This document shows positions 1 through 64,000 of a DNA stretch of 64,000 nt, piece after piece; positions within the stretch are counted from its first letter, which is position 1; each line of letters opens with the position of its first letter. The translations under genes and the position numbers were made by a program. The notes under the pieces are model-generated. The model did not search any database, was not told the DNA's origin, and worked only from the letters and a program-made list of their open reading frames with translations. The stretch comes from Bacilli bacterium (lineage in GTDB: Bacteria; Bacillota_I; Bacilli_A; RF39; UBA660): contig JAFWJA010000015.1 in the NCBI GenBank assembly GCA_017511805.1, forward strand, positions 67,098 through 131,097, written 5' to 3'.

Positions 1-852
1 GTAATAGTAGGTAATACTACTAATCCATGTAATCTTACGCATGGTGAAAGAACAGATGCTTGTATGAGAATAGGGGGTATAGCTAATGCATTATATAGAT
101 TTGCGATTGATAGTCCACATGGTTTTCATATTAGATTTGAAGACCCAAAAACTCATAAATATATATCAAGAGTAACAGGATTTAGAAATGGTAATTCTAT
201 ATTCTTAAACGAATTAAGAGAAAGTTTAGATTCATATTATTCTGATGAAGATATAATCGAAGCAGTACAAATTATTGCTAAACAATTGATTGAAATGACA
301 AAAGATAGTGAAGACCCTATAGAAAATGTATTTATAACAGGCGAACAAATAATGCAAAAAGCAAACAAAAAGCAAATACCAACTGTTTCATTAACAAAAC
401 TTGATGTAAGCGAAGGATTTGAAAAAGTATATACTGATTATGCTCCATCTATACCTGCTAGATTATTAGCTACATCAGCAGAAATGGGTCATAAAAAAAT
501 AGAACATTATATTCATCCTCCTAAGTATAAAACACAACGTTCTAAACCTAAAATAATAATTAATGATTTTGAAGATGCCCCTAAATTAATAAATAAAGTA
601 CATGTTATAAAACAATTAATAAATGGAAAAAAATTAGAAGATAAAGTAGATATATTAGATCTTTCTGATGATATTATTTATTGTATAGCAAATGATGATT
701 GGTATATATACATAACTCGTGATTTTACTATGCATACTGAAGTTATAGATATAGATCCAAGAGCAATAGAAGAATTTAATAAATATAGATTAATTGTTGA
801 ACAAATAATTGAAAAGAATATGATTAAGGAGAAACCAAATGCCAGAATATAA
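1..852 (+). CDS. Unknown protein, 3' part of a gene cut by the window edge
   Basis: The reading frame is open from base 1 to a TAA at 850-852, giving at least 283 residues, so the gene starts before the window. The first in-frame ATG (64) lies inside coding-looking sequence and is not taken as the start. The visible part begins near NPCNLTHGERTDACMRIGG, with two Cys and a His, followed by a mixed alpha/beta-looking soluble region with no membrane segment. I do not recognise the family. Its last 14 bases overlap the next gene, which suggests translational coupling with the cold-shock-like protein. Confidence 0.75.
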   Translation, partial: VIVGNTTNPCNLTHGERTDACMRIGGIANALYRFAIDSPHGFHIRFEDPKTHKYISRVTGFRNGNSIFLNELRESLDSYYSDEDIIEAVQIIAKQLIEMTKDSEDPIENVFITGEQIMQKANKKQIPTVSLTKLDVSEGFEKVYTDYAPSIPARLLATSAEMGHKKIEHYIHPPKYKTQRSKPKIIINDFEDAPKLINKVHVIKQLINGKKLEDKVDILDLSDDIIYCIANDDWYIYITRDFTMHTEVIDIDPRAIEEFNKYRLIVEQIIEKNMIKEKPNARI

Positions 853-1039
853 AATAGGTAAGATATATAATTTAGAAAAGGAACATGGAGTAGGTTATGT
901 TTTATCTGATAATATTAAATATTTATTTACAAAGAATGATACAAAAGAATTTAATGAGTTAAATGATGGAGATACTGTTAGTTTTAGTGCAGAAAATGTG
1001 AATGGTAGTTATAGAGCATTTTTTGTAAAAAGAATATAA
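839..1039 (+). CDS. Small cold-shock-domain-like protein, 66 aa
   Basis: A 66-residue protein of the size and pattern of a single OB-fold cold-shock domain: GKIYNLEKEHGVGYV resembles strands 1-2 of CspA-type proteins and a later LNDGDTVSFSAE resembles the strand 3-4 region. The RNA-binding aromatic motifs are not canonical (HGVGY in place of KGFGF, and YLFTKN in place of VFVHF), so nucleic-acid binding is inferred only from the fold. The ATG lies 7 bases after GGAG and inside the end of the upstream gene. A hairpin terminator follows directly. Confidence 0.6.
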   Translation: MPEYKIGKIYNLEKEHGVGYVLSDNIKYLFTKNDTKEFNELNDGDTVSFSAENVNGSYRAFFVKRI

Positions 1040-1040
1040 A

Positions 1041-1063
1041 AAAACCAATCAATGATTGGTTTT
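1041..1063. terminator. Bidirectional terminator between the cold-shock-like gene and def
   Basis: AAAACCAAT (1041-1049) pairs with ATTGGTTTT (1055-1063), with A-rich and T-rich flanks on both sides. It sits between convergent genes and can serve both strands. Confidence 0.8.
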
Positions 1064-1611
1064 TATATTGCTCTATATTTATCAGCATTTTTAAATGGAT
1101 TCTTTTTATCAATATGATCATAGAATAATATTCCATTTAAGTGATCTAATTCATGTTGAAATACTATTGCTAGTTCTTCTCTAAATCTCATAGTTTGTTT
1201 GTTGCCATCCATATCATAATATTCAACTCTTATTCTAGCTGCTCTTGGGACAATTCCGTCTATAGGTCTATTTATACTTAGACATCCTTCTCCCTCTTCA
1301 ACATATATCATTTCTTCAGATTGACTTATTATTTTTGGATTAATAACAACATAGTTTTCAAATTTTCCTTCTTCTACTTCATAACAAATAACAAACCATC
1401 TCTTTGCTATTCCAAGTTGAATAGCAGATAAACCCATACCTGGTCTTAAATCATATTTCTTAGCTTCTTCATCAATTTGACTAAGTCTAAGCATTTCTAA
1501 TGAATCATTGATAGTTTTCTTTGTTTTAGTATCTAATGGAAATGTAACTTCTTTACTAGTCATTCTAATTCTTTTATCGAATTCATCGACAATATCCTTA
1601 GTTCTTATCAT
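1063..1611 (-). CDS. def: Peptide deformylase
   Basis: Removes the N-terminal formyl group from new proteins; works with Fmt, encoded at 27 kb. All three family motifs are visible: GMGLSAIQLG (residues 58-67; the usual form is GxGLAAPQxG), EGCLS (107-111, metal-ligand Cys) and QHELDH (151-156, metal-ligand His pair and catalytic Glu). The 182-aa length and the spacing between motifs fit the long Gram-positive type. An in-frame GTG at 1620 would add three residues, but GGGGTG overlaps it and stands 5-6 bases before the ATG at 1611, so I choose 1611. Monocistronic, facing away from the SEDS gene. Confidence 0.95.
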   Translation of the reverse strand: MIRTKDIVDEFDKRIRMTSKEVTFPLDTKTKKTINDSLEMLRLSQIDEEAKKYDLRPGMGLSAIQLGIAKRWFVICYEVEEGKFENYVVINPKIISQSEEMIYVEEGEGCLSINRPIDGIVPRAARIRVEYYDMDGNKQTMRFREELAIVFQHELDHLNGILFYDHIDKKNPFKNADKYRAI

Positions 1612-1665
1612 ACTACTCACCCCAAAACCAAATATATTCTATCATACTTTTAAAAAAAGTCAAAA

Positions 1666-1830
1666 TTAATTACCGAAAAATCTAGAACCTATAACTATAA
1701 CTAATAATATAAATAATACTAAAATAATAGAACTACCTGAATTACCATAACCATAAGTAGGATAAACTGGATAAGATTGATAACAAGGATTATTATATCC
1801 ATATCCTCCAGAATAACCATAGTAATACAT
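1666..1830 (-). CDS. YjcZ-family-like small Tyr/Gly-rich membrane protein, 54 aa
   Basis: The first 33 residues are almost all Tyr, Gly, Pro, Ser and Asn (start MYYYGYSGGYGYNN). They are followed by one hydrophobic segment, SSIILVLFILLVIVIG (residues 33-48), and a short RFFGN tail. This layout, a Tyr/Gly-rich head then a VLFILLIIVG-like helix, is that of the YjcZ family of small Bacillus proteins annotated as sporulation-linked. An AGGAGG at 1838-1843 sits 7 bases before the ATG. It stands alone between def and the SEDS gene. Its role is unknown; the family link is from pattern only. Confidence 0.75.
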   Translation of the reverse strand: MYYYGYSGGYGYNNPCYQSYPVYPTYGYGNSGSSIILVLFILLVIVIGSRFFGN

Positions 1831-1953
1831 AAATATACCTCCTTTTTATACTATATAATACTCATCTTGTAAATAAAGTGTTATTTCATTAACCCAAGTA
1901 TAGTTTAAAATATAGATTTGTGGTATCATTATTATGTAAAGGTAGAGGATTAT

Positions 1954-3105
1954 ATGACAAGATTAATAAATAAAATGGATAAAGTTTTATTAGTTTTAGC
2001 TTTTATAATGTTTATATTTGGTCTATTTATGATTTTTGATGCTTCGTCTATGAAATCTTTTTTAGAATATGGTACTAATACTAAATACTTTACAAAACAA
2101 TTAGGTATATTAATTGCGAGTCTTGTTATATCAGTTTTGATAATACTGACCCCGTTAAAAAGATATAAAAAGTTTATGCCAATTATGTGTATAGTAATAA
2201 TTATTTTGCTACTGTACTTAGTTGTTAGTGGTGTAGAAACATCAGGTGCTAAAAGTTGGTTATATATTGGACCGTTAGGACTACAACCAAGTGAATTTGC
2301 TAAAGTAGGAATAATATTATTCGCAGGTTTTTATTATAGATCTAATTTAAGATATTTGAATAATTACTTAGCTGCTTTAATACCGGTTGGAGTAGGAGCG
2401 ATATTTACATTTTTAACATTCTTACAACCTGATGGTGGAACTGGTTTAATTATATTTTTAATAACAATGTTATTATTTTATGCTTCACCAGTTAAAAAAG
2501 AGATTAAAGTTAAAACAACTGCTTATGGAGCATTATTTGTTGTTATAGTTGTACTAGGTTTATTAATAAGTGGTAAAAGCTTATTTTCATCTGTACAACA
2601 AAGTAGATTTAATTTCTTAAAACCATGTACTAGGTATCAAGAAAATACAGGTTATCAAGTATGTAATGGTTATATAGCAATTAATAATGGTAAACTATTA
2701 AGTATTTCACCTGGTAATAGTAATCAAAAGAATCTATACTTACCAGAAGCATTTACTGACTTTATATTTCCAATTATAGTAGAAGAATTTGGACTTATAA
2801 TTGGTATATTAGTAATATTAATATTTATGTTAATTATATATAGAGTCCTCCTAGTAGCAAGGAAGAGTGTTAATATATGTAATGCACTCATATGTTATGG
2901 AGTAGCAATTTATATAGGACTACATGTAATAATTAATTTAGTTGGTGTTCTTGGATTACTTCCTTTAACAGGAGTACCATTACCATTCTTAAGTTATGGT
3001 GGATCATTTGCATTATCTTTAGCGATAGCTTTATCTATTGTTCAAAGAATATCAATTGAAAACTATAACTATATGCAAAAAAAAGTATTAGATAATAGAG
3101 GATAA
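1954..3105 (+). CDS. SEDS-family peptidoglycan glycosyltransferase (FtsW/RodA/SpoVE type)
   Basis: Polymerises lipid II glycan chains in the membrane together with a class B penicillin-binding protein. The 383-aa protein has about ten hydrophobic segments. It carries the family signatures LQPDGGTG, a Pro-rich loop LYLPEAFTDFIF holding the catalytic-position Asp, and the C-terminal GVPLPFLSYGGS. Subtype is not certain: the PEAFTDFIF loop followed by EEFG is FtsW/SpoVE-like. The frame is open from a TTG at 1918, but AGAGGA precedes the ATG at 1954, so I start there. It lies outside the dcw cluster found at 28 kb, which holds the likely PBP partner. Confidence 0.9.
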   Translation: MTRLINKMDKVLLVLAFIMFIFGLFMIFDASSMKSFLEYGTNTKYFTKQLGILIASLVISVLIILTPLKRYKKFMPIMCIVIIILLLYLVVSGVETSGAKSWLYIGPLGLQPSEFAKVGIILFAGFYYRSNLRYLNNYLAALIPVGVGAIFTFLTFLQPDGGTGLIIFLITMLLFYASPVKKEIKVKTTAYGALFVVIVVLGLLISGKSLFSSVQQSRFNFLKPCTRYQENTGYQVCNGYIAINNGKLLSISPGNSNQKNLYLPEAFTDFIFPIIVEEFGLIIGILVILIFMLIIYRVLLVARKSVNICNALICYGVAIYIGLHVIINLVGVLGLLPLTGVPLPFLSYGGSFALSLAIALSIVQRISIENYNYMQKKVLDNRG

Positions 3106-3144
3106 AACACTTTCTACGGAGAATATAATAGTAGGAGGTGTTTT
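3104..3144 (+). promoter_or_regulatory. Long hairpin enclosing the comEA ribosome binding site
   Basis: Bases 3104-3117 (AAAACACTTTCTAC) pair without gaps with 3131-3144 (GTAGGAGGTGTTTT): 14 pairs, two of them G-U, with a 13-base loop. The Shine-Dalgarno GGAGG lies inside the 3' arm, 4-5 bases from the end of the stem, and the comEA ATG follows at 3149. Five T residues follow the GTG of the 3' arm, so it could also act as a terminator for the SEDS gene. Either way it should limit comEA expression. Confidence 0.7.
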
Positions 3145-3148
3145 TATT

Positions 3149-3730
3149 ATGTATAAAAAAATAAAGATCATAGGTGTTTTATTAGTAATGCTTGTAATAT
3201 GTATGGGAGTATCTGCTAAAGAAGATAGTGGTGATACAGTATTTGTAGATATAAAAGGAGCTGTTAATAATCCTGGTGTATATGAATTAGATACTGGTTC
3301 TAGAGTAATAGATGCTATTATATTAGCGGGTGATTTAAGAGAGGATGCTGATACTAGTATTATTAATCTATCTAAAGAATTAAAAGATGGTATGTTTATA
3401 ATTGTTTATACTAAGGATGAAATAAATACTTATAAAGATAAAATTATTCCATCTAAAACTATTGTTAAAGAAATAGAGAATAAGATAATATGTCCAGATA
3501 CATCAAATGATGCATGTATATCAGATAATGATAAACAAGCTGGTCTTATTAATATTAATACAGCATCTATTGAAGAGCTAACTACTTTACCAGGAATAGG
3601 TGAAAGTAAAGCTAAAAAGATAATTGAGTATAGAGAAGAAACTCCATTTGAAACTATAGAGGATATTAAAAATGTATCTGGTATAGGAGATTCAGCATTT
3701 GATAAAATTAAGAATAACATTACTACTTAA
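3149..3730 (+). CDS. comEA: ComEA-like competence DNA-binding protein
   Basis: Membrane-anchored receptor for double-stranded DNA during uptake. The 193-aa protein has an N-terminal hydrophobic anchor (residues about 5-23), then an SLBB domain (about 32-95; VDIKGAVNNPGVYEL) and a C-terminal tandem helix-hairpin-helix region (INTASIEELTTLPGIGESKA and a second hairpin ending NVSGIGDSAF). Domain order and length match the family. The comEC start lies 32 bases inside its 3' end, so the two are translationally coupled. Expression is likely limited by the hairpin covering its ribosome binding site. Confidence 0.93.
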   Translation: MYKKIKIIGVLLVMLVICMGVSAKEDSGDTVFVDIKGAVNNPGVYELDTGSRVIDAIILAGDLREDADTSIINLSKELKDGMFIIVYTKDEINTYKDKIIPSKTIVKEIENKIICPDTSNDACISDNDKQAGLININTASIEELTTLPGIGESKAKKIIEYREETPFETIEDIKNVSGIGDSAFDKIKNNITT

Positions 3731-5711
3731 TATAGTTTTAATTATTGTTATTATTTTTTGTTACTTTATTAATAAAACTTATATTTCTAAATTTAATGGT
3801 AATGAGACTGAAATAAAAGGGTATATAAGAAAGATTAATATAGATGGTGATAAATTATCTATGATAATTAAATCTAGTGAAAAAATAGTAATAAATTACT
3901 ATTTTAAGACTGAAGAAGAAAAGAATAGTTTTGACTTAGAACTAAATGATTATATTAAAGTAATAGGTAGTATGAGAGTACCTACTAATAATACTTTATT
4001 TAACATGTTTAACTATAAAAATTATCTATATACTAAAAGAATATTCTATGTATTTAATTCTAATAAAATAGAATTGATTAAAAAGAATAATGATATTCTT
4101 TTTAATATAAAGAATTCTATAATATCAAGAGTTAATTCTATTAATAAATCAAAAGATTATATTAATACTTTTGTACTAGGTAATAAAAGCTATATAGATA
4201 AAGAAGACTATGATAATTATATTAATCTTGGTATTGTTCATTTATTATCTTTATCAGGTATGCATATATCACTAATAATTAGTTTATTAAAGAAAGCTAA
4301 ATTAAATAAATATATTGTTATTCTATTTTTATTATTCTATTTATTTATAATTGAATTTCAGGTATCTGTATTTAGATCTTTTGTTATGTTTTTATTATCT
4401 ATTTTTAATAAGAAGTTTAATCTAGATAAATTATCCTTATTAAAAATAAGTTCTATTATTTTATTATTGATAGAACCATTATATTTATATAATATTGGTT
4501 TTATATATACCTATGTCATAACATTTTTTATTTATTATTTTAATGATTGTTTATCTAATAAGAATTATTTTATTAAAAGTTTAAAACTAGGTATTATTAC
4601 TTTTATAGCATCTTTACCAATAGTAATTAACACTAATTTTAGTATTAATATTTTATCTATTATTATGAATATTATATTTATACCAATCGTATCTTTTATA
4701 ATATTTCCGTTATCAATTCTAACTTTTATATTTCCATTTTTAGATAATGTTTTATTTTTTATAACAAGTATTTTTAATAATATTGTAAGTCTATGTAATA
4801 ACATCAGTTTTCTTACTTTTTCTTTTTCTAAATTACCTATATTTTTAATAGTACTTTATTACATAATTTTACTAAATTATAAAACTAGAAACTTAATATT
4901 AATTCTAATTACTCTTTTTTATTTTTACAATTACTATGTATTTAATCCTATTATTTATTTTATTGATGTAGGGCAAGGTGATAGTACTTTAATTAGAATT
5001 AATAATAAAAATATTTTAATTGATACAGGAGGTAAAACTACATATGAAAAAGAGAAATGGCAACAAAGAAGAAATGAATATAGTCTAATAAAAAATAGTA
5101 TTAGTTTTTTTAAATCAATTGGAGTAAAAAAAATAGATTACTTAATTCTAACACATGGAGACTACGATCACATGGGAGAAACATTAAATTTAGTTTCTAG
5201 TTTTAAAGTAGATAATGTAATTTTTAATTGTGGTGAAATAAATGATTTAGAAAAGGAACTAATTAATAAAATAGATAATTACAATACATGTATAAAAGAA
5301 CTAAATATAGATAATAACAAGTTTATGTTTCTTCAAACAAGAGAATATGATAATGAAAATGATAACTCAAATGTTATTTATACTGAGTTAAATAATTATA
5401 GATTTCTTTTTATGGGAGATGCTGGAATAGGTAAAGAAAAAGATATATTGAAAAAGTATGATATATCAGATATAGATGTATTAAAAGTAGGACATCATGG
5501 TTCTAAAACAAGTAGTAGTAAATCTTTTATTAATATAATAAAACCAAAATACTCAGTTATAAGTGTAGGTAAGAATAATAAATATGGACATCCAAATAGA
5601 GAGGTTTTAAATAATTTAAAGGAATCAAAAATATATAGAACAGATCAAGATGGCAGTATTATGTTCAAAATTAAGAATGATAAATTAAAAATTGAGACAT
5701 GTAGTCAATAG
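3699..5711 (+). CDS. comEC: ComEC/Rec2 DNA-uptake channel with metallo-beta-lactamase domain
   Basis: Inner-membrane channel that takes up single-stranded DNA. The 670-aa protein has N-terminal membrane helices and an OB-like region, a competence domain with many membrane segments (LGIVHLLSLSGMHISL), and a C-terminal beta-lactamase-fold nuclease-like domain (FIDVGQGDS, THGDYDHMG, FMGDAG, VGHHGSKTSSS). Metal-ligand motifs are intact. The start is a TTG at 3699 inside comEA, 9 bases after GGAG. With comEA this keeps the core of the DNA-translocation system; no pilus (comG) genes are in the window. Confidence 0.93.
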   Translation: MIKLRITLLLNIVLIIVIIFCYFINKTYISKFNGNETEIKGYIRKINIDGDKLSMIIKSSEKIVINYYFKTEEEKNSFDLELNDYIKVIGSMRVPTNNTLFNMFNYKNYLYTKRIFYVFNSNKIELIKKNNDILFNIKNSIISRVNSINKSKDYINTFVLGNKSYIDKEDYDNYINLGIVHLLSLSGMHISLIISLLKKAKLNKYIVILFLLFYLFIIEFQVSVFRSFVMFLLSIFNKKFNLDKLSLLKISSIILLLIEPLYLYNIGFIYTYVITFFIYYFNDCLSNKNYFIKSLKLGIITFIASLPIVINTNFSINILSIIMNIIFIPIVSFIIFPLSILTFIFPFLDNVLFFITSIFNNIVSLCNNISFLTFSFSKLPIFLIVLYYIILLNYKTRNLILILITLFYFYNYYVFNPIIYFIDVGQGDSTLIRINNKNILIDTGGKTTYEKEKWQQRRNEYSLIKNSISFFKSIGVKKIDYLILTHGDYDHMGETLNLVSSFKVDNVIFNCGEINDLEKELINKIDNYNTCIKELNIDNNKFMFLQTREYDNENDNSNVIYTELNNYRFLFMGDAGIGKEKDILKKYDISDIDVLKVGHHGSKTSSSKSFINIIKPKYSVISVGKNNKYGHPNREVLNNLKESKIYRTDQDGSIMFKIKNDKLKIETCSQ

Positions 5712-5723
5712 AAAGGAGAAAGA

Positions 5724-6615
5724 ATGAATTATTATAATGAGATAAAAAACAAACTCATAGATAATGAAGTTTATTCAAAAGTAAAGGATTATTCAAAAGA
5801 AAGACATAAAGTTATAACATATTTTGAAATAGGTAAATTATTAAACGAAGCTGGTGGCAAGTATAGAGATAATATAATAGATGAATACTCCAAAAAATTA
5901 GTTATTGAAGTTGGTAAAAAAGTATAATAGAAGAACTTTATTTAGAATGAAGAAATTATATAATGTATTTAGTAATAAGAAAGTGACAACAATGTTGACA
6001 CAATTAACTTGGTCACATTATTTACTTTTATTATCGATAAGTGATTATGATGAAATAATATATTATATAAATATATCTAAAAATAGTAATTTAACTCAAA
6101 GACAATTACAAGAAAAAATAAAAAGTAATGAATATAAAAGAATACCTATTGAATCAAGAAACAAATTAAACAAAAATGAAATTCTTAATCCAAATGATTT
6201 AATTCCTAATCCAATAATAATTAAAAATAGAAATAATTACGAAAATATATCAGAAAAAACATTACAACGACTAATACTTGAAGATATACCATTGTTTTTA
6301 GAAGAATTAGGGACTGGTTTTACATTTATAAAAAACGAATATAAAATAAAGATTGATGATAGATATAATTATATAGATTTACTTCTTTATAACATTAAAT
6401 ATAAATGCTATGTAGTAGTTGAATTAAAGGTAACAGAATTAAAGAAAGAACATACAGGTCAAATTATGGCATATATGAATTATATAGATAAAAATATAAA
6501 AACTATCGAAGAAAATGATACTGTAGGAATTATAATATGTAAACAAGATAATGAGTATGTAATTAAATATTGCTCTGATAATAGAATAATTGCTAGAGAA
6601 TATGAATTAGTATGA
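5724..6615 (+). pseudogene. YhcG/DUF1016-type PD-(D/E)xK nuclease, broken by a 1-base frameshift
   Basis: Two adjacent frames (5724-5927 and a frame read through to 6615) are halves of one YhcG-like protein. The N-terminal half ends IDEYSKKLVIEVGKK and the other frame continues KKYNRRTLFRMKKLYNVF. Removing one A from the A6 run around 5917-5922 restores a single frame of about 296 residues. The C-terminal nuclease part looks intact (DLLLYNIKYKCYVVVELKV holds the Asp and the ExK motif). AAAGGAG precedes the ATG at 5724. This could be a true pseudogene, a homopolymer sequencing error, or a phase-variable switch. Such genes often accompany restriction-modification systems; none is seen here. Confidence 0.8.
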
Positions 6616-6639
6616 AGCAATTATAATAGAGGTGATTAT

Positions 6640-6830
6640 ATGAAAATTATTGTTTTAAAAGTTGAAAGTAGTAATGTAAAAGGTTCGTTTAAAGAAAAAA
6701 ATGGATTATATATGATGATTTATCTATTGAATATGTTGAAATATGCGATTCAGTCAATAATAAAACAAAAAAGTATAAATTAACAAAAGAACAATTGGTT
6801 AATAATTATCTAAAAAATATGCTTTTCTAA
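6640..6830 (+). pseudogene. Small unknown gene with a 1-base frameshift
   Basis: After GAGGTG, an ATG at 6640 reads MKIIVLKVESSNVKGSFKEK. At the A7 run (6695-6701) the coding-like signal moves to another frame, WIIYDDLSIEYVEICDSVNN and onward to ...LKNMLF, with a stop at 6828-6830. Adding one A would give a single protein of about 63 residues. The unshifted frame ends after 47 residues. The downstream part looks like real protein and has no ribosome binding site of its own. Family unknown. It lies directly after the frameshifted nuclease gene. Confidence 0.5.
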
Positions 6831-6877
6831 TTGTAAAAAATATGGTATATTTATAATAGAAAGAGAGGTGTACTTGG

Positions 6878-7333
6878 ATGACTACAAGAAAAGTATTTAG
6901 TATTATTGGATTAGTTTTAGCTTTATTCCTAATTGGGAACATGTTTTTACCATTTTTAGGTGATAGTAACAGTTCATTTAGTTTCTGGGAATATTGGTCT
7001 GAAAGAGAATATACATTCATAGATATTATTGTTCTTGTTGAATTAATAATAGCAGTATTATTCTTTGTTCTACAAATTTGTGGAGTTAAAAAGGATACTA
7101 AATTTGTATATTTTACATTAGGATATTATGTAACATATCATATTGGTTTAATGTTTGAATTTAGTAAACATGATTACATGCAATATACTCAAATCGGTTT
7201 CTGGTTAGGATTTATTGTTTCAATTGTTTTATTAATAATTACAATAATAGGAAACTTAGTTAGTAACGAGCGTAAAGCACCAGTTGCTGCTGTTTCATAT
7301 GATTCACAAACTGGACAACCAATTAATCAATAA
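6878..7333 (+). CDS. Four-helix membrane protein of unknown function, 151 aa
   Basis: Four clear hydrophobic segments (residues about 7-29, 48-72, 79-98 and 107-130) and a short polar C-terminal tail rich in Pro, Ser and Gln. GAGAGGTG precedes the ATG. No family is recognised; the layout resembles small four-helix membrane proteins of Bacilli without known role. It is transcribed alone, with a strong terminator just behind it, and lies between the frameshifted genes and lexA. Confidence 0.7.
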   Translation: MTTRKVFSIIGLVLALFLIGNMFLPFLGDSNSSFSFWEYWSEREYTFIDIIVLVELIIAVLFFVLQICGVKKDTKFVYFTLGYYVTYHIGLMFEFSKHDYMQYTQIGFWLGFIVSIVLLIITIIGNLVSNERKAPVAAVSYDSQTGQPINQ

Positions 7334-7337
7334 TACT

Positions 7338-7370
7338 AAAAAAATATGTGTTTAAATACACATATTTTTT
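7338..7370 (+). terminator. Terminator after the four-helix membrane protein gene
   Basis: AAAAAATATGTGT pairs with ACACATATTTTTT around a short TTAAAT loop, ending in a T run. Confidence 0.8.
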
Positions 7371-7446
7371 GTTGATATGCATATACTACTATTGTACGTA
7401 ATATATTGCGTTTATATAGATTAAAGGAACTAATAACTAGTTCCTT

Positions 7447-8058
7447 TTAAATTTTTCTATATAATCCAATTGCTTTACCAATAATATATACTTTATCTAA
7501 AATAATTGGTTGCATTGTATCATTTTCAGGTTGTAATCTAAAATATCCATCTTCTTTATAAAATGTTTTAAGTGTTACTTCATTATCTTCAGTCATAGCA
7601 ACTACTATTTCACCGTTTCTTGCAGTTGATTCTTTTTGTACTATAACTATATCTCCATCATGAATACCAGCATTTATCATTGATGTACCTTGTACTCTTA
7701 ATGTAAATACTTCTTTTTTTGGTGGAATAAGATATGCTGGTAAAGAATAATATTCATCTGGCATTTCAATTGCTTCTATAGGTGAACCAGCTGTAACTTT
7801 ACCAAGTAGGGGAACATCAACTATTTCTTTTTCTTTATATTCATTATCAACTAAAATTTCTATTGTTCTATTTTTTGAATCTCCCTTTTTTATATATCCT
7901 TTTTCTTCTAGTGCATCTAAATGAGCTTGTACAGTTGCGGGTGAGCGTAAACCCATTGCTTTACATACTTCTCTAACAGTTGGTGGATATCCATTATTGG
8001 CTATACTTTTCTTAAGAAAATCTAAAACATTTTCTTGTTTTACAGTTAATTTATCCAT
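7447..8058 (-). CDS. lexA: LexA SOS repressor
   Basis: Represses DNA-damage genes and cleaves itself when RecA is activated. In the 203-aa protein a winged-helix DNA-binding domain (PPTVREVCKAMGLRSPATVQ, residues about 25-44) leads to the Ala90-Gly91 cleavage site (KVTAGSP), then the S24 peptidase-like domain with catalytic Ser126 (GTSM) and Lys164 (VTLKTF). An in-frame ATG at 8082 exists, but AGGAGG stands 7 bases before the ATG at 8058, so I start there. A LexA box overlaps its own promoter, so it is self-regulated. It is divergent from the 47-aa membrane protein gene. Confidence 0.97.
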   Translation of the reverse strand: MDKLTVKQENVLDFLKKSIANNGYPPTVREVCKAMGLRSPATVQAHLDALEEKGYIKKGDSKNRTIEILVDNEYKEKEIVDVPLLGKVTAGSPIEAIEMPDEYYSLPAYLIPPKKEVFTLRVQGTSMINAGIHDGDIVIVQKESTARNGEIVVAMTEDNEVTLKTFYKEDGYFRLQPENDTMQPIILDKVYIIGKAIGLYRKI

Positions 8059-8080
8059 ATATTTCCTCCTATCTATATAC

Positions 8081-8120
8081 ATAATAACACATTAATTGTA
8101 AAATGTCAAACAATTGTTCG
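8081..8120 (-). promoter_or_regulatory. lexA promoter with LexA box
   Basis: Read on the minus strand: -35 TTGACA (8104-8109), 17-base spacer, -10 TATTAT (8081-8086). The LexA box CGAACAATTGTTTG (8107-8120) overlaps the -35 and differs by one base from the Gram-positive consensus CGAAC-N4-GTTCG. Confidence 0.85.
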
Positions 8121-8128
8121 AAATAATA

Positions 8129-8157
8129 TTGACACGAACAAGTGTACGTAGTATTAT
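8129..8157 (+). promoter_or_regulatory. LexA-box promoter of the 47-aa membrane protein
   Basis: -35 TTGACA (8129-8134), spacer of exactly 17 bases, -10 TATTAT (8152-8157). The first 14 bases of the spacer are CGAACAAGTGTACG (8135-8148), one mismatch from CGAAC-N4-GTTCG. A bound LexA would block polymerase directly. Confidence 0.85.
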
Positions 8158-8178
8158 GTAGTTAAGAGGTGAAGGAAA

Positions 8179-8322
8179 ATGAAAAAATTATTTAAGATTG
8201 TTACTATTTATATTGTTGGTATTATGTGTGTATTTACATTAGTTTGGAGAGTTAGTGATATTGACGAACACAATTCAAAACTGGTTTGTAATGATGAAGG
8301 TGTAGTTGTTTGTAATAATTAG
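8179..8322 (+). CDS. SOS-controlled small membrane protein, 47 aa (YneA/SosA position)
   Basis: The protein begins MKKLFKIVTIYIVGIMCVF: a short basic start, one membrane segment (residues 5-23), then a short acidic outer tail ending in two Cys (VCNDEGVVVCNN). AAGAGGTGAAGG stands just before the ATG. Gene order lexA / divergent small membrane gene / tkt / ... / yneF is that of Bacillus and Staphylococcus, where this slot holds the division inhibitor YneA or SosA. It has no LysM domain, unlike YneA. I infer an SOS-induced cell-division inhibitor from position, promoter and topology; sequence similarity is not shown. Confidence 0.75.
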   Translation: MKKLFKIVTIYIVGIMCVFTLVWRVSDIDEHNSKLVCNDEGVVVCNN

Positions 8323-8343
8323 ACTGTTTTAACAGTTTTTTTT
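8323..8343 (+). terminator. Terminator after the 47-aa SOS membrane protein
   Basis: ACTGTT (8323-8328) pairs with AACAGT (8331-8336), followed by a run of eight T. Confidence 0.75.
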
Positions 8344-8410
8344 AATTTTTCCTTTATTTATTAATTATTATTTGATATAATTATAATGAATAATAAGGGT
8401 GTGAAGATAG

Positions 8411-10402
8411 ATGGATCAAAAAGCAATTAACGTTATTAGAAATTTAGCTTTAGATATAATGCAAAATGCAGGTGCAGGTCATCCAGGTATTACTATGAGT
8501 TCTGCGCCTATTTTATATACTTTGTTTGCTAAAAATTTAAAAGTTAATCCTGCTGTTACAGATTGGATTAATAGAGATAGATTTATCATGTCTGCTGGTC
8601 ATGGATCTGAATTGTTATATGCAACTATGTTCTTATGTGGATATTCATTAATGCTTGATGATCTTAAGGGATACAGAAAATATGATAGTAAAACACCAGG
8701 ACACCCTACATTTGGCATAACACCTGGAGTAGATTTAACTACTGGATATTCTGGTGAAGGTTTAGCAACTGCTGTTGGTATAGCTTTAGCAGAAAAAATA
8801 TATGAAAATAGATATAACTATAAATCAAAAGGAATGTTTGATAAAAATAAATTAGGTAAATTATTTGATTATTATACTTATGTACTTGTTGGAGATGGAG
8901 ATTTAATGGAAGGTATATCTTCAGAAGCAGCTTCTTTTGCAGGTACATATGGGTTAGGTAAATTAATAGTATTATATGATTCAAATGATATATCTGTAGA
9001 TGGAAATCTTTCTAAAACATTTACAGAAGATGTATTAGGTAGATTTGATTCAATGGGATGGGATACACATTTAGTTAAAAATGGTAATTCTGTAGGTGAA
9101 ATAGATAGAGCAATAAAAAAAGCTAAAAGTGTAGTTAATAAACCTTCTATTATTAAGATTAAAACTATATTAGGTGATGGTTTATCTAATCAAGGAGATA
9201 GTTCTTTGCATAATAAACCATTAGCTAAAGAAGTATTAAATGAGTATAAAGAAAAAATAGGTGCAGGATCTATACCTTTTACAGTTCTTAAAGAACCTGC
9301 TTCTTATATTAGAGAACAAGTTGTTAATAGAGGAATAAAGGTATATGATGATTGGAAAGCACTATTTAGTGAATATGTTAAAATATTAGAACCAAATAAA
9401 ATTAAAGAGATAGAAAATATTAATTATAATAATTTTGAATTTGATTTATCTAAGTTAGATTTACAAATAGATTTTGAAAATAAAGAATTATTAAGAGATA
9501 GTAATAATAGAATTATGAATATAGTTGCCTCAAATATGTATAACATGATTGGAGGTAGTGCAGATTTAACTAGATCTACAAGAGTTCAATTAGAAAATCA
9601 AGGTGAAATATCACCAACAAATTTATCTGGTAAGAATATATCATTTGGTGTTAGAGAACACTTGATGGGAGCATGTTTAAATGGTTTAGCAATATCTGGT
9701 TTTAGACCATTTGGATCTACTTATATGGCCTTCTCAGATTATTTAAAACCATCAATTAGAATGGCTGCTTTAATGAATTTACCAGTTACATATATATTTA
9801 CACATGATTCAATTACTATTGGTAGTGAAGGACCAACTCATCAACCAATAGAACAATTAGCGTCTTTAAGATCAGTTCCTAATTTATATGTATTTAGACC
9901 TGCTGATGTTAAAGAAGTACAAGGAACATGGAATGTAATAGTTAATAATAAGATTCCTTCAGTTATTTCTTTACCAAAAACAGAAATAAAAGCAGAACAA
10001 GGTACAAGTGTTACTGAAGTAGTAAAAGGTGCTTATATAGCAGGTAGAGAACAAGCTGTAGTAAATGCAGTTATAATAGCAACAGGAGCTGAAGTTCAAG
10101 TAGCAAAATCAGTTCAAGTTAAATTATTACATGAAGGTATAGATGTTAGAATAATCAGTATGCCTTGTATGGAATTATTTGATGTTCAACCATTACAATA
10201 TAAAAGAGAATTATTCCCAGAAGGAGCTCCAATATTTGTAATTGAATATGGATCTAGTTTTGGTTGGGAAAAATTTGTTCCTAGTTCAGATCATTTATTC
10301 ACAATAGATAGATTTGGTGTAAGCGCATCAAAAGATGATGTATTAAAATATTGTGGTTTAGATACAGATACTATAATAGAAAAAATAAAGAGTTTACTAT
10401 AA
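8411..10402 (+). CDS. tkt: Transketolase
   Basis: Thiamine-diphosphate enzyme of the non-oxidative pentose phosphate pathway that moves two-carbon units between sugar phosphates. The 663-aa length is normal. Visible motifs include GAGHPG, the substrate-binding PGHPTFG, the cofactor-binding VGDGDLMEG, GGSADLT, and GVREHLMG followed by FGSTYMAFSDY of the pyrimidine domain. GGGTGTGAAG precedes the ATG. Its position after the lexA locus matches other Bacilli. The last codons form part of a terminator stem. Confidence 0.97.
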   Translation: MDQKAINVIRNLALDIMQNAGAGHPGITMSSAPILYTLFAKNLKVNPAVTDWINRDRFIMSAGHGSELLYATMFLCGYSLMLDDLKGYRKYDSKTPGHPTFGITPGVDLTTGYSGEGLATAVGIALAEKIYENRYNYKSKGMFDKNKLGKLFDYYTYVLVGDGDLMEGISSEAASFAGTYGLGKLIVLYDSNDISVDGNLSKTFTEDVLGRFDSMGWDTHLVKNGNSVGEIDRAIKKAKSVVNKPSIIKIKTILGDGLSNQGDSSLHNKPLAKEVLNEYKEKIGAGSIPFTVLKEPASYIREQVVNRGIKVYDDWKALFSEYVKILEPNKIKEIENINYNNFEFDLSKLDLQIDFENKELLRDSNNRIMNIVASNMYNMIGGSADLTRSTRVQLENQGEISPTNLSGKNISFGVREHLMGACLNGLAISGFRPFGSTYMAFSDYLKPSIRMAALMNLPVTYIFTHDSITIGSEGPTHQPIEQLASLRSVPNLYVFRPADVKEVQGTWNVIVNNKIPSVISLPKTEIKAEQGTSVTEVVKGAYIAGREQAVVNAVIIATGAEVQVAKSVQVKLLHEGIDVRIISMPCMELFDVQPLQYKRELFPEGAPIFVIEYGSSFGWEKFVPSSDHLFTIDRFGVSASKDDVLKYCGLDTDTIIEKIKSLL

Positions 10403-10413
10403 ACTCTTTTTTT
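10387..10413 (+). terminator. Terminator overlapping the tkt stop codon
   Basis: AAAGAGTTTA (10387-10396) pairs with TAAACTCTTT (10400-10409), followed by T. The stop codon lies in the 3' arm. The TTGACA that follows at 10412 may be the -35 of the next gene. Confidence 0.8.
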
Positions 10414-10459
10414 GACATTTTATTTAAATAATTATCATTATACTAATAATGGTGATTAT

Positions 10460-10876
10460 ATGAGAACATATTATATTTTTAGAATAAATACTATATTAAA
10501 TAAAGGGAATAAAACTGCTATATATAAGATATTAAATAATATTAATAAGTTTGATAAATCAAACTTCAAATTAGCTAAAAAGATATATAGTAAAGTAGTT
10601 GTTTTATTAGATAAAGAAAAGATAGATAGATATCTATTAAAGATACATATGAATGATTTATATTATAAAAAGAAAAATAGAAAACATATAATAGATACTG
10701 AATTTGAAATTAGTACTTTAATAATTAATAATTCCTATATAAAAATAGAGACTACAAATAATATTCCAATTTTTTTAAAAGATCTAATTCCAATATCAGA
10801 TAATATGATATGTATAGATTTTGATTCTGTTGATTATTTTTATTTATCTGAATTAGAAACAAAACTGCTTGTATAA
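10460..10876 (+). CDS. SirA-like sporulation inhibitor of replication
   Basis: In B. subtilis SirA (YneE) binds DnaA and blocks new rounds of replication as sporulation starts. This 138-aa protein lies exactly where yneE does, between tkt and yneF. It matches what I recall of SirA: similar length, an N-terminal YYIF-type strand, and a C-terminal pattern with an Ile-rich strand, then FLKDLIPISDNMICIDFDS and a Tyr-rich end. Similarity is weak and read by eye. GGTGAT lies before the ATG at 10460; the frame is open from 10412 but without a ribosome binding site. Highly AT-rich and Lys/Asn/Ile-rich. Confidence 0.6.
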   Translation: MRTYYIFRINTILNKGNKTAIYKILNNINKFDKSNFKLAKKIYSKVVVLLDKEKIDRYLLKIHMNDLYYKKKNRKHIIDTEFEISTLIINNSYIKIETTNNIPIFLKDLIPISDNMICIDFDSVDYFYLSELETKLLV

Positions 10877-10921
10877 ATATATATTTTTTATTATAATATA
10901 ATTATTAAGGAGGAATGAAAT

Positions 10922-11143
10922 ATGACAATGTCATTAGGACATGAAATATTACTAATTGCAATAGGTTTAGTTATAGGTGCAGTTATTGGATTCTTTGTAT
11001 CTAGACTAGTTATGAAAAAATATTTAAAGAAAAATCCACCAATTAATGAACAAATGATTAAGATTATGATGAGTCAAATGGGTAGAACACCAACTCAAAA
11101 ACAAATTAATCAAATGATGAAAGCAATGAATAATGCAAAATAA
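10922..11143 (+). CDS. yneF: YneF-family (UPF0154) small membrane protein
   Basis: In the 73-aa protein one N-terminal membrane helix (residues about 8-29, ending [17 protein letters not shown]) leads to the family's conserved soluble tail [18 protein letters not shown] and then [12 protein letters not shown]. Function is unknown, but the family is near-universal in Bacilli. AAGGAGGAATGAAAT stands before the ATG. Conserved position downstream of tkt and the SirA-like gene. Confidence 0.93.
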
Positions 11144-11165
11144 ATACCTTTTAGGTATTTTTTTT
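11142..11165 (+). terminator. Terminator after yneF
   Basis: AAATACCT (11142-11149) pairs with AGGTATTT (11153-11160), then T run. Confidence 0.8.
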
Positions 11166-11215
11166 GACAATTAGTATTTATTTGTTATAATATACATCAT
11201 AAAAGAGGGGATAAA

Positions 11216-12844
11216 ATGCGAAGAGCAAAAGGATATAGAAGACAATTTCAACATAGCAAAGTAGTACCAAGTGATAGAGTAGAAAGAATCAATGAAATTA
11301 AGTATACTGATAGAAATAGAAATTATGATAAGTGTCTTACTTTATTAGATTCTTATTTAGAAGATTATCCTAGTGATAATTATATGAAAATATATAGAAC
11401 TAGATTATATGGTAAAACTAAACAAAATGATAGATTGTTAAAAGAATTGGGTGAAATATTAGATACATGTATTTTAAGTAAAAGAGAGAAGTTATTTGCG
11501 ACTTTTACTTATGCTAAAGCTTTAAAGACTGATGGAAAAATAGATGAAGCAATTGAATATTATAAACAAGGAATAAGTGAATCTGATAATCTAGAATTGA
11601 TTGCTAGAAAAGATTTAGCGGCTATTTATTGCGAATTATCACAAGTAGAAAATGCCATTGCAATGTTAGAAATACCCGGATTTAATAATCAATTGTTGAA
11701 TAATGAAAGAGCAAAAGTATATTCATTTAATAATATGGTTTATAAAGCTTTAGAAGAAATAGAAAGACCTCATGAAAATAAATATGATTATGAAGTTTTA
11801 GAAGCATTAGATGAAAAGATTATAGAACATCAAAAACATTATATAAAAGGGCATTTATACTATAAAATTGGTCAATATGATTTAGCACTTAAAGAATTAG
11901 AACAAACAACTTCTTTTAAAACCAGAGAAGAGTATATACTTGCGATTATTGATATGGTTAGAATTAAGACTTTTATAGGTGATTTTGTTAGCGCAATTAA
12001 TTTGTGTGAAGAAGTATTAGCTATGTCTAATATTAAACCTGAAAGAGCGGCATTTATTAATAAATTAAAAATGGATACATATTTAAAAATAAATAATATA
12101 GCTAAAGCAGAAGAAATATATAATGAAGAACCTAGTACAAAAGCAGATAGAGTTTATAAAATTAATTATTTACTTGCGATTGGTAAAGTAGAAGAATCAG
12201 AAGTATTAGTAGATAAATTGTTAGAAGAAGAAATAGAAGATATGAATTCTGATTATGATCTGCTTATTAAAGCGTCTTTAGTAAAATATAGATTAGGTAA
12301 ATATGAAAAGTCATTAGAACTAGTTAGTAAGTTAGAATCTTTAATAATAGATCCAAGAAAATATATATATTTAAATGAAGCTAAAAGATTAAAAATATTA
12401 AATTGTAAAAAACTTAATATACCAATGGATGAAAAGGATTTTAGATATTCTGAAAGGCAAATTGTACATTATAGTAAAGAAGAAACTATAACACATTTAA
12501 TTCATAATCATATTAGTTCTAAAGAATATCCTAATTTTTATCCTGATGTAGATTTAGATAAATTAATTGATGAAGTAGTGGAATTATTAGGTACAATGAG
12601 TCCAAAATGTAACCAAGTATTTGATTATTATACAATTAAATATGAGAATATAGGTTATTTTGAAGATAGAATTATTAATCAATTAAATGTAGTAACAGTT
12701 CCAGGAACTAGAAATATTATTACTATGTATCCTGCGATTACAGAAAATAATTATGATTTGTGTGATGAAGAAGAAGTAACAAAGAAAAAAACTAGAAGGT
12801 TATCTCAAATTGATAAATTCAATATGAGATATGGAAAAAAATAA
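11216..12844 (+). CDS. TPR-repeat protein of unknown function, 542 aa
   Basis: A long helical soluble protein with repeated tetratricopeptide-like units, for example LFATFTYAKALKTDGKIDEA, YYKIGQYDLALKELEQ and YRLGKYEKSLELVSKLE, spread from about residue 35 to 400. The last 130 residues differ: His-rich stretches (HLIHNHISS), a Cys region (MSPKCNQVFDYYTIKY) and a basic end. No signal peptide. GAGGGGAT precedes the ATG. It stands upstream of the dnaB-dnaI pair. TPR proteins act as scaffolds; no partner can be named. Confidence 0.75.
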   Translation: MRRAKGYRRQFQHSKVVPSDRVERINEIKYTDRNRNYDKCLTLLDSYLEDYPSDNYMKIYRTRLYGKTKQNDRLLKELGEILDTCILSKREKLFATFTYAKALKTDGKIDEAIEYYKQGISESDNLELIARKDLAAIYCELSQVENAIAMLEIPGFNNQLLNNERAKVYSFNNMVYKALEEIERPHENKYDYEVLEALDEKIIEHQKHYIKGHLYYKIGQYDLALKELEQTTSFKTREEYILAIIDMVRIKTFIGDFVSAINLCEEVLAMSNIKPERAAFINKLKMDTYLKINNIAKAEEIYNEEPSTKADRVYKINYLLAIGKVEESEVLVDKLLEEEIEDMNSDYDLLIKASLVKYRLGKYEKSLELVSKLESLIIDPRKYIYLNEAKRLKILNCKKLNIPMDEKDFRYSERQIVHYSKEETITHLIHNHISSKEYPNFYPDVDLDKLIDEVVELLGTMSPKCNQVFDYYTIKYENIGYFEDRIINQLNVVTVPGTRNIITMYPAITENNYDLCDEEEVTKKKTRRLSQIDKFNMRYGKK

Positions 12845-12924
12845 AAAACCTTTTAGCTTTTTTCTTTTTCTTTTGTTGAAAATACATAATAATTATTTTA
12901 TAATTAAATAAAGAAGGTGATAAA

Positions 12925-14211
12925 GTGATTAGTATTTTACCTGCAGATACATATATAGTTGTTAATAAGACTATAATAAGCGAAAATGATAGAAGAATAA
13001 TCAATACACTTTATCAACCAATAATTGGTGCTTTAAGTACTAATTTATACTTTACTTTATGTCTAGATTTAGATAAAAATGAATTTATGTCAGAAGAGAT
13101 GAGTCATCATCATTTAATGACTACTACTAACTTATCATTAGATGATATTAATATATCAAGAGAAAAATTAGAAGCAGTTGGGCTAATTAAAACTTATTAT
13201 AAAGAAAAAGAAGATTCAAATAGTTTTGTATATGAATTATTTTCACCATTATCAGTAAATGAATTTTTTACTCATCCAATATTAAATGTAGTTCTTTATA
13301 GTACAGTTGGAAAAAAAGAATATGAAAGATTAACTAATTATTTTAAAGTTCCTAAATTAAATTTAACTGAATATGAAGATATTACTAAATCATTTAATGA
13401 TGTATTTTCTAGTAGTCCATCTACTGTATTTGAAAACTCATTACAAAATATTAAAGATATTTCTAAGTTAGGTATTAATTTAAAGAAGAATATAGATTTT
13501 GATTTATTACAAACTTCTATACCAAAAGAATCGATAAATGAAAAGACATTTAATACTGAGAATAAAAAATTAATAGAGAATCTAGCTTATATATATAATT
13601 TAAATACAGAAGAGATTAAGAATGTAGTGCTTAGTTCATTAAATGATAAATTAATGATAGATAAAACTGCATTAAGAAAGAATGCTAGAAATTATTATTT
13701 ATATCAAAATAATGGTAAATTACCATCATTACTATATAAGAATCAACCTGAATACTTAAGAAGTCCAATTGGTAAAGATAGTAATAGAGCAAAGATGATC
13801 TATACTTTTGAAACAACATCCCCATATAACTTCTTAAAAAGTAAAAATAATGGTGCTAAACCAACAGATAGAGATCTTAAATTAATAGAAGGTTTAAGTA
13901 TAGATTTAGGTCTACAACCTGCGGTTATAAACGTATTAATTGATTATGTACTTAGAGTTAATAATAATAAACTAACTAAGAATTTTGTTGAAACTATCGC
14001 AGGTCAATGGAAAAGATTAAATATAGAAACTGCTGAAGAAGCTATGAATCAAGCAGTTAAAGAATCTAAAAAGAAAGTTAAAATAGAAAAAACCACTTAT
14101 AAAAAGAAAGAAGTAGAATTACCTGAATGGTTTGATAAGAAGATAGAAAAAGAAGAAATAACTACTGAAGAAGAAAATGAAATGAAAGATTTACTTAAGA
14201 ATTATAAATAG
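12925..14211 (+). CDS. dnaB: Replication initiation/membrane attachment protein DnaB (Bacillus type)
   Basis: Helps DnaI load the replicative helicase during initiation and restart; distinct from the E. coli DnaB helicase. In the 428-aa protein the N-terminal winged-helix part begins ISILPADTYIV and holds LYQPIIGALSTNLYFTL. The C-terminal DnaB_2-type domain is near residues 300-360. The end is LPEWF plus an acidic tail, as in the family. The start is GTG at 12925 after GAAGGTGAT. The order dnaB-dnaI-x-thrS follows Bacillus, where ytxBC fill the x position. No T-rich hairpin terminator of good quality separates it from the TPR gene. Confidence 0.88.
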   Translation: MISILPADTYIVVNKTIISENDRRIINTLYQPIIGALSTNLYFTLCLDLDKNEFMSEEMSHHHLMTTTNLSLDDINISREKLEAVGLIKTYYKEKEDSNSFVYELFSPLSVNEFFTHPILNVVLYSTVGKKEYERLTNYFKVPKLNLTEYEDITKSFNDVFSSSPSTVFENSLQNIKDISKLGINLKKNIDFDLLQTSIPKESINEKTFNTENKKLIENLAYIYNLNTEEIKNVVLSSLNDKLMIDKTALRKNARNYYLYQNNGKLPSLLYKNQPEYLRSPIGKDSNRAKMIYTFETTSPYNFLKSKNNGAKPTDRDLKLIEGLSIDLGLQPAVINVLIDYVLRVNNNKLTKNFVETIAGQWKRLNIETAEEAMNQAVKESKKKVKIEKTTYKKKEVELPEWFDKKIEKEEITTEEENEMKDLLKNYK

Positions 14212-14219
14212 AGGTGCTT

Positions 14220-15122
14220 ATGAAAGATATATCCAAAATAAAAAATTTAAAAACTAATAATAAATTACTAGAAGAAGAATATAATAAAGCTAAAAAAGAT
14301 AGTACTTTTAAAGAAATAGTAGATAGTTTAGATTTAAGTGATAAAGAACTTATGCTTTATACATCTAAATTAAAACAAGCTGCGACTGAATTAGATAATT
14401 CTAGAAAAGATAAGAATTGCTTATTAAATGAATTACCTGGTTTTATATTTACACCTTATATAGTAGATGGAGTACTTAATTTTACATATAAAGCTTCTAA
14501 ACAAAAAGAACAAGAATTAGAAGAATTAGAATATATTAAAAATGGATATAGATTTGAAATAGCTAAAAATATTAGAAATGCTAAAATGAGTGAAATATAT
14601 ACTGATGATAAAAACAGAATTGAATTAATTAAGTGGATTACTAAATTTATTAAAGATTATAAAAAGGGATCTACTTTTAAAGGATTATATTTAAATGGTA
14701 ATTTTGGTTCTGGTAAAAGTTATATAGTAAGTGCTATGATTAATGAACTAGTTAAAGATGGTTATACAGCAGCCTTAGTTTATTATCCAGAATTCTTAAG
14801 AATATTAAAATCTTCGTTTAAAACAGATTTTGATGAGCAATTTGATTTTGCTAGAAAAGCAGATTTATTATTACTAGATGATATAGGTGCGGAGAATATG
14901 ACTAGTTGGTCTAGAGATGAAATATTAGGACCTATACTTCAATATAGAATGGACAATAAAATGGCAACATTTTTCACATCAAATTTATCTATAGAAGAGT
15001 TAGAAGTACATTTAAGTGTTAGTAAAGATTCTATAGATAAACTAAAAGCAAAGAGAATTATTGAGAGAATAGAATATCTAACAGATGATATTAAATTGAT
15101 AAGTGAAAATAAGAGAAAATAA
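14220..15122 (+). CDS. dnaI: Primosomal helicase loader DnaI
   Basis: AAA+ ATPase that loads the replicative helicase. In the 300-aa protein the N-terminal helicase-binding region, which has few Cys (the usual zinc-binding cluster is not evident), is followed by the AAA+ domain: Walker A NGNFGSGKS (about residue 160), Walker B LLLLDDIGAE, sensor 1 FFTSNLS and an Arg finger region KAKRIIERI. A GTG at 14214 is in frame, but GAGG stands 5 bases before the ATG at 14220. It begins 8 bases after dnaB, so the two are one operon. Confidence 0.92.
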   Translation: MKDISKIKNLKTNNKLLEEEYNKAKKDSTFKEIVDSLDLSDKELMLYTSKLKQAATELDNSRKDKNCLLNELPGFIFTPYIVDGVLNFTYKASKQKEQELEELEYIKNGYRFEIAKNIRNAKMSEIYTDDKNRIELIKWITKFIKDYKKGSTFKGLYLNGNFGSGKSYIVSAMINELVKDGYTAALVYYPEFLRILKSSFKTDFDEQFDFARKADLLLLDDIGAENMTSWSRDEILGPILQYRMDNKMATFFTSNLSIEELEVHLSVSKDSIDKLKAKRIIERIEYLTDDIKLISENKRK

Positions 15123-15143
15123 TTACTATGGGGGATAAGTAAT

Positions 15144-16709
15144 ATGAATGAAATAATAAGTCTTTTTAAAAAGGGAGTTCCTAGGCAGAAAAAAGTATAT
15201 CAAGCATATATGAGTTATAGTGAAGTTAAAAATTTGTCATATGTTAACTTTAAAAACAATAATATACCGTTAATTGAAATAAAAGAGTATTTAACTAATA
15301 TAGATGAATATCATTATTTATCTGAAAATCAAATTAATAATATATTTGAATATTTAAAGCAATACTTATATATGACTAATTTTAGTAAGCTTAAAAAAGT
15401 ATACAAACAATTAAATGAATTGTCTGATTGTTTAAGTGAGAAATATAATAAGAATAAACTACATGGACAAGTATCGAAAGATAATTGCTTACTGATTATA
15501 AATAAAATAAATGGTCTAAAACAAGTATTAGCGTATAAAAATAACTATTCTGTTTCAGATATAGAGAATATTACTTTATTTGAGTCAGTAGTAGGTCATT
15601 TACTTAATCCTAAGAATAATAATTTTAGTGAAGAAGACTTAGTATTTTTACTATCTAATTTAAGTCATTTATATGGCAAAGATAGAAATGGTAGAAACTT
15701 TAATGATAATTTTTGTAAACAAGTTGAAAAAGCTAAAATAACTAGAGATAGAGAAAAGTTAGAATACTTTTTACACTTATATCAACATATAGTTAATATA
15801 AAAGCTATACCTATGGATAATGAATATTTAATGTCATTATTTGATTTAAAAACTGTTGTTCTAGATAATGACGTAATTGATAGAAAATTATTAGCAATGC
15901 AAATACATCCTAAAACAGGTAATAGAATTGTTAAAGATTATGTTTTATCAATAGATAATGATGAAACTAAAAAGATAGACGATGCCTTTTCAATAGAAAA
16001 AGTAGGTGGTGGTTATCTAATTGGAATTCATATCGCAGACGTATATTCTTTAGGTTATTTTGAAGAAGATAGTCTAGATGTTAATCAAAAGAATAATGTT
16101 AATAAAAAAGATGCATCACTTACAAGAAATAAAGAAAGAAATGCAGTATCTTTATATGTTTTTTTAGATAATAATGGAATAATAGTTAAATATAGAATGT
16201 TAAAAACTACATTAATTAATAGATCTAATTTAATATATGATGATATACCTAAGATATTAGGTTCTAAAGAAGTAGAACCAGCATTAAAAGAAAATGTATT
16301 AAATTTAGTATCAGTTTATACATTACTAGAAAATTCTAGATTTACAAATAGCCCTACTATTAAGAATTTAGCTTATTTAATAGTAAGTAAACTTATGGTT
16401 TTATGTAGTACATTATATTCTTTTGAATTTTCAAAAAGACATGTTCCTGCGATATATTTAGTAGGAGATAAAGATATAGGTCATTATAGTTTAGAAGATT
16501 TAGAATTCTATACAGGTTTTGAAGGATATAATTGTTATGCTAGAGTAACATCTCCTATAATAGATAGAACTTCATTAATAAATCAATTCTTTATTCAAAG
16601 ATGTTTATTTCAAAGAATGAGTGAAGAAAATAAATATAAATTGTTATTAAAACTAAGACCTGTTGTTGACAAAATGAATAAAAATAAAGAACCTGAAAAA
16701 TTATTTTAG
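15144..16709 (+). CDS. RNB-fold protein related to RNase II/R, catalytic residues altered
   Basis: The C-terminal half (residues about 235-490) is an RNB domain: LSIDNDETKKIDDAF matches the metal-binding loop, HIADV follows, and YARVTSPI matches the C-terminal signature. Of the four metal-binding Asp expected, D271, D279 and D280 are present, but the remaining one is Lys277. The catalytic Arg of TSPIR is Ile473. No S1 domain follows and the first 230 residues are helical and unrecognised. It is probably an RNA-binding pseudo-nuclease, or an enzyme with an altered site. GGGGGAT precedes the ATG. It lies in the dnaI-thrS interval. Confidence 0.75.
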   Translation: MNEIISLFKKGVPRQKKVYQAYMSYSEVKNLSYVNFKNNNIPLIEIKEYLTNIDEYHYLSENQINNIFEYLKQYLYMTNFSKLKKVYKQLNELSDCLSEKYNKNKLHGQVSKDNCLLIINKINGLKQVLAYKNNYSVSDIENITLFESVVGHLLNPKNNNFSEEDLVFLLSNLSHLYGKDRNGRNFNDNFCKQVEKAKITRDREKLEYFLHLYQHIVNIKAIPMDNEYLMSLFDLKTVVLDNDVIDRKLLAMQIHPKTGNRIVKDYVLSIDNDETKKIDDAFSIEKVGGGYLIGIHIADVYSLGYFEEDSLDVNQKNNVNKKDASLTRNKERNAVSLYVFLDNNGIIVKYRMLKTTLINRSNLIYDDIPKILGSKEVEPALKENVLNLVSVYTLLENSRFTNSPTIKNLAYLIVSKLMVLCSTLYSFEFSKRHVPAIYLVGDKDIGHYSLEDLEFYTGFEGYNCYARVTSPIIDRTSLINQFFIQRCLFQRMSEENKYKLLLKLRPVVDKMNKNKEPEKLF

Positions 16710-16710
16710 G

Positions 16711-16739
16711 TTGACAATAATAAAAATTTGAGTTAATAT
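16711..16739 (+). promoter_or_regulatory. Promoter of the thrS T-box leader
   Basis: -35 TTGACA (16711-16716), 17-base spacer, -10 TAATAT (16734-16739), starting one base after the stop of the RNB gene. Confidence 0.75.
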
Positions 16740-16754
16740 TTATGTGTAAATCTT

Positions 16755-16941
16755 ATTTGAAGACGAGATTATTTAATGATTCTTTTAGAGAGTTAACGGT
16801 TGGTGTGAGTTAATAGATAGTTAAATAGTTACTACTTCAATAGAGGAATAATAATTCCCGGTTAAAAGCCGTTATCTAATTAAGTTAAATGAAGGATGGT
16901 ACCGTCTATAGACTCCTTGTCTAGGTATCATTCTTTTTTTT
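16755..16941 (+). promoter_or_regulatory. T-box riboswitch, threonine type
   Basis: Senses uncharged tRNA-Thr and controls thrS by antitermination. Visible elements: AGAGAG and a GGTTGGTGTGAG loop in stem I, a specifier region GTTACTACTTC with Thr codon ACT (16831-16833 or the next triplet), and the T-box GGATGGTACCG (16894-16904) whose TGG bulge pairs with the tRNA end. The terminator hairpin is AAGGATGGTACC (16892-16903) with GGTATCATTCTT (16924-16935), 12 pairs, followed by T; the T-box shares its 5' arm, so the two folds exclude each other. Confidence 0.92.
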
Positions 16942-16960
16942 GTTATAAGGAGGAGATAAT

Positions 16961-18718
16961 ATGATAAACTTTAAAGAAGATGAGTATTTACACAATTTAA
17001 ACCATAGCTGTGCTCATATGCTAGCGCAGGCTGTAAAACATTTATATCCAGATGCTAAATTCTGGGTAGGACCAGTAATAGATGAAGGTTTTTATTACGA
17101 TATTGATTTAGGTGATAAAGTTATTACTGAAGAAGATATACCTGTTATCGAAAAAGAAATGAAAAAATTAGCTAAAGATGGTAAAAGAATAGTAAGACAT
17201 GAACTATCTAGAGAAGAAGCTTTAGAAATGTTTAAAGATGATCCATATAAAGTAGATTTAATTAATAATATGCCTGAAGATGAAGTTATTTCTGCATATT
17301 CACAAGGAGATTTTACTGATTTATGTAGAGGTGGACATGTTGATACATTAAAAGAATGTAAAAACTTTAAATTAATTAAGTTCTCAGGAGCATATTATAA
17401 AGGTGATTCTAATAATAAAGTACTTCAAAGAATATATGGTGTATGTTTACCAACACCTGAAGAATTAGAAGCTCATTTAAAAGAATTAGAAGAAGCTAAG
17501 GAAAGAGATCATAGAAAGATAGGTAAAGATCAAAATTTATTCTTTACTCATAAATTAGTAGGGGCTGGTCTTCCTTTATTTACACCTAATGGTGCAACTA
17601 TAAGAAGAGAACTAGAAAGATATATTCAAGATAAAGAAATTAGACAAGGCTATAAACATGTTTATTCACCAGTTTTAGCTACAACAGAAATGTATAAAAT
17701 AAGTGGTCACTGGGATCATTATAAAGAAGATATGTTCCCAATTATGAAACTAGATAATGAAGAATTAGTATTAAGACCAATGAATTGTCCTCATCATGCA
17801 TTAATATATAAAAATGATTTACATTCTTATAGAGATTTACCTGTTAGAATGGGTGAAATAGCTAATGTATTTAGATATGAAGCAAGTGGAGCAGTATGTG
17901 GTCTTGAAAGAGTTAGAGAAATATGTCAAAATGATGCTCATTTATTTGTTAGACCAGATCAAATAAAAGAAGAAGTAGGTAACGTAATTAAACTTATATT
18001 TGATGTATATATAGATGATTTTGGTTTCTCAAAAGATTGCTTTAAATTTAGATTATCAAAAAGAGATAAAGATAAAGCTAAATATATAGATAATGATGAA
18101 ATGTGGGAAACAGCAGAATCTCAATTAAAAGAAATAATGGATGAATTAAAACTAGATTACTATGAACAAGAAGGAGAAGCAGCATTCTATGGACCAAAGA
18201 TAGATATTCAAATTAAAACTGCTTTAGGTCATGATATAACTATTCCAACTTGTCAATTAGATTTCTCTTTACCAGAAAGATTTGATTTAACTTATGTTGA
18301 TGAAAAAGGTAATAAAGTAAGACCAGTTGTTATTCATAGAGCAATCTTAGGTTCTTCAGAAAGATTTATGTCATTCTTACTTGAAGAAAAGAAGGGTATA
18401 TTACCATTATGGCTTGCTCCTGTTCAAGTAAATGTAGTACCTGTTAATAATGAATATCATCTAAGATATGCTAAAGAAGTACAAGAATTATTACTTCAAA
18501 ATGGTATAAGAACAGAACTAGATGATAGAGAAGAAAAACTAGGTTATAGATTAAGAGAATCTGTTATAAAAAAGATTCCTATTACTCTAATACTAGGTGA
18601 CAAAGAAAAAGATAATGAACAAATATCATTTAGAAGATATGGTTCTGAAGAAACAATAACTGTTTCAAAAGATGATTTTGTTACTTTAATTAAAAATGAA
18701 ATAAACAATAAGAAATAA
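16961..18718 (+). CDS. thrS: Threonyl-tRNA synthetase without TGS domain
   Basis: Charges tRNA-Thr. The 585-aa protein starts directly at the editing domain (HSCAHMLAQAV with its HxxxH, and CRGGH for the second ligand pair), so the usual N-terminal TGS domain of about 60 residues is missing. The class II catalytic core has motif 2 (FRYEASGAVCGLERVREI), zinc-ligand region NCPHH, and motif 3 (ILGSSERF); the anticodon-binding domain closes the protein. AAGGAGGAG stands 8 bases before the ATG, and there is no open frame for a TGS domain because the T-box terminator lies just upstream. Confidence 0.96.
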   Translation: MINFKEDEYLHNLNHSCAHMLAQAVKHLYPDAKFWVGPVIDEGFYYDIDLGDKVITEEDIPVIEKEMKKLAKDGKRIVRHELSREEALEMFKDDPYKVDLINNMPEDEVISAYSQGDFTDLCRGGHVDTLKECKNFKLIKFSGAYYKGDSNNKVLQRIYGVCLPTPEELEAHLKELEEAKERDHRKIGKDQNLFFTHKLVGAGLPLFTPNGATIRRELERYIQDKEIRQGYKHVYSPVLATTEMYKISGHWDHYKEDMFPIMKLDNEELVLRPMNCPHHALIYKNDLHSYRDLPVRMGEIANVFRYEASGAVCGLERVREICQNDAHLFVRPDQIKEEVGNVIKLIFDVYIDDFGFSKDCFKFRLSKRDKDKAKYIDNDEMWETAESQLKEIMDELKLDYYEQEGEAAFYGPKIDIQIKTALGHDITIPTCQLDFSLPERFDLTYVDEKGNKVRPVVIHRAILGSSERFMSFLLEEKKGILPLWLAPVQVNVVPVNNEYHLRYAKEVQELLLQNGIRTELDDREEKLGYRLRESVIKKIPITLILGDKEKDNEQISFRRYGSEETITVSKDDFVTLIKNEINNKK

Positions 18719-18746
18719 AAAAAGAAGCATTAAGCTTCTTTTTTTG
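18717..18746. terminator. Shared terminator between thrS and rpmB
   Basis: AAAAAAGAAGC pairs with GCTTCTTTTTT around ATTA. It serves thrS, and on the minus strand it contains the last codons and stop of rpmB. Confidence 0.85.
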
Positions 18747-18909
18747 AGTTCTTTTTAAAAGTTCTTGCTTCTCTAGCTGTAGTTACAATAGTAACTCCAT
18801 CTATAGTAGTCTTTTGATAATTTAATTTTTGAACTTTATTTGTTCTTATATGTGAATGGGATACTTTTTTCGCAGCGTTATTTCTTTTACTAGTTACTTT
18901 ATTAGCCAT
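18730..18909 (-). CDS. rpmB: 50S ribosomal protein L28
   Basis: A 59-aa basic protein in the large subunit: MANKVTSKRNNAAKKVSHSH, an IRTNKVQKLNYQK stretch, DGVTIVTTAREARTFKK and a Lys-rich end. The HxxxRTNKxxxxNxQ and VxTxARxxRT patterns are those of L28. There are no Cys pairs, so it is the zinc-free form. AAAGGAGG lies upstream of the ATG at 18909. The gene ends inside the terminator hairpin it shares with thrS. Confidence 0.92.
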   Translation of the reverse strand: MANKVTSKRNNAAKKVSHSHIRTNKVQKLNYQKTTIDGVTIVTTAREARTFKKNSKKEA

Positions 18910-19041
18910 ACTTCTTCCTCCTTTAAAACACGTCTTATTAACTTTAACACATTATTTTGTTTTAGTCAATGTAATTTGTTATAATTTGTTAGTAAAATAA
19001 AGAAATATAGTGTATAATTAACTATATAAGGGAGGGATAAT

Positions 19042-21903
19042 ATGTATATACCATTATGTGTCAAAACTGATTATTCCATCCTTTCCTCGTTAATAAAAGT
19101 AGAAGATCTAGTTTCAAAAGCTAAAGAATATGGTTTTACCGGAGTAGGTATTGTTGATGATAATTTGTCCTACGTGATGGAGTTTTATAATTTAGCTATT
19201 AAGAACGGAATAAAACCTATAATAGGTTTAGAGATAGAACTAGATAATAAGAAAGTATATTTATATGCGAAGAACTATTTAGGATATCAAAATCTATGTT
19301 ATATAACTAGTAATGATAAGAATGTAGATATGATTAAGAGTAATTCTTCTAATTTAATCTGTATACTTCCATATAGTTCAATAGATCTATATGATAAGTT
19401 AAATATACCTGATACTTATATTGGATATACTAATAAAGAAGATATAGATTATAAATATAAGAATATATATATAAATGAAGCTAGATGTTTTAATAAAGAA
19501 GATTCTGAGTATTTAAAGTATTTAACATTAATAAAAGAAGGTAAAACTGTTGATGATGAAGTATCTGTTTATGAGAATTCTGTTTTATTAGATAAGGTAG
19601 ATATAGATAAACAAGAACAAAGTTTCTTTGATGAAATATATAATATGATTGATTTAAAGATAGAGAAACAGGACTTATTACCTAGATTTAGTGATGATAA
19701 AGATTTTAATGAAAATGAGTACTTAGAAAAATTATGTAAAAAAGGTCTTCTTAAAAGGTTTGATAACAAAGTACCTATTAAATATGCTAAAAGATTAGAA
19801 AATGAGTTAGATATTATTAAGAATATGGGATTTTCTAATTACTTCTTAGTAGTTTGGGACTATGTTAAATACGCTAAAAAGAGTGGTATATTAGTAGGTC
19901 CAGGAAGAGGATCAGCTGCTGGTTCACTTGTTAGTTATTCACTTGGTATAACAGATATAGATCCAATTAAATATGATTTATATTTTGAAAGATTTTTAAA
20001 TCCTGAACGAGTAACTATGCCGGATATAGATATGGATTTTGAAGCTACTAGAAGAGATGAAGTAATTGATTATGTTACTAATAAATATGGTAGTAAAAGA
20101 GTATGTGAAATAATAACATATGGTACTTTAAAAGCAAAGATGGTTTTAAGAGATATTGCTAGAGTATTTAATATGGATAACAAGGTAGATTCTTTTATTA
20201 AGATGTTTGATAGTAATATGTCATTAGAAGATAATTTAAAGACTAATAATATTAGTTCTATTGTTAAAAAAGATGTATTACTTTCTAATATATGTAAGAT
20301 ATCATTAAAGCTAGAAGGATTAAAAAGATTAACATCTATTCATGCTGCAGGTGTTATTATAAGTAATAAAGAACTAGATAGATATATCCCAGTATATAAA
20401 AGTGATAATAATAATGTATCAGGTTTTACTATGGGATATATTGAATCTCTTGGTCTACTTAAAATGGACTTTTTAGCATTAGATAACTTAGTATTAATTA
20501 GTAATATTATTAAAGAAATACCTAATTTTGATATTAAAAAGATTAGTCTAGATGATGAAAAGACTCTTGATATATTTAGAAATGTAAAAACAGATGGAAT
20601 ATTTCAATTTGAATCTTCTGGTATGAAGAATGTACTTAGAAAGTTTCCAATTAAGTCATTTAAAGATTTATCTGTAATACTGGCTTTATTTAGACCAGGA
20701 CCAATGGATAGTATAGATACTTATATTAAAAGAATGAAGGCATTAGAAAAGATAGATTATATACATGAAGATTTAAAACCAGTTTTAGAAGAAACATATG
20801 GAATAATAGTATACCAGGAACAAATAATGAGAATTGCAAATATTATGGCTGGATTTAGTTTAGGAGAAGCTGATGTTTTAAGAAGAGCAATGAGTAAAAA
20901 GTCTGAAAAACTAATGAAAGAACAAAAAGAAAAGTTTATTTCAGGTTCTATTAAGAATGGTTATAAAGAAGATGTCGCTACTAAAACATTTGACTATATA
21001 TATAAATTTGCAGCATATGGATTTAACAAAGCACACTCAGTTAGTTATTCTCTTATATCATATCAAATGGCTTATTTAAAGGCTCATTATACTAACCATT
21101 ACATGAAGTACTTATTATCAATGGTAATAGGTAATGAAATAAAGACTAAGGACTATATAAATGAGTGTAAATTAAATAATATTAAAATATTAAAACCTGA
21201 TATTAATCTTAGTTCAATAGAATATTTAATAGAAAATGGTAATATTAGATTTCCTCTTACTTCAATTAAATCAGTTGGTCTAGTTGCATGTAAAACTATA
21301 ATAGAAGAAAGAGAAAAGAGTAAGTATATAGATTTCCTTGATTTTGTATCTAGAACATATTCTAAAGGTGTTAATAAAAAGATATTAGAACAGTTAATAT
21401 ATTCTGGTGCTTTTGATAGTATTAGTGCTAATAAAAAGACTTTAATTAATAATTTAGATATATCTATTAATTATGCAGAACTAACTAGTAATTTAGATTC
21501 ATCTTTAGTAGATAAACCAGAATTTGATGTTAGTGAAGAATTTACTAAAGAAGAATTAACTGATATGGAATTTAAAACTTTTGGTTTTTATTTATCTAAT
21601 CATCCAGTACAAAAATATAGACAGAATAATATTACTACTATGAATTTAAAAGAGTATTTTAATAAAGTAATAACAATATATTTACTTGTTGATAGAAAGA
21701 ATGAAATAATTACTAAAAAGAAAGATAAAATGTTATTTATATCTGGTTCTGATGAATTTTCTTCAGTTGAGTTAGTTATATTCCCTAAAGTATATGAAAG
21801 ATTCTTTAATATTACTAGGGGAGAAGTATATAAATTTATTGCTAAAGTAGAAAAAAGAGGCAGTGAATATCAACTAATAGTCAATAATATAGAAAAGTTA
21901 TAG
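19042..21903 (+). CDS. dnaE: DNA polymerase III alpha subunit, DnaE type
   Basis: Replicative polymerase subunit. In the 953-aa protein an N-terminal PHP domain (CVKTDYSILSSL, GIVDDNLSYV) has lost the metal-binding His residues of active PHP domains. The polymerase core follows (GPGRGSAAGSLVSY, PDIDMDFE with the catalytic Asp pair, LFRPGPMDS, KSEKLMKEQKEKF, FNKAHSVSYS), then a helix-hairpin-helix region and a C-terminal OB domain. At 953 aa it is shorter than common DnaE (about 1,100), like the compact DnaE of some Bacilli and Mollicutes. GGGAGGGAT precedes the ATG. No PolC is in this window. Confidence 0.95.
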   Translation: MYIPLCVKTDYSILSSLIKVEDLVSKAKEYGFTGVGIVDDNLSYVMEFYNLAIKNGIKPIIGLEIELDNKKVYLYAKNYLGYQNLCYITSNDKNVDMIKSNSSNLICILPYSSIDLYDKLNIPDTYIGYTNKEDIDYKYKNIYINEARCFNKEDSEYLKYLTLIKEGKTVDDEVSVYENSVLLDKVDIDKQEQSFFDEIYNMIDLKIEKQDLLPRFSDDKDFNENEYLEKLCKKGLLKRFDNKVPIKYAKRLENELDIIKNMGFSNYFLVVWDYVKYAKKSGILVGPGRGSAAGSLVSYSLGITDIDPIKYDLYFERFLNPERVTMPDIDMDFEATRRDEVIDYVTNKYGSKRVCEIITYGTLKAKMVLRDIARVFNMDNKVDSFIKMFDSNMSLEDNLKTNNISSIVKKDVLLSNICKISLKLEGLKRLTSIHAAGVIISNKELDRYIPVYKSDNNNVSGFTMGYIESLGLLKMDFLALDNLVLISNIIKEIPNFDIKKISLDDEKTLDIFRNVKTDGIFQFESSGMKNVLRKFPIKSFKDLSVILALFRPGPMDSIDTYIKRMKALEKIDYIHEDLKPVLEETYGIIVYQEQIMRIANIMAGFSLGEADVLRRAMSKKSEKLMKEQKEKFISGSIKNGYKEDVATKTFDYIYKFAAYGFNKAHSVSYSLISYQMAYLKAHYTNHYMKYLLSMVIGNEIKTKDYINECKLNNIKILKPDINLSSIEYLIENGNIRFPLTSIKSVGLVACKTIIEEREKSKYIDFLDFVSRTYSKGVNKKILEQLIYSGAFDSISANKKTLINNLDISINYAELTSNLDSSLVDKPEFDVSEEFTKEELTDMEFKTFGFYLSNHPVQKYRQNNITTMNLKEYFNKVITIYLLVDRKNEIITKKKDKMLFISGSDEFSSVELVIFPKVYERFFNITRGEVYKFIAKVEKRGSEYQLIVNNIEKL

Positions 21904-21917
21904 AAATATAACTTTTT
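21895..21917 (+). terminator. Terminator overlapping the dnaE stop
   Basis: AAGTTAT (21895-21901) pairs with ATAACTT (21908-21914), then T. The core AAGTTATAGAAATATAACTT recurs after the next gene. Confidence 0.8.
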
Positions 21918-21970
21918 TATTTACAAATTATACTAAATATGTATAATAATAACTTCGAAAGGAGATACTT

Positions 21971-22558
21971 ATGAGCATTAATAAAGAAAGAGCATTAGAA
22001 GATTTAACTTATTATAGTTATTATAACCCTGAAGCAATTGAACAAGCATTACCACTTTATTATAAAATTAAGTTGGCTGCTACTCAAATTTATTATAATA
22101 GCCCTTTTTATGGAGAAACTGATTTTTCTAAAGAGAATGGGTTAGATGAGAGAAAATATATCTTCCCAGCTAGCATGTTTAGTCGTGAAGAAGGTAGATT
22201 TGAAAATATCGAAGGAGATTCTGATATTGAAACTCAAATTGCTGATTGTTTAAAAATATTTTCTCAACAAGAAAACTTTTTGATTATAATGCATGGTCAT
22301 GGTGGTGGAGATCATACTCCATATGTCAATACCGTTGAGGTTACAGCTAAAAGAGAAGTATTAGAAGAATTTCAAAAAGAAATGGTTGAAGAACATATAA
22401 AAGATTCTAAATTACTTGAACAACTTATTAAAGTAGGATTAAATGTTACTAAGATTACTAGAGAAGATTTCTTGTTTATTAAGAAAAAAATGGCTGAAGG
22501 CGACACACATGACTATTCAGAACCAATAGTAAAAGTAAATAGAAAACCTAATTTATAA
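21971..22558 (+). CDS. Unknown soluble protein, 195 aa
   Basis: No family is recognised. The protein is soluble with no signal or membrane segment. Features are an aromatic N-terminal region (DLTYYSYYNPEAIEQAL), a central His/Gly-rich segment IIMHGHGGGDHTPYVNTVEV that could form a metal or phosphate site, and a charged helical end. AAAGGAGAT stands before the ATG. It is alone between two terminators and has a near-identical hairpin to that of dnaE behind it. Confidence 0.65.
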   Translation: MSINKERALEDLTYYSYYNPEAIEQALPLYYKIKLAATQIYYNSPFYGETDFSKENGLDERKYIFPASMFSREEGRFENIEGDSDIETQIADCLKIFSQQENFLIIMHGHGGGDHTPYVNTVEVTAKREVLEEFQKEMVEEHIKDSKLLEQLIKVGLNVTKITREDFLFIKKKMAEGDTHDYSEPIVKVNRKPNL

Positions 22559-22568
22559 TAGTAATAAT

Positions 22569-22599
22569 AAAAAAGTTATAGAAATATAACTTTTTTTTT
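22569..22599 (+). terminator. Terminator after the 195-aa gene
   Basis: AAAAAAGTTAT pairs with ATAACTTTTTT, followed by T. It shares a 20-base core with the dnaE terminator. Confidence 0.85.
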
Positions 22600-22627
22600 G
22601 ATATACTTATAATAAGGGTGATGGCAT

Positions 22628-24046
22628 GTGAATAAGACGAAGATGGTGGGTACTATTGGTCCTAATTCTTTTGATTATACTATCATTAGAAATATGATAG
22701 TCTCTGGCATTGATGTAATTAGAATTAATATGACTTACGCAAGTTTTGATTTTGCTAAACAAGTTATACTAGCTGTTAGAAAAATAAACCTAGAAGAAAA
22801 TGTTAATACAGGTATTATGCTTGATACAGTTGGACCAGTACTTAGAATAGGTGGATTAGAAAAACCTATTATTAATTTAGAAAAAGGTAAAATGATTAGA
22901 ATAGTCGCAACTGGTATTATAGGTAATTCTGAAATGATATCTGTACCTTATAAAGAAATAATTACTCATACTAAAGTAGGAGATTATATTTTTATTAATA
23001 ATGCATCAGTAAAGTTACAAGTAGTAACTAAAAACGATGATACTTTAGTTTGTACTATTAAAAATAGTGGAAGAATAATATCTGAGTCTACATTACATAT
23101 CCCTACATTAGATTTAAATATGAAATTTTTATCTAAATATGATGAAGAAATAATCAAGTTTGCTTTAGAAATGCAAGTAGATTATCTAGCTCTTTCTAAT
23201 GTTAAAGAAGAAATGGATGTACTTGATGTTAATGACATATTAATTAGTTTAAATGATAATAATATACAATTACTTAGTAAAATAGAAAATAGGCATGCCT
23301 TAGAACAAATAGATAGAATATTAAAAGTTAGTGATGGAATAATAATTTCTAGAGGAGATCTAGCAATAGATGTTAGTATTGAAAAAGTTCCTCAAATACA
23401 AAAAGAGTTAACTGAAAAAGCTAAAAAGAACGAAAAAATAGTAATTATATCAACTGATATGCTTGCGTCTATGGAAGTAAATGAAGTTCCAACACGAGCA
23501 GAAGTATCAGATGTTGCTAATTCAGTACTAGATCATGTAGATGCTTTAATACTAGGTGGAGAAACAGCAATAGGTAATTATCCTGTTGAAGTAGTTAAAA
23601 CTATGAATAGTATTATAGATGAAGTAGAAAATAGTATAGATTATAATGATTTATTACATGAAATAACTAGATTTGAAAATATAAATATATCTAAAGCAAT
23701 AGCGTATTCATCAGTAGATTCAGCAAATAGAGTTGGTGCGAAAGCAATAATATGTTCAACTATGTCTGGTTCTACTGCTAGAGATATTAGTAATTATAGA
23801 CCTAGTTGCCCAGTAATAGCTATATCACCAAATTCAAAAGTAGTTAGAGGTTTATCAATTAATTACGGAATAATACCTAGAATAGTAGGTATGGCAGAAA
23901 ATACAGATGAATTAGTTGATCTATCTATACAAGCTGCTAGAAGAATACTTAACTTACAAAAAGGTGATAAAGTAGTTATTGCGGGTTCATTTCCGTTAGA
24001 ATCAGTTAATTATACTAATTTTATGAAAATAGAGGAGATAAAATGA
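22628..24046 (+). CDS. Divergent pyruvate kinase paralogue
   Basis: Full-length (472 aa) member of the pyruvate kinase family with changed signature residues. Kept: Arg and Asn of RINM, the Asp-Thr pair of LDTVGP, the catalytic Lys and metal-ligand Glu of SKIEN, Asp of SRGDLA, Thr of STDML, and PTRAEVSDVAN. Changed: NFSHG to NMTYA, DTKGPEIR to DTVGPVLR, RGDLG to RGDLA, SGET to GGET. A typical pyruvate kinase is also present at 32 kb, so this copy is probably specialised, weak or regulatory. The start is GTG at 22628 after GGGTGATGGC. It overlaps the next gene by 4 bases (ATGA). Confidence 0.8.
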   Translation: MNKTKMVGTIGPNSFDYTIIRNMIVSGIDVIRINMTYASFDFAKQVILAVRKINLEENVNTGIMLDTVGPVLRIGGLEKPIINLEKGKMIRIVATGIIGNSEMISVPYKEIITHTKVGDYIFINNASVKLQVVTKNDDTLVCTIKNSGRIISESTLHIPTLDLNMKFLSKYDEEIIKFALEMQVDYLALSNVKEEMDVLDVNDILISLNDNNIQLLSKIENRHALEQIDRILKVSDGIIISRGDLAIDVSIEKVPQIQKELTEKAKKNEKIVIISTDMLASMEVNEVPTRAEVSDVANSVLDHVDALILGGETAIGNYPVEVVKTMNSIIDEVENSIDYNDLLHEITRFENINISKAIAYSSVDSANRVGAKAIICSTMSGSTARDISNYRPSCPVIAISPNSKVVRGLSINYGIIPRIVGMAENTDELVDLSIQAARRILNLQKGDKVVIAGSFPLESVNYTNFMKIEEIK

Positions 24047-24570
24047 ATATAGAAGAGGTTTTAAAAAATAATAACAACTTGTTTAATGAATATCCAATAT
24101 TTGAAATAGAATATAATCAAGATGGAACAAAGAAATCTTTTTATGAATTAGCAAGTGAAAGAGATATAAAAGAGACACAAATTAAAAGTGATGAAAATGA
24201 ATTAGACTTTCTTTTTAGTCAAAATAAGATTACTAAAGAAGATTATGATAAATCAAAAGAAGAACTAGAATTTAAATTAGAAAAACAGAATACAGTTTAT
24301 AATGATTTAATATTTAGTTTAATATCAGAGGAAGAATTAAATGATTTAAAAAAAGAAATAGAAAAAGCTAATTTAAATGATATAGATTTAAAAAGATTAG
24401 CTAGTTCATTAGGTTCTATTGCAGAAGAAAAGATAGCTGATTTTCAAAATAATAACAAACAGTTTAAAGAAGAGAACTTAAAAGAATGGAATGCTAGATA
24501 TGATTCAATAGCAAGAAGTTATGGAAAAACTAGAGAATTAGAGAGTTTTATTCTAAGTTTAATAGAATAA
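24043..24570 (+). CDS. Unknown coiled-coil protein, 175 aa
   Basis: A strongly charged, mostly helical protein with likely coiled coil between residues about 30 and 120 (for example KEDYDKSKEELEFKLEKQNT). No membrane segment or recognised family. It starts with ATGA overlapping the stop of the pyruvate kinase paralogue, so translation is coupled and a shared function is possible. The gene end folds into a terminator. Confidence 0.65.
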   Translation: MNIEEVLKNNNNLFNEYPIFEIEYNQDGTKKSFYELASERDIKETQIKSDENELDFLFSQNKITKEDYDKSKEELEFKLEKQNTVYNDLIFSLISEEELNDLKKEIEKANLNDIDLKRLASSLGSIAEEKIADFQNNNKQFKEENLKEWNARYDSIARSYGKTRELESFILSLIE

Positions 24571-24585
24571 ACTCTCTTTTTATGT
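24541..24585 (+). terminator. Terminator formed by the end of the coiled-coil gene
   Basis: GAGAGTTTTATTCTA (24541-24555) pairs, with one bulge, with TAGAATAAACTCTC, followed by TTTTT. The last codons and the stop lie in the stem. Confidence 0.85.
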
Positions 24586-24608
24586 TATTATATTGGCAGG
24601 TGGTTTAG

Positions 24609-25121
24609 GTGAAAGATATATTAATGATATATGGATCTAGTGTTTTTACATCAATTATTTATAATGCAGGTGTTTATTTAAAAATACATAAAGATGCTAG
24701 AAAGAAAGTAATGAAAAAATTAAGGTTTAATGGAGATTTAACTAAACATACCAAAAAAGAATTAAGAAAATTAAATGTAGATCTCATTATTGCAATAATG
24801 CTAGGTATTAAGAATTCTGTAATACCAGGTTTAAATGTGGTGTATTCTGTTAATAGTTATGAGTGCTCTGATATTATAGAAGAGACTTTTGAAGAAGAAT
24901 ATAATTATATAGTAGATAAAGCTAATGAAAAAGAGGAATTCGCTAGAAGAGCGTATTTAGATACTTTAAGAGAAATAAGAGATACTTTAGCTACAAAAGA
25001 AATATTAGAATGTGTTGATAAAGATGTTGTAAATAATTTAGATAATGATGAATATAGACCAAGTAGAAAAACATTTGTAAAAGCAATAAAGTGCATGGTA
25101 TATGGAACAAAAGTAAAGTAA
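24609..25121 (+). CDS. Unknown protein, 170 aa, possibly membrane-associated
   Basis: The N-terminus is moderately hydrophobic (MIYGSSVFTSIIYNAGVYL), followed by a basic stretch (residues 28-55), a second hydrophobic region (VDLIIAIMLGIKNSVIPGLN) and a charged helical C-terminus. No family is recognised. The start is GTG at 24609 after GGTGG. It has its own terminator and stands upstream of cdsA. Confidence 0.6.
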   Translation: MKDILMIYGSSVFTSIIYNAGVYLKIHKDARKKVMKKLRFNGDLTKHTKKELRKLNVDLIIAIMLGIKNSVIPGLNVVYSVNSYECSDIIEETFEEEYNYIVDKANEKEEFARRAYLDTLREIRDTLATKEILECVDKDVVNNLDNDEYRPSRKTFVKAIKCMVYGTKVK

Positions 25122-25139
25122 CAATTGTTACTTTTTTTT
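25115..25139 (+). terminator. Terminator after the 170-aa gene
   Basis: AAAGTAAC (25115-25122) pairs with GTTACTTT (25127-25134) around AATT, then T run. Confidence 0.85.
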
Positions 25140-25184
25140 CTTGTAAATATATACTAATTATTATATAATTATAATGGTGATGGT

Positions 25185-25958
25185 ATGAGGAAGAGAATAA
25201 TTAGTGCGGCAATATTATTAATGATATATGCCCCTATAATTGCTTTAGGTGGTAATCTATTTAAAGTAGGAATAACAATAACAGGAATACTTACTTTTAG
25301 AGATATTTTGTTATTAATTAAGAAAGAGAATAATATACCTTTAGCAATTGAAATAATATCTTATGTTTTAGTTGGAGGTTTAATAATTAGTTCTGAATAT
25401 TTTATGGCAGTACTTGCAGGAATATTTATAGTTATGTTTGCTCCAATGCTTTTATTAAGAGAAAAGGAATATAGTTTTGATGCTGCTGTTAGATTAATTA
25501 TGTCAATTATATTATTTGGTTATGCATTTTCAATACTATATAATTTAAGAGATATATCTCTTCATTCATTCATATATTTGGCCCTAATACCTATACTTAC
25601 AGACACTTTTGCGTTTGTTGGAGGTAAATTTTTAGGCAAACATAGATTAATGCCAAAAGTATCACCAAATAAGACTATAGAGGGTACTTTATCTGGTCTT
25701 TTAGCGGGTTCTTTATTCCCAACAATTTATTATGTTTGTTTTGTAGATCAAAGTGAGAAATTCTTTGATATATTAATAGTTAGTATTATATTATCAATAC
25801 TAGGTCAAATAGGTGATTTAGTATTTAGTGCAATTAAAAGAAGATTTAATGTTAAAGACTATTCTAATTTAATCCCAGGACATGGTGGTCTATTAGATTT
25901 ATTTGATAGTTTAGTATTTGTATCATTATCTTTTTCAATTGTTAGTATGCTTATATAG
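25185..25958 (+). CDS. cdsA: Phosphatidate cytidylyltransferase
   Basis: Makes CDP-diacylglycerol for phospholipid synthesis in the membrane. The 257-aa protein has about seven membrane helices. The C-terminal family signature is complete: KVSPNKTIEGTLSG, then GQIGDLVFSAIKRRFNVKD, and IPGHGGLLDLFDS with the metal-binding Asp residues. GGTGATGGT precedes the ATG. rseP starts 9 bases after it, as in the conserved uppS-cdsA-dxr-rseP order, but uppS and dxr are missing from this interval. Confidence 0.95.
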   Translation: MRKRIISAAILLMIYAPIIALGGNLFKVGITITGILTFRDILLLIKKENNIPLAIEIISYVLVGGLIISSEYFMAVLAGIFIVMFAPMLLLREKEYSFDAAVRLIMSIILFGYAFSILYNLRDISLHSFIYLALIPILTDTFAFVGGKFLGKHRLMPKVSPNKTIEGTLSGLLAGSLFPTIYYVCFVDQSEKFFDILIVSIILSILGQIGDLVFSAIKRRFNVKDYSNLIPGHGGLLDLFDSLVFVSLSFSIVSMLI

Positions 25959-25967
25959 GAGGATGAA

Positions 25968-27005
25968 ATGACATTAATTATATTTTTATTAATATTAGGT
26001 TTAATTATATTCATACATGAATTTGGACATTTTATATTTGCTAAAAAAGCAGGTATTCATGTATATGAATTTTCTTTAGGATTTGGTCCAAAACTATTTT
26101 CTTTTCATAGAAAAAATGATGAAACTGAGTACATGATTAAGTTAATACCACTTGGTGGATATGTAGCTTTAGCTGGTGAAACAGATGACGAAGATGAAGA
26201 CAAGGATAAAGTACCTGAAGACAAGAAGTTATATAACAAGAGTTTTATTAGACAATTCTCAGTAATGGTCGCAGGTGTATTTAATAACTTTTTACTAGGT
26301 TTATTACTATTATTTATTATTGGTTTATGTTATGGAGCAGATTTTAATACTAATGAATTAGAAGGATTAAAACAAGATTATCCATTATATGAACTTGGGG
26401 CAAGAGATGGAGATAAAATTGTTAGTATAAATGGTCATGAAACAAATGATCTAGATGATATTCAAACTAGAATCGCAATAGGTGGAGGAAAAGCTACTTT
26501 AAAAATAACAGTTTTACATGAAGGTAAAGAAACTACATATAAAGTAAAACCTGCTTATGATAAAGAAAGTGATAGTTACTATTATGGAATTGCTACAAAA
26601 ACAAATAGAGAAACAGGTTTCTTATCCGCAGTTAAATATGCATTTGTTAAGTTTATATCTATATTTAAACAACTAATAATAATTATAATTTGTTTATTTA
26701 CTGGTCAACTAGGTATTAATAGTTTATCTGGACCAGTTGGTATATATCAAGTTGTTGGTATAGCTAAATCTAGTATGTATTCATTATTATATTTAACAGC
26801 GTATTTATCTATAAATGTTGGATTTATGAATATATTACCATTCCCAGCATTTGATGGAGGACGAGCATTCTTACTTATAATAGAAAAGATTACTAAGAAG
26901 AAAGTTCCATTAAAAGTAGAGACTATTATTAATAATATAGGATTTATATTATTAATGGGATTAATGGTATATATAACTATAAAAGATGTATTAAATTTAT
27001 TTTAA
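25968..27005 (+). CDS. rseP: Site-2 intramembrane metalloprotease RseP/RasP
   Basis: Cuts membrane proteins within the bilayer in regulated proteolysis and signal peptide clearance. In the 345-aa protein the zinc-binding HEFGH lies in the first helix (residues about 17-21), a PDZ domain covers about 120-200, and the second active-site motif NILPFPAFDGGRAF follows (usually NLLPIPxLDGG). AGGAGG stands before the ATG, 9 bases after cdsA, so they are co-transcribed. Confidence 0.95.
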   Translation: MTLIIFLLILGLIIFIHEFGHFIFAKKAGIHVYEFSLGFGPKLFSFHRKNDETEYMIKLIPLGGYVALAGETDDEDEDKDKVPEDKKLYNKSFIRQFSVMVAGVFNNFLLGLLLLFIIGLCYGADFNTNELEGLKQDYPLYELGARDGDKIVSINGHETNDLDDIQTRIAIGGGKATLKITVLHEGKETTYKVKPAYDKESDSYYYGIATKTNRETGFLSAVKYAFVKFISIFKQLIIIIICLFTGQLGINSLSGPVGIYQVVGIAKSSMYSLLYLTAYLSINVGFMNILPFPAFDGGRAFLLIIEKITKKKVPLKVETIINNIGFILLMGLMVYITIKDVLNLF

Positions 27006-27043
27006 TATATCTTTTATTTTGATATAATGAAGTTGGTGATATT

Positions 27044-27979
27044 ATGAATTTAAAAGTTGTATATATGGGGACACCAGAATTTAGTGTTAAACCACTTGAA
27101 GAAATAGATAAAATTTGTGATGTAGTTATGGTTGTTACTCAACCAGATAAATTAGTTGGAAGAAAACAAGAAATAAAGTTTTCTCCTGTTAAAGAATATG
27201 CATTAGAACATGGTATTGAAGTATTTCAGCCAGTTAAAATAAGAGAAGATTATCAAAAGATAATGGATTTAAAACCAGATCTAATAATAACATGTGCATA
27301 TGGTCAAATAATACCAAAAGAATTACTAGAATTACCTAAGTATAAATGTATTAATATACATGCATCTTTATTACCTAAGTATAGGGGAGGAGCACCAATT
27401 CATCACTCAATAATTAATGGAGATGAATATACAGGTGTTACTATTATGTATATGGATGAAAAGATGGATTCAGGTGATATTTTATATCAAGAAAAGATTA
27501 AAATAGAAGATTCTGATAATGTAGGAACTATGTTTAAAAAACTAAGTGTTCTTGGTTCTAAAATGATTAAAGAGTTTTTACCTAGATTTATATCAGGTGA
27601 TTTTGAAAGTATTAAACAAGATGAATCTCTTGTTACATATGCATATAATATATCAAAAGAAGATGAACTAATTAGCTTTAATGATACATCTAGAAACATA
27701 TTTAATAAGATTAGAGGACTTAATCCATTTCCAGTTGGTTATACTGTTCTAGATAGTAAAAGAGTTAAATTATTTAGTTCTAGAATAGGTAATGGAAAAA
27801 CTGGTTCAATTGGTGAAATAATTAATATATATCCAGATGGAATAGGAGTTAAAACTAGTGATGGAGAAATAGTTATAACTGAACTACAATTTGAGGGTAA
27901 AAAGAGAACTAGTGTTAAAGATTATTTGAATGGAATTCAAAACAAAAATGAACTACTAGGAAAGAATTTTACAGAATAG
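27044..27979 (+). CDS. fmt: Methionyl-tRNA formyltransferase
   Basis: Formylates initiator Met-tRNA using 10-formyltetrahydrofolate. In the 311-aa protein the N-terminal fold has MGTPEFS, the catalytic NIHASLLPKYRGGAPI (Asn, His) and a conserved Asp in MDSGDI; the C-terminal OB-like domain has GKTGSIGEI. GGTGAT precedes the ATG. Complements def at 1 kb. Confidence 0.96.
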   Translation: MNLKVVYMGTPEFSVKPLEEIDKICDVVMVVTQPDKLVGRKQEIKFSPVKEYALEHGIEVFQPVKIREDYQKIMDLKPDLIITCAYGQIIPKELLELPKYKCINIHASLLPKYRGGAPIHHSIINGDEYTGVTIMYMDEKMDSGDILYQEKIKIEDSDNVGTMFKKLSVLGSKMIKEFLPRFISGDFESIKQDESLVTYAYNISKEDELISFNDTSRNIFNKIRGLNPFPVGYTVLDSKRVKLFSSRIGNGKTGSIGEIINIYPDGIGVKTSDGEIVITELQFEGKKRTSVKDYLNGIQNKNELLGKNFTE

Positions 27980-27999
27980 TGTCAACTATTCTTTTTTTT
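27973..27999 (+). terminator. Terminator overlapping the fmt stop
   Basis: AGAATAGT (27973-27980) pairs with ACTATTCT (27985-27992) around GTCA, then T run. The fmt stop codon lies in the stem. Confidence 0.85.
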
Positions 28000-28020
28000 T
28001 GAAATTTTTTATCTAGAATA

Positions 28021-28049
28021 TAGACTTTGTTAAGTATATATTATATAAT
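28021..28049 (+). promoter_or_regulatory. Promoter of the mraZ (dcw) operon
   Basis: -10 TATAAT (28044-28049) with a 17-base spacer from TAGACT (28021-28026), a partial -35 match. The MraZ boxes begin 11 bases downstream. Confidence 0.65.
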
Positions 28050-28060
28050 AAAATCAACCA

Positions 28061-28090
28061 GTGGAGAAAAGTGGTTGATTGTGGGGGATG
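28061..28090 (+). promoter_or_regulatory. MraZ binding boxes (three GTGG repeats)
   Basis: Three direct repeats at exact 10-base spacing: GTGGAGAAAA, GTGGTTGATT, GTGGGGGATG. GTGG repeats on one helix face just upstream of mraZ are the known MraZ operator, so the operon is probably autorepressed. The third repeat also serves as the mraZ ribosome binding site. Confidence 0.85.
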
Positions 28091-28094
28091 AAAA

Positions 28095-28520
28095 ATGTTC
28101 ATGGGAGAGTTTCATCATAGTATTGATGAAAAAGGAAGACTTATTATTCCTTCAAAGTTTCGTAATGAACTTGGTAAAAAGTTCATAGTTACTAGAGGAA
28201 TAGAAGAATGTTTATTTGTTTATTCTCTTGAAGAATGGAATAATATAGTTTCTAACTTAAAAGAACTTCCATTTACAAGAAAAGATGCCCGTACATTCAT
28301 GAGAATGTTTTTGTCAGGGGCCACTGAGTGTGAACTTGATGGTAATGGTAGAATTAATATTCCAAGTCCATTAATTAACTATGCATCTATTCAAAAAGAA
28401 TGCGTAGTAATAGGAGTTAACGAAAGACTAGAAATATGGTCTAACGATAAGTATGAAGACTTTTTTAATAATAACATTGATAGATTTGATGAAATAGCGG
28501 AGAATTTATTCAATGAGTGA
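28095..28520 (+). CDS. mraZ: Transcriptional regulator MraZ
   Basis: DNA-binding repressor of the division and cell-wall cluster, forming a ring of double AbrB/SpoVT folds. In the 141-aa protein the two repeats are visible as GEFHHSIDEKGRLIIPSKFR and ATECELDGNGRINIPSPL, each with the DxxGRxxIP motif. The stop is TGA, which helps show the standard genetic code. The rsmH start overlaps its last 8 bases. Confidence 0.96.
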   Translation: MFMGEFHHSIDEKGRLIIPSKFRNELGKKFIVTRGIEECLFVYSLEEWNNIVSNLKELPFTRKDARTFMRMFLSGATECELDGNGRINIPSPLINYASIQKECVVIGVNERLEIWSNDKYEDFFNNNIDRFDEIAENLFNE

Positions 28521-29436
28521 AAAACATTATAGTGTTCTATTAGATGAATCTATAGAAAACTTAAATATTAAAGAAGACGGAATATATGTAGACTGTACTT
28601 TAGGTTACGCTGGCCATAGTTCACAAATATTGAAACGAATAACAAGGGGTTGTTTATTCGCCTTTGATCAAGATGGGGAAGCGATTCAATATAGTCGTAG
28701 GATTCTTGATCAAATCAATGATAATTACGAGATTATAAATAGTAATTTCGTAAATATAAAATCTGAGTTAAATAAAAGAAACATCACTGAAGTAGATGGA
28801 ATATTATTTGACTTAGGAGTTTCGTCTCCTCAATTAGACGAAACTGAGAGGGGTTTTTCGTTTCATAAAGACGCTAAACTTGATATGAGAATGAATCAAG
28901 ATCAAGAACTTAGTGCGTATGAAGTTGTTAACAACTATAGTGAATCAGAATTGACAAAAATATTTTATGAATATGGAGAAGAAAAGTTCTCCAAGAAGAT
29001 TGCATCTGGAATAGTTAAAGCTAGAGAAGAAAAGAAAATAGAAACCACTTTAGAGTTAGTTGAAATAATTAAGAGTAATGTTCCTGAAAAATATAGAAGA
29101 GAACATCATCCAGCTAGAAAAGTATTTCAAGCGATTAGAATTGAAGTAAATGATGAATTAAATGTATTTGAAAAAGCATTAAATGATTCAATTGATTTAC
29201 TTAAAACTGGTGGAAGATTATGTGTTATTACATTTCATTCGCTAGAAGATAGAATATGTAAAAATACATTTAAAAAATTAAGTGAAGTAGATAAGGTATA
29301 TAAAGGATTACCTTTTATACCAGAAGAATATAGACCAAAGATTAAACTTATAGGTAAATATAAACCTAGTAAGAAAGAACTAGATGAAAATAATAGATCT
29401 AGAAGTGCAATATTAAGAGTAATAGAAAAAATGTAA
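28513..29436 (+). CDS. rsmH: 16S rRNA (cytosine-1402 N4) methyltransferase
   Basis: S-adenosylmethionine-dependent methylation of the ribosomal decoding site. In the 307-aa protein the start HYSVLLDESIENL is that of the family; the cofactor loop is DCTLGYAGHSSQIL, with DLGVSSPQLD, ERGFSF, HHPARKVFQAIRIEVN and FHSLEDR further on. It overlaps mraZ by 8 bases and leads into ftsL. This matches the first genes of the dcw cluster. Confidence 0.96.
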   Translation: MSEKHYSVLLDESIENLNIKEDGIYVDCTLGYAGHSSQILKRITRGCLFAFDQDGEAIQYSRRILDQINDNYEIINSNFVNIKSELNKRNITEVDGILFDLGVSSPQLDETERGFSFHKDAKLDMRMNQDQELSAYEVVNNYSESELTKIFYEYGEEKFSKKIASGIVKAREEKKIETTLELVEIIKSNVPEKYRREHHPARKVFQAIRIEVNDELNVFEKALNDSIDLLKTGGRLCVITFHSLEDRICKNTFKKLSEVDKVYKGLPFIPEEYRPKIKLIGKYKPSKKELDENNRSRSAILRVIEKM

Positions 29437-29449
29437 AGGAATGATGATT

Positions 29450-29758
29450 ATGGGAAAGAATAAAAAGAAAAAAAATAATATTTCTAAATTAGCAAGTTTT
29501 CAAAAGAAATTTACTATTTTAGGGGCTATAATTTTATTTGCCATTTGGGGAATTAGTTTTTTTGCTAAGAATTCATTATCTTCTCTTAATGTTGAAGTAG
29601 AGAGATTATCTAGAGAAGTAAAGGAACAAAAAGAAACTAATCAAAGCTTAACTATGAAAATAAATGAACTTGCTTCATTAGATAACATTAATACAGTTGC
29701 AAGTCAGACAGGATTGGCGTATAATAATGGTAATATACGAATTGTAAACGAAAGATAA
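29450..29758 (+). CDS. ftsL: FtsL-like division protein
   Basis: A 102-aa bitopic protein: a Lys-rich cytoplasmic start, one membrane helix (residues about 24-42, AIILFAIWGISFF), then a coiled coil (VEVERLSREVKEQKETNQSL) and a short end. Topology and position between rsmH and the penicillin-binding protein fit FtsL; sequence alone is weak, as usual for FtsL. Nearby ATG codons lie at 29441, 29444 and 29450; AAAGGA has normal spacing (9) only for 29450. Confidence 0.8.
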   Translation: MGKNKKKKNNISKLASFQKKFTILGAIILFAIWGISFFAKNSLSSLNVEVERLSREVKEQKETNQSLTMKINELASLDNINTVASQTGLAYNNGNIRIVNER

Positions 29759-29777
29759 AAGATAAGGAAGTGCAATT

Positions 29778-32051
29778 ATGAAGAAACCTACTAGTAAGAT
29801 ACATATTAATAAATTTGTATTATTAGGTGGGCTTCTTTTATTTTGCACAATAATAATCAGATTAATATATTTAAATTTATCAGATACAGTTGATGGAATT
29901 AATTTAAAAGAGTTTGCTAAAAACAGAAATACTACTAAAGAAACTTTATATGCAACAAGAGGAACTATATATGATAAGAATAATGAGATACTAGCTGAAA
30001 CAGTAGATTCATATACAGTAATAGCGTTCCTAGATAGTAGTAGAAGTAAAAATGCTAAAAAACCTCAACACGTTGTTGATAAAAGAGAAACAGCTAAAGC
30101 ATTATCTCCGCTTATTAATATGAGTGAAGAAGATATATATGATTTATTAAATCAAGATGGATTATACCAAGTCGAATTAGGGCCAGGTGGAAGAGGTCTT
30201 ACTGAACTTCAAAAAGATGCTATAGCTAAATTAGAATTACCTGGTATAGATTTTATTTCATCTAGTAAAAGATATTATCCTAATTCAGATTTTGCATCTT
30301 ATTTACTTGGTTATGTAACAAATGATGATGAAGGTAATACTAATGGAGAAATGGGTGTAGAATCTAAATATAATGATGAATTAAATGGTGTTAATGGATC
30401 AGTTACATATCAACAAGATCCTAATGGATATAGACTAGTTAATATACCAGAAATTAGAATAGAAAAAGAAGATGGTTTTGATATATATTTAACAATAGAT
30501 TCTAATGTACAATTAATGGTAGAAAGAGCACTTAAGAATGCAGTAGCAGCTTCAGGCGCAGAAACTGCTATATTCGCAGTAGCGGATGCTAAAACTGGTA
30601 AATTAATCGCAAGTGCTACTTATCCTAGTTTTGATCCTAATCAAAAGAACATAACTAACTATTTAAATCCACTTGTATCAGTTGCTTTTGAACCAGGTTC
30701 AACTATGAAAACATTTACTTATATGGCAACTATGGAAAAAGGTAATTATGATGGTAATGCTACTTATATGTCTGGTTCTATGACAGTAGATAAATATACA
30801 ATCCGTGACTGGAATGGTTGGGGTTGGGGTGAAGTAACTTATGACTATGGTCTTACTATGAGTTCTAATATAGGTATTGCTAATATAATGCAAAAATATT
30901 TAACTGGTGATGAATTAAGAGCGTATTTACAAAAACTTGGATTTGGACAAAAAACAGGTATAGAACTAGAAGGTGAAGTACCTGGTGATATTGATTTTAA
31001 ATATGAAATAGAAGTAATTAATGCTGGATTTGGACAAGGTATTATGACTACACCTATTCAGCATATTCAAGCACTTACTTCAATTGCGAATGATGGTTAT
31101 TTATTAAAACCTACAATAGTAGAAAAAATAGTTGATCCAAATAGTGGTGAAGTTATATATCAATCAGAAAAACAAAAGGGTACTAAAGTAGCGTCTATTG
31201 AAACAGTTAATAAGATAAAAGATTTAATGGATCAAGTAGTTAATGCTGGTGATAGAACAGGAACTGATTTCCATTTAGATGGTTATGATATTATAGGTAA
31301 AACTGGTACAGCAGAAATCTATGATGAAGAAACAGGAGATTATTTCCCAACTACATATAAATCATATAGATCATTTTCTGCTATATATCCAAAGAATGAA
31401 CCTAAATATATATTCTATACTGCATTTAAAAATATATCATCAAGTTCTTATATAGGAGATGCGGTTAAAGCTGTTGTACAAGACTTAGAAGCATATTATA
31501 ATCTAACTAATGTTAAGACTAATGCTAAAGATACTTATATAGTAGAAAACTATTTAAATAAAGATATAAATAATGTTAAAGATGTATTAAATGCTAATGG
31601 TGTTCAATATGAAGTTATAGGTGATGGTAATAAGGTTATTAACCAATATCCAGAAGAAGGAAATAATATAAATGGTAAATTATTACTATTAACAAATGGT
31701 AACTTTACTGAAACTAATTTAGTAGGTTTATCTAATAAAGTAATTAATAATTATTGTAAGATGATTAGTGTACCATGTAATATAAATGGAACTGGTTATG
31801 TTAATAGTTATAATATTGAAAGAGGAGAAAATAATGTTCCTACTAAGATAAATATTAATTTATCTCAAAAGTACTTAGATGTTATAGGAGCAATTAATGT
31901 AGTTGAGGTTAACAAGAGTGTACCTGAACCTACACCTACACCAGAACCAACTCCAACTCCTGAACCAACACCAGAGCCTGAACCAACTCCTGAACCAGAA
32001 CCTAATGAGGAACAGGGAGAAGAGGAACAAACTGAAAATAGTGAAGAATAA
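29778..32051 (+). CDS. Class B penicillin-binding protein (FtsI/PBP2B/SpoVD type)
   Basis: Transpeptidase that crosslinks peptidoglycan at the septum, partner of the SEDS protein. In the 757-aa protein a membrane anchor (about 12-32) is followed by a dimerisation domain, then a transpeptidase with catalytic Ser308-x-x-Lys311 (GSTMK), SSN and KTGTAE. PASTA-like segments follow (IVENYLNKDINNVKDVLNAN onward). The last 45 residues are PTPEP-type repeats and Glu, an extracellular low-complexity tail that is unusual for this enzyme. AAGGAAG precedes the ATG. No mraY, murD or ftsZ follow. Confidence 0.9.
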   Translation: MKKPTSKIHINKFVLLGGLLLFCTIIIRLIYLNLSDTVDGINLKEFAKNRNTTKETLYATRGTIYDKNNEILAETVDSYTVIAFLDSSRSKNAKKPQHVVDKRETAKALSPLINMSEEDIYDLLNQDGLYQVELGPGGRGLTELQKDAIAKLELPGIDFISSSKRYYPNSDFASYLLGYVTNDDEGNTNGEMGVESKYNDELNGVNGSVTYQQDPNGYRLVNIPEIRIEKEDGFDIYLTIDSNVQLMVERALKNAVAASGAETAIFAVADAKTGKLIASATYPSFDPNQKNITNYLNPLVSVAFEPGSTMKTFTYMATMEKGNYDGNATYMSGSMTVDKYTIRDWNGWGWGEVTYDYGLTMSSNIGIANIMQKYLTGDELRAYLQKLGFGQKTGIELEGEVPGDIDFKYEIEVINAGFGQGIMTTPIQHIQALTSIANDGYLLKPTIVEKIVDPNSGEVIYQSEKQKGTKVASIETVNKIKDLMDQVVNAGDRTGTDFHLDGYDIIGKTGTAEIYDEETGDYFPTTYKSYRSFSAIYPKNEPKYIFYTAFKNISSSSYIGDAVKAVVQDLEAYYNLTNVKTNAKDTYIVENYLNKDINNVKDVLNANGVQYEVIGDGNKVINQYPEEGNNINGKLLLLTNGNFTETNLVGLSNKVINNYCKMISVPCNINGTGYVNSYNIERGENNVPTKININLSQKYLDVIGAINVVEVNKSVPEPTPTPEPTPTPEPTPEPEPTPEPEPNEEQGEEEQTENSEE
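31923..32010 (+). repeat. Pro-Thr-Glu repeat coding region in the PBP tail
   Basis: Degenerate 6- and 12-base units such as CCAACTCCTGAA encode PTPEP and PEPTP repeats at the C-terminus of the penicillin-binding protein. The length may vary between strains. Confidence 0.75.
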
Positions 32052-32086
32052 GATGTAATTTTTATGTGAAATTATATCTTTTTTTC
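32051..32086 (+). terminator. Terminator after the PBP gene
   Basis: AGATGTAATTT (32051-32061) pairs with AAATTATATCT (32069-32079), then T run. Confidence 0.85.
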
Positions 32087-32095
32087 TTTTATTTA

Positions 32096-32124
32096 TTTAC
32101 AAAAGTCATAATTAGTGTTAAGAT
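32096..32124 (+). promoter_or_regulatory. Promoter of pyk
   Basis: -35 TTTACA (32096-32101), 17-base spacer, -10-like TAAGAT (32119-32124). It lies between the PBP terminator and the AAGGAG of pyk. Confidence 0.55.
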
Positions 32125-32152
32125 TACTTTGTTAAAAAGGAGATGTAGACGT

Positions 32153-33559
32153 ATGGAATTTATGAAAAAAACAAAAATAATTACTAGTTTAGGTCCATCA
32201 AGTTATAATGGAGATACATTTGAACAAATGGTTTTAAATGGAGCAAATATAGCACGTGTTAACTTTTCACATGTTACTCCAGAAGAAAAACAATTGGATT
32301 TAGATGCTGTTCATAATGCTAGAAAGAATACTGGTTTAACTGTAGGTTTATTATATGATACAAAGGGACCAGAATTTAGAAATGGTGTTTTTGAAAATGA
32401 TGAAGTAACTTTAATTGAAGGAAATACAATAAGAATTGTTAAAGATGATGTAGTAGGTAATGAAGAAAGATTTACTGTTAATCATCCAGAAGCAATTGAT
32501 AGTATTGAAGTAGGTAATAGTATATTACTTGAAAATGGTCTTATGAGATTAGATGTTATATCTAAAGAAAAAGATGGTGTTACTTGTAAGATTATTAATG
32601 GTGGTATATTAGGTAATAAAAAGAGTATGGCAGTTCCAGGAGTTCATTTAAATATGCCATTTATATCTGATCAAGATAGAGAAGATATTATATTTGCATG
32701 TGAACATGAAGGAGATTTCTTAGCATTATCATTTGTATCATGTGCTGATGATGTTCTTGAAGCTAGAAAAATAATTGATGAACATAAATCAGATATGAAG
32801 ATAATTGCTAAAATTGAAAGTGTTGCAGGATATAACAATTTAGATGAAATTCTAGAAGTAGCTGATGGAGTAATGGTAGCAAGAGGAGATTTTGGTAATG
32901 AAGCTCCACTTGATATGCTTCCAATCTATCAAAAAGAAATGATTAGAAAAGCAAGAGAAGTTGGTAAACCAGTTGTTGTTGCTACTGAAATGCTTGAATC
33001 AATGAAGAAGAGCATGAGACCAACAAGAGCGGAAATAAGTGACGTATCTAACGCTGTATTAGATGGTACAGATGCTGTTATGTTATCTGGTGAAACTACT
33101 ATGGGTAAATTCCCAATTGAAACAGTTAGATACATGGCTGAAGCTTGTGCTACTGCTGAAAAATATTATGATAAGACATTTAATTATAATAATGCTGGTC
33201 AAGTAGGATCAATTGCTAAAGGTGTTGTTGAAACAGCTAAAGCATTAGATGCTAAAACAATAGTAGTTGCTTCTATTACAGGAGATAGTGCTAAACATAT
33301 TAGTAATTTAAAACCAACTTGTCCTATAGTAGCAGTTTGTGTTAGTCAAGAAGTTGCCAATAAATTAACTGTTTGCTATGGTATTAAAGCAGTTGCAGGT
33401 AAATTTATTGATGATATGGATCAAATGACTAAGCAAAATGTTGATTTAGCTAAAAAGGCATTAGGTCTTAAAAAAGGTGATAAAGTTATAATTACTTCAG
33501 GTTTATCTGATAAGAAAAAAGGTACTGTTACTAACTTTATGAAAGTTGAAGAAATATAA
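32153..33559 (+). CDS. pyk: Pyruvate kinase
   Basis: Final ATP-forming step of glycolysis, phosphoenolpyruvate to pyruvate. The 468-aa protein has family motifs RVNFSH, LYDTKGPEFR, LSFVS, AKIESVAG, VARGDFGNE, ATEMLESM, RPTRAEISDVSNAV and MLSGETTMGKFP. The frame is open from 32066 but the PBP terminator lies there; AAGGAG stands before the ATG at 32153. It lacks the extra PEP-utiliser domain found in Bacillus pyruvate kinase. Codon use is that of a highly expressed gene, in contrast to the divergent paralogue at 22.6 kb. Confidence 0.96.
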   Translation: MEFMKKTKIITSLGPSSYNGDTFEQMVLNGANIARVNFSHVTPEEKQLDLDAVHNARKNTGLTVGLLYDTKGPEFRNGVFENDEVTLIEGNTIRIVKDDVVGNEERFTVNHPEAIDSIEVGNSILLENGLMRLDVISKEKDGVTCKIINGGILGNKKSMAVPGVHLNMPFISDQDREDIIFACEHEGDFLALSFVSCADDVLEARKIIDEHKSDMKIIAKIESVAGYNNLDEILEVADGVMVARGDFGNEAPLDMLPIYQKEMIRKAREVGKPVVVATEMLESMKKSMRPTRAEISDVSNAVLDGTDAVMLSGETTMGKFPIETVRYMAEACATAEKYYDKTFNYNNAGQVGSIAKGVVETAKALDAKTIVVASITGDSAKHISNLKPTCPIVAVCVSQEVANKLTVCYGIKAVAGKFIDDMDQMTKQNVDLAKKALGLKKGDKVIITSGLSDKKKGTVTNFMKVEEI

Positions 33560-33588
33560 AATTAGAGATTTATTCTCTAATTTTTTTG
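33558..33588 (+). terminator. Terminator after pyk
   Basis: AAAATTAGAGA pairs with TCTCTAATTTT, then T run. Confidence 0.85.
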
Positions 33589-33651
33589 TTATAATTTGAC
33601 AAATTTTAAAAAAAGTGTATATTATTAAGCAAATAAAGGAGGTGCTATGCT

Positions 33652-34233
33652 ATGAATATAAGTATTTATAGCAAAGATAACATCTTGTCTAACTTTAAGA
33701 GAATGCAAGAAAGTATTCTAAAAAATTTTAATGAGGAGTATTCAACATCTGATTTAGCGTATGGTTTTAATGGTCTATCTTATGAAGATCAAGATAGATT
33801 ATTAAAAATCAATAAAACTAAAGATGAGAAACTTTATACTGAATTATTAATTAACGAAATAAGAACAGAAGCAGAAAAGTGTAAAAAAGCAAATATAGTT
33901 GGTGTAAAGATTCTTATTAAGAATCCTGAATATATTGCATTTAGAAAGAAACAAGTTGTTAAAAAGAATAAAAGTACTTTAGTAGAGGATGCTAATAGAT
34001 TACTTAAACATGGTTTAATTACGATGGATGAAGTAATTAGTGATTTTAGTTATGATGAAAAACAAATAATTAAAATGAAATATTCTGAAGAACCACCATT
34101 AAATAGTACAGCGGTATCTTTAAGATTATGTATTGATGTAGATGAAGTTAATGAAACAACAGTTAAGTTTTATAAAGAGACTGTTGATAAACATAAAAAG
34201 AAATTAGTGTTAAAGGGTGGTTCTGTTGATTAA
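33652..34233 (+). CDS. Unknown soluble protein, 193 aa
   Basis: No family is recognised. A charged, helical soluble protein with no signal or membrane segment (starts MNISIYSKDNILSNFKRMQE). AAAGGAGGTG stands before it. An earlier ATG at 33647 runs into a stop at once, so 33652 is the start. TTGACA at 33597-33602 is a likely -35. It overlaps the next gene slightly, forming an operon with it. Confidence 0.6.
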   Translation: MNISIYSKDNILSNFKRMQESILKNFNEEYSTSDLAYGFNGLSYEDQDRLLKINKTKDEKLYTELLINEIRTEAEKCKKANIVGVKILIKNPEYIAFRKKQVVKKNKSTLVEDANRLLKHGLITMDEVISDFSYDEKQIIKMKYSEEPPLNSTAVSLRLCIDVDEVNETTVKFYKETVDKHKKKLVLKGGSVD

Positions 34234-34681
34234 AAAACAAGTGGTTGATAAAACAAGAATATTATTTGATTTATTTAAAGATTTTGAACAATATTCAGAT
34301 AAAAGATTAATTGAGAATGTATGTGCAGAGAATATGAATAAAGTTATTGATTCATATTATGAAGATCCAGATAATGATTTAAGAATAGATATTTATGTTT
34401 TTAATAAATTAAAACATATTATATTATGTAATATGGTTGAAAAAGTAAGAAATGAAGAAGATTTAAATACTGAAATCTATTTAATTAATTATTTCAATTA
34501 TGTACATCATTTATATATAAGAAAACATGGTGAACAAATTAATAGTAAGTATTATGAATTGGCGATAGAAAAAGCAATTGAGGAATATGATGGTGTATCT
34601 ACATTATCATCATATGTATATAAAAAAATTGCGGAAGTATATGAGCAAAATAATAAAAATATTAAAGTATTATTGAAATAA
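34226..34681 (+). CDS. Unknown helical protein, about 151 aa
   Basis: Soluble, helical, with many Asp, Glu, Asn and Tyr residues (for example NYFNYVHHLYIRKHGEQINS). No recognised family. The frame opens with GTG at 34217; the TTG at 34226, after GGGTGG, is the better-spaced start, and both lie inside the end of the upstream gene, so the pair is coupled. The gene end forms part of a terminator. Confidence 0.55.
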   Translation: MIKKQVVDKTRILFDLFKDFEQYSDKRLIENVCAENMNKVIDSYYEDPDNDLRIDIYVFNKLKHIILCNMVEKVRNEEDLNTEIYLINYFNYVHHLYIRKHGEQINSKYYELAIEKAIEEYDGVSTLSSYVYKKIAEVYEQNNKNIKVLLK

Positions 34682-34693
34682 TAATACTTTTTT
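34664..34693 (+). terminator. Terminator at the end of the 151-aa gene
   Basis: AAAGTATTATT (34664-34674) pairs with AATAATACTTT (34680-34690), then T. The stop codon lies within it. Confidence 0.8.
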
Positions 34694-34719
34694 ATTGTAT
34701 AATTATATTGGTGATGATT

Positions 34720-35376
34720 ATGAAAGGTAGAATAATTGTTATAGAAGGAGCTTGTGATGGAATAGGTAAATCTACTCAATACAAGTTATTAAAAGAAGAA
34801 TTAGAAAAGAATAATAAGGTTGTTACTCATCATTTTCCTACATATAATTCATATCAAGGAAAGGGAGTAGAGGACTATTTAAGTGGTAATTTAGGAGAAA
34901 TTAGTTCTTTATCACCATATATAGTTAATAATTTATACGCAAATGATAGAGCAGTTACTTGGTTAAAAGAATTAAAAGAGGAATATGAAAATGGATCAAT
35001 TATATTATTAGATAGATATGCAACATCTAGTTTAATATATCAATCTGCTTTAATGGATGTTGAAGAAAAGAAAAAGTTTATAGATTATGTTACTGATTAT
35101 GAATATAATAAACTTGGAATAGGTAAACCAGATACAGTAATATTTTTAGAGGCACCTTTTGATTTAGTAAATGAACTAAGAACAGCTAGAACTGATAATG
35201 AAGGAATAAGTAATGATATTCATGAAAGAAATATTGATTTTATGAAGAAAGTATATGATAGTGCTATGTTTGTATCTGACTATTTAAAATGGGATAAAGT
35301 TGACTGTACAGAAGGGGATAAATTCGATTCTATAGAGAATATTCATAAAAAAATATTGTCAATTGTTAATAAATAA
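34720..35376 (+). CDS. tmk: Thymidylate kinase (dTMP kinase family)
   Basis: Phosphorylates dTMP to dTDP for DNA synthesis. The 218-aa protein has the family residues: a P-loop IEGACDGIGKSTQ, HFPTY for substrate binding, NNLYANDRAVTW, and LLDRYATSSLIYQ with the DRY motif. The P-loop has one residue more than the usual EGxDGxGKST. GGTGAT stands before the ATG at 34720; earlier in-frame starts (34708, 34714) lie too close to it. Confidence 0.85.
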   Translation: MKGRIIVIEGACDGIGKSTQYKLLKEELEKNNKVVTHHFPTYNSYQGKGVEDYLSGNLGEISSLSPYIVNNLYANDRAVTWLKELKEEYENGSIILLDRYATSSLIYQSALMDVEEKKKFIDYVTDYEYNKLGIGKPDTVIFLEAPFDLVNELRTARTDNEGISNDIHERNIDFMKKVYDSAMFVSDYLKWDKVDCTEGDKFDSIENIHKKILSIVNK

Positions 35377-35397
35377 TTAATTTTTAGAAATAAAATG

Positions 35398-35426
35398 TAT
35401 ACAAAATTAAAAAAATGTGATATTAT
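35398..35426 (+). promoter_or_regulatory. Promoter upstream of tRNA-Lys
   Basis: -35-like TATACA (35398-35403), 17-base spacer, -10 TATTAT (35421-35426), 17 bases before the tRNA. Confidence 0.6.
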
Positions 35427-35442
35427 TAACTAGTAATTTGAT

Positions 35443-35518
35443 GTCTCCTTAGCTCAGTTGGTAGAGCAACTGACTCTTAATCAGTGGGTCTGGAGTTCGA
35501 GTCTCCAAGGGGACACCA
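35443..35518 (+). tRNA. tRNA-Lys (anticodon CTT)
   Basis: Full cloverleaf: acceptor GTCTCCT with AGGGGAC, D-arm AGCTCAGTTGGTAGAGC, anticodon stem ACTGA/TCAGT with loop CTCTTAA (anticodon CTT), T-arm with GTTCGAGTC. CCA is encoded. Confidence 0.95.
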
Positions 35519-35547
35519 TTTTATTAGTGTTTCATTAATTTTTAGTA

Positions 35548-35576
35548 TTGACATTTTTTTTAAAACAATGTAGAAT
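35548..35576 (+). promoter_or_regulatory. Promoter of tRNA-Ile
   Basis: -35 TTGACA (35548-35553), 17-base spacer, -10 TAGAAT (35571-35576). Near-consensus promoter between tRNA-Lys and tRNA-Ile. Confidence 0.8.
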
Positions 35577-35604
35577 TAAGGAGTGGTTGGAACACGTTTA
35601 TTAT

Positions 35605-35681
<77 letters not shown>

Positions 35682-35690
35682 TTTATATTT

Positions 35691-35767
35691 GGCCTATTGG
35701 TGAAGTGGCTTAACACACCGCCCTTTCACGGCGGCATTCATGGGTTCGAATCCCGTATAGGTCACCA
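35691..35767 (+). tRNA. tRNA-Glu (anticodon TTC)
   Basis: Acceptor GGCCTAT with ATAGGTC, anticodon stem CCGCC/GGCGG with loop CTTTCAC (TTC), T-arm with GTTCGAATC. CCA is encoded. Nine bases after tRNA-Ile, so the two are co-transcribed. Confidence 0.95.
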
Positions 35768-35777
35768 TTTTTAAAAT

Positions 35778-35800
35778 AACTTGCTTATGCAAGTTTTTTT
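35778..35800 (+). terminator. Terminator of the tRNA cluster
   Basis: AACTTGC (35778-35784) pairs with GCAAGTT (35789-35795), then T run. Confidence 0.85.
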
Positions 35801-35806
35801 GTTAAT

Positions 35807-35833
35807 AAAAAAGAGACATTAACTTGTCTCTTT
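35807..35833 (-). terminator. Terminator of the YbhN-type gene
   Basis: On the minus strand AAGAGAC pairs with GTCTCTT and is followed by T; the gene's stop codon lies within the hairpin. Confidence 0.75.
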
Positions 35834-36874
35834 TTCTTCATCATCTTTAATTTTCTCTGCTGGCTTTCTTTTAGCATAATGGAATATCATATAGTAAATA
35901 ATTGATACAAATACTAAGAAGTAAAAACTGATATTTCTAAATATTAGTGTAGCTCCTTTAGCTATACTAGTTATTCCTAACACTTGATTTGTTTCAAGTA
36001 ATAATGCTTCACTTATAATAACTCCACCTGGAACTGGTATAAAGTCCGCTGCTATTGTTAAGAATGCTTGAATTGTAATTGCGTAGAATAATGATATTCC
36101 AGTTATATGGAATGATTTATATATAAAGAAGTTTACTAATAATAAACTTAATCTTTGTAAGAATATTATTAAGAATGATTGAGCCATAACTTTTTTATCT
36201 TTTTTTATATATTCAGCAGCTCTTTTATATTCATTAATAGATGCATCTATTTTTTTATCACTATCATTACTTTTCTTTTTAATTTTAAGTTTCCATAAAA
36301 TATTATAACCAAAATTAACTAATTTTTTAATAAATTTCTTAGAGAATAACAATGCTAGAAGTAATAATACTAATAATGATGTTATTATAAATCCTAATAT
36401 AGTAAATCCTCTAAATGTTGGTGTTAATTCTTTTATTTGAGGATAAAAGAATATAAATCCTAATACTACTATCACTAATAATGCTATTTTATATAATAAT
36501 GTATTAATCATAACAACTATACTACTAATTTTATATGGTATCTTATCTTTATTCATTTCTACCATTTGTACTGGTTGACCACCCGTACTACTTGGAGTAA
36601 TAGCACTAAAATATGTTTCAGTAAATACATATCCTATTGCTTGATACCATGATATTCTATAATTTAATTTCTTAAATATAAATTTAAAGAAATATGCTTC
36701 GAAGAATACCCATAATCCAACGCATCCTATTGCGATAATTATATATATTCCTTCACATTTACTCATTGTTTCTTGAAATTCTGTTATAGAATAGTCTTTA
36801 AATACAAATATATATGCTAGTGCGAATAGTAAAAGGAAAACACCTGTTGACAATAATTTCCTTTTTAAATTCAT
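35819..36874 (-). CDS. YbhN/LPG-synthase-TM family membrane protein
   Basis: A 351-aa polytopic protein with about eight membrane helices. It contains the family signature around FTETYFSAITPSSTGGQPVQ (residues about 86-105) and a later FIPVPGG motif. These proteins are related to the flippase part of lysyl-phosphatidylglycerol synthase and UPF0104; no synthase domain is attached. A lipid transport role is inferred from the family. An upstream in-frame start (36895) exists, but GGTGA stands before the ATG at 36874. Divergent from the next gene. Confidence 0.88.
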   Translation of the reverse strand: MNLKRKLLSTGVFLLLFALAYIFVFKDYSITEFQETMSKCEGIYIIIAIGCVGLWVFFEAYFFKFIFKKLNYRISWYQAIGYVFTETYFSAITPSSTGGQPVQMVEMNKDKIPYKISSIVVMINTLLYKIALLVIVVLGFIFFYPQIKELTPTFRGFTILGFIITSLLVLLLLALLFSKKFIKKLVNFGYNILWKLKIKKKSNDSDKKIDASINEYKRAAEYIKKDKKVMAQSFLIIFLQRLSLLLVNFFIYKSFHITGISLFYAITIQAFLTIAADFIPVPGGVIISEALLLETNQVLGITSIAKGATLIFRNISFYFLVFVSIIYYMIFHYAKRKPAEKIKDDEEKETS

Positions 36875-36951
36875 TTTTAATTCACCACATATCAATTATA
36901 TCATATTTTTATATAAAATCATCTATAAAAAACAATTATTTTTTTCTTCAT

Positions 36952-36980
36952 TTGCATATTTAAATAAAATATGATATTAT
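36952..36980 (+). promoter_or_regulatory. Promoter of the 332-aa unknown gene
   Basis: -35 TTGCAT (36952-36957), 17-base spacer, -10 TATTAT (36975-36980). Confidence 0.7.
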
Positions 36981-37009
36981 ACATTTCGTTTGTGAAAGAG
37001 GGTTTTTGT

Positions 37010-38008
37010 ATGATAAAGCAATTTAATCAATGTAATTCAGCAACTAGAAAAAAAGAATTTGAAATTATATATAATATAGTTGAGAATAATCAAAATTTGA
37101 CAGTTGAACAATTAGTTAAAAAAATAAGTGCATCTTTAAAAGAAGATTGTACTTTACATGATATTGAAAGATTCCTTAATTTTATAGTTAGATTTCATTA
37201 TCCAACAAGAGGAACTTTTGTAATTGAAGTATTAAATAGTAGAAAAAATGGTGATACTAGAATATTAGAAGCTCCAAGTGTTAGAAAGATAGAATGTATG
37301 GATGAAATAATGTCTGAAACATCACCACTTGTTGAGCAAGAAAGAACTAGACTAGCTTCAGAAATGATGAAAGATTATTTAGATGCAAAAAAAGAAGGTA
37401 AAGATGTTGAAAGACCTTCTAATGACTATTACAAAATCAAGAAAGATTTATGTAGATTAGATTTTGATTTAGTAGTAGATTATTATATAGCTGTTAATAA
37501 TTTAGTTCCTGTTTCAGAAGAAGAATTAGATCAAATAAAATTTACTATTGAGTTCTTTATTGAAAATTTAGCTAAGAACTATGAAATGTTTGGTAAATTA
37601 GATTATTCTAATGAAGAAGATATAGCTAAGATTAGAGATTTTTATATTAATGGTGAAAAGACTTTAGCGCCTTTATATAAAAATAATATAGGTAAGTTAT
37701 ATGCTTGGAAACTAGGTAAATTAAGAGAATCTTTAAATAATTTTAAAATGTTATATGATAACTTAAAAGTTTTAATAGAAAAACATGAAATTAGTAAGTT
37801 AGATGCAATAACTACTATAAGAAAAAAACATTTAATAGAAGAAGCTCCATACTTAGTAGAGTATTATGAACAATTTGCATCTATTGGTAGAGTATATGAT
37901 GGTCAAATTAAAAAAGTTCATACTATTACTGATGATAAAAGAAAAGATTTAGAAAACAGATTTGTAAAGAAATTATTATTAACAGATAATAGTGTTGAAA
38001 ATAAATAA
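37010..38008 (+). CDS. Unknown helical protein, 332 aa
   Basis: No family is recognised. A soluble, mostly helical protein. The start (KKEFEIIYNIVENNQNLTVE) looks like a small helical domain, and the middle and end are long amphipathic helices. No membrane segment. GAGGG stands before the ATG at 37010; the frame is open from 36971 but that part overlaps the promoter. The -35 box of the pheST leader lies in its last codons. Confidence 0.6.
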   Translation: MIKQFNQCNSATRKKEFEIIYNIVENNQNLTVEQLVKKISASLKEDCTLHDIERFLNFIVRFHYPTRGTFVIEVLNSRKNGDTRILEAPSVRKIECMDEIMSETSPLVEQERTRLASEMMKDYLDAKKEGKDVERPSNDYYKIKKDLCRLDFDLVVDYYIAVNNLVPVSEEELDQIKFTIEFFIENLAKNYEMFGKLDYSNEEDIAKIRDFYINGEKTLAPLYKNNIGKLYAWKLGKLRESLNNFKMLYDNLKVLIEKHEISKLDAITTIRKKHLIEEAPYLVEYYEQFASIGRVYDGQIKKVHTITDDKRKDLENRFVKKLLLTDNSVENK

Positions 38009-38023
38009 TTGTTGTGTTATAAT
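37995..38023 (+). promoter_or_regulatory. Promoter of the pheST T-box leader
   Basis: -35 TTGAAA (37995-38000), 17-base spacer, -10 TATAAT (38018-38023). The -35 lies inside the upstream coding region. Confidence 0.8.
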
Positions 38024-38029
38024 TCACTT

Positions 38030-38238
38030 AATGACGGTGATGAGAAAGTAGTAATATAATAAGTGCTTAATAGAGAGTTAGGATGGTGGAAACTAACAAG
38101 TAACATTATATGAATTCGTTCTTTAGGTCCTATAATGAAAGTTATAGCGTGTAATTTGCGTTAAAAATAAGAGAGTATAGAAATCTATAAAGTAAGGTGG
38201 TACCGCGGTAATTCGTCCTTACATTTATAGATTTTTTT
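38030..38238 (+). promoter_or_regulatory. T-box riboswitch, phenylalanine type
   Basis: Senses uncharged tRNA-Phe. Visible elements: AGAGAGTTAGGATGGTGG in stem I, specifier GAATTCG with Phe codon TTC (38115-38117), and the T-box AAGGTGGTACCGCGG (38194-38208). The terminator hairpin is formed by AATCTATAAAGTAAGG and CCTTACATTTATAGATT, followed by T; the T-box lies in its loop and 5' side, giving the alternative fold. Confidence 0.95.
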
Positions 38239-38257
38239 GTTTGAAAGGAAGGATAAT

Positions 38258-39304
38258 ATGAAAGACAAAATTGAAGCTTTAAGAAAAAGAATTGAAGAAA
38301 GACTAAATGAAGTAAAAGATTTAAATAATCTTAATGAACTTAAAAATGAATACTTAAGTAAAAAAGGACCTGTATCTGAATTAAGTAATGGATTAAGAGA
38401 TATGGATGTAGATAAAAAGAAAGAATTTGGTAAACTTATCACTGATTTTAGAAATGATGTATATTCTAAATTTGAAGCATTAAAAGAAAAATATGAATTA
38501 GAAGAATTAAATAGAAAGTTAGAAAAGGAAAAAATAGATATATCTATGCCAGGATTAGATATTCAATCAGGATCTCCTTGTATTGAAGAAAAAATACTTG
38601 AAGAAGCAGAAGATTTCTTTATGAGTTTAGGATATGACGTAGTAGAGGGTCCTGAAATAGAATTAGATAAATATAACTTTGAAATGCTTAATTTACCAAA
38701 AGAACATCCAGCTAGAGATGCTCAAGATACTTATTATTTAAAAGATGAAGAAATACTTTTAAGAAGTCAAACTTCACCAGTACAAGTAAGAGCAATGCTT
38801 GAGGGTAAAGGTGAAAAACCAATAAGGATAATATGCCCAGGTAAAGTATATAGAAAAGAAGATATTAATCCTACTCATGAACAAGAATTTGATCAAATAG
38901 AAGGATTAGTTATTGATAAGAATATTTCATTAAGTGATTTAAAAGGTACTGTTGATGCTTATGTTAAACATGTATTTGGTAAAGACACTGAAACTAGATT
39001 TAGACCAAGTTATTATCCTTTCACTGAACCAAGTGTTGAAATAGATATGAGTTGTATTTATTGTGATGGTTCTGGTTGTAATATGTGTAAACCTAAAGGA
39101 TGGATAACAATATGCGGTGCAGGTATGGTTCATCCAAATGTACTAAGAATGTGTGGATATGATCCAGATAAATGGCAAGGATTTGCATTTGGTTTTGGAG
39201 CACTTAGACTTGCTATGCTTAAATATAATATGGATGATATGAGAATTATTCATGAAAATGATTTAAGAGAAACAGAAAATTTTGATAGAAAAGAGGTGAA
39301 GTAA
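38258..39304 (+). CDS. pheS: Phenylalanyl-tRNA synthetase alpha subunit
   Basis: Catalytic subunit of the alpha2-beta2 enzyme. In the 348-aa protein an N-terminal coiled coil (about 1-90) is followed by the class II core with motif 2 region KVYRKEDINPTHEQEFDQIE, a Cys-rich loop (IYCDGSGCNMCKPKGW), and motif 3 GFGALRLAMLKY. GGAAGGA stands before the ATG at 38258. pheT begins one base after its stop. Confidence 0.96.
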   Translation: MKDKIEALRKRIEERLNEVKDLNNLNELKNEYLSKKGPVSELSNGLRDMDVDKKKEFGKLITDFRNDVYSKFEALKEKYELEELNRKLEKEKIDISMPGLDIQSGSPCIEEKILEEAEDFFMSLGYDVVEGPEIELDKYNFEMLNLPKEHPARDAQDTYYLKDEEILLRSQTSPVQVRAMLEGKGEKPIRIICPGKVYRKEDINPTHEQEFDQIEGLVIDKNISLSDLKGTVDAYVKHVFGKDTETRFRPSYYPFTEPSVEIDMSCIYCDGSGCNMCKPKGWITICGAGMVHPNVLRMCGYDPDKWQGFAFGFGALRLAMLKYNMDDMRIIHENDLRETENFDRKEVK

Positions 39305-39305
39305 T

Positions 39306-41672
39306 ATGATAAGTATGAACTGGGTTAAAGATTATATAGATATTGAAGATGAAAATCTAGAAGAATTAGCGGATAAAGTAACAAAAGCAGGTATTAACGT
39401 TGAACATGTTATTAAAACTAATATAGATAATGTTGTTATTGGTGAAGTAAAAACATGTGTTGATCATCCAGATTCAGACCATTTACATATTTGTGAGGTA
39501 AATGTTGGTACAGATACAAGACAAATAGTATGTGGTGCTCCTAATGTAAAGGCAGGTATAAAAGTCATAGTTGCTTTACCAGGTGCTAAATTACCAGGAG
39601 GAGAAATAAAAAAAGGTTCTATAAGAGGACAAGAATCAAATGGTATGATCTGTGCATTATGTGAACTAGGTTTAGAAGAAGACAATGAAGAAAACTATAA
39701 GAAGGGAATTCATGTGCTACCAAAAGATGCTCCTGTTGGTACTGATGCATTTTCGTATCTTGGTGTAGGGGATACTTTATATGATTTAGATATACATAAA
39801 CATAAGAATAATGACTGTAGATATCATATAGGTTTTGCTTATGAAATAGGTACTATTTTAGGTAAGAAAGTTAAATTACCTAAAGCAAATTATTCTGAAA
39901 TAAAAGATAGTATTAAAGATCAATTTAATTTAAAAGTAGATACAGATAAGTGTACTTATTATAAAGCTAAAATGGTTACTGATTTAGTAATGGGTGAATC
40001 ACCTGATTTTATTAAGAATAGACTTATATCAGCGGGTATGAGACCAATTAATAATATAGTAGATATATCTAACTATGTTATGCTTGAATATGGTCAACCA
40101 CTTCATTTCTTTGATAAAGATAAACTAGGAGATAAAATAGTAGTTAGAATGGCTAAAGATGATGAAGTAGTTACTACATTAGATGAACAAGAAAGAAATT
40201 TAACAAAAGAAGATATTGTTATAACAGATGGTTCTAAAGTAGTAGCAATTGGTGGTGTTATGGGAGCACTTAATACTGATGTAGATGAAAATACTAAGAC
40301 AGTATTAATAGAAAGTGCTATATTTAACGCTACTAATATTAGAAAGACTGCAAGAAGATTAAATCTAAGAAGTGAAGCATCTCTTCGTTATGAGAAAGGA
40401 CTTAACTTTGAATATACAGATGCTGCTTTAGATAGAGCTTGTTACTTACTTGAAAAATATGCTTCTGGTAAAGTACTAAGTGGTAAAGCAGAATATGATA
40501 ATGAAGATAAAAAGTTAAAGAAAATAGAATTTACTACTGATAAAGTAAATTCATTACTTGGAATAGAATTAACTGATAAAGATGTAGAAACAGAATTAAA
40601 GAAATTAGATTTTGAATATGAATATAAAGATGGTAAATTTATTACTACTATACCTAGAAGAAGATTAGATATAGAAGAAACAGTTAATGATATAACAGAA
40701 GAAATAGGTAGATTATATGGTTATCATAATATTAATAATACTTTACCTGTTCTTCCTACTAAAGAAGGTAAATATGAACAATCTTTTGGTTTTAAAAAGA
40801 CTGTTAGTTATAGAATGAGAACTTTAGGTTTAAATGAAACTAGAACTTATTCATTAGTAGATAAAAAAGATGTAGATATGTTCTATAAAGATAGAGATAC
40901 TGTTCTTATACCTGATCCAATGAGTTCTGATAGAAGTGCTTTAAGAAAGACTATGATTCCATCTTTATTAGAGGTAGTTAAGTATAATAAAACTAGAGGA
41001 TTAAAAGATATTAATATATATGAAACTAGTAAAGTATTCTATGGTGATTTTAAAGAAGAAAACCATTTAGGAATTGCGTTATATGGTAATTATATGTTTA
41101 ATCAATGGCAAGGAATTGCCATTAAGAACGATTTCTATGTTTTAAAAGGTATTATTAGTAATTTACTAGATTATCTTGGTCTAAAAAATAGATATAGTTT
41201 TGTAGAAAGTACTGAAGAAAGCTTACATCCAGGAATTAGCGCAGATATCTATTTAGATAAAAAGAAAGTTGGTTTCTTTGGTAGAATACATCCAAAAGTA
41301 AATAAAGATGAAATATATGTGTTAGAAGTATGTATTGATGATCTAGATGTTAAGACAAAAGATCTTAAATTTAAAGCAGCTTCTAAATTACCATATATTA
41401 AAAAAGATGTAGCATTCATAATGCCTAAATCTATGAAGAATGAAGATGTTGTTAAAGAAATTAAACGTGCTGGTTCTAGATTACTTACAGATATACAGGT
41501 ATTTGATTTATATGAAGGATTTAATATAGGTGTTAATAATAAATCAATCGCATATTCTTTAACATTTGAAGATAGTACTAGAACTCTTACTGATGAGGAA
41601 GTAATGGAAGTATTTAATAACATAATTAAAGAAGTAGAAACTAAACTAGGTATAAAACTTAGGAATATGTAA
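39306..41672 (+). CDS. pheT: Phenylalanyl-tRNA synthetase beta subunit
   Basis: Editing and tRNA-binding subunit. In the 788-aa protein the N-terminal OB-type tRNA-binding domain (IGEVKTCVDHPDSDHLHICE, then IVCGAPNVKAG) leads to the B3/B4 editing domain, B5 (DNA-binding-like) and a C-terminal ferredoxin-like anticodon domain (about 700-788, ending SLTFEDSTRTLTDEEV). Full length for the family. GAGGTGAAG stands before the ATG. Confidence 0.96.
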   Translation: MISMNWVKDYIDIEDENLEELADKVTKAGINVEHVIKTNIDNVVIGEVKTCVDHPDSDHLHICEVNVGTDTRQIVCGAPNVKAGIKVIVALPGAKLPGGEIKKGSIRGQESNGMICALCELGLEEDNEENYKKGIHVLPKDAPVGTDAFSYLGVGDTLYDLDIHKHKNNDCRYHIGFAYEIGTILGKKVKLPKANYSEIKDSIKDQFNLKVDTDKCTYYKAKMVTDLVMGESPDFIKNRLISAGMRPINNIVDISNYVMLEYGQPLHFFDKDKLGDKIVVRMAKDDEVVTTLDEQERNLTKEDIVITDGSKVVAIGGVMGALNTDVDENTKTVLIESAIFNATNIRKTARRLNLRSEASLRYEKGLNFEYTDAALDRACYLLEKYASGKVLSGKAEYDNEDKKLKKIEFTTDKVNSLLGIELTDKDVETELKKLDFEYEYKDGKFITTIPRRRLDIEETVNDITEEIGRLYGYHNINNTLPVLPTKEGKYEQSFGFKKTVSYRMRTLGLNETRTYSLVDKKDVDMFYKDRDTVLIPDPMSSDRSALRKTMIPSLLEVVKYNKTRGLKDINIYETSKVFYGDFKEENHLGIALYGNYMFNQWQGIAIKNDFYVLKGIISNLLDYLGLKNRYSFVESTEESLHPGISADIYLDKKKVGFFGRIHPKVNKDEIYVLEVCIDDLDVKTKDLKFKAASKLPYIKKDVAFIMPKSMKNEDVVKEIKRAGSRLLTDIQVFDLYEGFNIGVNNKSIAYSLTFEDSTRTLTDEEVMEVFNNIIKEVETKLGIKLRNM

Positions 41673-41706
41673 AAAAGATTGTCAATATGACAATCTTTTA
41701 TTTTTA
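41671..41706 (+). terminator. Terminator after pheT
   Basis: AAAAGATTGTC pairs with GACAATCTTTT, followed by ATTTTTATTTT. Confidence 0.85.
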
Positions 41707-41745
41707 TTTTAACTTAGTACTGTATAATAATATTAGAGGTGACTT

Positions 41746-42300
41746 ATGAAAAAGAAAGTTATAATATTTATTTTATTATTTATAATTGTAGTTTTAGGAG
41801 TTATTGCAACTCTAATACTAACAGGTAAAATAGGTAAGAAAAAGACTATAGATAGTTGTAAGGATTGTGTTTTTGCGCGTTATTATAAAGATAAGGAAAT
41901 AGGAGATGAATTAACTGATTATGAAAGTGATTATACTTCTATTAAGAATATAGATTCTAAAAAAATATTTCTAGGTCATAAACTAGATTCAAATAATAAA
42001 ATAGAAACTGGTTATGTATGTGGAATAACTAATGGTAAGGCATTTTGTGTAGAAGGATCTGAAACTGCATATGAATCAAATAAAAAAGTATTAAATGATA
42101 TTTTTGGTAATGATAATTGTACAGAAAAGACATTTAGTGGAAGTACATATTATACATGTGGTAATAAAGAAATATATTCAACTATATATTCATATGGATC
42201 TGCGACAGTATCTGAAAGTAAATCTAATATGTGTACATATAGTTCTAGTGATGTTATGAGTTGTTATGATGGTTGTGTATTAAATGGAACTTGTGAATAA
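41746..42300 (+). CDS. Unknown Cys-rich membrane-anchored protein, 184 aa
   Basis: An N-terminal membrane helix (about residues 4-27) leads to an outside domain with eleven Cys: SCKDCVFARYYKDKE, GYVCGITNGKAFCVEG, CTEKTFSGSTYYTCGNK, MCTYSSSDVMSC and CVLNGTC. Disulfide bonds outside the cell are likely. The pattern is pilin-like in outline, but the type IV prepilin site is absent. No named family. GAGGTGAC precedes the ATG. Confidence 0.65.
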   Translation: MKKKVIIFILLFIIVVLGVIATLILTGKIGKKKTIDSCKDCVFARYYKDKEIGDELTDYESDYTSIKNIDSKKIFLGHKLDSNNKIETGYVCGITNGKAFCVEGSETAYESNKKVLNDIFGNDNCTEKTFSGSTYYTCGNKEIYSTIYSYGSATVSESKSNMCTYSSSDVMSCYDGCVLNGTCE

Positions 42301-42332
42301 AAAAGGATTGTTTAAAACAATCCTTTTTTTTG
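42297..42332. terminator. Bidirectional terminator between convergent genes
   Basis: AAAAAGGATTGTTT pairs with AAACAATCCTTTTT, with A and T runs on both sides; it overlaps the 3' end of the kinase-like gene. Confidence 0.85.
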
Positions 42333-43085
42333 ACTATCTAATATATATCTTTTTTCATAGTTTCTTTTATTCATCATATCTTCTATTAATTGTTTATTTT
42401 CTTCAGTACAAAATCTATATGGTAATCCATTTTCTTTTAGATAGATATATAAATTTGACATAAGTACTCTTGTATAAAATGATAGAGTAAATAGGTTAAA
42501 ACAAAAATTATCAACATTATCTATTTTTTTATTACGATCATTATAACTATCTATATATGGATTAGATAAATCAAAATCTAAACTATGAACATGGAAATTA
42601 TCAACATCTAAGAATTTTATTTCACCATTTTGATCTACTAAAAAGTTATCTTTAGACATAAAATCTCCGACATAAACCCCATTACGATTTAATTCTTCAA
42701 TTCTATCTTTTAATTTTTTTAATAATACTATTTTTTTTGATTTAAATTTACCATTAAGATCATAAAGAGAAGGAAGATTAACATATTCCATTGTATATCC
42801 GACTAAACCTAAATTCTCATCATATATTAGGTCAAATAGTTTAGGATCATACCACATACAAATATCTTTATCTAATAATTGTAGTTTTTCTTCTTTGTTT
42901 TTTGCCATTTCTTCAGTAAATTCAATTTCAGTTGGTTCACCGTTTTTCCATATTTTAATTCTTCTTCTAAAATATTTTAATACTACTTCATGACCTTTAT
43001 TATCTAGATATTTATATACTTCTGATGAAATACCTTCACCAATTTTTTTACCGACACTTTCGTAGTCAATTTCTTTTTTTTCCAT
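42312..43085 (-). CDS. Atypical protein-kinase-like protein
   Basis: The 257-aa protein has a kinase fold pattern: glycine-rich loop IGEGISSEVY (about residues 15-24), VVLKYF with the ATP-binding Lys, a hinge near MEYVNLPSL, a catalytic-loop equivalent GDFMSKDN (Asp and Asn kept, HRD not), and a metal-binding LDVDNF in place of DFG. The substrate is unknown. The shape recalls bacterial atypical and aminoglycoside-kinase-like proteins. It stands alone, divergent from polA. Confidence 0.7.
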   Translation of the reverse strand: MEKKEIDYESVGKKIGEGISSEVYKYLDNKGHEVVLKYFRRRIKIWKNGEPTEIEFTEEMAKNKEEKLQLLDKDICMWYDPKLFDLIYDENLGLVGYTMEYVNLPSLYDLNGKFKSKKIVLLKKLKDRIEELNRNGVYVGDFMSKDNFLVDQNGEIKFLDVDNFHVHSLDFDLSNPYIDSYNDRNKKIDNVDNFCFNLFTLSFYTRVLMSNLYIYLKENGLPYRFCTEENKQLIEDMMNKRNYEKRYILDSQKKGLF

Positions 43086-43168
43086 CTTTTCACATCCAGT
43101 AATTAATAATTATATAATTAAATGGAAAAATGTCAATTATTTTGGTACAATATTTATAGGTGATTAGA

Positions 43169-45748
43169 ATGAAGAAAGTTATATTAGTAGATGGCAACAA
43201 TTTATTATTTAGAAGTTACTACGCAACTGCGTATTCAGGAAATTTAATGAAAAATAGTAAAGGATTTCCTACAAATGCATTATTTGGTTTAACTAATATG
43301 TTGAATAAAATAATTAAAGAAGAGAATCCAGAATATATGCTTGTAGCATTTGATAAAGGTAAAACATTTAGACATGAAAAGTATAAAGAATATAAAGCAG
43401 GTAGAATTAAGACACCAGATGATTTAGTTGTTCAATTTAAACCATCAAGAGAATTAACTAGAGCACTTGGTATTAAGTGTTTTGAAATAGATAATTATGA
43501 AGCAGATGATATAATTGGTACTTATTCTAAATTAATTGATGAAGATCCTGATTATGAAGGAATAATAGTAAGTAGTGATAAAGATTTACTTCAATTAATT
43601 AGTCCTAAAGTAAAAGTTAAGTTATTAAAAACTAAAGACTATATTATGATGGATGAAGATGAGTTTAAAAAGACTTATGGTCTTGAACCTATTAAGATGA
43701 TAGATCTTAAAGGATTAATGGGTGATGCTTCAGATAATATTCCTGGTGTTAAAGGAATAGGTGAAAAGACTGCGATTAAATTACTTCAAGAATATGGGTC
43801 AGTAGAGAATCTATATGATCATATAGATGAATTAAAAGGTGCGACTAAAGATAAATTAGTACAAGGTAAAGAAGATGCATTTATATCTAAAGAAATGGCT
43901 ACTATATATAAAGAAGTACCAGTTGAATATAAATTATCTGAATTAAAATTAGATGAAACTAAAGATGAATTAAAAGATATATATGAAGATTTAGAATTTT
44001 ATAGTTTTCTTAAAAATATTAGAAAGAATACTATTCTTGAAAAGAATGAATCTAGTGATATAAAAGTAGTAACTAGTTTAAATGAAATAAAACTAGATAA
44101 AACAGTTAGTGTATTTATAGAAACAGATAATCCTAATTATCATGATGCGAATGTACTAGGTATTACTATGTATGATGGAAAAAGTGCATACTTTTTACCA
44201 ATAGATTTAGTTATAAATAATAAAGAGTTCTTTAATTTATTTAAGATATATACTTATGATAATAAAAAGAATATAGTTGTACTAAATAAATATGGAATTA
44301 GTTTTAAAACATGTGAATTTGATACTATGATTGCAGCTTATATATTAAATTATAATGTTAAAGATGATGCAGCATATCTAGCTAGTAACTTTAATTATGA
44401 AGTTATGTTCTTTAATGAATTAATGAAAAGTGATAAAAGCATTGAAACTTTATCTAGTGAAGGTCTTAAAAAGGCTAAATTTATATTTGAGACTAAAGAT
44501 AAACTAGAACAAGATATGAAAGATGAAAATTCTTATGATTTATTTAAAAATATAGAAATGAAACTATCTTTTGTATTAGCATCTATGGAAATAGAAGGTA
44601 TTAGAGTAGATAGAGAAGTACTTAAGAACATGGGTGAAAAAATTAATAAAAAGATGCTTTCTTTAGAAAAAGAAATATATGAATTAGCGGGATTAGAATT
44701 TAATATTCAGTCTCCAAAACAATTAGGAGAAGTACTATTTGATAAAATGGGTATTCCTTATCCTAAAAAGAAAAAGACTTCTTATTCAACTTCTAGAGAA
44801 ATCTTAGATAAGATTAAAGATGATAATCCAATTATTGATAAGATTATAGATTATAGAACACTTGCTAAGTTACATAGTACTTATATAGTAGGTATAGATT
44901 CATCTATTAAAGAAGATTCTAAATTACATACTATATATACTCAAACTCTAACAAGAACAGGTAGACTTTCTTCAATAGAACCTAATTTACAAAATATACC
45001 TATTAGATATGAAGAGGGTAAATTAATTAGAAAAGCATTTATACCAGAAGCTGATTCTGTATTTATATCATCAGATTATTCTCAAATAGAACTTAGAATA
45101 TTTGCGCATATGTCTAATGAAGAGAATATGATGGAAGCATTTAATAATGATTTAGATATACATACTAAGACTGCGATGGATATATTCCATGTCCCAAAGG
45201 ATAAAGTTACTAAGTTAATGAGAAGACAAGCTAAAGCAGTTAATTTTGGTATATTATACGGAATTAGTAATTTTGGTCTAGCTGAAGACATAGGTACTGA
45301 TTTTGGTACCGCTAAAAAGTTTATGGATACTTATTTAGATACATTTCCTAAAATAAGAGAATATAATCAAAAAGTAATAGATGATGCATATAAAAATGGC
45401 TATGTTCTTACTATTATGAATAGAAAAAGAAAAATAGAAGAACTAGATAATACAAACTATATAATTAGACAGCAAGGAGAAAGAATTGCACAAAATACAC
45501 CAATTCAAGGTAGTGCAGCAGATATACTTAAACTTGCTATGATTAATATATATGATGAATTTAATAAACAAGGTATTAAGAGTAAGATGATATTACAAAT
45601 ACACGACGAATTAATATTTAATGTATTAAATAGTGAAAAAGATAAAGTTAAAAAGATAATTAAAGATAAGATGGAGAATGTGTATAAACTAAATGTACCT
45701 CTTGTTGTAGATATAGAAGAGGGTACTAATTGGTATGATACTAAGTAG
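43169..45748 (+). CDS. polA: DNA polymerase I
   Basis: Fills gaps and removes RNA primers. In the 859-aa protein the N-terminal 5'-nuclease (VDGNNLLFRSYYA, SDKDLLQL, GDASDNIPGV) is followed by a degenerate 3'-5' exonuclease domain (the DxE motif is replaced by IETDNPNY), then the polymerase with DYSQIELRIFAH (motif A), RRQAKAVNFGILYG (motif B) and QIHDEL (motif C). Proofreading is therefore unlikely, as in other Bacilli. GGTGAT stands before the ATG at 43169. The next gene follows after 8 bases. Confidence 0.97.
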   Translation: MKKVILVDGNNLLFRSYYATAYSGNLMKNSKGFPTNALFGLTNMLNKIIKEENPEYMLVAFDKGKTFRHEKYKEYKAGRIKTPDDLVVQFKPSRELTRALGIKCFEIDNYEADDIIGTYSKLIDEDPDYEGIIVSSDKDLLQLISPKVKVKLLKTKDYIMMDEDEFKKTYGLEPIKMIDLKGLMGDASDNIPGVKGIGEKTAIKLLQEYGSVENLYDHIDELKGATKDKLVQGKEDAFISKEMATIYKEVPVEYKLSELKLDETKDELKDIYEDLEFYSFLKNIRKNTILEKNESSDIKVVTSLNEIKLDKTVSVFIETDNPNYHDANVLGITMYDGKSAYFLPIDLVINNKEFFNLFKIYTYDNKKNIVVLNKYGISFKTCEFDTMIAAYILNYNVKDDAAYLASNFNYEVMFFNELMKSDKSIETLSSEGLKKAKFIFETKDKLEQDMKDENSYDLFKNIEMKLSFVLASMEIEGIRVDREVLKNMGEKINKKMLSLEKEIYELAGLEFNIQSPKQLGEVLFDKMGIPYPKKKKTSYSTSREILDKIKDDNPIIDKIIDYRTLAKLHSTYIVGIDSSIKEDSKLHTIYTQTLTRTGRLSSIEPNLQNIPIRYEEGKLIRKAFIPEADSVFISSDYSQIELRIFAHMSNEENMMEAFNNDLDIHTKTAMDIFHVPKDKVTKLMRRQAKAVNFGILYGISNFGLAEDIGTDFGTAKKFMDTYLDTFPKIREYNQKVIDDAYKNGYVLTIMNRKRKIEELDNTNYIIRQQGERIAQNTPIQGSAADILKLAMINIYDEFNKQGIKSKMILQIHDELIFNVLNSEKDKVKKIIKDKMENVYKLNVPLVVDIEEGTNWYDTK

Positions 45749-45756
45749 GAGTTAAT

Positions 45757-46857
45757 ATGAAGAAAAAGATTTTATTATTAATTGTTGGGGTTTTGTTATT
45801 AGCGGGTTGCCACGTTGATTATGGTAAAAGTGATATAGAAGACTATTTAGAAGAAAAATATGGTATAACAGATGTTAGCGTTTCTGATTCTTATGAAGAG
45901 TATATTACTAATGAAGCTGGTGAGAAATTAGTTGATAAAATATGGACTGTTAAAGATAAAAAGAATAATATAGAATTTCATGTTATAGATAATCATTCAA
46001 ATGGTATGGAAATGTCTAAAAATTATTTATCAGATGATTTTAGTGAATCTTTATATATAAAAAATACTAAAAATAAAAATGTAGGAAATATTAAAACAAA
46101 AAAAAGAGATGATTATGGTGGTAAAACAAATGAAATAGATTTAATATGCGATTTTAATAATAAAAACGAATTAAATAAATGTTATGATGAAATAAAGAAT
46201 ATATATGATACATATACAAAAAAATATCCTAATTTTAATATTTTTTATCAAATTGTTTATACTAAAGAAAAAAATATATATGGAAGAAATAATGCTGGAA
46301 GAGTTGGATACATAAATATGTTATATAAAGATGATGTTTATAATGATCTAATTTATAATTACTATTCATTTGGTTATTCTAATAGAATTGATGAAATAAT
46401 AAATGAAATGACAACAGAAGATATTAATAGTCTATTTAATAACAAAAATACATATATTGTATATAAAGTAGATAACAATAATAGTATATTGAAACAATAT
46501 GATGATATTATTGGTGTTAATAACGGTAATGGGTTAAGTGTCGCTGGATTATATTATTTATTGAAAGATGAAGGATATGTAGTAAATGGCACTAAAGAAA
46601 ATTTTATTGTAAATGATAAAAATGGTAATGTATTAGAATTTTCATATAATTTCAATGATTATGTATATGGTGATGCTGCAGAATCTCATTTAGGATACTA
46701 TTATAGAAAAAATGGTGAAAAAATTCCGATGAAAGATTATTATTGTGATTATTTTGAATCTAATGTTATTAAAGAATTGTTTGATATAAATATTTGTATA
46801 GTACCAAATTATACTAAAGATAAAAGTATTGTAGATGGTAAAATAAAGACAAATTAA
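45757..46857 (+). CDS. Unknown lipoprotein, 366 aa
   Basis: A signal peptide with lipobox (LLLLIVGVLLLAGC, lipid-modified Cys at about residue 18) leads to a secreted domain of about 345 residues rich in Asn, Asp, Lys and Tyr. No recognised domain. TAGGAG stands before the ATG. It follows polA closely and could be co-transcribed. Base composition and codon use look like other accessory surface genes here. Confidence 0.8.
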   Translation: MKKKILLLIVGVLLLAGCHVDYGKSDIEDYLEEKYGITDVSVSDSYEEYITNEAGEKLVDKIWTVKDKKNNIEFHVIDNHSNGMEMSKNYLSDDFSESLYIKNTKNKNVGNIKTKKRDDYGGKTNEIDLICDFNNKNELNKCYDEIKNIYDTYTKKYPNFNIFYQIVYTKEKNIYGRNNAGRVGYINMLYKDDVYNDLIYNYYSFGYSNRIDEIINEMTTEDINSLFNNKNTYIVYKVDNNNSILKQYDDIIGVNNGNGLSVAGLYYLLKDEGYVVNGTKENFIVNDKNGNVLEFSYNFNDYVYGDAAESHLGYYYRKNGEKIPMKDYYCDYFESNVIKELFDINICIVPNYTKDKSIVDGKIKTN

Positions 46858-46930
46858 AAAAATGTCAAAATAATTGTAAATAATATAATTTTAAGACAAT
46901 TATCCCACAATTTAGTGTTATAATTTAGGT

Positions 46931-46984
46931 ATAAACTACATAAAATAGTATAAAGTATTGACTTTACACTTAGTTTATGTTAAG
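46931..46984 (+). promoter_or_regulatory. Promoter with nested inverted repeats before the 140-aa gene
   Basis: -35 TTGACT (46959-46964) and -10-like TAAGAT (46980-46985) frame a region holding two inverted repeats: ATAAACTA/TAGTTTAT (46931-46938 and 46971-46978) and TAAAGT/ACTTTA (46951-46956 and 46961-46966). The second overlaps the -35. A binding site for an unknown regulator is possible. Confidence 0.45.
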
Positions 46985-47030
46985 ATTTATTAGCTTTTAT
47001 AAAGTTAAAGTTAAGAAATGGAGGGATAAT

Positions 47031-47453
47031 ATGAGAGATGTTTATATTTTTGAATATTTAAATGAAGCAGAATTCAAAAAGAGAGAAAGATCTGTAAAAA
47101 AGTATAATATGTTTGCGTTCAAAAAGCTTATCTTTGATTTTTATCCTGAAATGAAAGAAGGTAACTTTTTAGGAAATAAAGTTGGAGAAGATAAGGAAAA
47201 AGATACTGTTTCTTACGAATTATCATTACCAACTGATGATTTATTTGTAAAAGTACATGGTGAAATAGTATTACACTATGATGTATATAATAATAAAAAC
47301 ATAATTCTTTTAAAAACAATAACACCAGAAGATTTATTAATTGAAGGACATAATACAGAATTAGGAGCATATAAGGGTGTTATGATTAGTAAAGAAAATG
47401 CTGAAAAAGATATGTTTAAGATAAATTTATTAAATATGTTAAATAAAAAATAA
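47031..47453 (+). CDS. Unknown soluble protein, 140 aa
   Basis: A single-domain soluble protein starting MRDVYIFEYLNEAEFKKRER, with alternating hydrophobic strands in the second half (LFVKVHGEIVLHYDVYN, IILLKTITPEDLL). No recognised family. GGAGGGAT stands before the ATG at 47031; the frame is open from 46977, but that part holds the promoter. Confidence 0.65.
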   Translation: MRDVYIFEYLNEAEFKKRERSVKKYNMFAFKKLIFDFYPEMKEGNFLGNKVGEDKEKDTVSYELSLPTDDLFVKVHGEIVLHYDVYNNKNIILLKTITPEDLLIEGHNTELGAYKGVMISKENAEKDMFKINLLNMLNKK

Positions 47454-47474
47454 GACTTAGTCTTATTTTTTTTA
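47445..47474 (+). terminator. Terminator after the 140-aa gene
   Basis: AAAAAATAAGACT is complementary to AGTCTTATTTTTT, with the centre in CTTAG, followed by T. The stop codon is inside the stem. Confidence 0.8.
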
Positions 47475-47547
47475 CGTAAAGTAATTTGTTTTTTGTCTTA
47501 TTTAGTGTAAAATATGTTATAATTTAGTTATAAAGTGAGGGAAAATC

Positions 47548-48675
47548 ATGAATTGGATTAGAGATAATATATTAAAAGTAGGGATAATATTAGGTGTATT
47601 AATAATAATTATTATTGTTGTATCTATTATGTCTGGTAGTTCATCAGGATCAAATGTTGAGTCAGCTTCAGGTTATGAAGAATTAGAAAATAAGTTACAA
47701 GCAGCAGCCATTAGATTTGTAAATGCTAATAGTAATTATTTACCTGAAAATACAAAAGAGAGTACTAATTTAAATCTAGAAACTCTTGTTAAAAATGGAT
47801 ATATAGGACAAATATATGCGATAGAAGATAGTAATGTAAAGTGTACTGGTAAAGTAACAATTTATAGAACTAGTAATAATAGTGATTCTTATAAAGTATA
47901 TCCGTTCTTATTATGTGGTAAATATCATAAAACAGAAACTTTAGCAGAACATATAATAGAAAATGAAAAGATAGTTACTTCTGATGATGGTTTATATAAA
48001 GAAGGAGATTATTATAGATTTAAAGGTGAATATCCTAAAAACTATGTTTTATTAGATGGACAAGAATATAGAATTATTTCTATTGATTCAGATAATATTA
48101 TTAAATTAATTAAATCTGAATCTACTAAATCAAAATATATATGGGATGATAGATATAATTCAGATGTTCAAAAATATGTAGGTATTAATACTTATACTAA
48201 GAGTAGAATGAAAGATAATTTAAATTTCTTATATTCGAATACTAAGATAGAAGATGGTGAAGTATTATTTACAGAAGAAGAAAAGAGTTACTTTGTTTTC
48301 TATGATTTCTGTAATGGTAGTTTCCCTCAAGATTATGATGAAATAAGTATATCTACTGAATGTTCATCTACAGTTAATCAAAAAATAGGATTTATTAACG
48401 CAAGTGATTTCTATTTAGCAAGTGTTGATTCAGGTTGTTCAAAAATGAATAAGAATGAATGTAATAACTATAACTATTTAGCTGCACTTGATGAAATAGT
48501 GTTAATGAACTTATCTAGTAGAAACTCATACCAATATTTATCATTAGTTGATGGTATTATATATAGAACTGATGCGAATAAAGGTAAGAAACTTTATATA
48601 GCAACTCATATTGGTAAAGATAATATATATAAATCAGGTGATGGAACTAAGAATAATCCATACGTTATAAGGTAA
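47548..48675 (+). CDS. Unknown membrane-anchored surface protein with pilin-like layout, 375 aa
   Basis: An N-terminal membrane helix (about residues 11-28) is followed by an amphipathic helix (ELENKLQAAAIRFVNANSNYL), a compact module with VKCTGKVTIY and YPFLLCGKY, a long domain, and the C-terminal tail GDGTKNNPYVIR. The early module recurs in the 749-aa repeat protein nearby. No prepilin cleavage motif is present. A surface or cell-envelope role is inferred. GTGAGGGAA stands before the ATG. Confidence 0.65.
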   Translation: MNWIRDNILKVGIILGVLIIIIIVVSIMSGSSSGSNVESASGYEELENKLQAAAIRFVNANSNYLPENTKESTNLNLETLVKNGYIGQIYAIEDSNVKCTGKVTIYRTSNNSDSYKVYPFLLCGKYHKTETLAEHIIENEKIVTSDDGLYKEGDYYRFKGEYPKNYVLLDGQEYRIISIDSDNIIKLIKSESTKSKYIWDDRYNSDVQKYVGINTYTKSRMKDNLNFLYSNTKIEDGEVLFTEEEKSYFVFYDFCNGSFPQDYDEISISTECSSTVNQKIGFINASDFYLASVDSGCSKMNKNECNNYNYLAALDEIVLMNLSSRNSYQYLSLVDGIIYRTDANKGKKLYIATHIGKDNIYKSGDGTKNNPYVIR

Positions 48676-48681
48676 TTGTCT

Positions 48682-49443
48682 ATGTTTTTATTAAAAGTAA
48701 TTGATTCAGATAATCAAGAAATTGAAGTATTAAAAACTAGATCTCAAATTGAAATGGATAAGTTTACTACTTTCTATGAAAATGAAGAAGAATTATTAGA
48801 AGATTTGTTTTTTGATAGTGATTCTAAAGTAATTATTACTCAAACTAAATCTAATGATCAAGAACCTTCTGTTTTACCGTTTACAAATGTAGATAGTAGA
48901 AATTTAGTATATAGTTTTCAAGATGAAAACTATTATAGTAAGATTGTTAATTATGATAAAGGTATATTAAAAACATTCTTTCTTAATGAATTTTTAAAAC
49001 ATAGTGAAGGTAATACTAGTTTTGATAGAACTAAATATAAACAATGTAAAACTATAGTTGGTGATTTTGGTTTTGAAAATGAAAGTTATTTTAAAGAGTT
49101 ATTAAAGAAAGATATAATGGCATTCTTTGATAAATATTATTCTAGTTTTAAAGATTTTTATAAGTTTATTACTTCTTTTTATCCAGAAGAAGATTATGAA
49201 TTTAGTGAGAAGGATGAAAGTGAACATGAAAGATTAATTTCATCTTTAAGACTAAAAATTCATGAAACTCATGAAGAAAAGAAAGAATATAAACCATATT
49301 TTGAAGAAATAGATTCTATTAGTTATAATCCACTTGCGGATATAGATGATAAATATACTGATTTAGATATATTCTTAGATAGTAAGAATATTAATGAAGA
49401 AGATAAAAATGAAATAATTAATAGACAAATAAAAAAATTATAG
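48682..49443 (+). CDS. Unknown acidic protein, 253 aa
   Basis: Soluble, acidic and helical, with no signal peptide (MFLLKVIDSDNQEIEVLKTR at the start). Rich in Asp, Glu, Phe and Tyr. No recognised family. The ATG at 48682 lies 6 bases after the stop of the surface protein, with GGTAA as a weak ribosome binding site, so they probably share an mRNA. Confidence 0.6.
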   Translation: MFLLKVIDSDNQEIEVLKTRSQIEMDKFTTFYENEEELLEDLFFDSDSKVIITQTKSNDQEPSVLPFTNVDSRNLVYSFQDENYYSKIVNYDKGILKTFFLNEFLKHSEGNTSFDRTKYKQCKTIVGDFGFENESYFKELLKKDIMAFFDKYYSSFKDFYKFITSFYPEEDYEFSEKDESEHERLISSLRLKIHETHEEKKEYKPYFEEIDSISYNPLADIDDKYTDLDIFLDSKNINEEDKNEIINRQIKKL

Positions 49444-49461
49444 GGATTTTTCCCTTTTTTT
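49442..49461 (+). terminator. Terminator before the xer gene
   Basis: AGGGA (49442-49446) pairs with TCCCT (49451-49455), then T run. It overlaps the upstream stop. Confidence 0.75.
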
Positions 49462-49473
49462 GGTGGTGATATT

Positions 49474-50367
49474 ATGAAATATATTGATTCTTTTTGTGAA
49501 TATTTAAAAAATCAAAAGAATTATTCAGATTTTACTGTATTAAATTATAGAAAAGATCTAGAAGAGTATTTTGAATTTTTAAATGATAAAAAATATTCAT
49601 ATTCGGATATGGACTACAAAAAATGTATTGATTATTTGTTGTTCTTAGATGGAAAACAGTTAAAAAAGACAAGTGTTTCAAGAAGACTTAGTTCTATTAG
49701 AACTTTTTATAAATATTTAGTACTTAACAGTTATGTAAATAATAATCCATTTTTATTAGTATCCTCTCCAAAAAAAGAAAAAAGAATACCTAAATTTATC
49801 AATTATCAAGGTATAGATGAAATATTTAATATACCTAATACTAAAACACCAGAAGGGCAAAGAGAAAGTGTAATATTAGAAGTGTTATATGGTTCTGGTG
49901 TTCGTGTATCAGAATTAGTTAATATTAAATTAAAAGATATTGATTTTAATAATAAAACTATATTAATATTTGGTAAGGGTTCAAAAGAAAGAATAGTGTC
50001 TTTTGGTAATCCTGCGAAAGATGCGATGAATGAATATATTAAATCTGGTAGAGAATTATTATTAAATGGTGTTAAAAGTGAATATTTAATAGTAGGTAAA
50101 GAAAAAGAAAGTCTTACTACTAGAAGAATAGAACAAATAATAGATTCTCTTATTACTAAAACTAGTATTAAAATAAATATAACACCTCATATGTTTAGAC
50201 ATACATTCGCAACTCATTTATTAGATCAAGGTTGTGATTTAATCGCAGTACAAGAACTATTAGGGCATGAGTCTTTATCTTCAACTGAAATATATACTCA
50301 TGTATCTAATGAACATTTAAGAGAAGTATATCTTAAATGTCATCCAAGAAGTACAAAAGGAGAGTAA
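49474..50367 (+). CDS. Tyrosine recombinase XerC/XerD type
   Basis: Resolves chromosome dimers at dif sites. The 297-aa protein has an N-terminal SAM-like core-binding domain and a C-terminal catalytic domain with all six active residues: Arg in GSGVRVSEL, Lys in GKGSKER, His and Arg in TPHMFRHTFATHLLDQG, His in LLGHESLS, and Tyr in TEIYTHV. Length and ends are those of cellular Xer proteins rather than phage integrases. No att sites are seen. GGTGAT stands before the ATG. smr follows after one base. Confidence 0.9.
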   Translation: MKYIDSFCEYLKNQKNYSDFTVLNYRKDLEEYFEFLNDKKYSYSDMDYKKCIDYLLFLDGKQLKKTSVSRRLSSIRTFYKYLVLNSYVNNNPFLLVSSPKKEKRIPKFINYQGIDEIFNIPNTKTPEGQRESVILEVLYGSGVRVSELVNIKLKDIDFNNKTILIFGKGSKERIVSFGNPAKDAMNEYIKSGRELLLNGVKSEYLIVGKEKESLTTRRIEQIIDSLITKTSIKINITPHMFRHTFATHLLDQGCDLIAVQELLGHESLSSTEIYTHVSNEHLREVYLKCHPRSTKGE

Positions 50368-50368
50368 T

Positions 50369-50629
50369 ATGATAGATATATTTACTGAGAATTTACCTCA
50401 TTTAGATTTGCATGGAGAAGATAGAATTAATGCATTAATAAAAGTAGATGAGTTTATAAATGATAATATAAAATTAAGAAACAAAAGAATAGTTATAATA
50501 CATGGAATTGGTACAGGAATATTAAGAAATTCAGTACATGAATACTTAAAAAAAGATAAAAGAGTTGAAGAATATATTTTAGGTATAAATAATGGACAAA
50601 CAATAGTCTCTCTTAAATTTGACAAATAA
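50369..50629 (+). CDS. Stand-alone Smr domain protein
   Basis: An 86-aa protein consisting only of an Smr domain: LDLHGEDRINAL with the DLHG motif and IIHGIGTGILR with the HGxGxG motif. Smr domains of MutS2 type are endonucleases or RNA/DNA-binding. It is directly coupled to the xer gene (one base apart, GGAG in the end of xer). Confidence 0.88.
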   Translation: MIDIFTENLPHLDLHGEDRINALIKVDEFINDNIKLRNKRIVIIHGIGTGILRNSVHEYLKKDKRVEEYILGINNGQTIVSLKFDK

Positions 50630-50656
50630 TATATATTATATATAATATATGTCAAT

Positions 50657-50679
50657 CAAAAAAAGAGGGACTTTTTTGT
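50657..50679 (+). terminator. Terminator after smr
   Basis: CAAAAAAAG pairs with CTTTTTTG around AGGGA. It follows an AT-only palindrome at 50631-50650. Confidence 0.6.
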
Positions 50680-50698
50680 GTAAAAATCCTTATTTTAT

Positions 50699-50727
50699 TT
50701 GACAAAATATATCCTTTGTGATAGTAT
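50699..50727 (+). promoter_or_regulatory. Promoter of the 749-aa repeat protein
   Basis: -35 TTGACA (50699-50704), 17-base spacer, -10 TAGTAT (50722-50727). GAAGGGGG lies before the ATG. Confidence 0.8.
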
Positions 50728-50763
50728 AAAACACGTTTCATTTAAAAAGAAGGGGGTCTTTTT

Positions 50764-53013
50764 ATGAAAAACTCAAGTTTTATAAGGGATTTATTAGTAA
50801 AATTACTTTTAATTGTTATTTTTATATTTTTACTAATGTATTTATTCCCAATGCCAAATTTATCACCATTCTATAATTCAATCTTTAATGATAATGTTCA
50901 AACAATGAAGAATGCAGCTGAAGATTACTACACAACTGAAAGAATGCCTAAAGAAGAAGGTAAATCTACAAAGATGACATTACAAGAAATGTTAGATAAG
51001 AAGTTAGTTCTTCCATTTGTAGATAAGAATAACGAAGCATGTGATGCGAAAAAGTCATATGTAGAAGTTACTAAGACTAAAGATGAATACGAATTAAAAG
51101 TATCATTAACATGTGGTAAAGAATCAGACTACATAATTGAAAAGATTGGATGTTATAATTTCTGTCCAACTGGAACATGTACTTTAGCAGATTTAAAAAA
51201 GAATGATGAAGAACAAAAACCTGTTGAATCTACACCAGTTACTACAAAGACAGATAAAGATGGTAATGTATCAGTAGTTGTTCCTAATGGTAGTTATATA
51301 GTTGAATATGAATATGTTAGAAATAATTATATTGAAAACTGGACTCTAGGTAACTGGAGAAATACTACTGTTGATGAAAACGAAAATGTTAGATTAGCAG
51401 AAACAAGAACACAATATACTGGTCAAAAGAAAGTTAATTCAGGAAGTAGATTATATGAACAAGTTTCTTATGGATATAGAGATAACTGGTCATATGATAA
51501 TAACTGGACAACTGAAGTTAAAACTGAAACAGATAAATTAAAAATCTGGAAAACAAGAACATTATATACAGGTCAAAAAAAGGTTGAAAACAAGAAAACT
51601 GAATATGAACATGTAAAATATGGAATGAAAGATAATTGGACATATGATACTGATTGGACAACTGAAGTTAAAACTCAAACAGACGTATTAAAATTATGGA
51701 AAGAAAGAACATTATATACTGGACAAAAGAGAATAGAAAACAAGACTACAGAATATAGACATGTTAAGTATAAAGATACAGAAACATGGAAAGAAACTGG
51801 TTGGTCTACTAATAAGAAGAAAGAAACAAGTGATGTTAAGTTAGTTGGTACTAGATATACAGTTTCTAAAGATACTACATCTACAACTACATCTTGTACA
51901 AACTATAAAACTGATACAAACTGGTATTCAAGTAAACCAGCTGATACAAGTACAAGAAAATATGATTCAAATCCAGTAAATAGTAAAACAGTTACAGGAA
52001 ACTGGAAAGTAATTAATAACTCATATCCTTCTAGATACGAATTATCTACATATGAAGGAAATAGATGGTATGAATTCTTATATTCTCAATATGAAACATG
52101 TACTTATGCATGTAATGGACAATCTCAAGTTAGAGTATTCTATTATAGAGTATATGAAAGATCATCTAGTAAGATGTATCAATATAGATATTGTACACCT
52201 AAGTCAAGTTCATCAACTACAACTGATACACAAGTTGTAACTGATTTAAAAGCTTGGCAAGATAAAGGTTATAAGTTAGTTAAAACTGAATATAACTATA
52301 AAGTAAAAACAACTACTAGAGAAGTAGTAGATTCTAAATGGACAAATAGTAAGACTAGTCCATCAGGATATGAATATTCTGGTGATACTAGAACAAATAC
52401 TACTTATACATTTGTACAATTAGATAAATGGGTTACTAATAAAGATTTATTAGGTGAATATACATATAATATTAACACTGTTAAACAATATAAGTATGCT
52501 CATAACAATCCAACTAAGTATATAGAAGATACTAAGTGGACTAATAGTAAAACTAGTCCAGCTGGATATCAATATACTGGTAAGAGTAATACTACTACTA
52601 CAGTAAGTTTTGAACCATTAAATAAATATGTAACTAGTTATAGTGAATTAGGTGAATATACATATAACGTTACAACTAAAAAAGAATATAAATATAAATA
52701 TAATAATCCTGAAAGATATCTAAAAGATACTATCTGGACTACAGAAAATGTAGCAAGACCAGGTTATGAATTAACTGGTAATGTTAAAGATACTACTAAG
52801 ACTACATATATCGATTTAGGATACTATGTAAATAGTAGAAGTGAACTTGGTGAATATACTTATAATGTTCAATCAAGAACACAATACAGATATAGATATA
52901 GAGAAGTTACTAATAATAAAGAATATAGATGGGGTACTAAGAATCCAGGTAATGGATTTGAACCAACTGGTAACTCAAGAAAAACTTATGTTTCAGGAAA
53001 TAGACAAAAATAA
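50764..53013 (+). CDS. Large membrane-anchored repeat protein, 749 aa
   Basis: N-terminal membrane helix (about 10-29), then a helix plus Cys-containing module (VQTMKNAAEDYYTTERMP, then SLTCGKESDY; shared with the protein at 47.5 kb) and a linker. Four A repeats of about 50 residues follow (NW-x-x-x-x-W, TRTLYTGQKK), then a central Cys/Ser/Thr-rich part, then B repeats of 66 residues (SPxGY, LGEYTYN). It has no LPxTG anchor and is rich in Tyr, Thr and Trp. More C-ending codons (AAC, TTC) than neighbours suggest high expression. A cell-surface or adhesin-like role is inferred; there is no recognised family. Confidence 0.75.
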   Translation: MKNSSFIRDLLVKLLLIVIFIFLLMYLFPMPNLSPFYNSIFNDNVQTMKNAAEDYYTTERMPKEEGKSTKMTLQEMLDKKLVLPFVDKNNEACDAKKSYVEVTKTKDEYELKVSLTCGKESDYIIEKIGCYNFCPTGTCTLADLKKNDEEQKPVESTPVTTKTDKDGNVSVVVPNGSYIVEYEYVRNNYIENWTLGNWRNTTVDENENVRLAETRTQYTGQKKVNSGSRLYEQVSYGYRDNWSYDNNWTTEVKTETDKLKIWKTRTLYTGQKKVENKKTEYEHVKYGMKDNWTYDTDWTTEVKTQTDVLKLWKERTLYTGQKRIENKTTEYRHVKYKDTETWKETGWSTNKKKETSDVKLVGTRYTVSKDTTSTTTSCTNYKTDTNWYSSKPADTSTRKYDSNPVNSKTVTGNWKVINNSYPSRYELSTYEGNRWYEFLYSQYETCTYACNGQSQVRVFYYRVYERSSSKMYQYRYCTPKSSSSTTTDTQVVTDLKAWQDKGYKLVKTEYNYKVKTTTREVVDSKWTNSKTSPSGYEYSGDTRTNTTYTFVQLDKWVTNKDLLGEYTYNINTVKQYKYAHNNPTKYIEDTKWTNSKTSPAGYQYTGKSNTTTTVSFEPLNKYVTSYSELGEYTYNVTTKKEYKYKYNNPERYLKDTIWTTENVARPGYELTGNVKDTTKTTYIDLGYYVNSRSELGEYTYNVQSRTQYRYRYREVTNNKEYRWGTKNPGNGFEPTGNSRKTYVSGNRQK
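51307..51861 (+). repeat. A repeats: about 3.7 tandem units of 150 bases
   Basis: Units start at 51307, 51454, 51604 and 51754 (147, 150, 150 bases and a partial). Each encodes YExV...NW....W...TRTLYTGQKK. Diverged at DNA level, so old duplications. Confidence 0.85.
52330..53013 (+). repeat. B repeats: about 3.4 tandem units of 198 bases
   Basis: Units start at 52330, 52528, 52726 and 52924, exactly 198 bases apart, with a partial last unit. Each encodes D(S/T)xWT...GY.(Y/L)(S/T)G...LGEYTYN...Y(K/R)Y. Confidence 0.88.
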
Positions 53014-53038
53014 GCGATTTAATCGCTTATTTTTTTTG
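53006..53038 (+). terminator. Terminator after the repeat protein gene
   Basis: AAAAATAAGCGAT pairs with ATCGCTTATTTTT, then T run. Confidence 0.88.
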
Positions 53039-53072
53039 TTATATGATACAATGTAAGAAAGGAGGTATTAAT

Positions 53073-55232
53073 ATGACAATAGATGTATTAGTAGAAATAA
53101 ATTTAAATAAAAAAGATAAAACTTTTACTTATTTAGTACCTGATAAATTTAAAGAAGATATATCTATTGGTAAAAGAGTATTAGTGCCTTTTGGAAAACA
53201 AGTACTTGAAGGTTTTATACTAGGTATAGGTAATGATAAAAGTATTGATTTAAAAGAAATAATAGATGTTATAGATAAAGAAGCAATACTTAATAAAGAG
53301 TTAATAGAACTAGGTAAAAAGATTAGTGAAGATACTGTATCTAATTTAGTATCAGTTTATCAATCTATGTTACCAAAGGGATATAAAGCTTCTAAAAAGA
53401 GTACATTAAAAGAAAAAACAGTTATTTATATTAAGATTAATGCTAAAAATGAAGTACTAGATTATATAGCTAGTACTAAATCAGTAAAACAAAAAGAAGT
53501 ACTAGAACAATTATTAGTAACTGATTTACCTTTAAAAGAACTTAATTCTAGTGTTAATACACTTATTAGTAAAGGATTAGTTTCTAAGTATTTTAAAGAG
53601 GAATATAGACTTAAAACTGATAATGTAGAGCATGTTGTTAAAGAATTAAATAAGGACCAAATAAATGCCTATAATCAGATAATAAATAGTGATAAAGATA
53701 TAATACTATTAAATGGAGTAACTGGTTCAGGTAAGACAGAAATATATATGTCTTTAATAGATAAAGTACTAAGTTTAGGTAAAGAAGCTATTATGCTTGT
53801 ACCTGAAATAAGTTTAACACCTCAAATAATAGATAGATTTAAATCTCATTTTAAAGAAGAAATAGCAATACTTCATAGTGCACTTTCTGATGGAGAAAGA
53901 TATGATGAATATAAAAAGATATTAAAAAAAGAAGTTAAAATAGTTGTAGGAGCTAGATCTGCGATATTCGCACCATTTACTAATATAGGAATAATAATTA
54001 TTGATGAAGAGCATTCTAATACATATAAACAAGATCATAATCCTAGGTATAGTGCAATAGAAGTAGCGTTTTTAAGAGGTAAATATCATAACGCTAAAGT
54101 AATACTAGGTTCAGCAACTCCAACAATTGAAAGTTATGCTAGAAGTAAAAAAGGGTATTATGGTTTAGTAGAATTAAAGAAACGCGCTAATAATGCAGTT
54201 TTACCTATTGTTAATATAGTAGATATGACTAAAGAAATAAGAAAAGGTAATAAATTATTTTCAAAAGAACTATTATTATCAATAGAAGATAGATTAAATA
54301 AGAAAGAACAAATATTATTATTAATAAATAAAAGAGGATATTCTAATTATTTAATGTGTGAAAACTGTGGTTCAGTTAAAAAATGTCCACATTGTGATAT
54401 TACTCTTACTTATCATAAAACTAGTGATATGAATAGATGTCACTATTGTGGTTATGCAGAAAATAATACTAATATATGTCCTGAATGTAAAACAAATAGT
54501 CTTAGACAAATGGGATATGGTACTGAAAAAGTAGAAGAAGAATTAATAAAACTATTTCCTTCAATTAAAACACTTAGAATGGATATAGATACTACTACTA
54601 AAAAGGGTTCTCATAAAGAAATAATTAATAGTTTTATGAATCATGAAGCAGATGCTCTTATAGGCACTCAAATGATTGCTAAAGGACTAGATTTTCCATT
54701 AGTAACACTAGTAGGAGTAATAAATGCTGATACTATACTAAATTTACCTGATTTTAGATCATGCGAAAAAACATATGATTTACTTTCTCAAGTATCAGGT
54801 AGAGCAGGTAGATCTAATTTACCAGGTAAAGTAATAATACAAACATATAATCCGGATAATTATGCGATTAAACTATCTAAAACTCATAATTATGAAGAAT
54901 ATTATAATGAAGAGATAAAAATTAGAAAGAAATTATATTATCCTCCATATTCTTTTATTGCTCTTATTAAAATAGGAGGGAAAGACTTTAAAGAAACTAT
55001 TAATGAATCTAATAAAATAGGAGACTATATTAGAAAGAAAGTAAAAGAAGAAGTAGTACTAGGACCATCAGTAGGTTCTGTATCTAAAATAAATAATGTT
55101 TATTACTTTGAAATAATAATAAAATATAGGAATAAAGAACTAGTAATAGATTTATTAAATGAGATTAAAATATTAACTGAAAATAATAAAAAAATAAAAG
55201 TAGAATTTGACATAAATCCCAATAGTTTTTAA
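53073..55232 (+). CDS. priA: Primosomal helicase PriA
   Basis: Restarts stalled replication forks by recognising fork structures and recruiting DnaB, DnaD and DnaI. The 719-aa protein has an N-terminal DNA-binding domain, helicase Walker A GVTGSGKTE, Walker B DEEH, two zinc-binding pairs (CENCGSVKKCPHCD and CHYCGYAENNTNICPEC), and C-terminal motifs LIGTQMIAKGLDFP and QVSGRAGR. The frame opens upstream, but AAAGGAGG stands before the ATG at 53073. dnaB and dnaI of the same pathway are at 13-15 kb. Confidence 0.96.
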   Translation: MTIDVLVEINLNKKDKTFTYLVPDKFKEDISIGKRVLVPFGKQVLEGFILGIGNDKSIDLKEIIDVIDKEAILNKELIELGKKISEDTVSNLVSVYQSMLPKGYKASKKSTLKEKTVIYIKINAKNEVLDYIASTKSVKQKEVLEQLLVTDLPLKELNSSVNTLISKGLVSKYFKEEYRLKTDNVEHVVKELNKDQINAYNQIINSDKDIILLNGVTGSGKTEIYMSLIDKVLSLGKEAIMLVPEISLTPQIIDRFKSHFKEEIAILHSALSDGERYDEYKKILKKEVKIVVGARSAIFAPFTNIGIIIIDEEHSNTYKQDHNPRYSAIEVAFLRGKYHNAKVILGSATPTIESYARSKKGYYGLVELKKRANNAVLPIVNIVDMTKEIRKGNKLFSKELLLSIEDRLNKKEQILLLINKRGYSNYLMCENCGSVKKCPHCDITLTYHKTSDMNRCHYCGYAENNTNICPECKTNSLRQMGYGTEKVEEELIKLFPSIKTLRMDIDTTTKKGSHKEIINSFMNHEADALIGTQMIAKGLDFPLVTLVGVINADTILNLPDFRSCEKTYDLLSQVSGRAGRSNLPGKVIIQTYNPDNYAIKLSKTHNYEEYYNEEIKIRKKLYYPPYSFIALIKIGGKDFKETINESNKIGDYIRKKVKEEVVLGPSVGSVSKINNVYYFEIIIKYRNKELVIDLLNEIKILTENNKKIKVEFDINPNSF

Positions 55233-55235
55233 TGA

Positions 55236-55262
55236 AAATACCTTGTAAAAGGTATTTTCTTA
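55236..55262 (+). terminator. Terminator after priA
   Basis: AAAATACCTT pairs with AAGGTATTTT around GTAA, followed by a T-rich stretch. Confidence 0.75.
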
Positions 55263-55265
55263 TGC

Positions 55266-55383
55266 TATAATATGTTTGCTTTTTATAAAAAAATGCACAA
55301 ATATTGATTTATGAACCGAGTGCTAGTAATAGTGGGGATTAAAGAAGAGATATTTGGAAGTGAAACAAAAGGAGGAATTTTTT
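55266..55383 (+). promoter_or_regulatory. rpsB promoter -10 and 5' leader
   Basis: TATAAT at 55266-55271, then a leader of about 105 bases with GAACCGAGTGCTAGTAATAG and no coding sequence, ending in AAAGGAGG. Such leaders before rpsB can bind S2 and control the operon; I did not establish a fold here. Confidence 0.5.
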
Positions 55384-56451
55384 ATGTCAGTAGTTTCAAT
55401 GAGCTATTTATTAGAAGCAGGTGTTCATTTTGGTCATCAAACTAAAAGATGGAATCCAAAAATGAAAGAGTATATTTATACATCTAGAGAAGATATTTAC
55501 ATTATCGATTTACAAAAAACAGTTGTAAAAATCGAAGAAGCTTATGCAGCTTTAAAAGAAATCGCAGCAAACGGTGGAAAGGTACTATTCGTTGGTACTA
55601 AGAAACAAGCACAAGAAGCAACTATGGAAGAAGCAACTAGAACAGACAGTTATTATATAACTGAAAGATGGTTAGGTGGAACATTAACTAACTTTAGAAC
55701 AATCAGAAAGAGAATTAACAGACTTGATCAAATTGAAAAGATGGAAGAAAATGGTACATTTGATGTATTACCTAAAAAAGAAGTATTAAAAATCAAGAAA
55801 GAATATGATAAATTATTAACATACTTTGCTGGTGTTAGAGAAATGAAGAAATTACCAGATGCTATGGTAATTGTTGATCCTAAGAAAGAATACAATGCAA
55901 TTAGAGAAGCACATAAATTAGGTATTCCAGTATTTGGTATTGTTGATACAAACTGTGATCCAGAAGATTTAGATTATCCAATTCCAGGAAATGATGATGC
56001 AGTTAGAGCTATTAAAGTAGTTTTAGGTGTTTTAGCTAATGCTATTGCAGAAGCAACTGGAAAAGAAATGGTAGATTATATTACTGAAGAAGATAAAGAA
56101 GTTGAAGAAAAAGCAGCTAAGAGTGAAAAGAAAGAATTAAAATCTGAAGCTGAACCAGTAGTAGAAGAAAAGAAAACTACAAAGAAAGAAACTAAAAAAG
56201 AAGAAAAAGTAGAAAAAGAAGTTAAAGAAGTTAAAGAAGATAAAAAGGAAGAAAAGAAAACAACTAAGAAAGCTACAAAGAAAGAAGAAGTAAAAGAAGA
56301 AAAAACAGCTAAGAAAACTGCTAAAAAAGAAGAAAAAGTTGATTTATCTAAATTAACAGTTGCTGAATTAAAAGAAATGGCAAAAGAAAAGGGAATTGAA
56401 GGTTATACTAAACTTAAGAAAGCTGAATTAGTAGAAGTTTTAAATAAATAA
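55384..56451 (+). CDS. rpsB: 30S ribosomal protein S2 with Lys/Glu linker and Rho_N/SAP-like tail
   Basis: In the 355-aa protein residues 1 to about 235 are normal S2 ([37 protein letters not shown], then [20 protein letters not shown]). Then comes an extra 120 residues: about 80 of Lys/Glu/Thr low complexity, then [20 protein letters not shown] and a [10 protein letters not shown] end (319-355), which is the Rho_N/SAP-like helical pattern for nucleic-acid binding. Typical S2 is about 250 aa. AAAGGAGG stands before the ATG. tsf follows in the same operon. Confidence 0.93.
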
Positions 56452-56467
56452 TAAGGAGAGTATAAGT

Positions 56468-57337
56468 ATGGATGCAAGTTTAATTAAAAAATTAAAAGAT
56501 ATGACTAATGCTGGATTAATGGATTGTAAGAAAGCATTAGAAGCTAGTAATGAAAATATAGATGAAGCTGTTAAATGGTTAAGAGAAAAAGGAATTAGTA
56601 AAGCAGCTAAGAAAGCTGATAGAATAGCAGCAGAAGGATCATCAAAAGTTATAGTTGATGGAAATAATGCAGTTATTTTAGAAGTAAACTGTGAAACAGA
56701 CTTTGTTTCAGCTAATGAAAAATTTACTTCATTAATTGATAGAATTGCTAATGCAATATTAAAAAGTGATGTTAAAACAGTTGAAGAAGTTTTAGAATTA
56801 CCATCAGAAGAAGGAACTGTTAATGATGATATTATTAACGTTACTGCTACTATGGGAGAAAAGATTAGTTTTAGAAGATTTACTAAATTAACTAAATCTG
56901 ATAATGAAGTATTTGGTAAATACATTCATATGGGAGGAAAAATATCTACTTTAGTATTACTTGAAGGAGATAAAGAAGAAGTAGCTAATGATGTAGCAAT
57001 GCATTTAGCAGCTATGAATCCTAAATATGTTAGTAGAGATGTAGTTCCAGCATCTGAAATAGAAGAAGAAGCAAAGGTATTAAAAGAACAAGCTATTAAT
57101 GAAGGTAAATCACCTGAAATAGCAGAAAAGATGGTTCAAGGAAGAATTAATAAGTTCTATAAAGATATAGTTATAACTGAACAAGAATTTGTTAAGAATC
57201 CAGATGTAACCGTTGGTACTTACTTAAAGAATAATTCTTGTACTTTAAAAGATATGGTTAGATTTGAAGTAGGAGAAGGAATCGAAAAGAAAGAAGAAAA
57301 CTTTGCTGAAGAAGTTGCTAAGCAAATAAATGGATAA
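56468..57337 (+). CDS. tsf: Translation elongation factor EF-Ts
   Basis: Exchanges GDP for GTP on EF-Tu. In the 289-aa protein the N-terminal UBA-like region KKLKDMTNAGLMDCKKALEA and the family signature EVNCETDFVSANEKF are present; the core and C-terminal module are full length. AAGGAG stands before the ATG. The usual next gene pyrH is absent; two unknown anchored proteins stand between tsf and frr. Confidence 0.97.
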   Translation: MDASLIKKLKDMTNAGLMDCKKALEASNENIDEAVKWLREKGISKAAKKADRIAAEGSSKVIVDGNNAVILEVNCETDFVSANEKFTSLIDRIANAILKSDVKTVEEVLELPSEEGTVNDDIINVTATMGEKISFRRFTKLTKSDNEVFGKYIHMGGKISTLVLLEGDKEEVANDVAMHLAAMNPKYVSRDVVPASEIEEEAKVLKEQAINEGKSPEIAEKMVQGRINKFYKDIVITEQEFVKNPDVTVGTYLKNNSCTLKDMVRFEVGEGIEKKEENFAEEVAKQING

Positions 57338-57359
57338 GTGTAAACTTATCTGTTTTTTT
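57332..57359 (+). terminator. Terminator overlapping the tsf stop
   Basis: GATAAGT (57333-57339) pairs with ACTTATC (57344-57350), then TGTTTTTTT. Nearly the same cassette follows the next gene. Confidence 0.8.
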
Positions 57360-57387
57360 ATGTTATAATTAGTATAGAGGTGAAATT

Positions 57388-57861
57388 ATGAATAATAAAA
57401 TAAAAATACTTATAGGAGTGCTTTTAGTTGCGATAATATCTATATTAGCAATAGTTTTAATACCAAAAAATAAAGAATATGGTGATATAGAATCATTTAC
57501 ATATAATTTTGGTTCAGGTGAAGGATCATATTATGAATTTAATATAAATATTGAAAATGATAAATATATATTTACTGGTAAAGGATATAGCTCTTCAGAT
57601 TTAAATATAAAGAAGGAATTAAGTACTTCTGATATGAAAGAATTATCAAATATTATTAAGGATAATAATATAACTAGTTGGGATGGGTTTGATAGAGAAA
57701 AAAAAGATATCTTAGATGGTGATAGTTTTAAACTTATTGTTAAATATAAAAATGGAGAAAAAATAGTAGCTAATGGTTATATGTTATATCCAGATAATTA
57801 TAGAGAAGCATCTAAAAAACTAGAAGAGTTTTTATTCAAAATTAGTGGAATTGAAGAGTAG
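57388..57861 (+). CDS. Unknown membrane-anchored protein, 157 aa
   Basis: An N-terminal membrane helix (about residues 7-27, LIGVLLVAIISILAIVLIP) leads to a small outside domain with beta-rich pattern (SYYEFNINIENDKYIFTGKG, FKLIVKYKNGEKIV). No lipobox. No recognised family. GAGGTGAA stands before the ATG. Located between tsf and frr. Confidence 0.65.
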   Translation: MNNKIKILIGVLLVAIISILAIVLIPKNKEYGDIESFTYNFGSGEGSYYEFNINIENDKYIFTGKGYSSSDLNIKKELSTSDMKELSNIIKDNNITSWDGFDREKKDILDGDSFKLIVKYKNGEKIVANGYMLYPDNYREASKKLEEFLFKISGIEE

Positions 57862-57886
57862 ATAAGTGCAAACTTATCTATTTTTT
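57860..57886 (+). terminator. Terminator overlapping the stop of the 157-aa gene
   Basis: AGATAAGT (57860-57867) pairs with ACTTATCT (57872-57879), then T run; near copy of the tsf terminator. Confidence 0.85.
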
Positions 57887-57909
57887 GTTATAATTAAGTA
57901 GGTGATTAT

Positions 57910-58545
57910 ATGAAAAAGAGATTATTGTTTTTAATAGGTTTTATCTTTTTATTAACAGGTTGTTTTGATAATCCAGAAGTAGAACCTACATCTGAATCTT
58001 TAAAAGATAATATTGAAGTAAAAACAGAAAAGTATTTAGATAAAGAATTATTATTCTTAAAGAATAACAATAAGAAAAATGTATCAATAAATATTGAAAT
58101 AGATTATTTAAATGATGAAGATACAATAATATATAATGAAGCTAAGAATATATTATCAGTTTCCTCTAATAGTGAAATAGTAATAAAAGTTGATAATGTA
58201 CCTGATGATTATAAAGATATGAAAATAGATTATGATGTAACAATTCCGGGATATATAGAAGATTATGTTGATAGTATTGAAATAACTAGAACAAGGGGTC
58301 AAACAGTAAAGGCAGAAGTAAAGAATAAAGGTGATAATACTATTAATAATATTTCTTTAGGGACTGTTTATTACAAAAATAAAAAAATTGTTGGTTATGA
58401 TGAGGAAGTTATACTTGATTTAAAGTCTAATGCTAAAGAAAACGTTGATTTTTTTAATCCAATGGATAAAAATCATGAATTTATTACTTATGATGATTAT
58501 AAAATATATATAAATTATGCTTATTCATTTGATTACAATAATTAA
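57910..58545 (+). CDS. Unknown lipoprotein, 211 aa
   Basis: Signal peptide with lipobox LLTGC (Cys at about residue 18), a Glu/Pro/Thr linker, then what looks like two beta-sandwich-like stretches (NVSINIEIDYLNDEDTII and TVKAEVKNKGDNTINNISLG), similar in pattern to domains that hold cell-surface proteins. No named family. GGTGAT stands before the ATG. Confidence 0.75.
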   Translation: MKKRLLFLIGFIFLLTGCFDNPEVEPTSESLKDNIEVKTEKYLDKELLFLKNNNKKNVSINIEIDYLNDEDTIIYNEAKNILSVSSNSEIVIKVDNVPDDYKDMKIDYDVTIPGYIEDYVDSIEITRTRGQTVKAEVKNKGDNTINNISLGTVYYKNKKIVGYDEEVILDLKSNAKENVDFFNPMDKNHEFITYDDYKIYINYAYSFDYNN

Positions 58546-58600
58546 TCTTGAAATAAGAAATTATGTGTAGTAAAATATAGTTAGTGAAAGGATGAAAAAA

Positions 58601-59143
58601 ATGGACGATATTTTATTAATTGCGGAAGAAGAAATGGAGAAAGCTATCAATACTTATAAAGATAGATTAACTAATATTAGAGCAGGAAGAGCAAATCCTT
58701 CTATGTTAGATAGTGTTAAGGTTGAATATTATGGAGCTTTAACACCACTTAATCAACTTGCGAATGTTTCAGTACCTGAAGCTAGAAAGTTACAAATTAA
58801 ACCTTTTGATAAGAGTTGTTTAGCAGATATAGAAAAAGGTATTTATGAAGCTAATCTTGGTTTAACTCCAAATAATACTGGAGATTGTATTTTTATTACT
58901 ATTCCAGAATTAACTGAAGATAGAAGAAGAGAATTAGTTAAACAAGCTAAAGGTATCGCAGAAGATGCTAAAATAGCTTTAAGAAAAGCTAGACAAGAAG
59001 CTAATGATGATATTAAAAAACTTGAATTAAATGAAGATGAAGAAAAAAGATCATTAAATGAAATTCAAGAATTAATTAATAAATATAATAAAAAAGTAGA
59101 AGATATAGCTGCTGAAAAAGAAAACGAATTAATGACTATTTAA
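58601..59143 (+). CDS. frr: Ribosome recycling factor
   Basis: Splits the ribosome after termination together with EF-G. The 180-aa protein has the family pattern: ITNIRAGRANP-type segment (LTNIRAGRANPSMLD), VEYYGALTPLNQLA, IKPFDK, LGLTPNN and ELTEDRRRELVKQAK. ATG codons at 58592 and 58601 are both possible; GAAAGG has normal spacing only for 58601. The gene end forms part of a terminator. Confidence 0.96.
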   Translation: MDDILLIAEEEMEKAINTYKDRLTNIRAGRANPSMLDSVKVEYYGALTPLNQLANVSVPEARKLQIKPFDKSCLADIEKGIYEANLGLTPNNTGDCIFITIPELTEDRRRELVKQAKGIAEDAKIALRKARQEANDDIKKLELNEDEEKRSLNEIQELINKYNKKVEDIAAEKENELMTI

Positions 59144-59165
59144 GTGCTTTTAAGCACTTTTTTAA
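59142..59165 (+). terminator. Terminator overlapping the frr stop
   Basis: AAGTGCTT (59142-59149) pairs with AAGCACTT (59152-59159), then T. The final TAA of frr lies at its foot. Confidence 0.8.
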
Positions 59166-59200
59166 TTTTTATGCATAGATTATTATCAAGGAGTGATAAT

Positions 59201-59719
59201 ATGTCTACATATAAAGAAATTGTTACAAAAGCTGTAATTGGTAAAGGAAAGAAGTATTTTAAGAATAAATATACTCTTGAAGCTAGTGAGAAACCATCTA
59301 CTATACTAGGTTGCTGGATTATTAATAATAAGTTTAATGGAAAATTAGATAATAATGATGCATTAGTTACTGGTTCATTTGATATTAATATTTGGTATTC
59401 AACAGATAATGATACTAGAACAAATGTTATTAAAGAAACAATAAATTATAGTGATTTAATAAATATTAAGTCAAAAATAGATACTAATTTAAATGATGCA
59501 GAAATAATAGTTAAAGCATTAAGACAACCAGAATGTGTAAATGTAAATATTAATAATAATGAGATAGATTTTGAGATAGAGAAGGAAATAGGTATAGAAG
59601 TAGTAGGAGATACTATGATAAAGATACTTACTGAAGATAATGAAGATGAATGGGAAAATTTTGATGATGATCTTAATAAAAAAATAGATGAAGAAGTAAA
59701 AGAAGATTTTATTGAATAA
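59201..59719 (+). CDS. cotE: Outer spore coat morphogenetic protein CotE
   Basis: In Bacillus, CotE directs assembly of the outer spore coat. The 172-aa protein closely follows it: the start MSTYKEIVTKAVIGKGKKY, then KPSTILGCWIINNKFNG, a FDINIWYSTDNDTRT stretch, KALRQPECVNVNI, IEVVGDTMIKI and the acidic Asp/Glu-Trp tail (EDEWENFDDDL). AAGGAG stands before the ATG at 59201. In Bacillus cotE lies near mutS; here it follows frr with its own terminator. A strong sign that the lineage has, or had, a Bacillus-type spore coat. Confidence 0.93.
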   Translation: MSTYKEIVTKAVIGKGKKYFKNKYTLEASEKPSTILGCWIINNKFNGKLDNNDALVTGSFDINIWYSTDNDTRTNVIKETINYSDLINIKSKIDTNLNDAEIIVKALRQPECVNVNINNNEIDFEIEKEIGIEVVGDTMIKILTEDNEDEWENFDDDLNKKIDEEVKEDFIE

Positions 59720-59744
59720 AAATAGTCAACAGACTATTTTTTTT
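59718..59744 (+). terminator. Terminator after cotE
   Basis: AAAATAGTC pairs with GACTATTTT around AACA, then T run. Confidence 0.85.
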
Positions 59745-59804
59745 GGCTATTCGATTGAAAAAAATGTCATAATTTGTTATTATTAAATTAAGGAGGTATA
59801 TAGT

Positions 59805-60248
59805 ATGAAGAAGGGAAGATTTTTAGTTTTAGCTTTACTTGCAGTTGTTATGTTTGGTGTAGTAGGATGTGGATCATCTAGTGGTGGTTCTAAGACTGTT
59901 ACATGTACTATGACTTCAGCAGGAACTGATTTAGAAATGAATGTTCATTTTGATGGAAATAAAGTAGCATCAATGGATATGAATGCTGGAATGGATTTAA
60001 GTAATTATTCTGATTCTCAAATTAAGATTTTAGAAAATCAAGATTTCTGTTCATCAATTAAGAATTATATGTATTCTTATAAAGAAGCATTTACTAATTG
60101 TAAACAAAATATAAGTAATAAACAATTAAAAATAACTGCTGATTTAGATATTGATAAAATAGTAAAGAGCGAAATGGACAAAATGGCAACACCTGAAGAT
60201 GCTAAAAAAGGTTTAGAAGCAGCAGGATATTCTTGTACAATTAAATAA
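59805..60248 (+). CDS. Small lipoprotein, 147 aa
   Basis: Signal peptide and lipobox VVGC (Cys at about residue 22), a Gly/Ser linker, then a domain with four Cys (CTMTSAG, CSSIK, TNCKQ, YSCTIK) that could form disulfides. The layout resembles DUF1307-type lipoproteins of Firmicutes, but this is a pattern-level guess. AAGGAGG stands before the ATG. Confidence 0.75.
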   Translation: MKKGRFLVLALLAVVMFGVVGCGSSSGGSKTVTCTMTSAGTDLEMNVHFDGNKVASMDMNAGMDLSNYSDSQIKILENQDFCSSIKNYMYSYKEAFTNCKQNISNKQLKITADLDIDKIVKSEMDKMATPEDAKKGLEAAGYSCTIK

Positions 60249-60251
60249 TTT

Positions 60252-60287
60252 AAATGTCAACTAAAAAGGTTGACATTTATTTTTTTA
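60252..60287 (+). terminator. Terminator after the 147-aa lipoprotein
   Basis: AAATGTCAAC (60252-60261) pairs with GTTGACATTT (60269-60278), then T run. Confidence 0.88.
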
Positions 60288-60324
60288 TGTTGTAATATAG
60301 TATATGTTTGAAGGAGGAATAAAC

Positions 60325-60597
60325 ATGGCTGTTAAAATTAGATTAAAGAGAATGGGTGCTAAAAAGAGACCATTTTATAGAGTTGTAGCTGCTGATTCAA
60401 GAAGTCCTAGAGATGGAAAATTTATTGAAAATTTAGGAACTTATGATCCAATCGCAGGTAAAATTGATATTAAAGAAGAAGAAACAATGAAATGGCTTTC
60501 AACTGGTGCTATTCCTACAGATACTGCTAGAAATATTCTATCTAAAGCTGGTATTATGACTAAATTTGCTGAATCTAAAGCAAAGAAAGGGAATTAA
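60325..60597 (+). CDS. rpsP: 30S ribosomal protein S16
   Basis: In the 90-aa protein the family start [20 protein letters not shown] is followed by [20 protein letters not shown] and a [11 protein letters not shown] segment. GAAGGAGGAAT stands before the ATG at 60325; an in-frame ATG at 60304 lacks a good ribosome binding site. khpA starts two bases after it. Confidence 0.96.
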
Positions 60598-60599
60598 TT

Positions 60600-60845
60600 A
60601 TGTCTTTAGTGGAATTAACTGAAATGATTGTTAAATCATTAGTAAAAGATGCAGATTCTGTAAGTGTTAAAGAATTTGAAACTGAAGAAAATGAAATATC
60701 TATAGAAGTAGTTGTTAGTGAAGAAGAAGCTGGTGCTTTAATTGGAAAGAATGGTAAGACTATTAATTCAATTAGAACAATTCTTCAAGCTAGCTCTTAC
60801 TTAAAAGATAATAAAAGAGTAAAGATAAACATTACATCAATTTAA
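60600..60845 (+). CDS. khpA: KH-domain RNA-binding protein KhpA
   Basis: An 81-aa single KH domain with the GxxG loop (LIGKNGKTINSIR), usually paired with KhpB/Jag in control of cell elongation and RNA binding in Firmicutes. The rpsP-khpA neighbourhood is typical; the usual rimM, trmD and rplS do not follow. AAAGGG in the end of rpsP serves as the ribosome binding site. Confidence 0.93.
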   Translation: MSLVELTEMIVKSLVKDADSVSVKEFETEENEISIEVVVSEEEAGALIGKNGKTINSIRTILQASSYLKDNKRVKINITSI

Positions 60846-60911
60846 TGTTTATATTTGCTTTTTTTTTTGATTTATGCTATTATATAGAGCTAATTCAAGG
60901 GGTGTTTTTTC

Positions 60912-61757
60912 ATGAATAAAAAGAAATTATGGAAATTCTGTATATTTGTGCCTTTTGCATTAGCTTTAGGAGCATTATTTCTATATCTAAGATATTATTT
61001 TGAATTAAAATCTAAAACTGGAACTAAGGTAACAGATGTATTAGAAGCTTCATTAGTAAGATATAGAAATATAGGAATTTTTTGTTTAGCAGTTGGTGTA
61101 TTCTTATTATTTATTAAAACTTTAATAGATTACTTTAAGATTGATAAAGAAACTACTGTTCAAACAGAAAGAGTTAATGTACTTGATAGAATTGCTAGTA
61201 AGAAAACTGAAAATACTAATAAGTATACATTTAGTGAAAATAACATAATTAGTGATTTATTATCAGGTAAAACTTTAAAAGCTATATTTATTAATGATAA
61301 AAAGATAGTAAAGAATGTTCAATTCAAGAGTTATGATTCTAAAAAGTCTATTATTGAATTTTATGATTTAGATGAAGTAAAAGAAGAAAAAACTGTTGTT
61401 ACTCCAGTAGTTGCGCCAGTTGTAGTTAAAGAAACAATCGCAGAACCAATAAAGAAGGAAGTTGTTGTTATAAACAATGAACCTGAATATGATTCTAGAT
61501 TATTTAAAAAATGTAAGAAATGTAATAAGGTAATTGCTAAAGATGCAGTTATGTGTGTACATTGTGGTACTGTATTAAAAGAAGAAAAAGTTAAGAAAGA
61601 ATCTACATTTAATCCAGTTAGATTTGCTCTTAATATGATAGTTATCTTATTATGTATTATATTAATCTTATTAATAATTACTAAGATTAATAATAGAGTA
61701 GATGATAATAAAAATAATATGAATATTTCATATCAAGAAAAAAGTATTAACATTTAG
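60912..61757 (+). CDS. Membrane protein with zinc ribbon, 281 aa
   Basis: Two N-terminal membrane helices (about residues 8-28 and 54-72), a cytoplasmic part with a Val/Pro/Lys-rich linker, a zinc ribbon KKCKKCNKVIAKDAVMCVHCG (Cys pairs 14 bases of codons apart, about residues 198-216) and a third helix near the end (about 237-258). No known family. A long mixed linker suggests a scaffold. AAGGGGTG stands before the ATG. It ends tail to tail with gatD, overlapping by 4 bases. Confidence 0.7.
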   Translation: MNKKKLWKFCIFVPFALALGALFLYLRYYFELKSKTGTKVTDVLEASLVRYRNIGIFCLAVGVFLLFIKTLIDYFKIDKETTVQTERVNVLDRIASKKTENTNKYTFSENNIISDLLSGKTLKAIFINDKKIVKNVQFKSYDSKKSIIEFYDLDEVKEEKTVVTPVVAPVVVKETIAEPIKKEVVVINNEPEYDSRLFKKCKKCNKVIAKDAVMCVHCGTVLKEEKVKKESTFNPVRFALNMIVILLCIILILLIITKINNRVDDNKNNMNISYQEKSINI

Positions 61758-61771
61758 TTAATACTTTTTTT
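61738..61771. terminator. Bidirectional terminator between the zinc-ribbon gene and gatD
   Basis: AAAAAAGTATTAA (61738-61750) pairs with TTAATACTTTTTT (61758-61770). Both stop codons of the convergent genes lie in the loop and stem. Confidence 0.88.
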
Positions 61772-62401
61772 ATCGTATGCTTTTTGATCTAAATCATAAT
61801 TAGTTTCTTTAAATTCAAAATCTTTATCTTTACTAGTAATTAATTCATTTACTAATTTATTACATAATTCAGGATTTCTAACTAGTATTGGTCCAATTAT
61901 ATATGTACCTATAAAATTATCTATTCTAATTATATCTTCATTATATGTAAGTATTTTACCTGGATGATTTTCAAAACCAATAATATTACTATTTACTATA
62001 TCAGTTTTTACTTTAACATCTTTAACAATTCTATCTTGATGCATAGCAACATAATCAAATACACCAAGTGCTTTTATTTTTTTATTTATTATTATATAGT
62101 TACCAAATAATTCTACAGAATTACCAGTACTTAATATATATTTCTTATTGTTAATATATTTTTCTAATTCTTTTTGATCTTTCTTTAAATCTTCAAGTGC
62201 TGTTAATATATTTTCTTCAGTACCTGAACCAATATATATAAAATCTATATTTTTAAAGTCTTTTTTATCTCCAATAGTTAAATATTTAACATCTACTTTA
62301 ATTCCTTGTTCTTTTAAATGATATACTAGTGTTTTTATATTACCAGAATCACCATATAAATTTAATAAATCATAATAAAGGTATCCAATTGTTATTTTCA
62401 T
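61754..62401 (-). CDS. gatD: GatD-like amidotransferase subunit, catalytic Cys and His replaced
   Basis: GatD normally frees ammonia from glutamine for MurT, which amidates lipid II. This 215-aa protein has the family shape: YGDSGNI, GFENHPG (142-148) and GTYIIGPILVRNPELC. But where GatD has CGGYQ (catalytic Cys) it has TGNSVELFG (Gly93), where it has TYLHGP (catalytic His) it has Ile169, and the usual GGGxDxEQ is GSGTEEN. Glutaminase activity is unlikely. It overlaps murT by 4 bases, the normal gene pair. Identification rests on context plus the GFENH and GTY..GP motifs. Confidence 0.85.
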   Translation of the reverse strand: MKITIGYLYYDLLNLYGDSGNIKTLVYHLKEQGIKVDVKYLTIGDKKDFKNIDFIYIGSGTEENILTALEDLKKDQKELEKYINNKKYILSTGNSVELFGNYIIINKKIKALGVFDYVAMHQDRIVKDVKVKTDIVNSNIIGFENHPGKILTYNEDIIRIDNFIGTYIIGPILVRNPELCNKLVNELITSKDKDFEFKETNYDLDQKAYDKKSIN

Positions 62402-63723
62402 TTTTGTACTTCCTCCTTTATTTTATTCTTAAATGGTTCAACATAATCAAAGTTAAGTATTGCATATACATTTCCTTTAGTTTCTTTTTCTATTACTTCT
62501 TTTATATTATCTAAATTATCTAGTACTATTATATCTTTTTCATCAATACCAGCATATTTTATTCTAGTTGCGATATCATATGCATCAGGTCCTGTACAAA
62601 CAACTTTATCAACATTAGATTCATTTAATAATTCAAAGTTTATATCATATAACCAAGATAAATCAAAGTGTTTATATCTTCTACTAATTTCTCTATGCCC
62701 TAAAACAATAGTTTTCTTTTCTTTATCCATTGCGGTATATATTAAATTTAAGTTATAAGTAGTATTATTTTCAGCTTTACAATTAAGTATAGTATAGTTT
62801 CTTTTATTAACACTAAATTCATCAAATATTTTATTATTAATCTTACTATTTTCTAATGCACTAATAATTATCTTACTATCTATTTTTAATATGTCACATA
62901 TTGAAAATGCTGCGAGAGTATTATATAGATTAAACAAAATATTATTATTTATATTTAACTTATATTCATCGTTAATAGTAACTATATTCTTATTATAATC
63001 TACATTAGTAATAGAGTACTTTATATCATCTCTTTTAAAATCACATTTAGTACATGAATATGAACCAACACTACCATAATGATAATAGTCATAATGTAAT
63101 TTAGTTTTACATTTAGGACAATATTCATAGTCTTTTATATCATTCATTAAATCATAACTATATTTAGTTTTATCTATTCCGTAATATGTAATATTACCTT
63201 TATGAATAAGACCAAATCTTCTTAAAATAGGGTCATCACCATTTACTACTAAATGAGTATTCTTACTAAGACCTTTTAATATTTCATTAAATACTATATC
63301 AAATGAACCTTGCCTTGGAGGTTGATCTCTAGTTATATTATTAACAAGTACATATTTAGGCTTAATATATTTAGTTACTATTTTTAAATATCTTTCATCT
63401 ACTTCAAGTACAAGTGCATCTTTTTTTAATTTCTTTCCTTTAACATTTCTTATTATTGCAGATGCAACACCATCAAGTAGGTTAGAACCTTCTACATTAG
63501 TACAAACTGTCATATTATTCTTTTCAAATATTTCTGTTATTAATTTAGTAGTAGATCCTTTTCCAGAAGAACCAGTAACCATAATAATGTTATCTGGATA
63601 TTTTATTTTTGTTAAGTATTTAGGACATAGTTTTAAAACAATTCTACCTGGTAAAGAACTACCATTTCTTTTAAATAGTTTTAGTGTTTTAATAACTGAT
63701 TTTCCTATAAAAGTTCCTATCAT
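62398..63723 (-). CDS. murT: Lipid II amidation ligase MurT
   Basis: Mur-ligase-family enzyme that activates the D-Glu carboxylate of lipid II for amidation. The 441-aa protein has ATP loop VTGSSGKGSTTKL, LEVDERYL, NNITRDQPPRQG, the inserted zinc ribbon (YCPKCKTKLHYDYYHYG ... YSCTKCDF) typical of MurT, HREISRRYKHFDLSWLYDINFE, and a DUF1727-type C-terminal domain with GTG.PDAYDIATR-like pattern. The DLSWLYDINFE region, which meets GatD in known complexes, is kept. GGTGAT stands before the ATG at 63723. The partner gatD overlaps it by 4 bases. Confidence 0.93.
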   Translation of the reverse strand: MIGTFIGKSVIKTLKLFKRNGSSLPGRIVLKLCPKYLTKIKYPDNIIMVTGSSGKGSTTKLITEIFEKNNMTVCTNVEGSNLLDGVASAIIRNVKGKKLKKDALVLEVDERYLKIVTKYIKPKYVLVNNITRDQPPRQGSFDIVFNEILKGLSKNTHLVVNGDDPILRRFGLIHKGNITYYGIDKTKYSYDLMNDIKDYEYCPKCKTKLHYDYYHYGSVGSYSCTKCDFKRDDIKYSITNVDYNKNIVTINDEYKLNINNNILFNLYNTLAAFSICDILKIDSKIIISALENSKINNKIFDEFSVNKRNYTILNCKAENNTTYNLNLIYTAMDKEKKTIVLGHREISRRYKHFDLSWLYDINFELLNESNVDKVVCTGPDAYDIATRIKYAGIDEKDIIVLDNLDNIKEVIEKETKGNVYAILNFDYVEPFKNKIKEEVQK

Positions 63724-63825
63724 GTATATCACCAATTTAATTATACTACAATATTAACTTATTTTAAAGTATTGTATTTTTTTATTCAATATAGTAAAAT
63801 AATATGCGTAAAAGGGTGATTAATT

Positions 63826-64000
63826 ATGGGAAGAGCGTATGAAGTAAGAAAGGCTGCTATTCAAAAGAATGGTGCAGCAAAAGCTAAAGTATATTCAAAT
63901 TTTGCGAAAGAAATATATATCGCAGCTAAATCAGGTGGAACTAGTTTGGAAGCTAATGATAAATTAAAACAATTAGTTGAAAAGGCTAAAAGAAACCAAG
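63826..64000 (+). CDS. YebC/PmpR-family protein, 5' part
   Basis: The visible 58 residues begin MGRAYEVRKAAIQKNGAAKA, with KVYSNFAKEIYIAAKSGG and LKQLVEKAKRNQ, matching the N-terminus of YebC-type proteins (GRAxEVRKA, the YebC-II subtype). These bind DNA or, as shown for YebC members, help ribosomes at proline stretches. AAAGGGTGAT stands before the ATG. The gene runs off the window. Confidence 0.9.
   Translation, partial: MGRAYEVRKAAIQKNGAAKAKVYSNFAKEIYIAAKSGGTSLEANDKLKQLVEKAKRNQ

Follow-up and report, generated by a model that had tools for sequence, protein, structure and literature searches.

A small membrane protein gene beside lexA, predicted to be under LexA control, is a candidate SOS division inhibitor in uncultured Bacilli

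In Bacillus and Staphylococcus, the slot beside lexA holds division inhibitors (PMC13396833, PMC6851548). What, then, is the role of a 47-codon open reading frame (ORF) that occupies this slot in an uncultured bacterium of the class Bacilli, and is it a gene at all? The ORF, whose translation is MKKLFKIVTIYIVGIMCVFTLVWRVSDIDEHNSKLVCNDEGVVVCNN, lies in a 64-kb stretch of DNA (the window, meaning the whole stretch that was analysed) within contig C6 of a draft genome of 1.45 Mb. Among named relatives, the nearest are metagenome assemblies of uncultured "Bacilli", "Erysipelotrichaceae" and "Tenericutes", many of them from ruminant gut. A region of 120 bp separates the ORF from the divergent lexA, and this region contains two 14-bp LexA-type boxes with a spacing of 28 bp, each with a near-consensus sigma-70 promoter around it, one for lexA and one for the small ORF (Table 1). 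A sequence-only reading of the locus had placed one box at the start of the promoter spacer of the small ORF and the other over the lexA promoter. Both can be read directly in the DNA, and a pattern search agrees. Box 2 has a single mismatch to CGAACN4GTTCG. Within the window, the strict pattern CRAACNNNNGTWYG gives three matches, all at these two boxes (one counted on both strands), compared to an expectation of 0.14, and none of 100 shuffles reached three. The stem that follows the ORF is too A+T-rich for the terminator scanner; similar stems are found 3' of the small gene in two relatives (L003 and L004).

Table 1. Features of the lexA and small-gene region, in window coordinates
Feature	Position	Strand	Basis
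lexA, 203 aa, divergent SOS repressor	7447..8058	-	Pfam LexA_DNA_bind 3e-23, Peptidase_S24 8e-35
lexA promoter, TTGACA-17-TATTAT	8081..8109	-	11/12 consensus bases
LexA-type box 1, CAAACAATTGTTCG, overlaps lexA -35 (TTGACA, 8109-8104, minus)	8107..8120	.	pattern search
Small-gene promoter, TTGACA (8129-8134), 17 bp, TATTAT (8152-8157)	8129..8157	+	11/12 consensus
LexA-type box 2, CGAACAAGTGTACG, opens promoter spacer	8135..8148	+	pattern search
Ribosome-binding site AAGAGGTGA, 7 nt before ATG of the 47-aa ORF	8164..8172	+	sequence
47-aa single-TM protein gene; predicted helix 3-34; predicted outer motif RVSDID (residues 24-29); C-terminal VVVCNN	8179..8322	+	
Probable intrinsic terminator, ACTGTT-TT-AACAGT + T-run	8323..8343	+	read by eye
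tkt, transketolase, neighbour outside the unit	8411..10402	+	Pfam Transketolase_N 2e-102

The order of the surrounding genes had also been likened to that of Bacillus and Staphylococcus. Domain matches uphold this for lexA, tkt and yneF (UPF0154). However, the 154-aa gene between tkt and yneF (window 10412-10876), which had been called SirA-like, gives no Pfam hit to SirA even with the threshold relaxed to E 10, so this point of synteny is unproved. Elsewhere in the window, a YhcG/DUF1016 PDDEXK nuclease is spread over two overlapping frames (5724-5927 and 5905-6615, +1), and this split gene at 5724-6615 is either frameshifted or an assembly error.

Across the 1.45-Mb genome, strict boxes occur at six distinct sites: two between lexA and the 47-aa ORF, one 5' of recA, one 5' of ruvA, and two inside genes that, by names read off the sequence, are gyrase/topoisomerase-like and penicillin-binding-protein-like. 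The intergenic region of lexA and the small ORF, recA and ruvA are therefore the only places outside genes with a strict box, and since the count takes in strict boxes only, weaker sites may exist. A search allowing two mismatches matched at 56 places, with 175 in the control; such numbers are too high to be informative, and most of the places read are intragenic. A very small SOS regulon in a reduced genome, counted in strict boxes as lexA, recA, ruvA and the small gene, still devotes a promoter to what would be a tiny membrane effector.

The lexA loci came from the family of the window, where a search at E 1e-60 detected lexA in 323 of 386 genomes, and from GTDB genomes; for 164 distinct loci we read the sequence upstream of lexA. 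Of these, 134, nearly all from the window's taxonomic family, have in the slot an ORF of 42-62 aa with one strong hydrophobic helix, the start of which is nearly always 40-55 bp past the second box. Box 1 is found in 162 of the 164 loci. Box 2 and the small ORF are both present in 131 loci, both missing from 29 and discordant in 4 (160/164 concordant; Fisher p 1e-27); by eye, three of the four discordant loci have a degraded box, and the fourth has a 32-aa TM ORF. TTGACA is located immediately 5' of box 2 in 119 of the 131 loci. On a quick LexA tree there are approximately 20 state changes for the small ORF and approximately 19 for box 2, and among eight independent, well-supported pairs, seven to eight are concordant for the two characters and none opposed. 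The boxes, the promoter layout, this concordance and the tree pairs all argue for the LexA control that had been proposed, and it is very probable that LexA represses the small gene until DNA is damaged.

The association is with lexA rather than with the genes downstream. Of the 3' neighbors, 60 are tkt, 42 are polA and 32 are other genes, and because the neighbor varies among relatives in this way, the lasting partner of the small gene is lexA and not tkt. At two loci (L181 and L246) a gene of approximately 0.85 kb intervenes between lexA and the small gene, which despite this separation retains its own box pair, 29 bp apart, as well as TTGACA, indicating that box 2 belongs to the small gene. 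The intervening gene encodes 274-290 aa without a Pfam match and is inserted beside lexA behind box 1 only. A profile search of 372 genomes from the window's family detected members in 164 of them; among the best 30 matches, the distance to lexA is 120-235 bp for 28, as counted from coordinates, and the two that remain are the split loci. Given that approximately 18% of the lexA-bearing loci read go without the small gene, it is dispensable. In the class and phylum samples, lexA was found at the cut-offs used solely in the window's family and two other families. Three loci of another family of the class (f11; L190, L224 and L227) have a 57-aa TM ORF with near-consensus boxes in the lexA slot, followed by a ynzC-like gene, and this ORF is perhaps a distant counterpart of the small gene. 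In the loci read from the f8 relatives, both box 2 and a comparable ORF are absent.

The small proteins follow a common plan of a basic N-terminus, a TM helix, a motif predicted to lie outside, a polar linker and a hydrophobic C-terminal stretch. For the 47-aa protein, AlphaFold predicts one helix, at residues 3-34, with confidence over the first ~25 residues and low confidence for the tail. Mean net charge in the family is +2.0 on the N-side and -1.0 on the C-side, so the positive-inside rule favours an N-in/C-out arrangement that would put the C-terminus outside the cell. The juxtamembrane motif R-Phi-x-x-Phi-[DEN] is present in 66 of 133 proteins and takes the form RVSDID in the 47-aa protein. 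The C-terminal stretch ends in Asn plus up to three residues, as in VVVCNN, and the motif Phi-x-Phi-N is found at the C-terminus of 51 of the 133 proteins compared to 3.4 in shuffled tails (maximum 9). A helix and tail conserved among relatives, which the sequence-only reading had called for, are thus seen, the helix in 134 loci and the tail motifs commonly. One helix with a short tail, as that reading described the protein, agrees with hydropathy across the 134 loci and with the AlphaFold helix; the two Cys that it singled out do not hold up as a feature. Two Cys within the last 20 residues occur in 2 of 133 proteins, that of the window and its nearest relative only, and the pair was rejected as a functional feature since the residues are not conserved. 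Searches of the 47-aa protein against Pfam, NCBIfam and PHROGs gave chance-level scores only and no family match, and Pfam and NCBIfam give no sequence-family link from the small protein to any known inhibitor. LysM has no Pfam match in the 47-aa protein and none in 19 relatives. Annotation misses the small protein because family models cover none of its variants, of which more than 130 natural examples of the helix-plus-tail protein are now in hand.

Three paralogues of the small TM gene are located away from lexA and without LexA boxes. The first (L241/L253) is downstream of an XRE gene and opposite an XRE-S24 repressor; its contig also encodes a large serine recombinase. Another (L242/L254) follows a 78-aa gene, and its contig includes a phage-type integrase and a mobilisation relaxase. 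The last (L243/L252) adjoins an XRE repressor and a gene of the replication-initiation type, and a serine recombinase is located approximately 3 kb off. Both genomes with mobile copies also hold a lexA-linked copy. In addition, IMG/VR contig L251 encodes a 76%-identical copy (1644-1781) that comes after XRE-like and phrog_989 genes and before exonuclease/Sak4, SSB-like, primase-helicase and DnaB-like genes, and because of these adjoining genes we take it to be a phage early region. Tblastn detected no homologues of the small protein in named phages and plasmids. At four host loci (L076, L080, L083 and L145) a 62-73-aa HTH-like gene separates box 2 from the small TM gene, and a gene of similar size precedes the mobile copies L242 and L251, which may hint at exchange between the host locus and mobile elements. 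The phage and mobile copies fit a growth or division inhibitor better than they fit a repair factor, without proving it, and offer an independent lead on function.

With only 47 codons and no database family, the ORF could be taken for a chance frame, or for a leader of tkt, with a non-functional protein product. The check on which the sequence-only reading had staked the gene was whether relatives conserve the frame. When this was examined, the frame proved to be conserved and under purifying selection: pN is lower than pS in 28 of 28 independent close pairs (p 7e-9), with values of 0.19 and 0.54 for the window ORF and its nearest relative. Length and helix persist throughout the 134 loci, the gene is retained whether it is beside tkt, polA or others, and when split from lexA, and mobile elements hold copies. 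By pN/pS and conservation, therefore, a chance ORF or leader peptide is for practical purposes refuted, and the 47-aa ORF is strongly supported as a real gene, about as strongly as sequence alone allows. What kind of SOS protein it encodes is a separate question. Small LexA-controlled membrane peptides with other roles exist, such as TisB of Escherichia coli, a membrane-depolarising peptide that has an antisense RNA as its partner. A peptide of this type would slow growth by depolarisation and favour persistence, with no divisome target, and LexA control, small size and a single hydrophobic helix would fit. However, there is no known antisense or regulatory RNA family nearby (Rfam, covering described RNA families, gave no match up to E 1 over window positions 7300-8700), the ribosome-binding site is strong and ordinary, and a simple pore peptide would not need a conserved polar outer tail with two motifs. 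We consider this explanation quite unlikely.

Many partners could also be bound by one helix and a short tail, predicted to be outside, whose C-terminal end is conserved. The protein might therefore be induced in the SOS response to serve as a membrane adaptor, or to regulate some other envelope enzyme, such as a protease, wall hydrolase or transporter, and not be a division inhibitor. Against this stand the division inhibitors that hold the lexA slot in Bacillus and Staphylococcus, and the copies in early regions of phages and mobile elements, which would be less expected of a housekeeping adaptor than of a protein that inhibits host growth or division. An adaptor role therefore seems unlikely.

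Considering its regulation, slot and anatomy, the 47-aa protein is best read as a LexA-silenced SOS checkpoint effector that inhibits septal wall synthesis in the manner of SosA, YneA and SidA, to which we assign a probability of roughly two in three. The TM helix of YneA docks on TM7 of FtsW, and YneA blocks wall synthesis at the septum; models also place SosA and SidA on FtsW (PMC13396833). SidA acts on FtsW (PMC4211646), and SosA likewise targets the late divisome (PMC6851548). Membrane-proximal outer residues of SosA are essential, and SosA accumulates after loss of its last ten residues, and likewise after loss of CtpA (PMC6851548). The genome encodes three SEDS proteins and one S41/CtpA-type protease, and together with these precedents this leads us to favour an SOS-induced block of septal synthesis with proteolytic turnover. 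The three SEDS proteins are encoded at C6:145905, C6:69081 and C10:9974, and one of these SEDS-family (FtsW/RodA) genes is located in the window at 1984-3063, 4.4 kb from lexA. In the proposed mechanism, LexA bound at box 2 in the promoter spacer would silence the small gene, and RecA-stimulated cleavage of LexA would free it together with lexA, recA and ruvA. The protein would insert N-in/C-out, leaving an outer tail of approximately 22 residues after its one helix. The helix may dock on the septal wall-synthesis complex, with FtsW the prime candidate by analogy, and the membrane-proximal outer segment (R-Phi-x-x-Phi-[DEN]) may be what blocks synthesis. A CtpA-type tail-specific protease could plausibly grip the protein by its hydrophobic C-terminus, and the action of this protease would let division resume after repair. 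YneA stripped of its LysM domain stops inhibiting division (PMC13396833), and since the 47-aa protein has no LysM, its short tail would have to work as in SosA, which is the weak point of this reading.

Somewhat short of an even chance, in our judgement, is a broader proposal in which a minimal SOS checkpoint protein of ~45 aa, one helix and a ~20-residue tail without a wall-binding domain, halts septal synthesis and belongs to a family with members both in the LexA regulon of the host and in early operons of the phages and mobile elements of these same bacteria. A copy could then fall under the element's own S24-type (RecA-responsive) repressor, and host and prophage would press the same division brake after DNA damage. 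Mobile elements are possibly using the host's SOS effector, a possible case of borrowing a host checkpoint.

How does the small protein compare with known SOS proteins? It shares small size, predicted LexA control and hydrophobicity with TisB, but TisB has an antisense RNA partner and depolarises the membrane, whereas the small protein has no known RNA family beside it and has a conserved tail that is predicted to be outer. From the class of small membrane SOS division inhibitors it shows the single TM helix and a LexA-controlled promoter, predicted from the co-conserved box. YneA of Bacillus subtilis likewise has the slot beside lexA, LexA control and a single TM helix, and its C-terminus is outer (PMC13396833), as predicted for the small protein; of the YneA-family features, the gene is divergent from lexA, but the outer LysM domain that is essential for YneA activity is missing, and the protein is too short for one. 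Judged by its domains, the small protein is not a YneA. In Staphylococcus, SosA (77 aa) is also encoded divergently from lexA under LexA control, with one N-terminal TM helix, an outer C-terminal tail without LysM and a conserved membrane-proximal outer segment (PMC6851548), and this layout of an outer tail after a single TM helix, encoded beside lexA, is the one predicted for the small protein, although the SosA tail is about twice as long; the comparison is by description only. SidA of Caulobacter, again compared by description only, is SOS-induced and minimal in size, with one helix and no wall-binding domain, but belongs to another phylum and locus; at 29 aa (PMC4211646) it also shows that "very small", a fair term for 47 aa, is no record. 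The small protein is built like SosA and SidA, a likeness by description, and if it does block FtsW, it would define the least that is needed for SOS division arrest, doing without the LysM domain that YneA needs.
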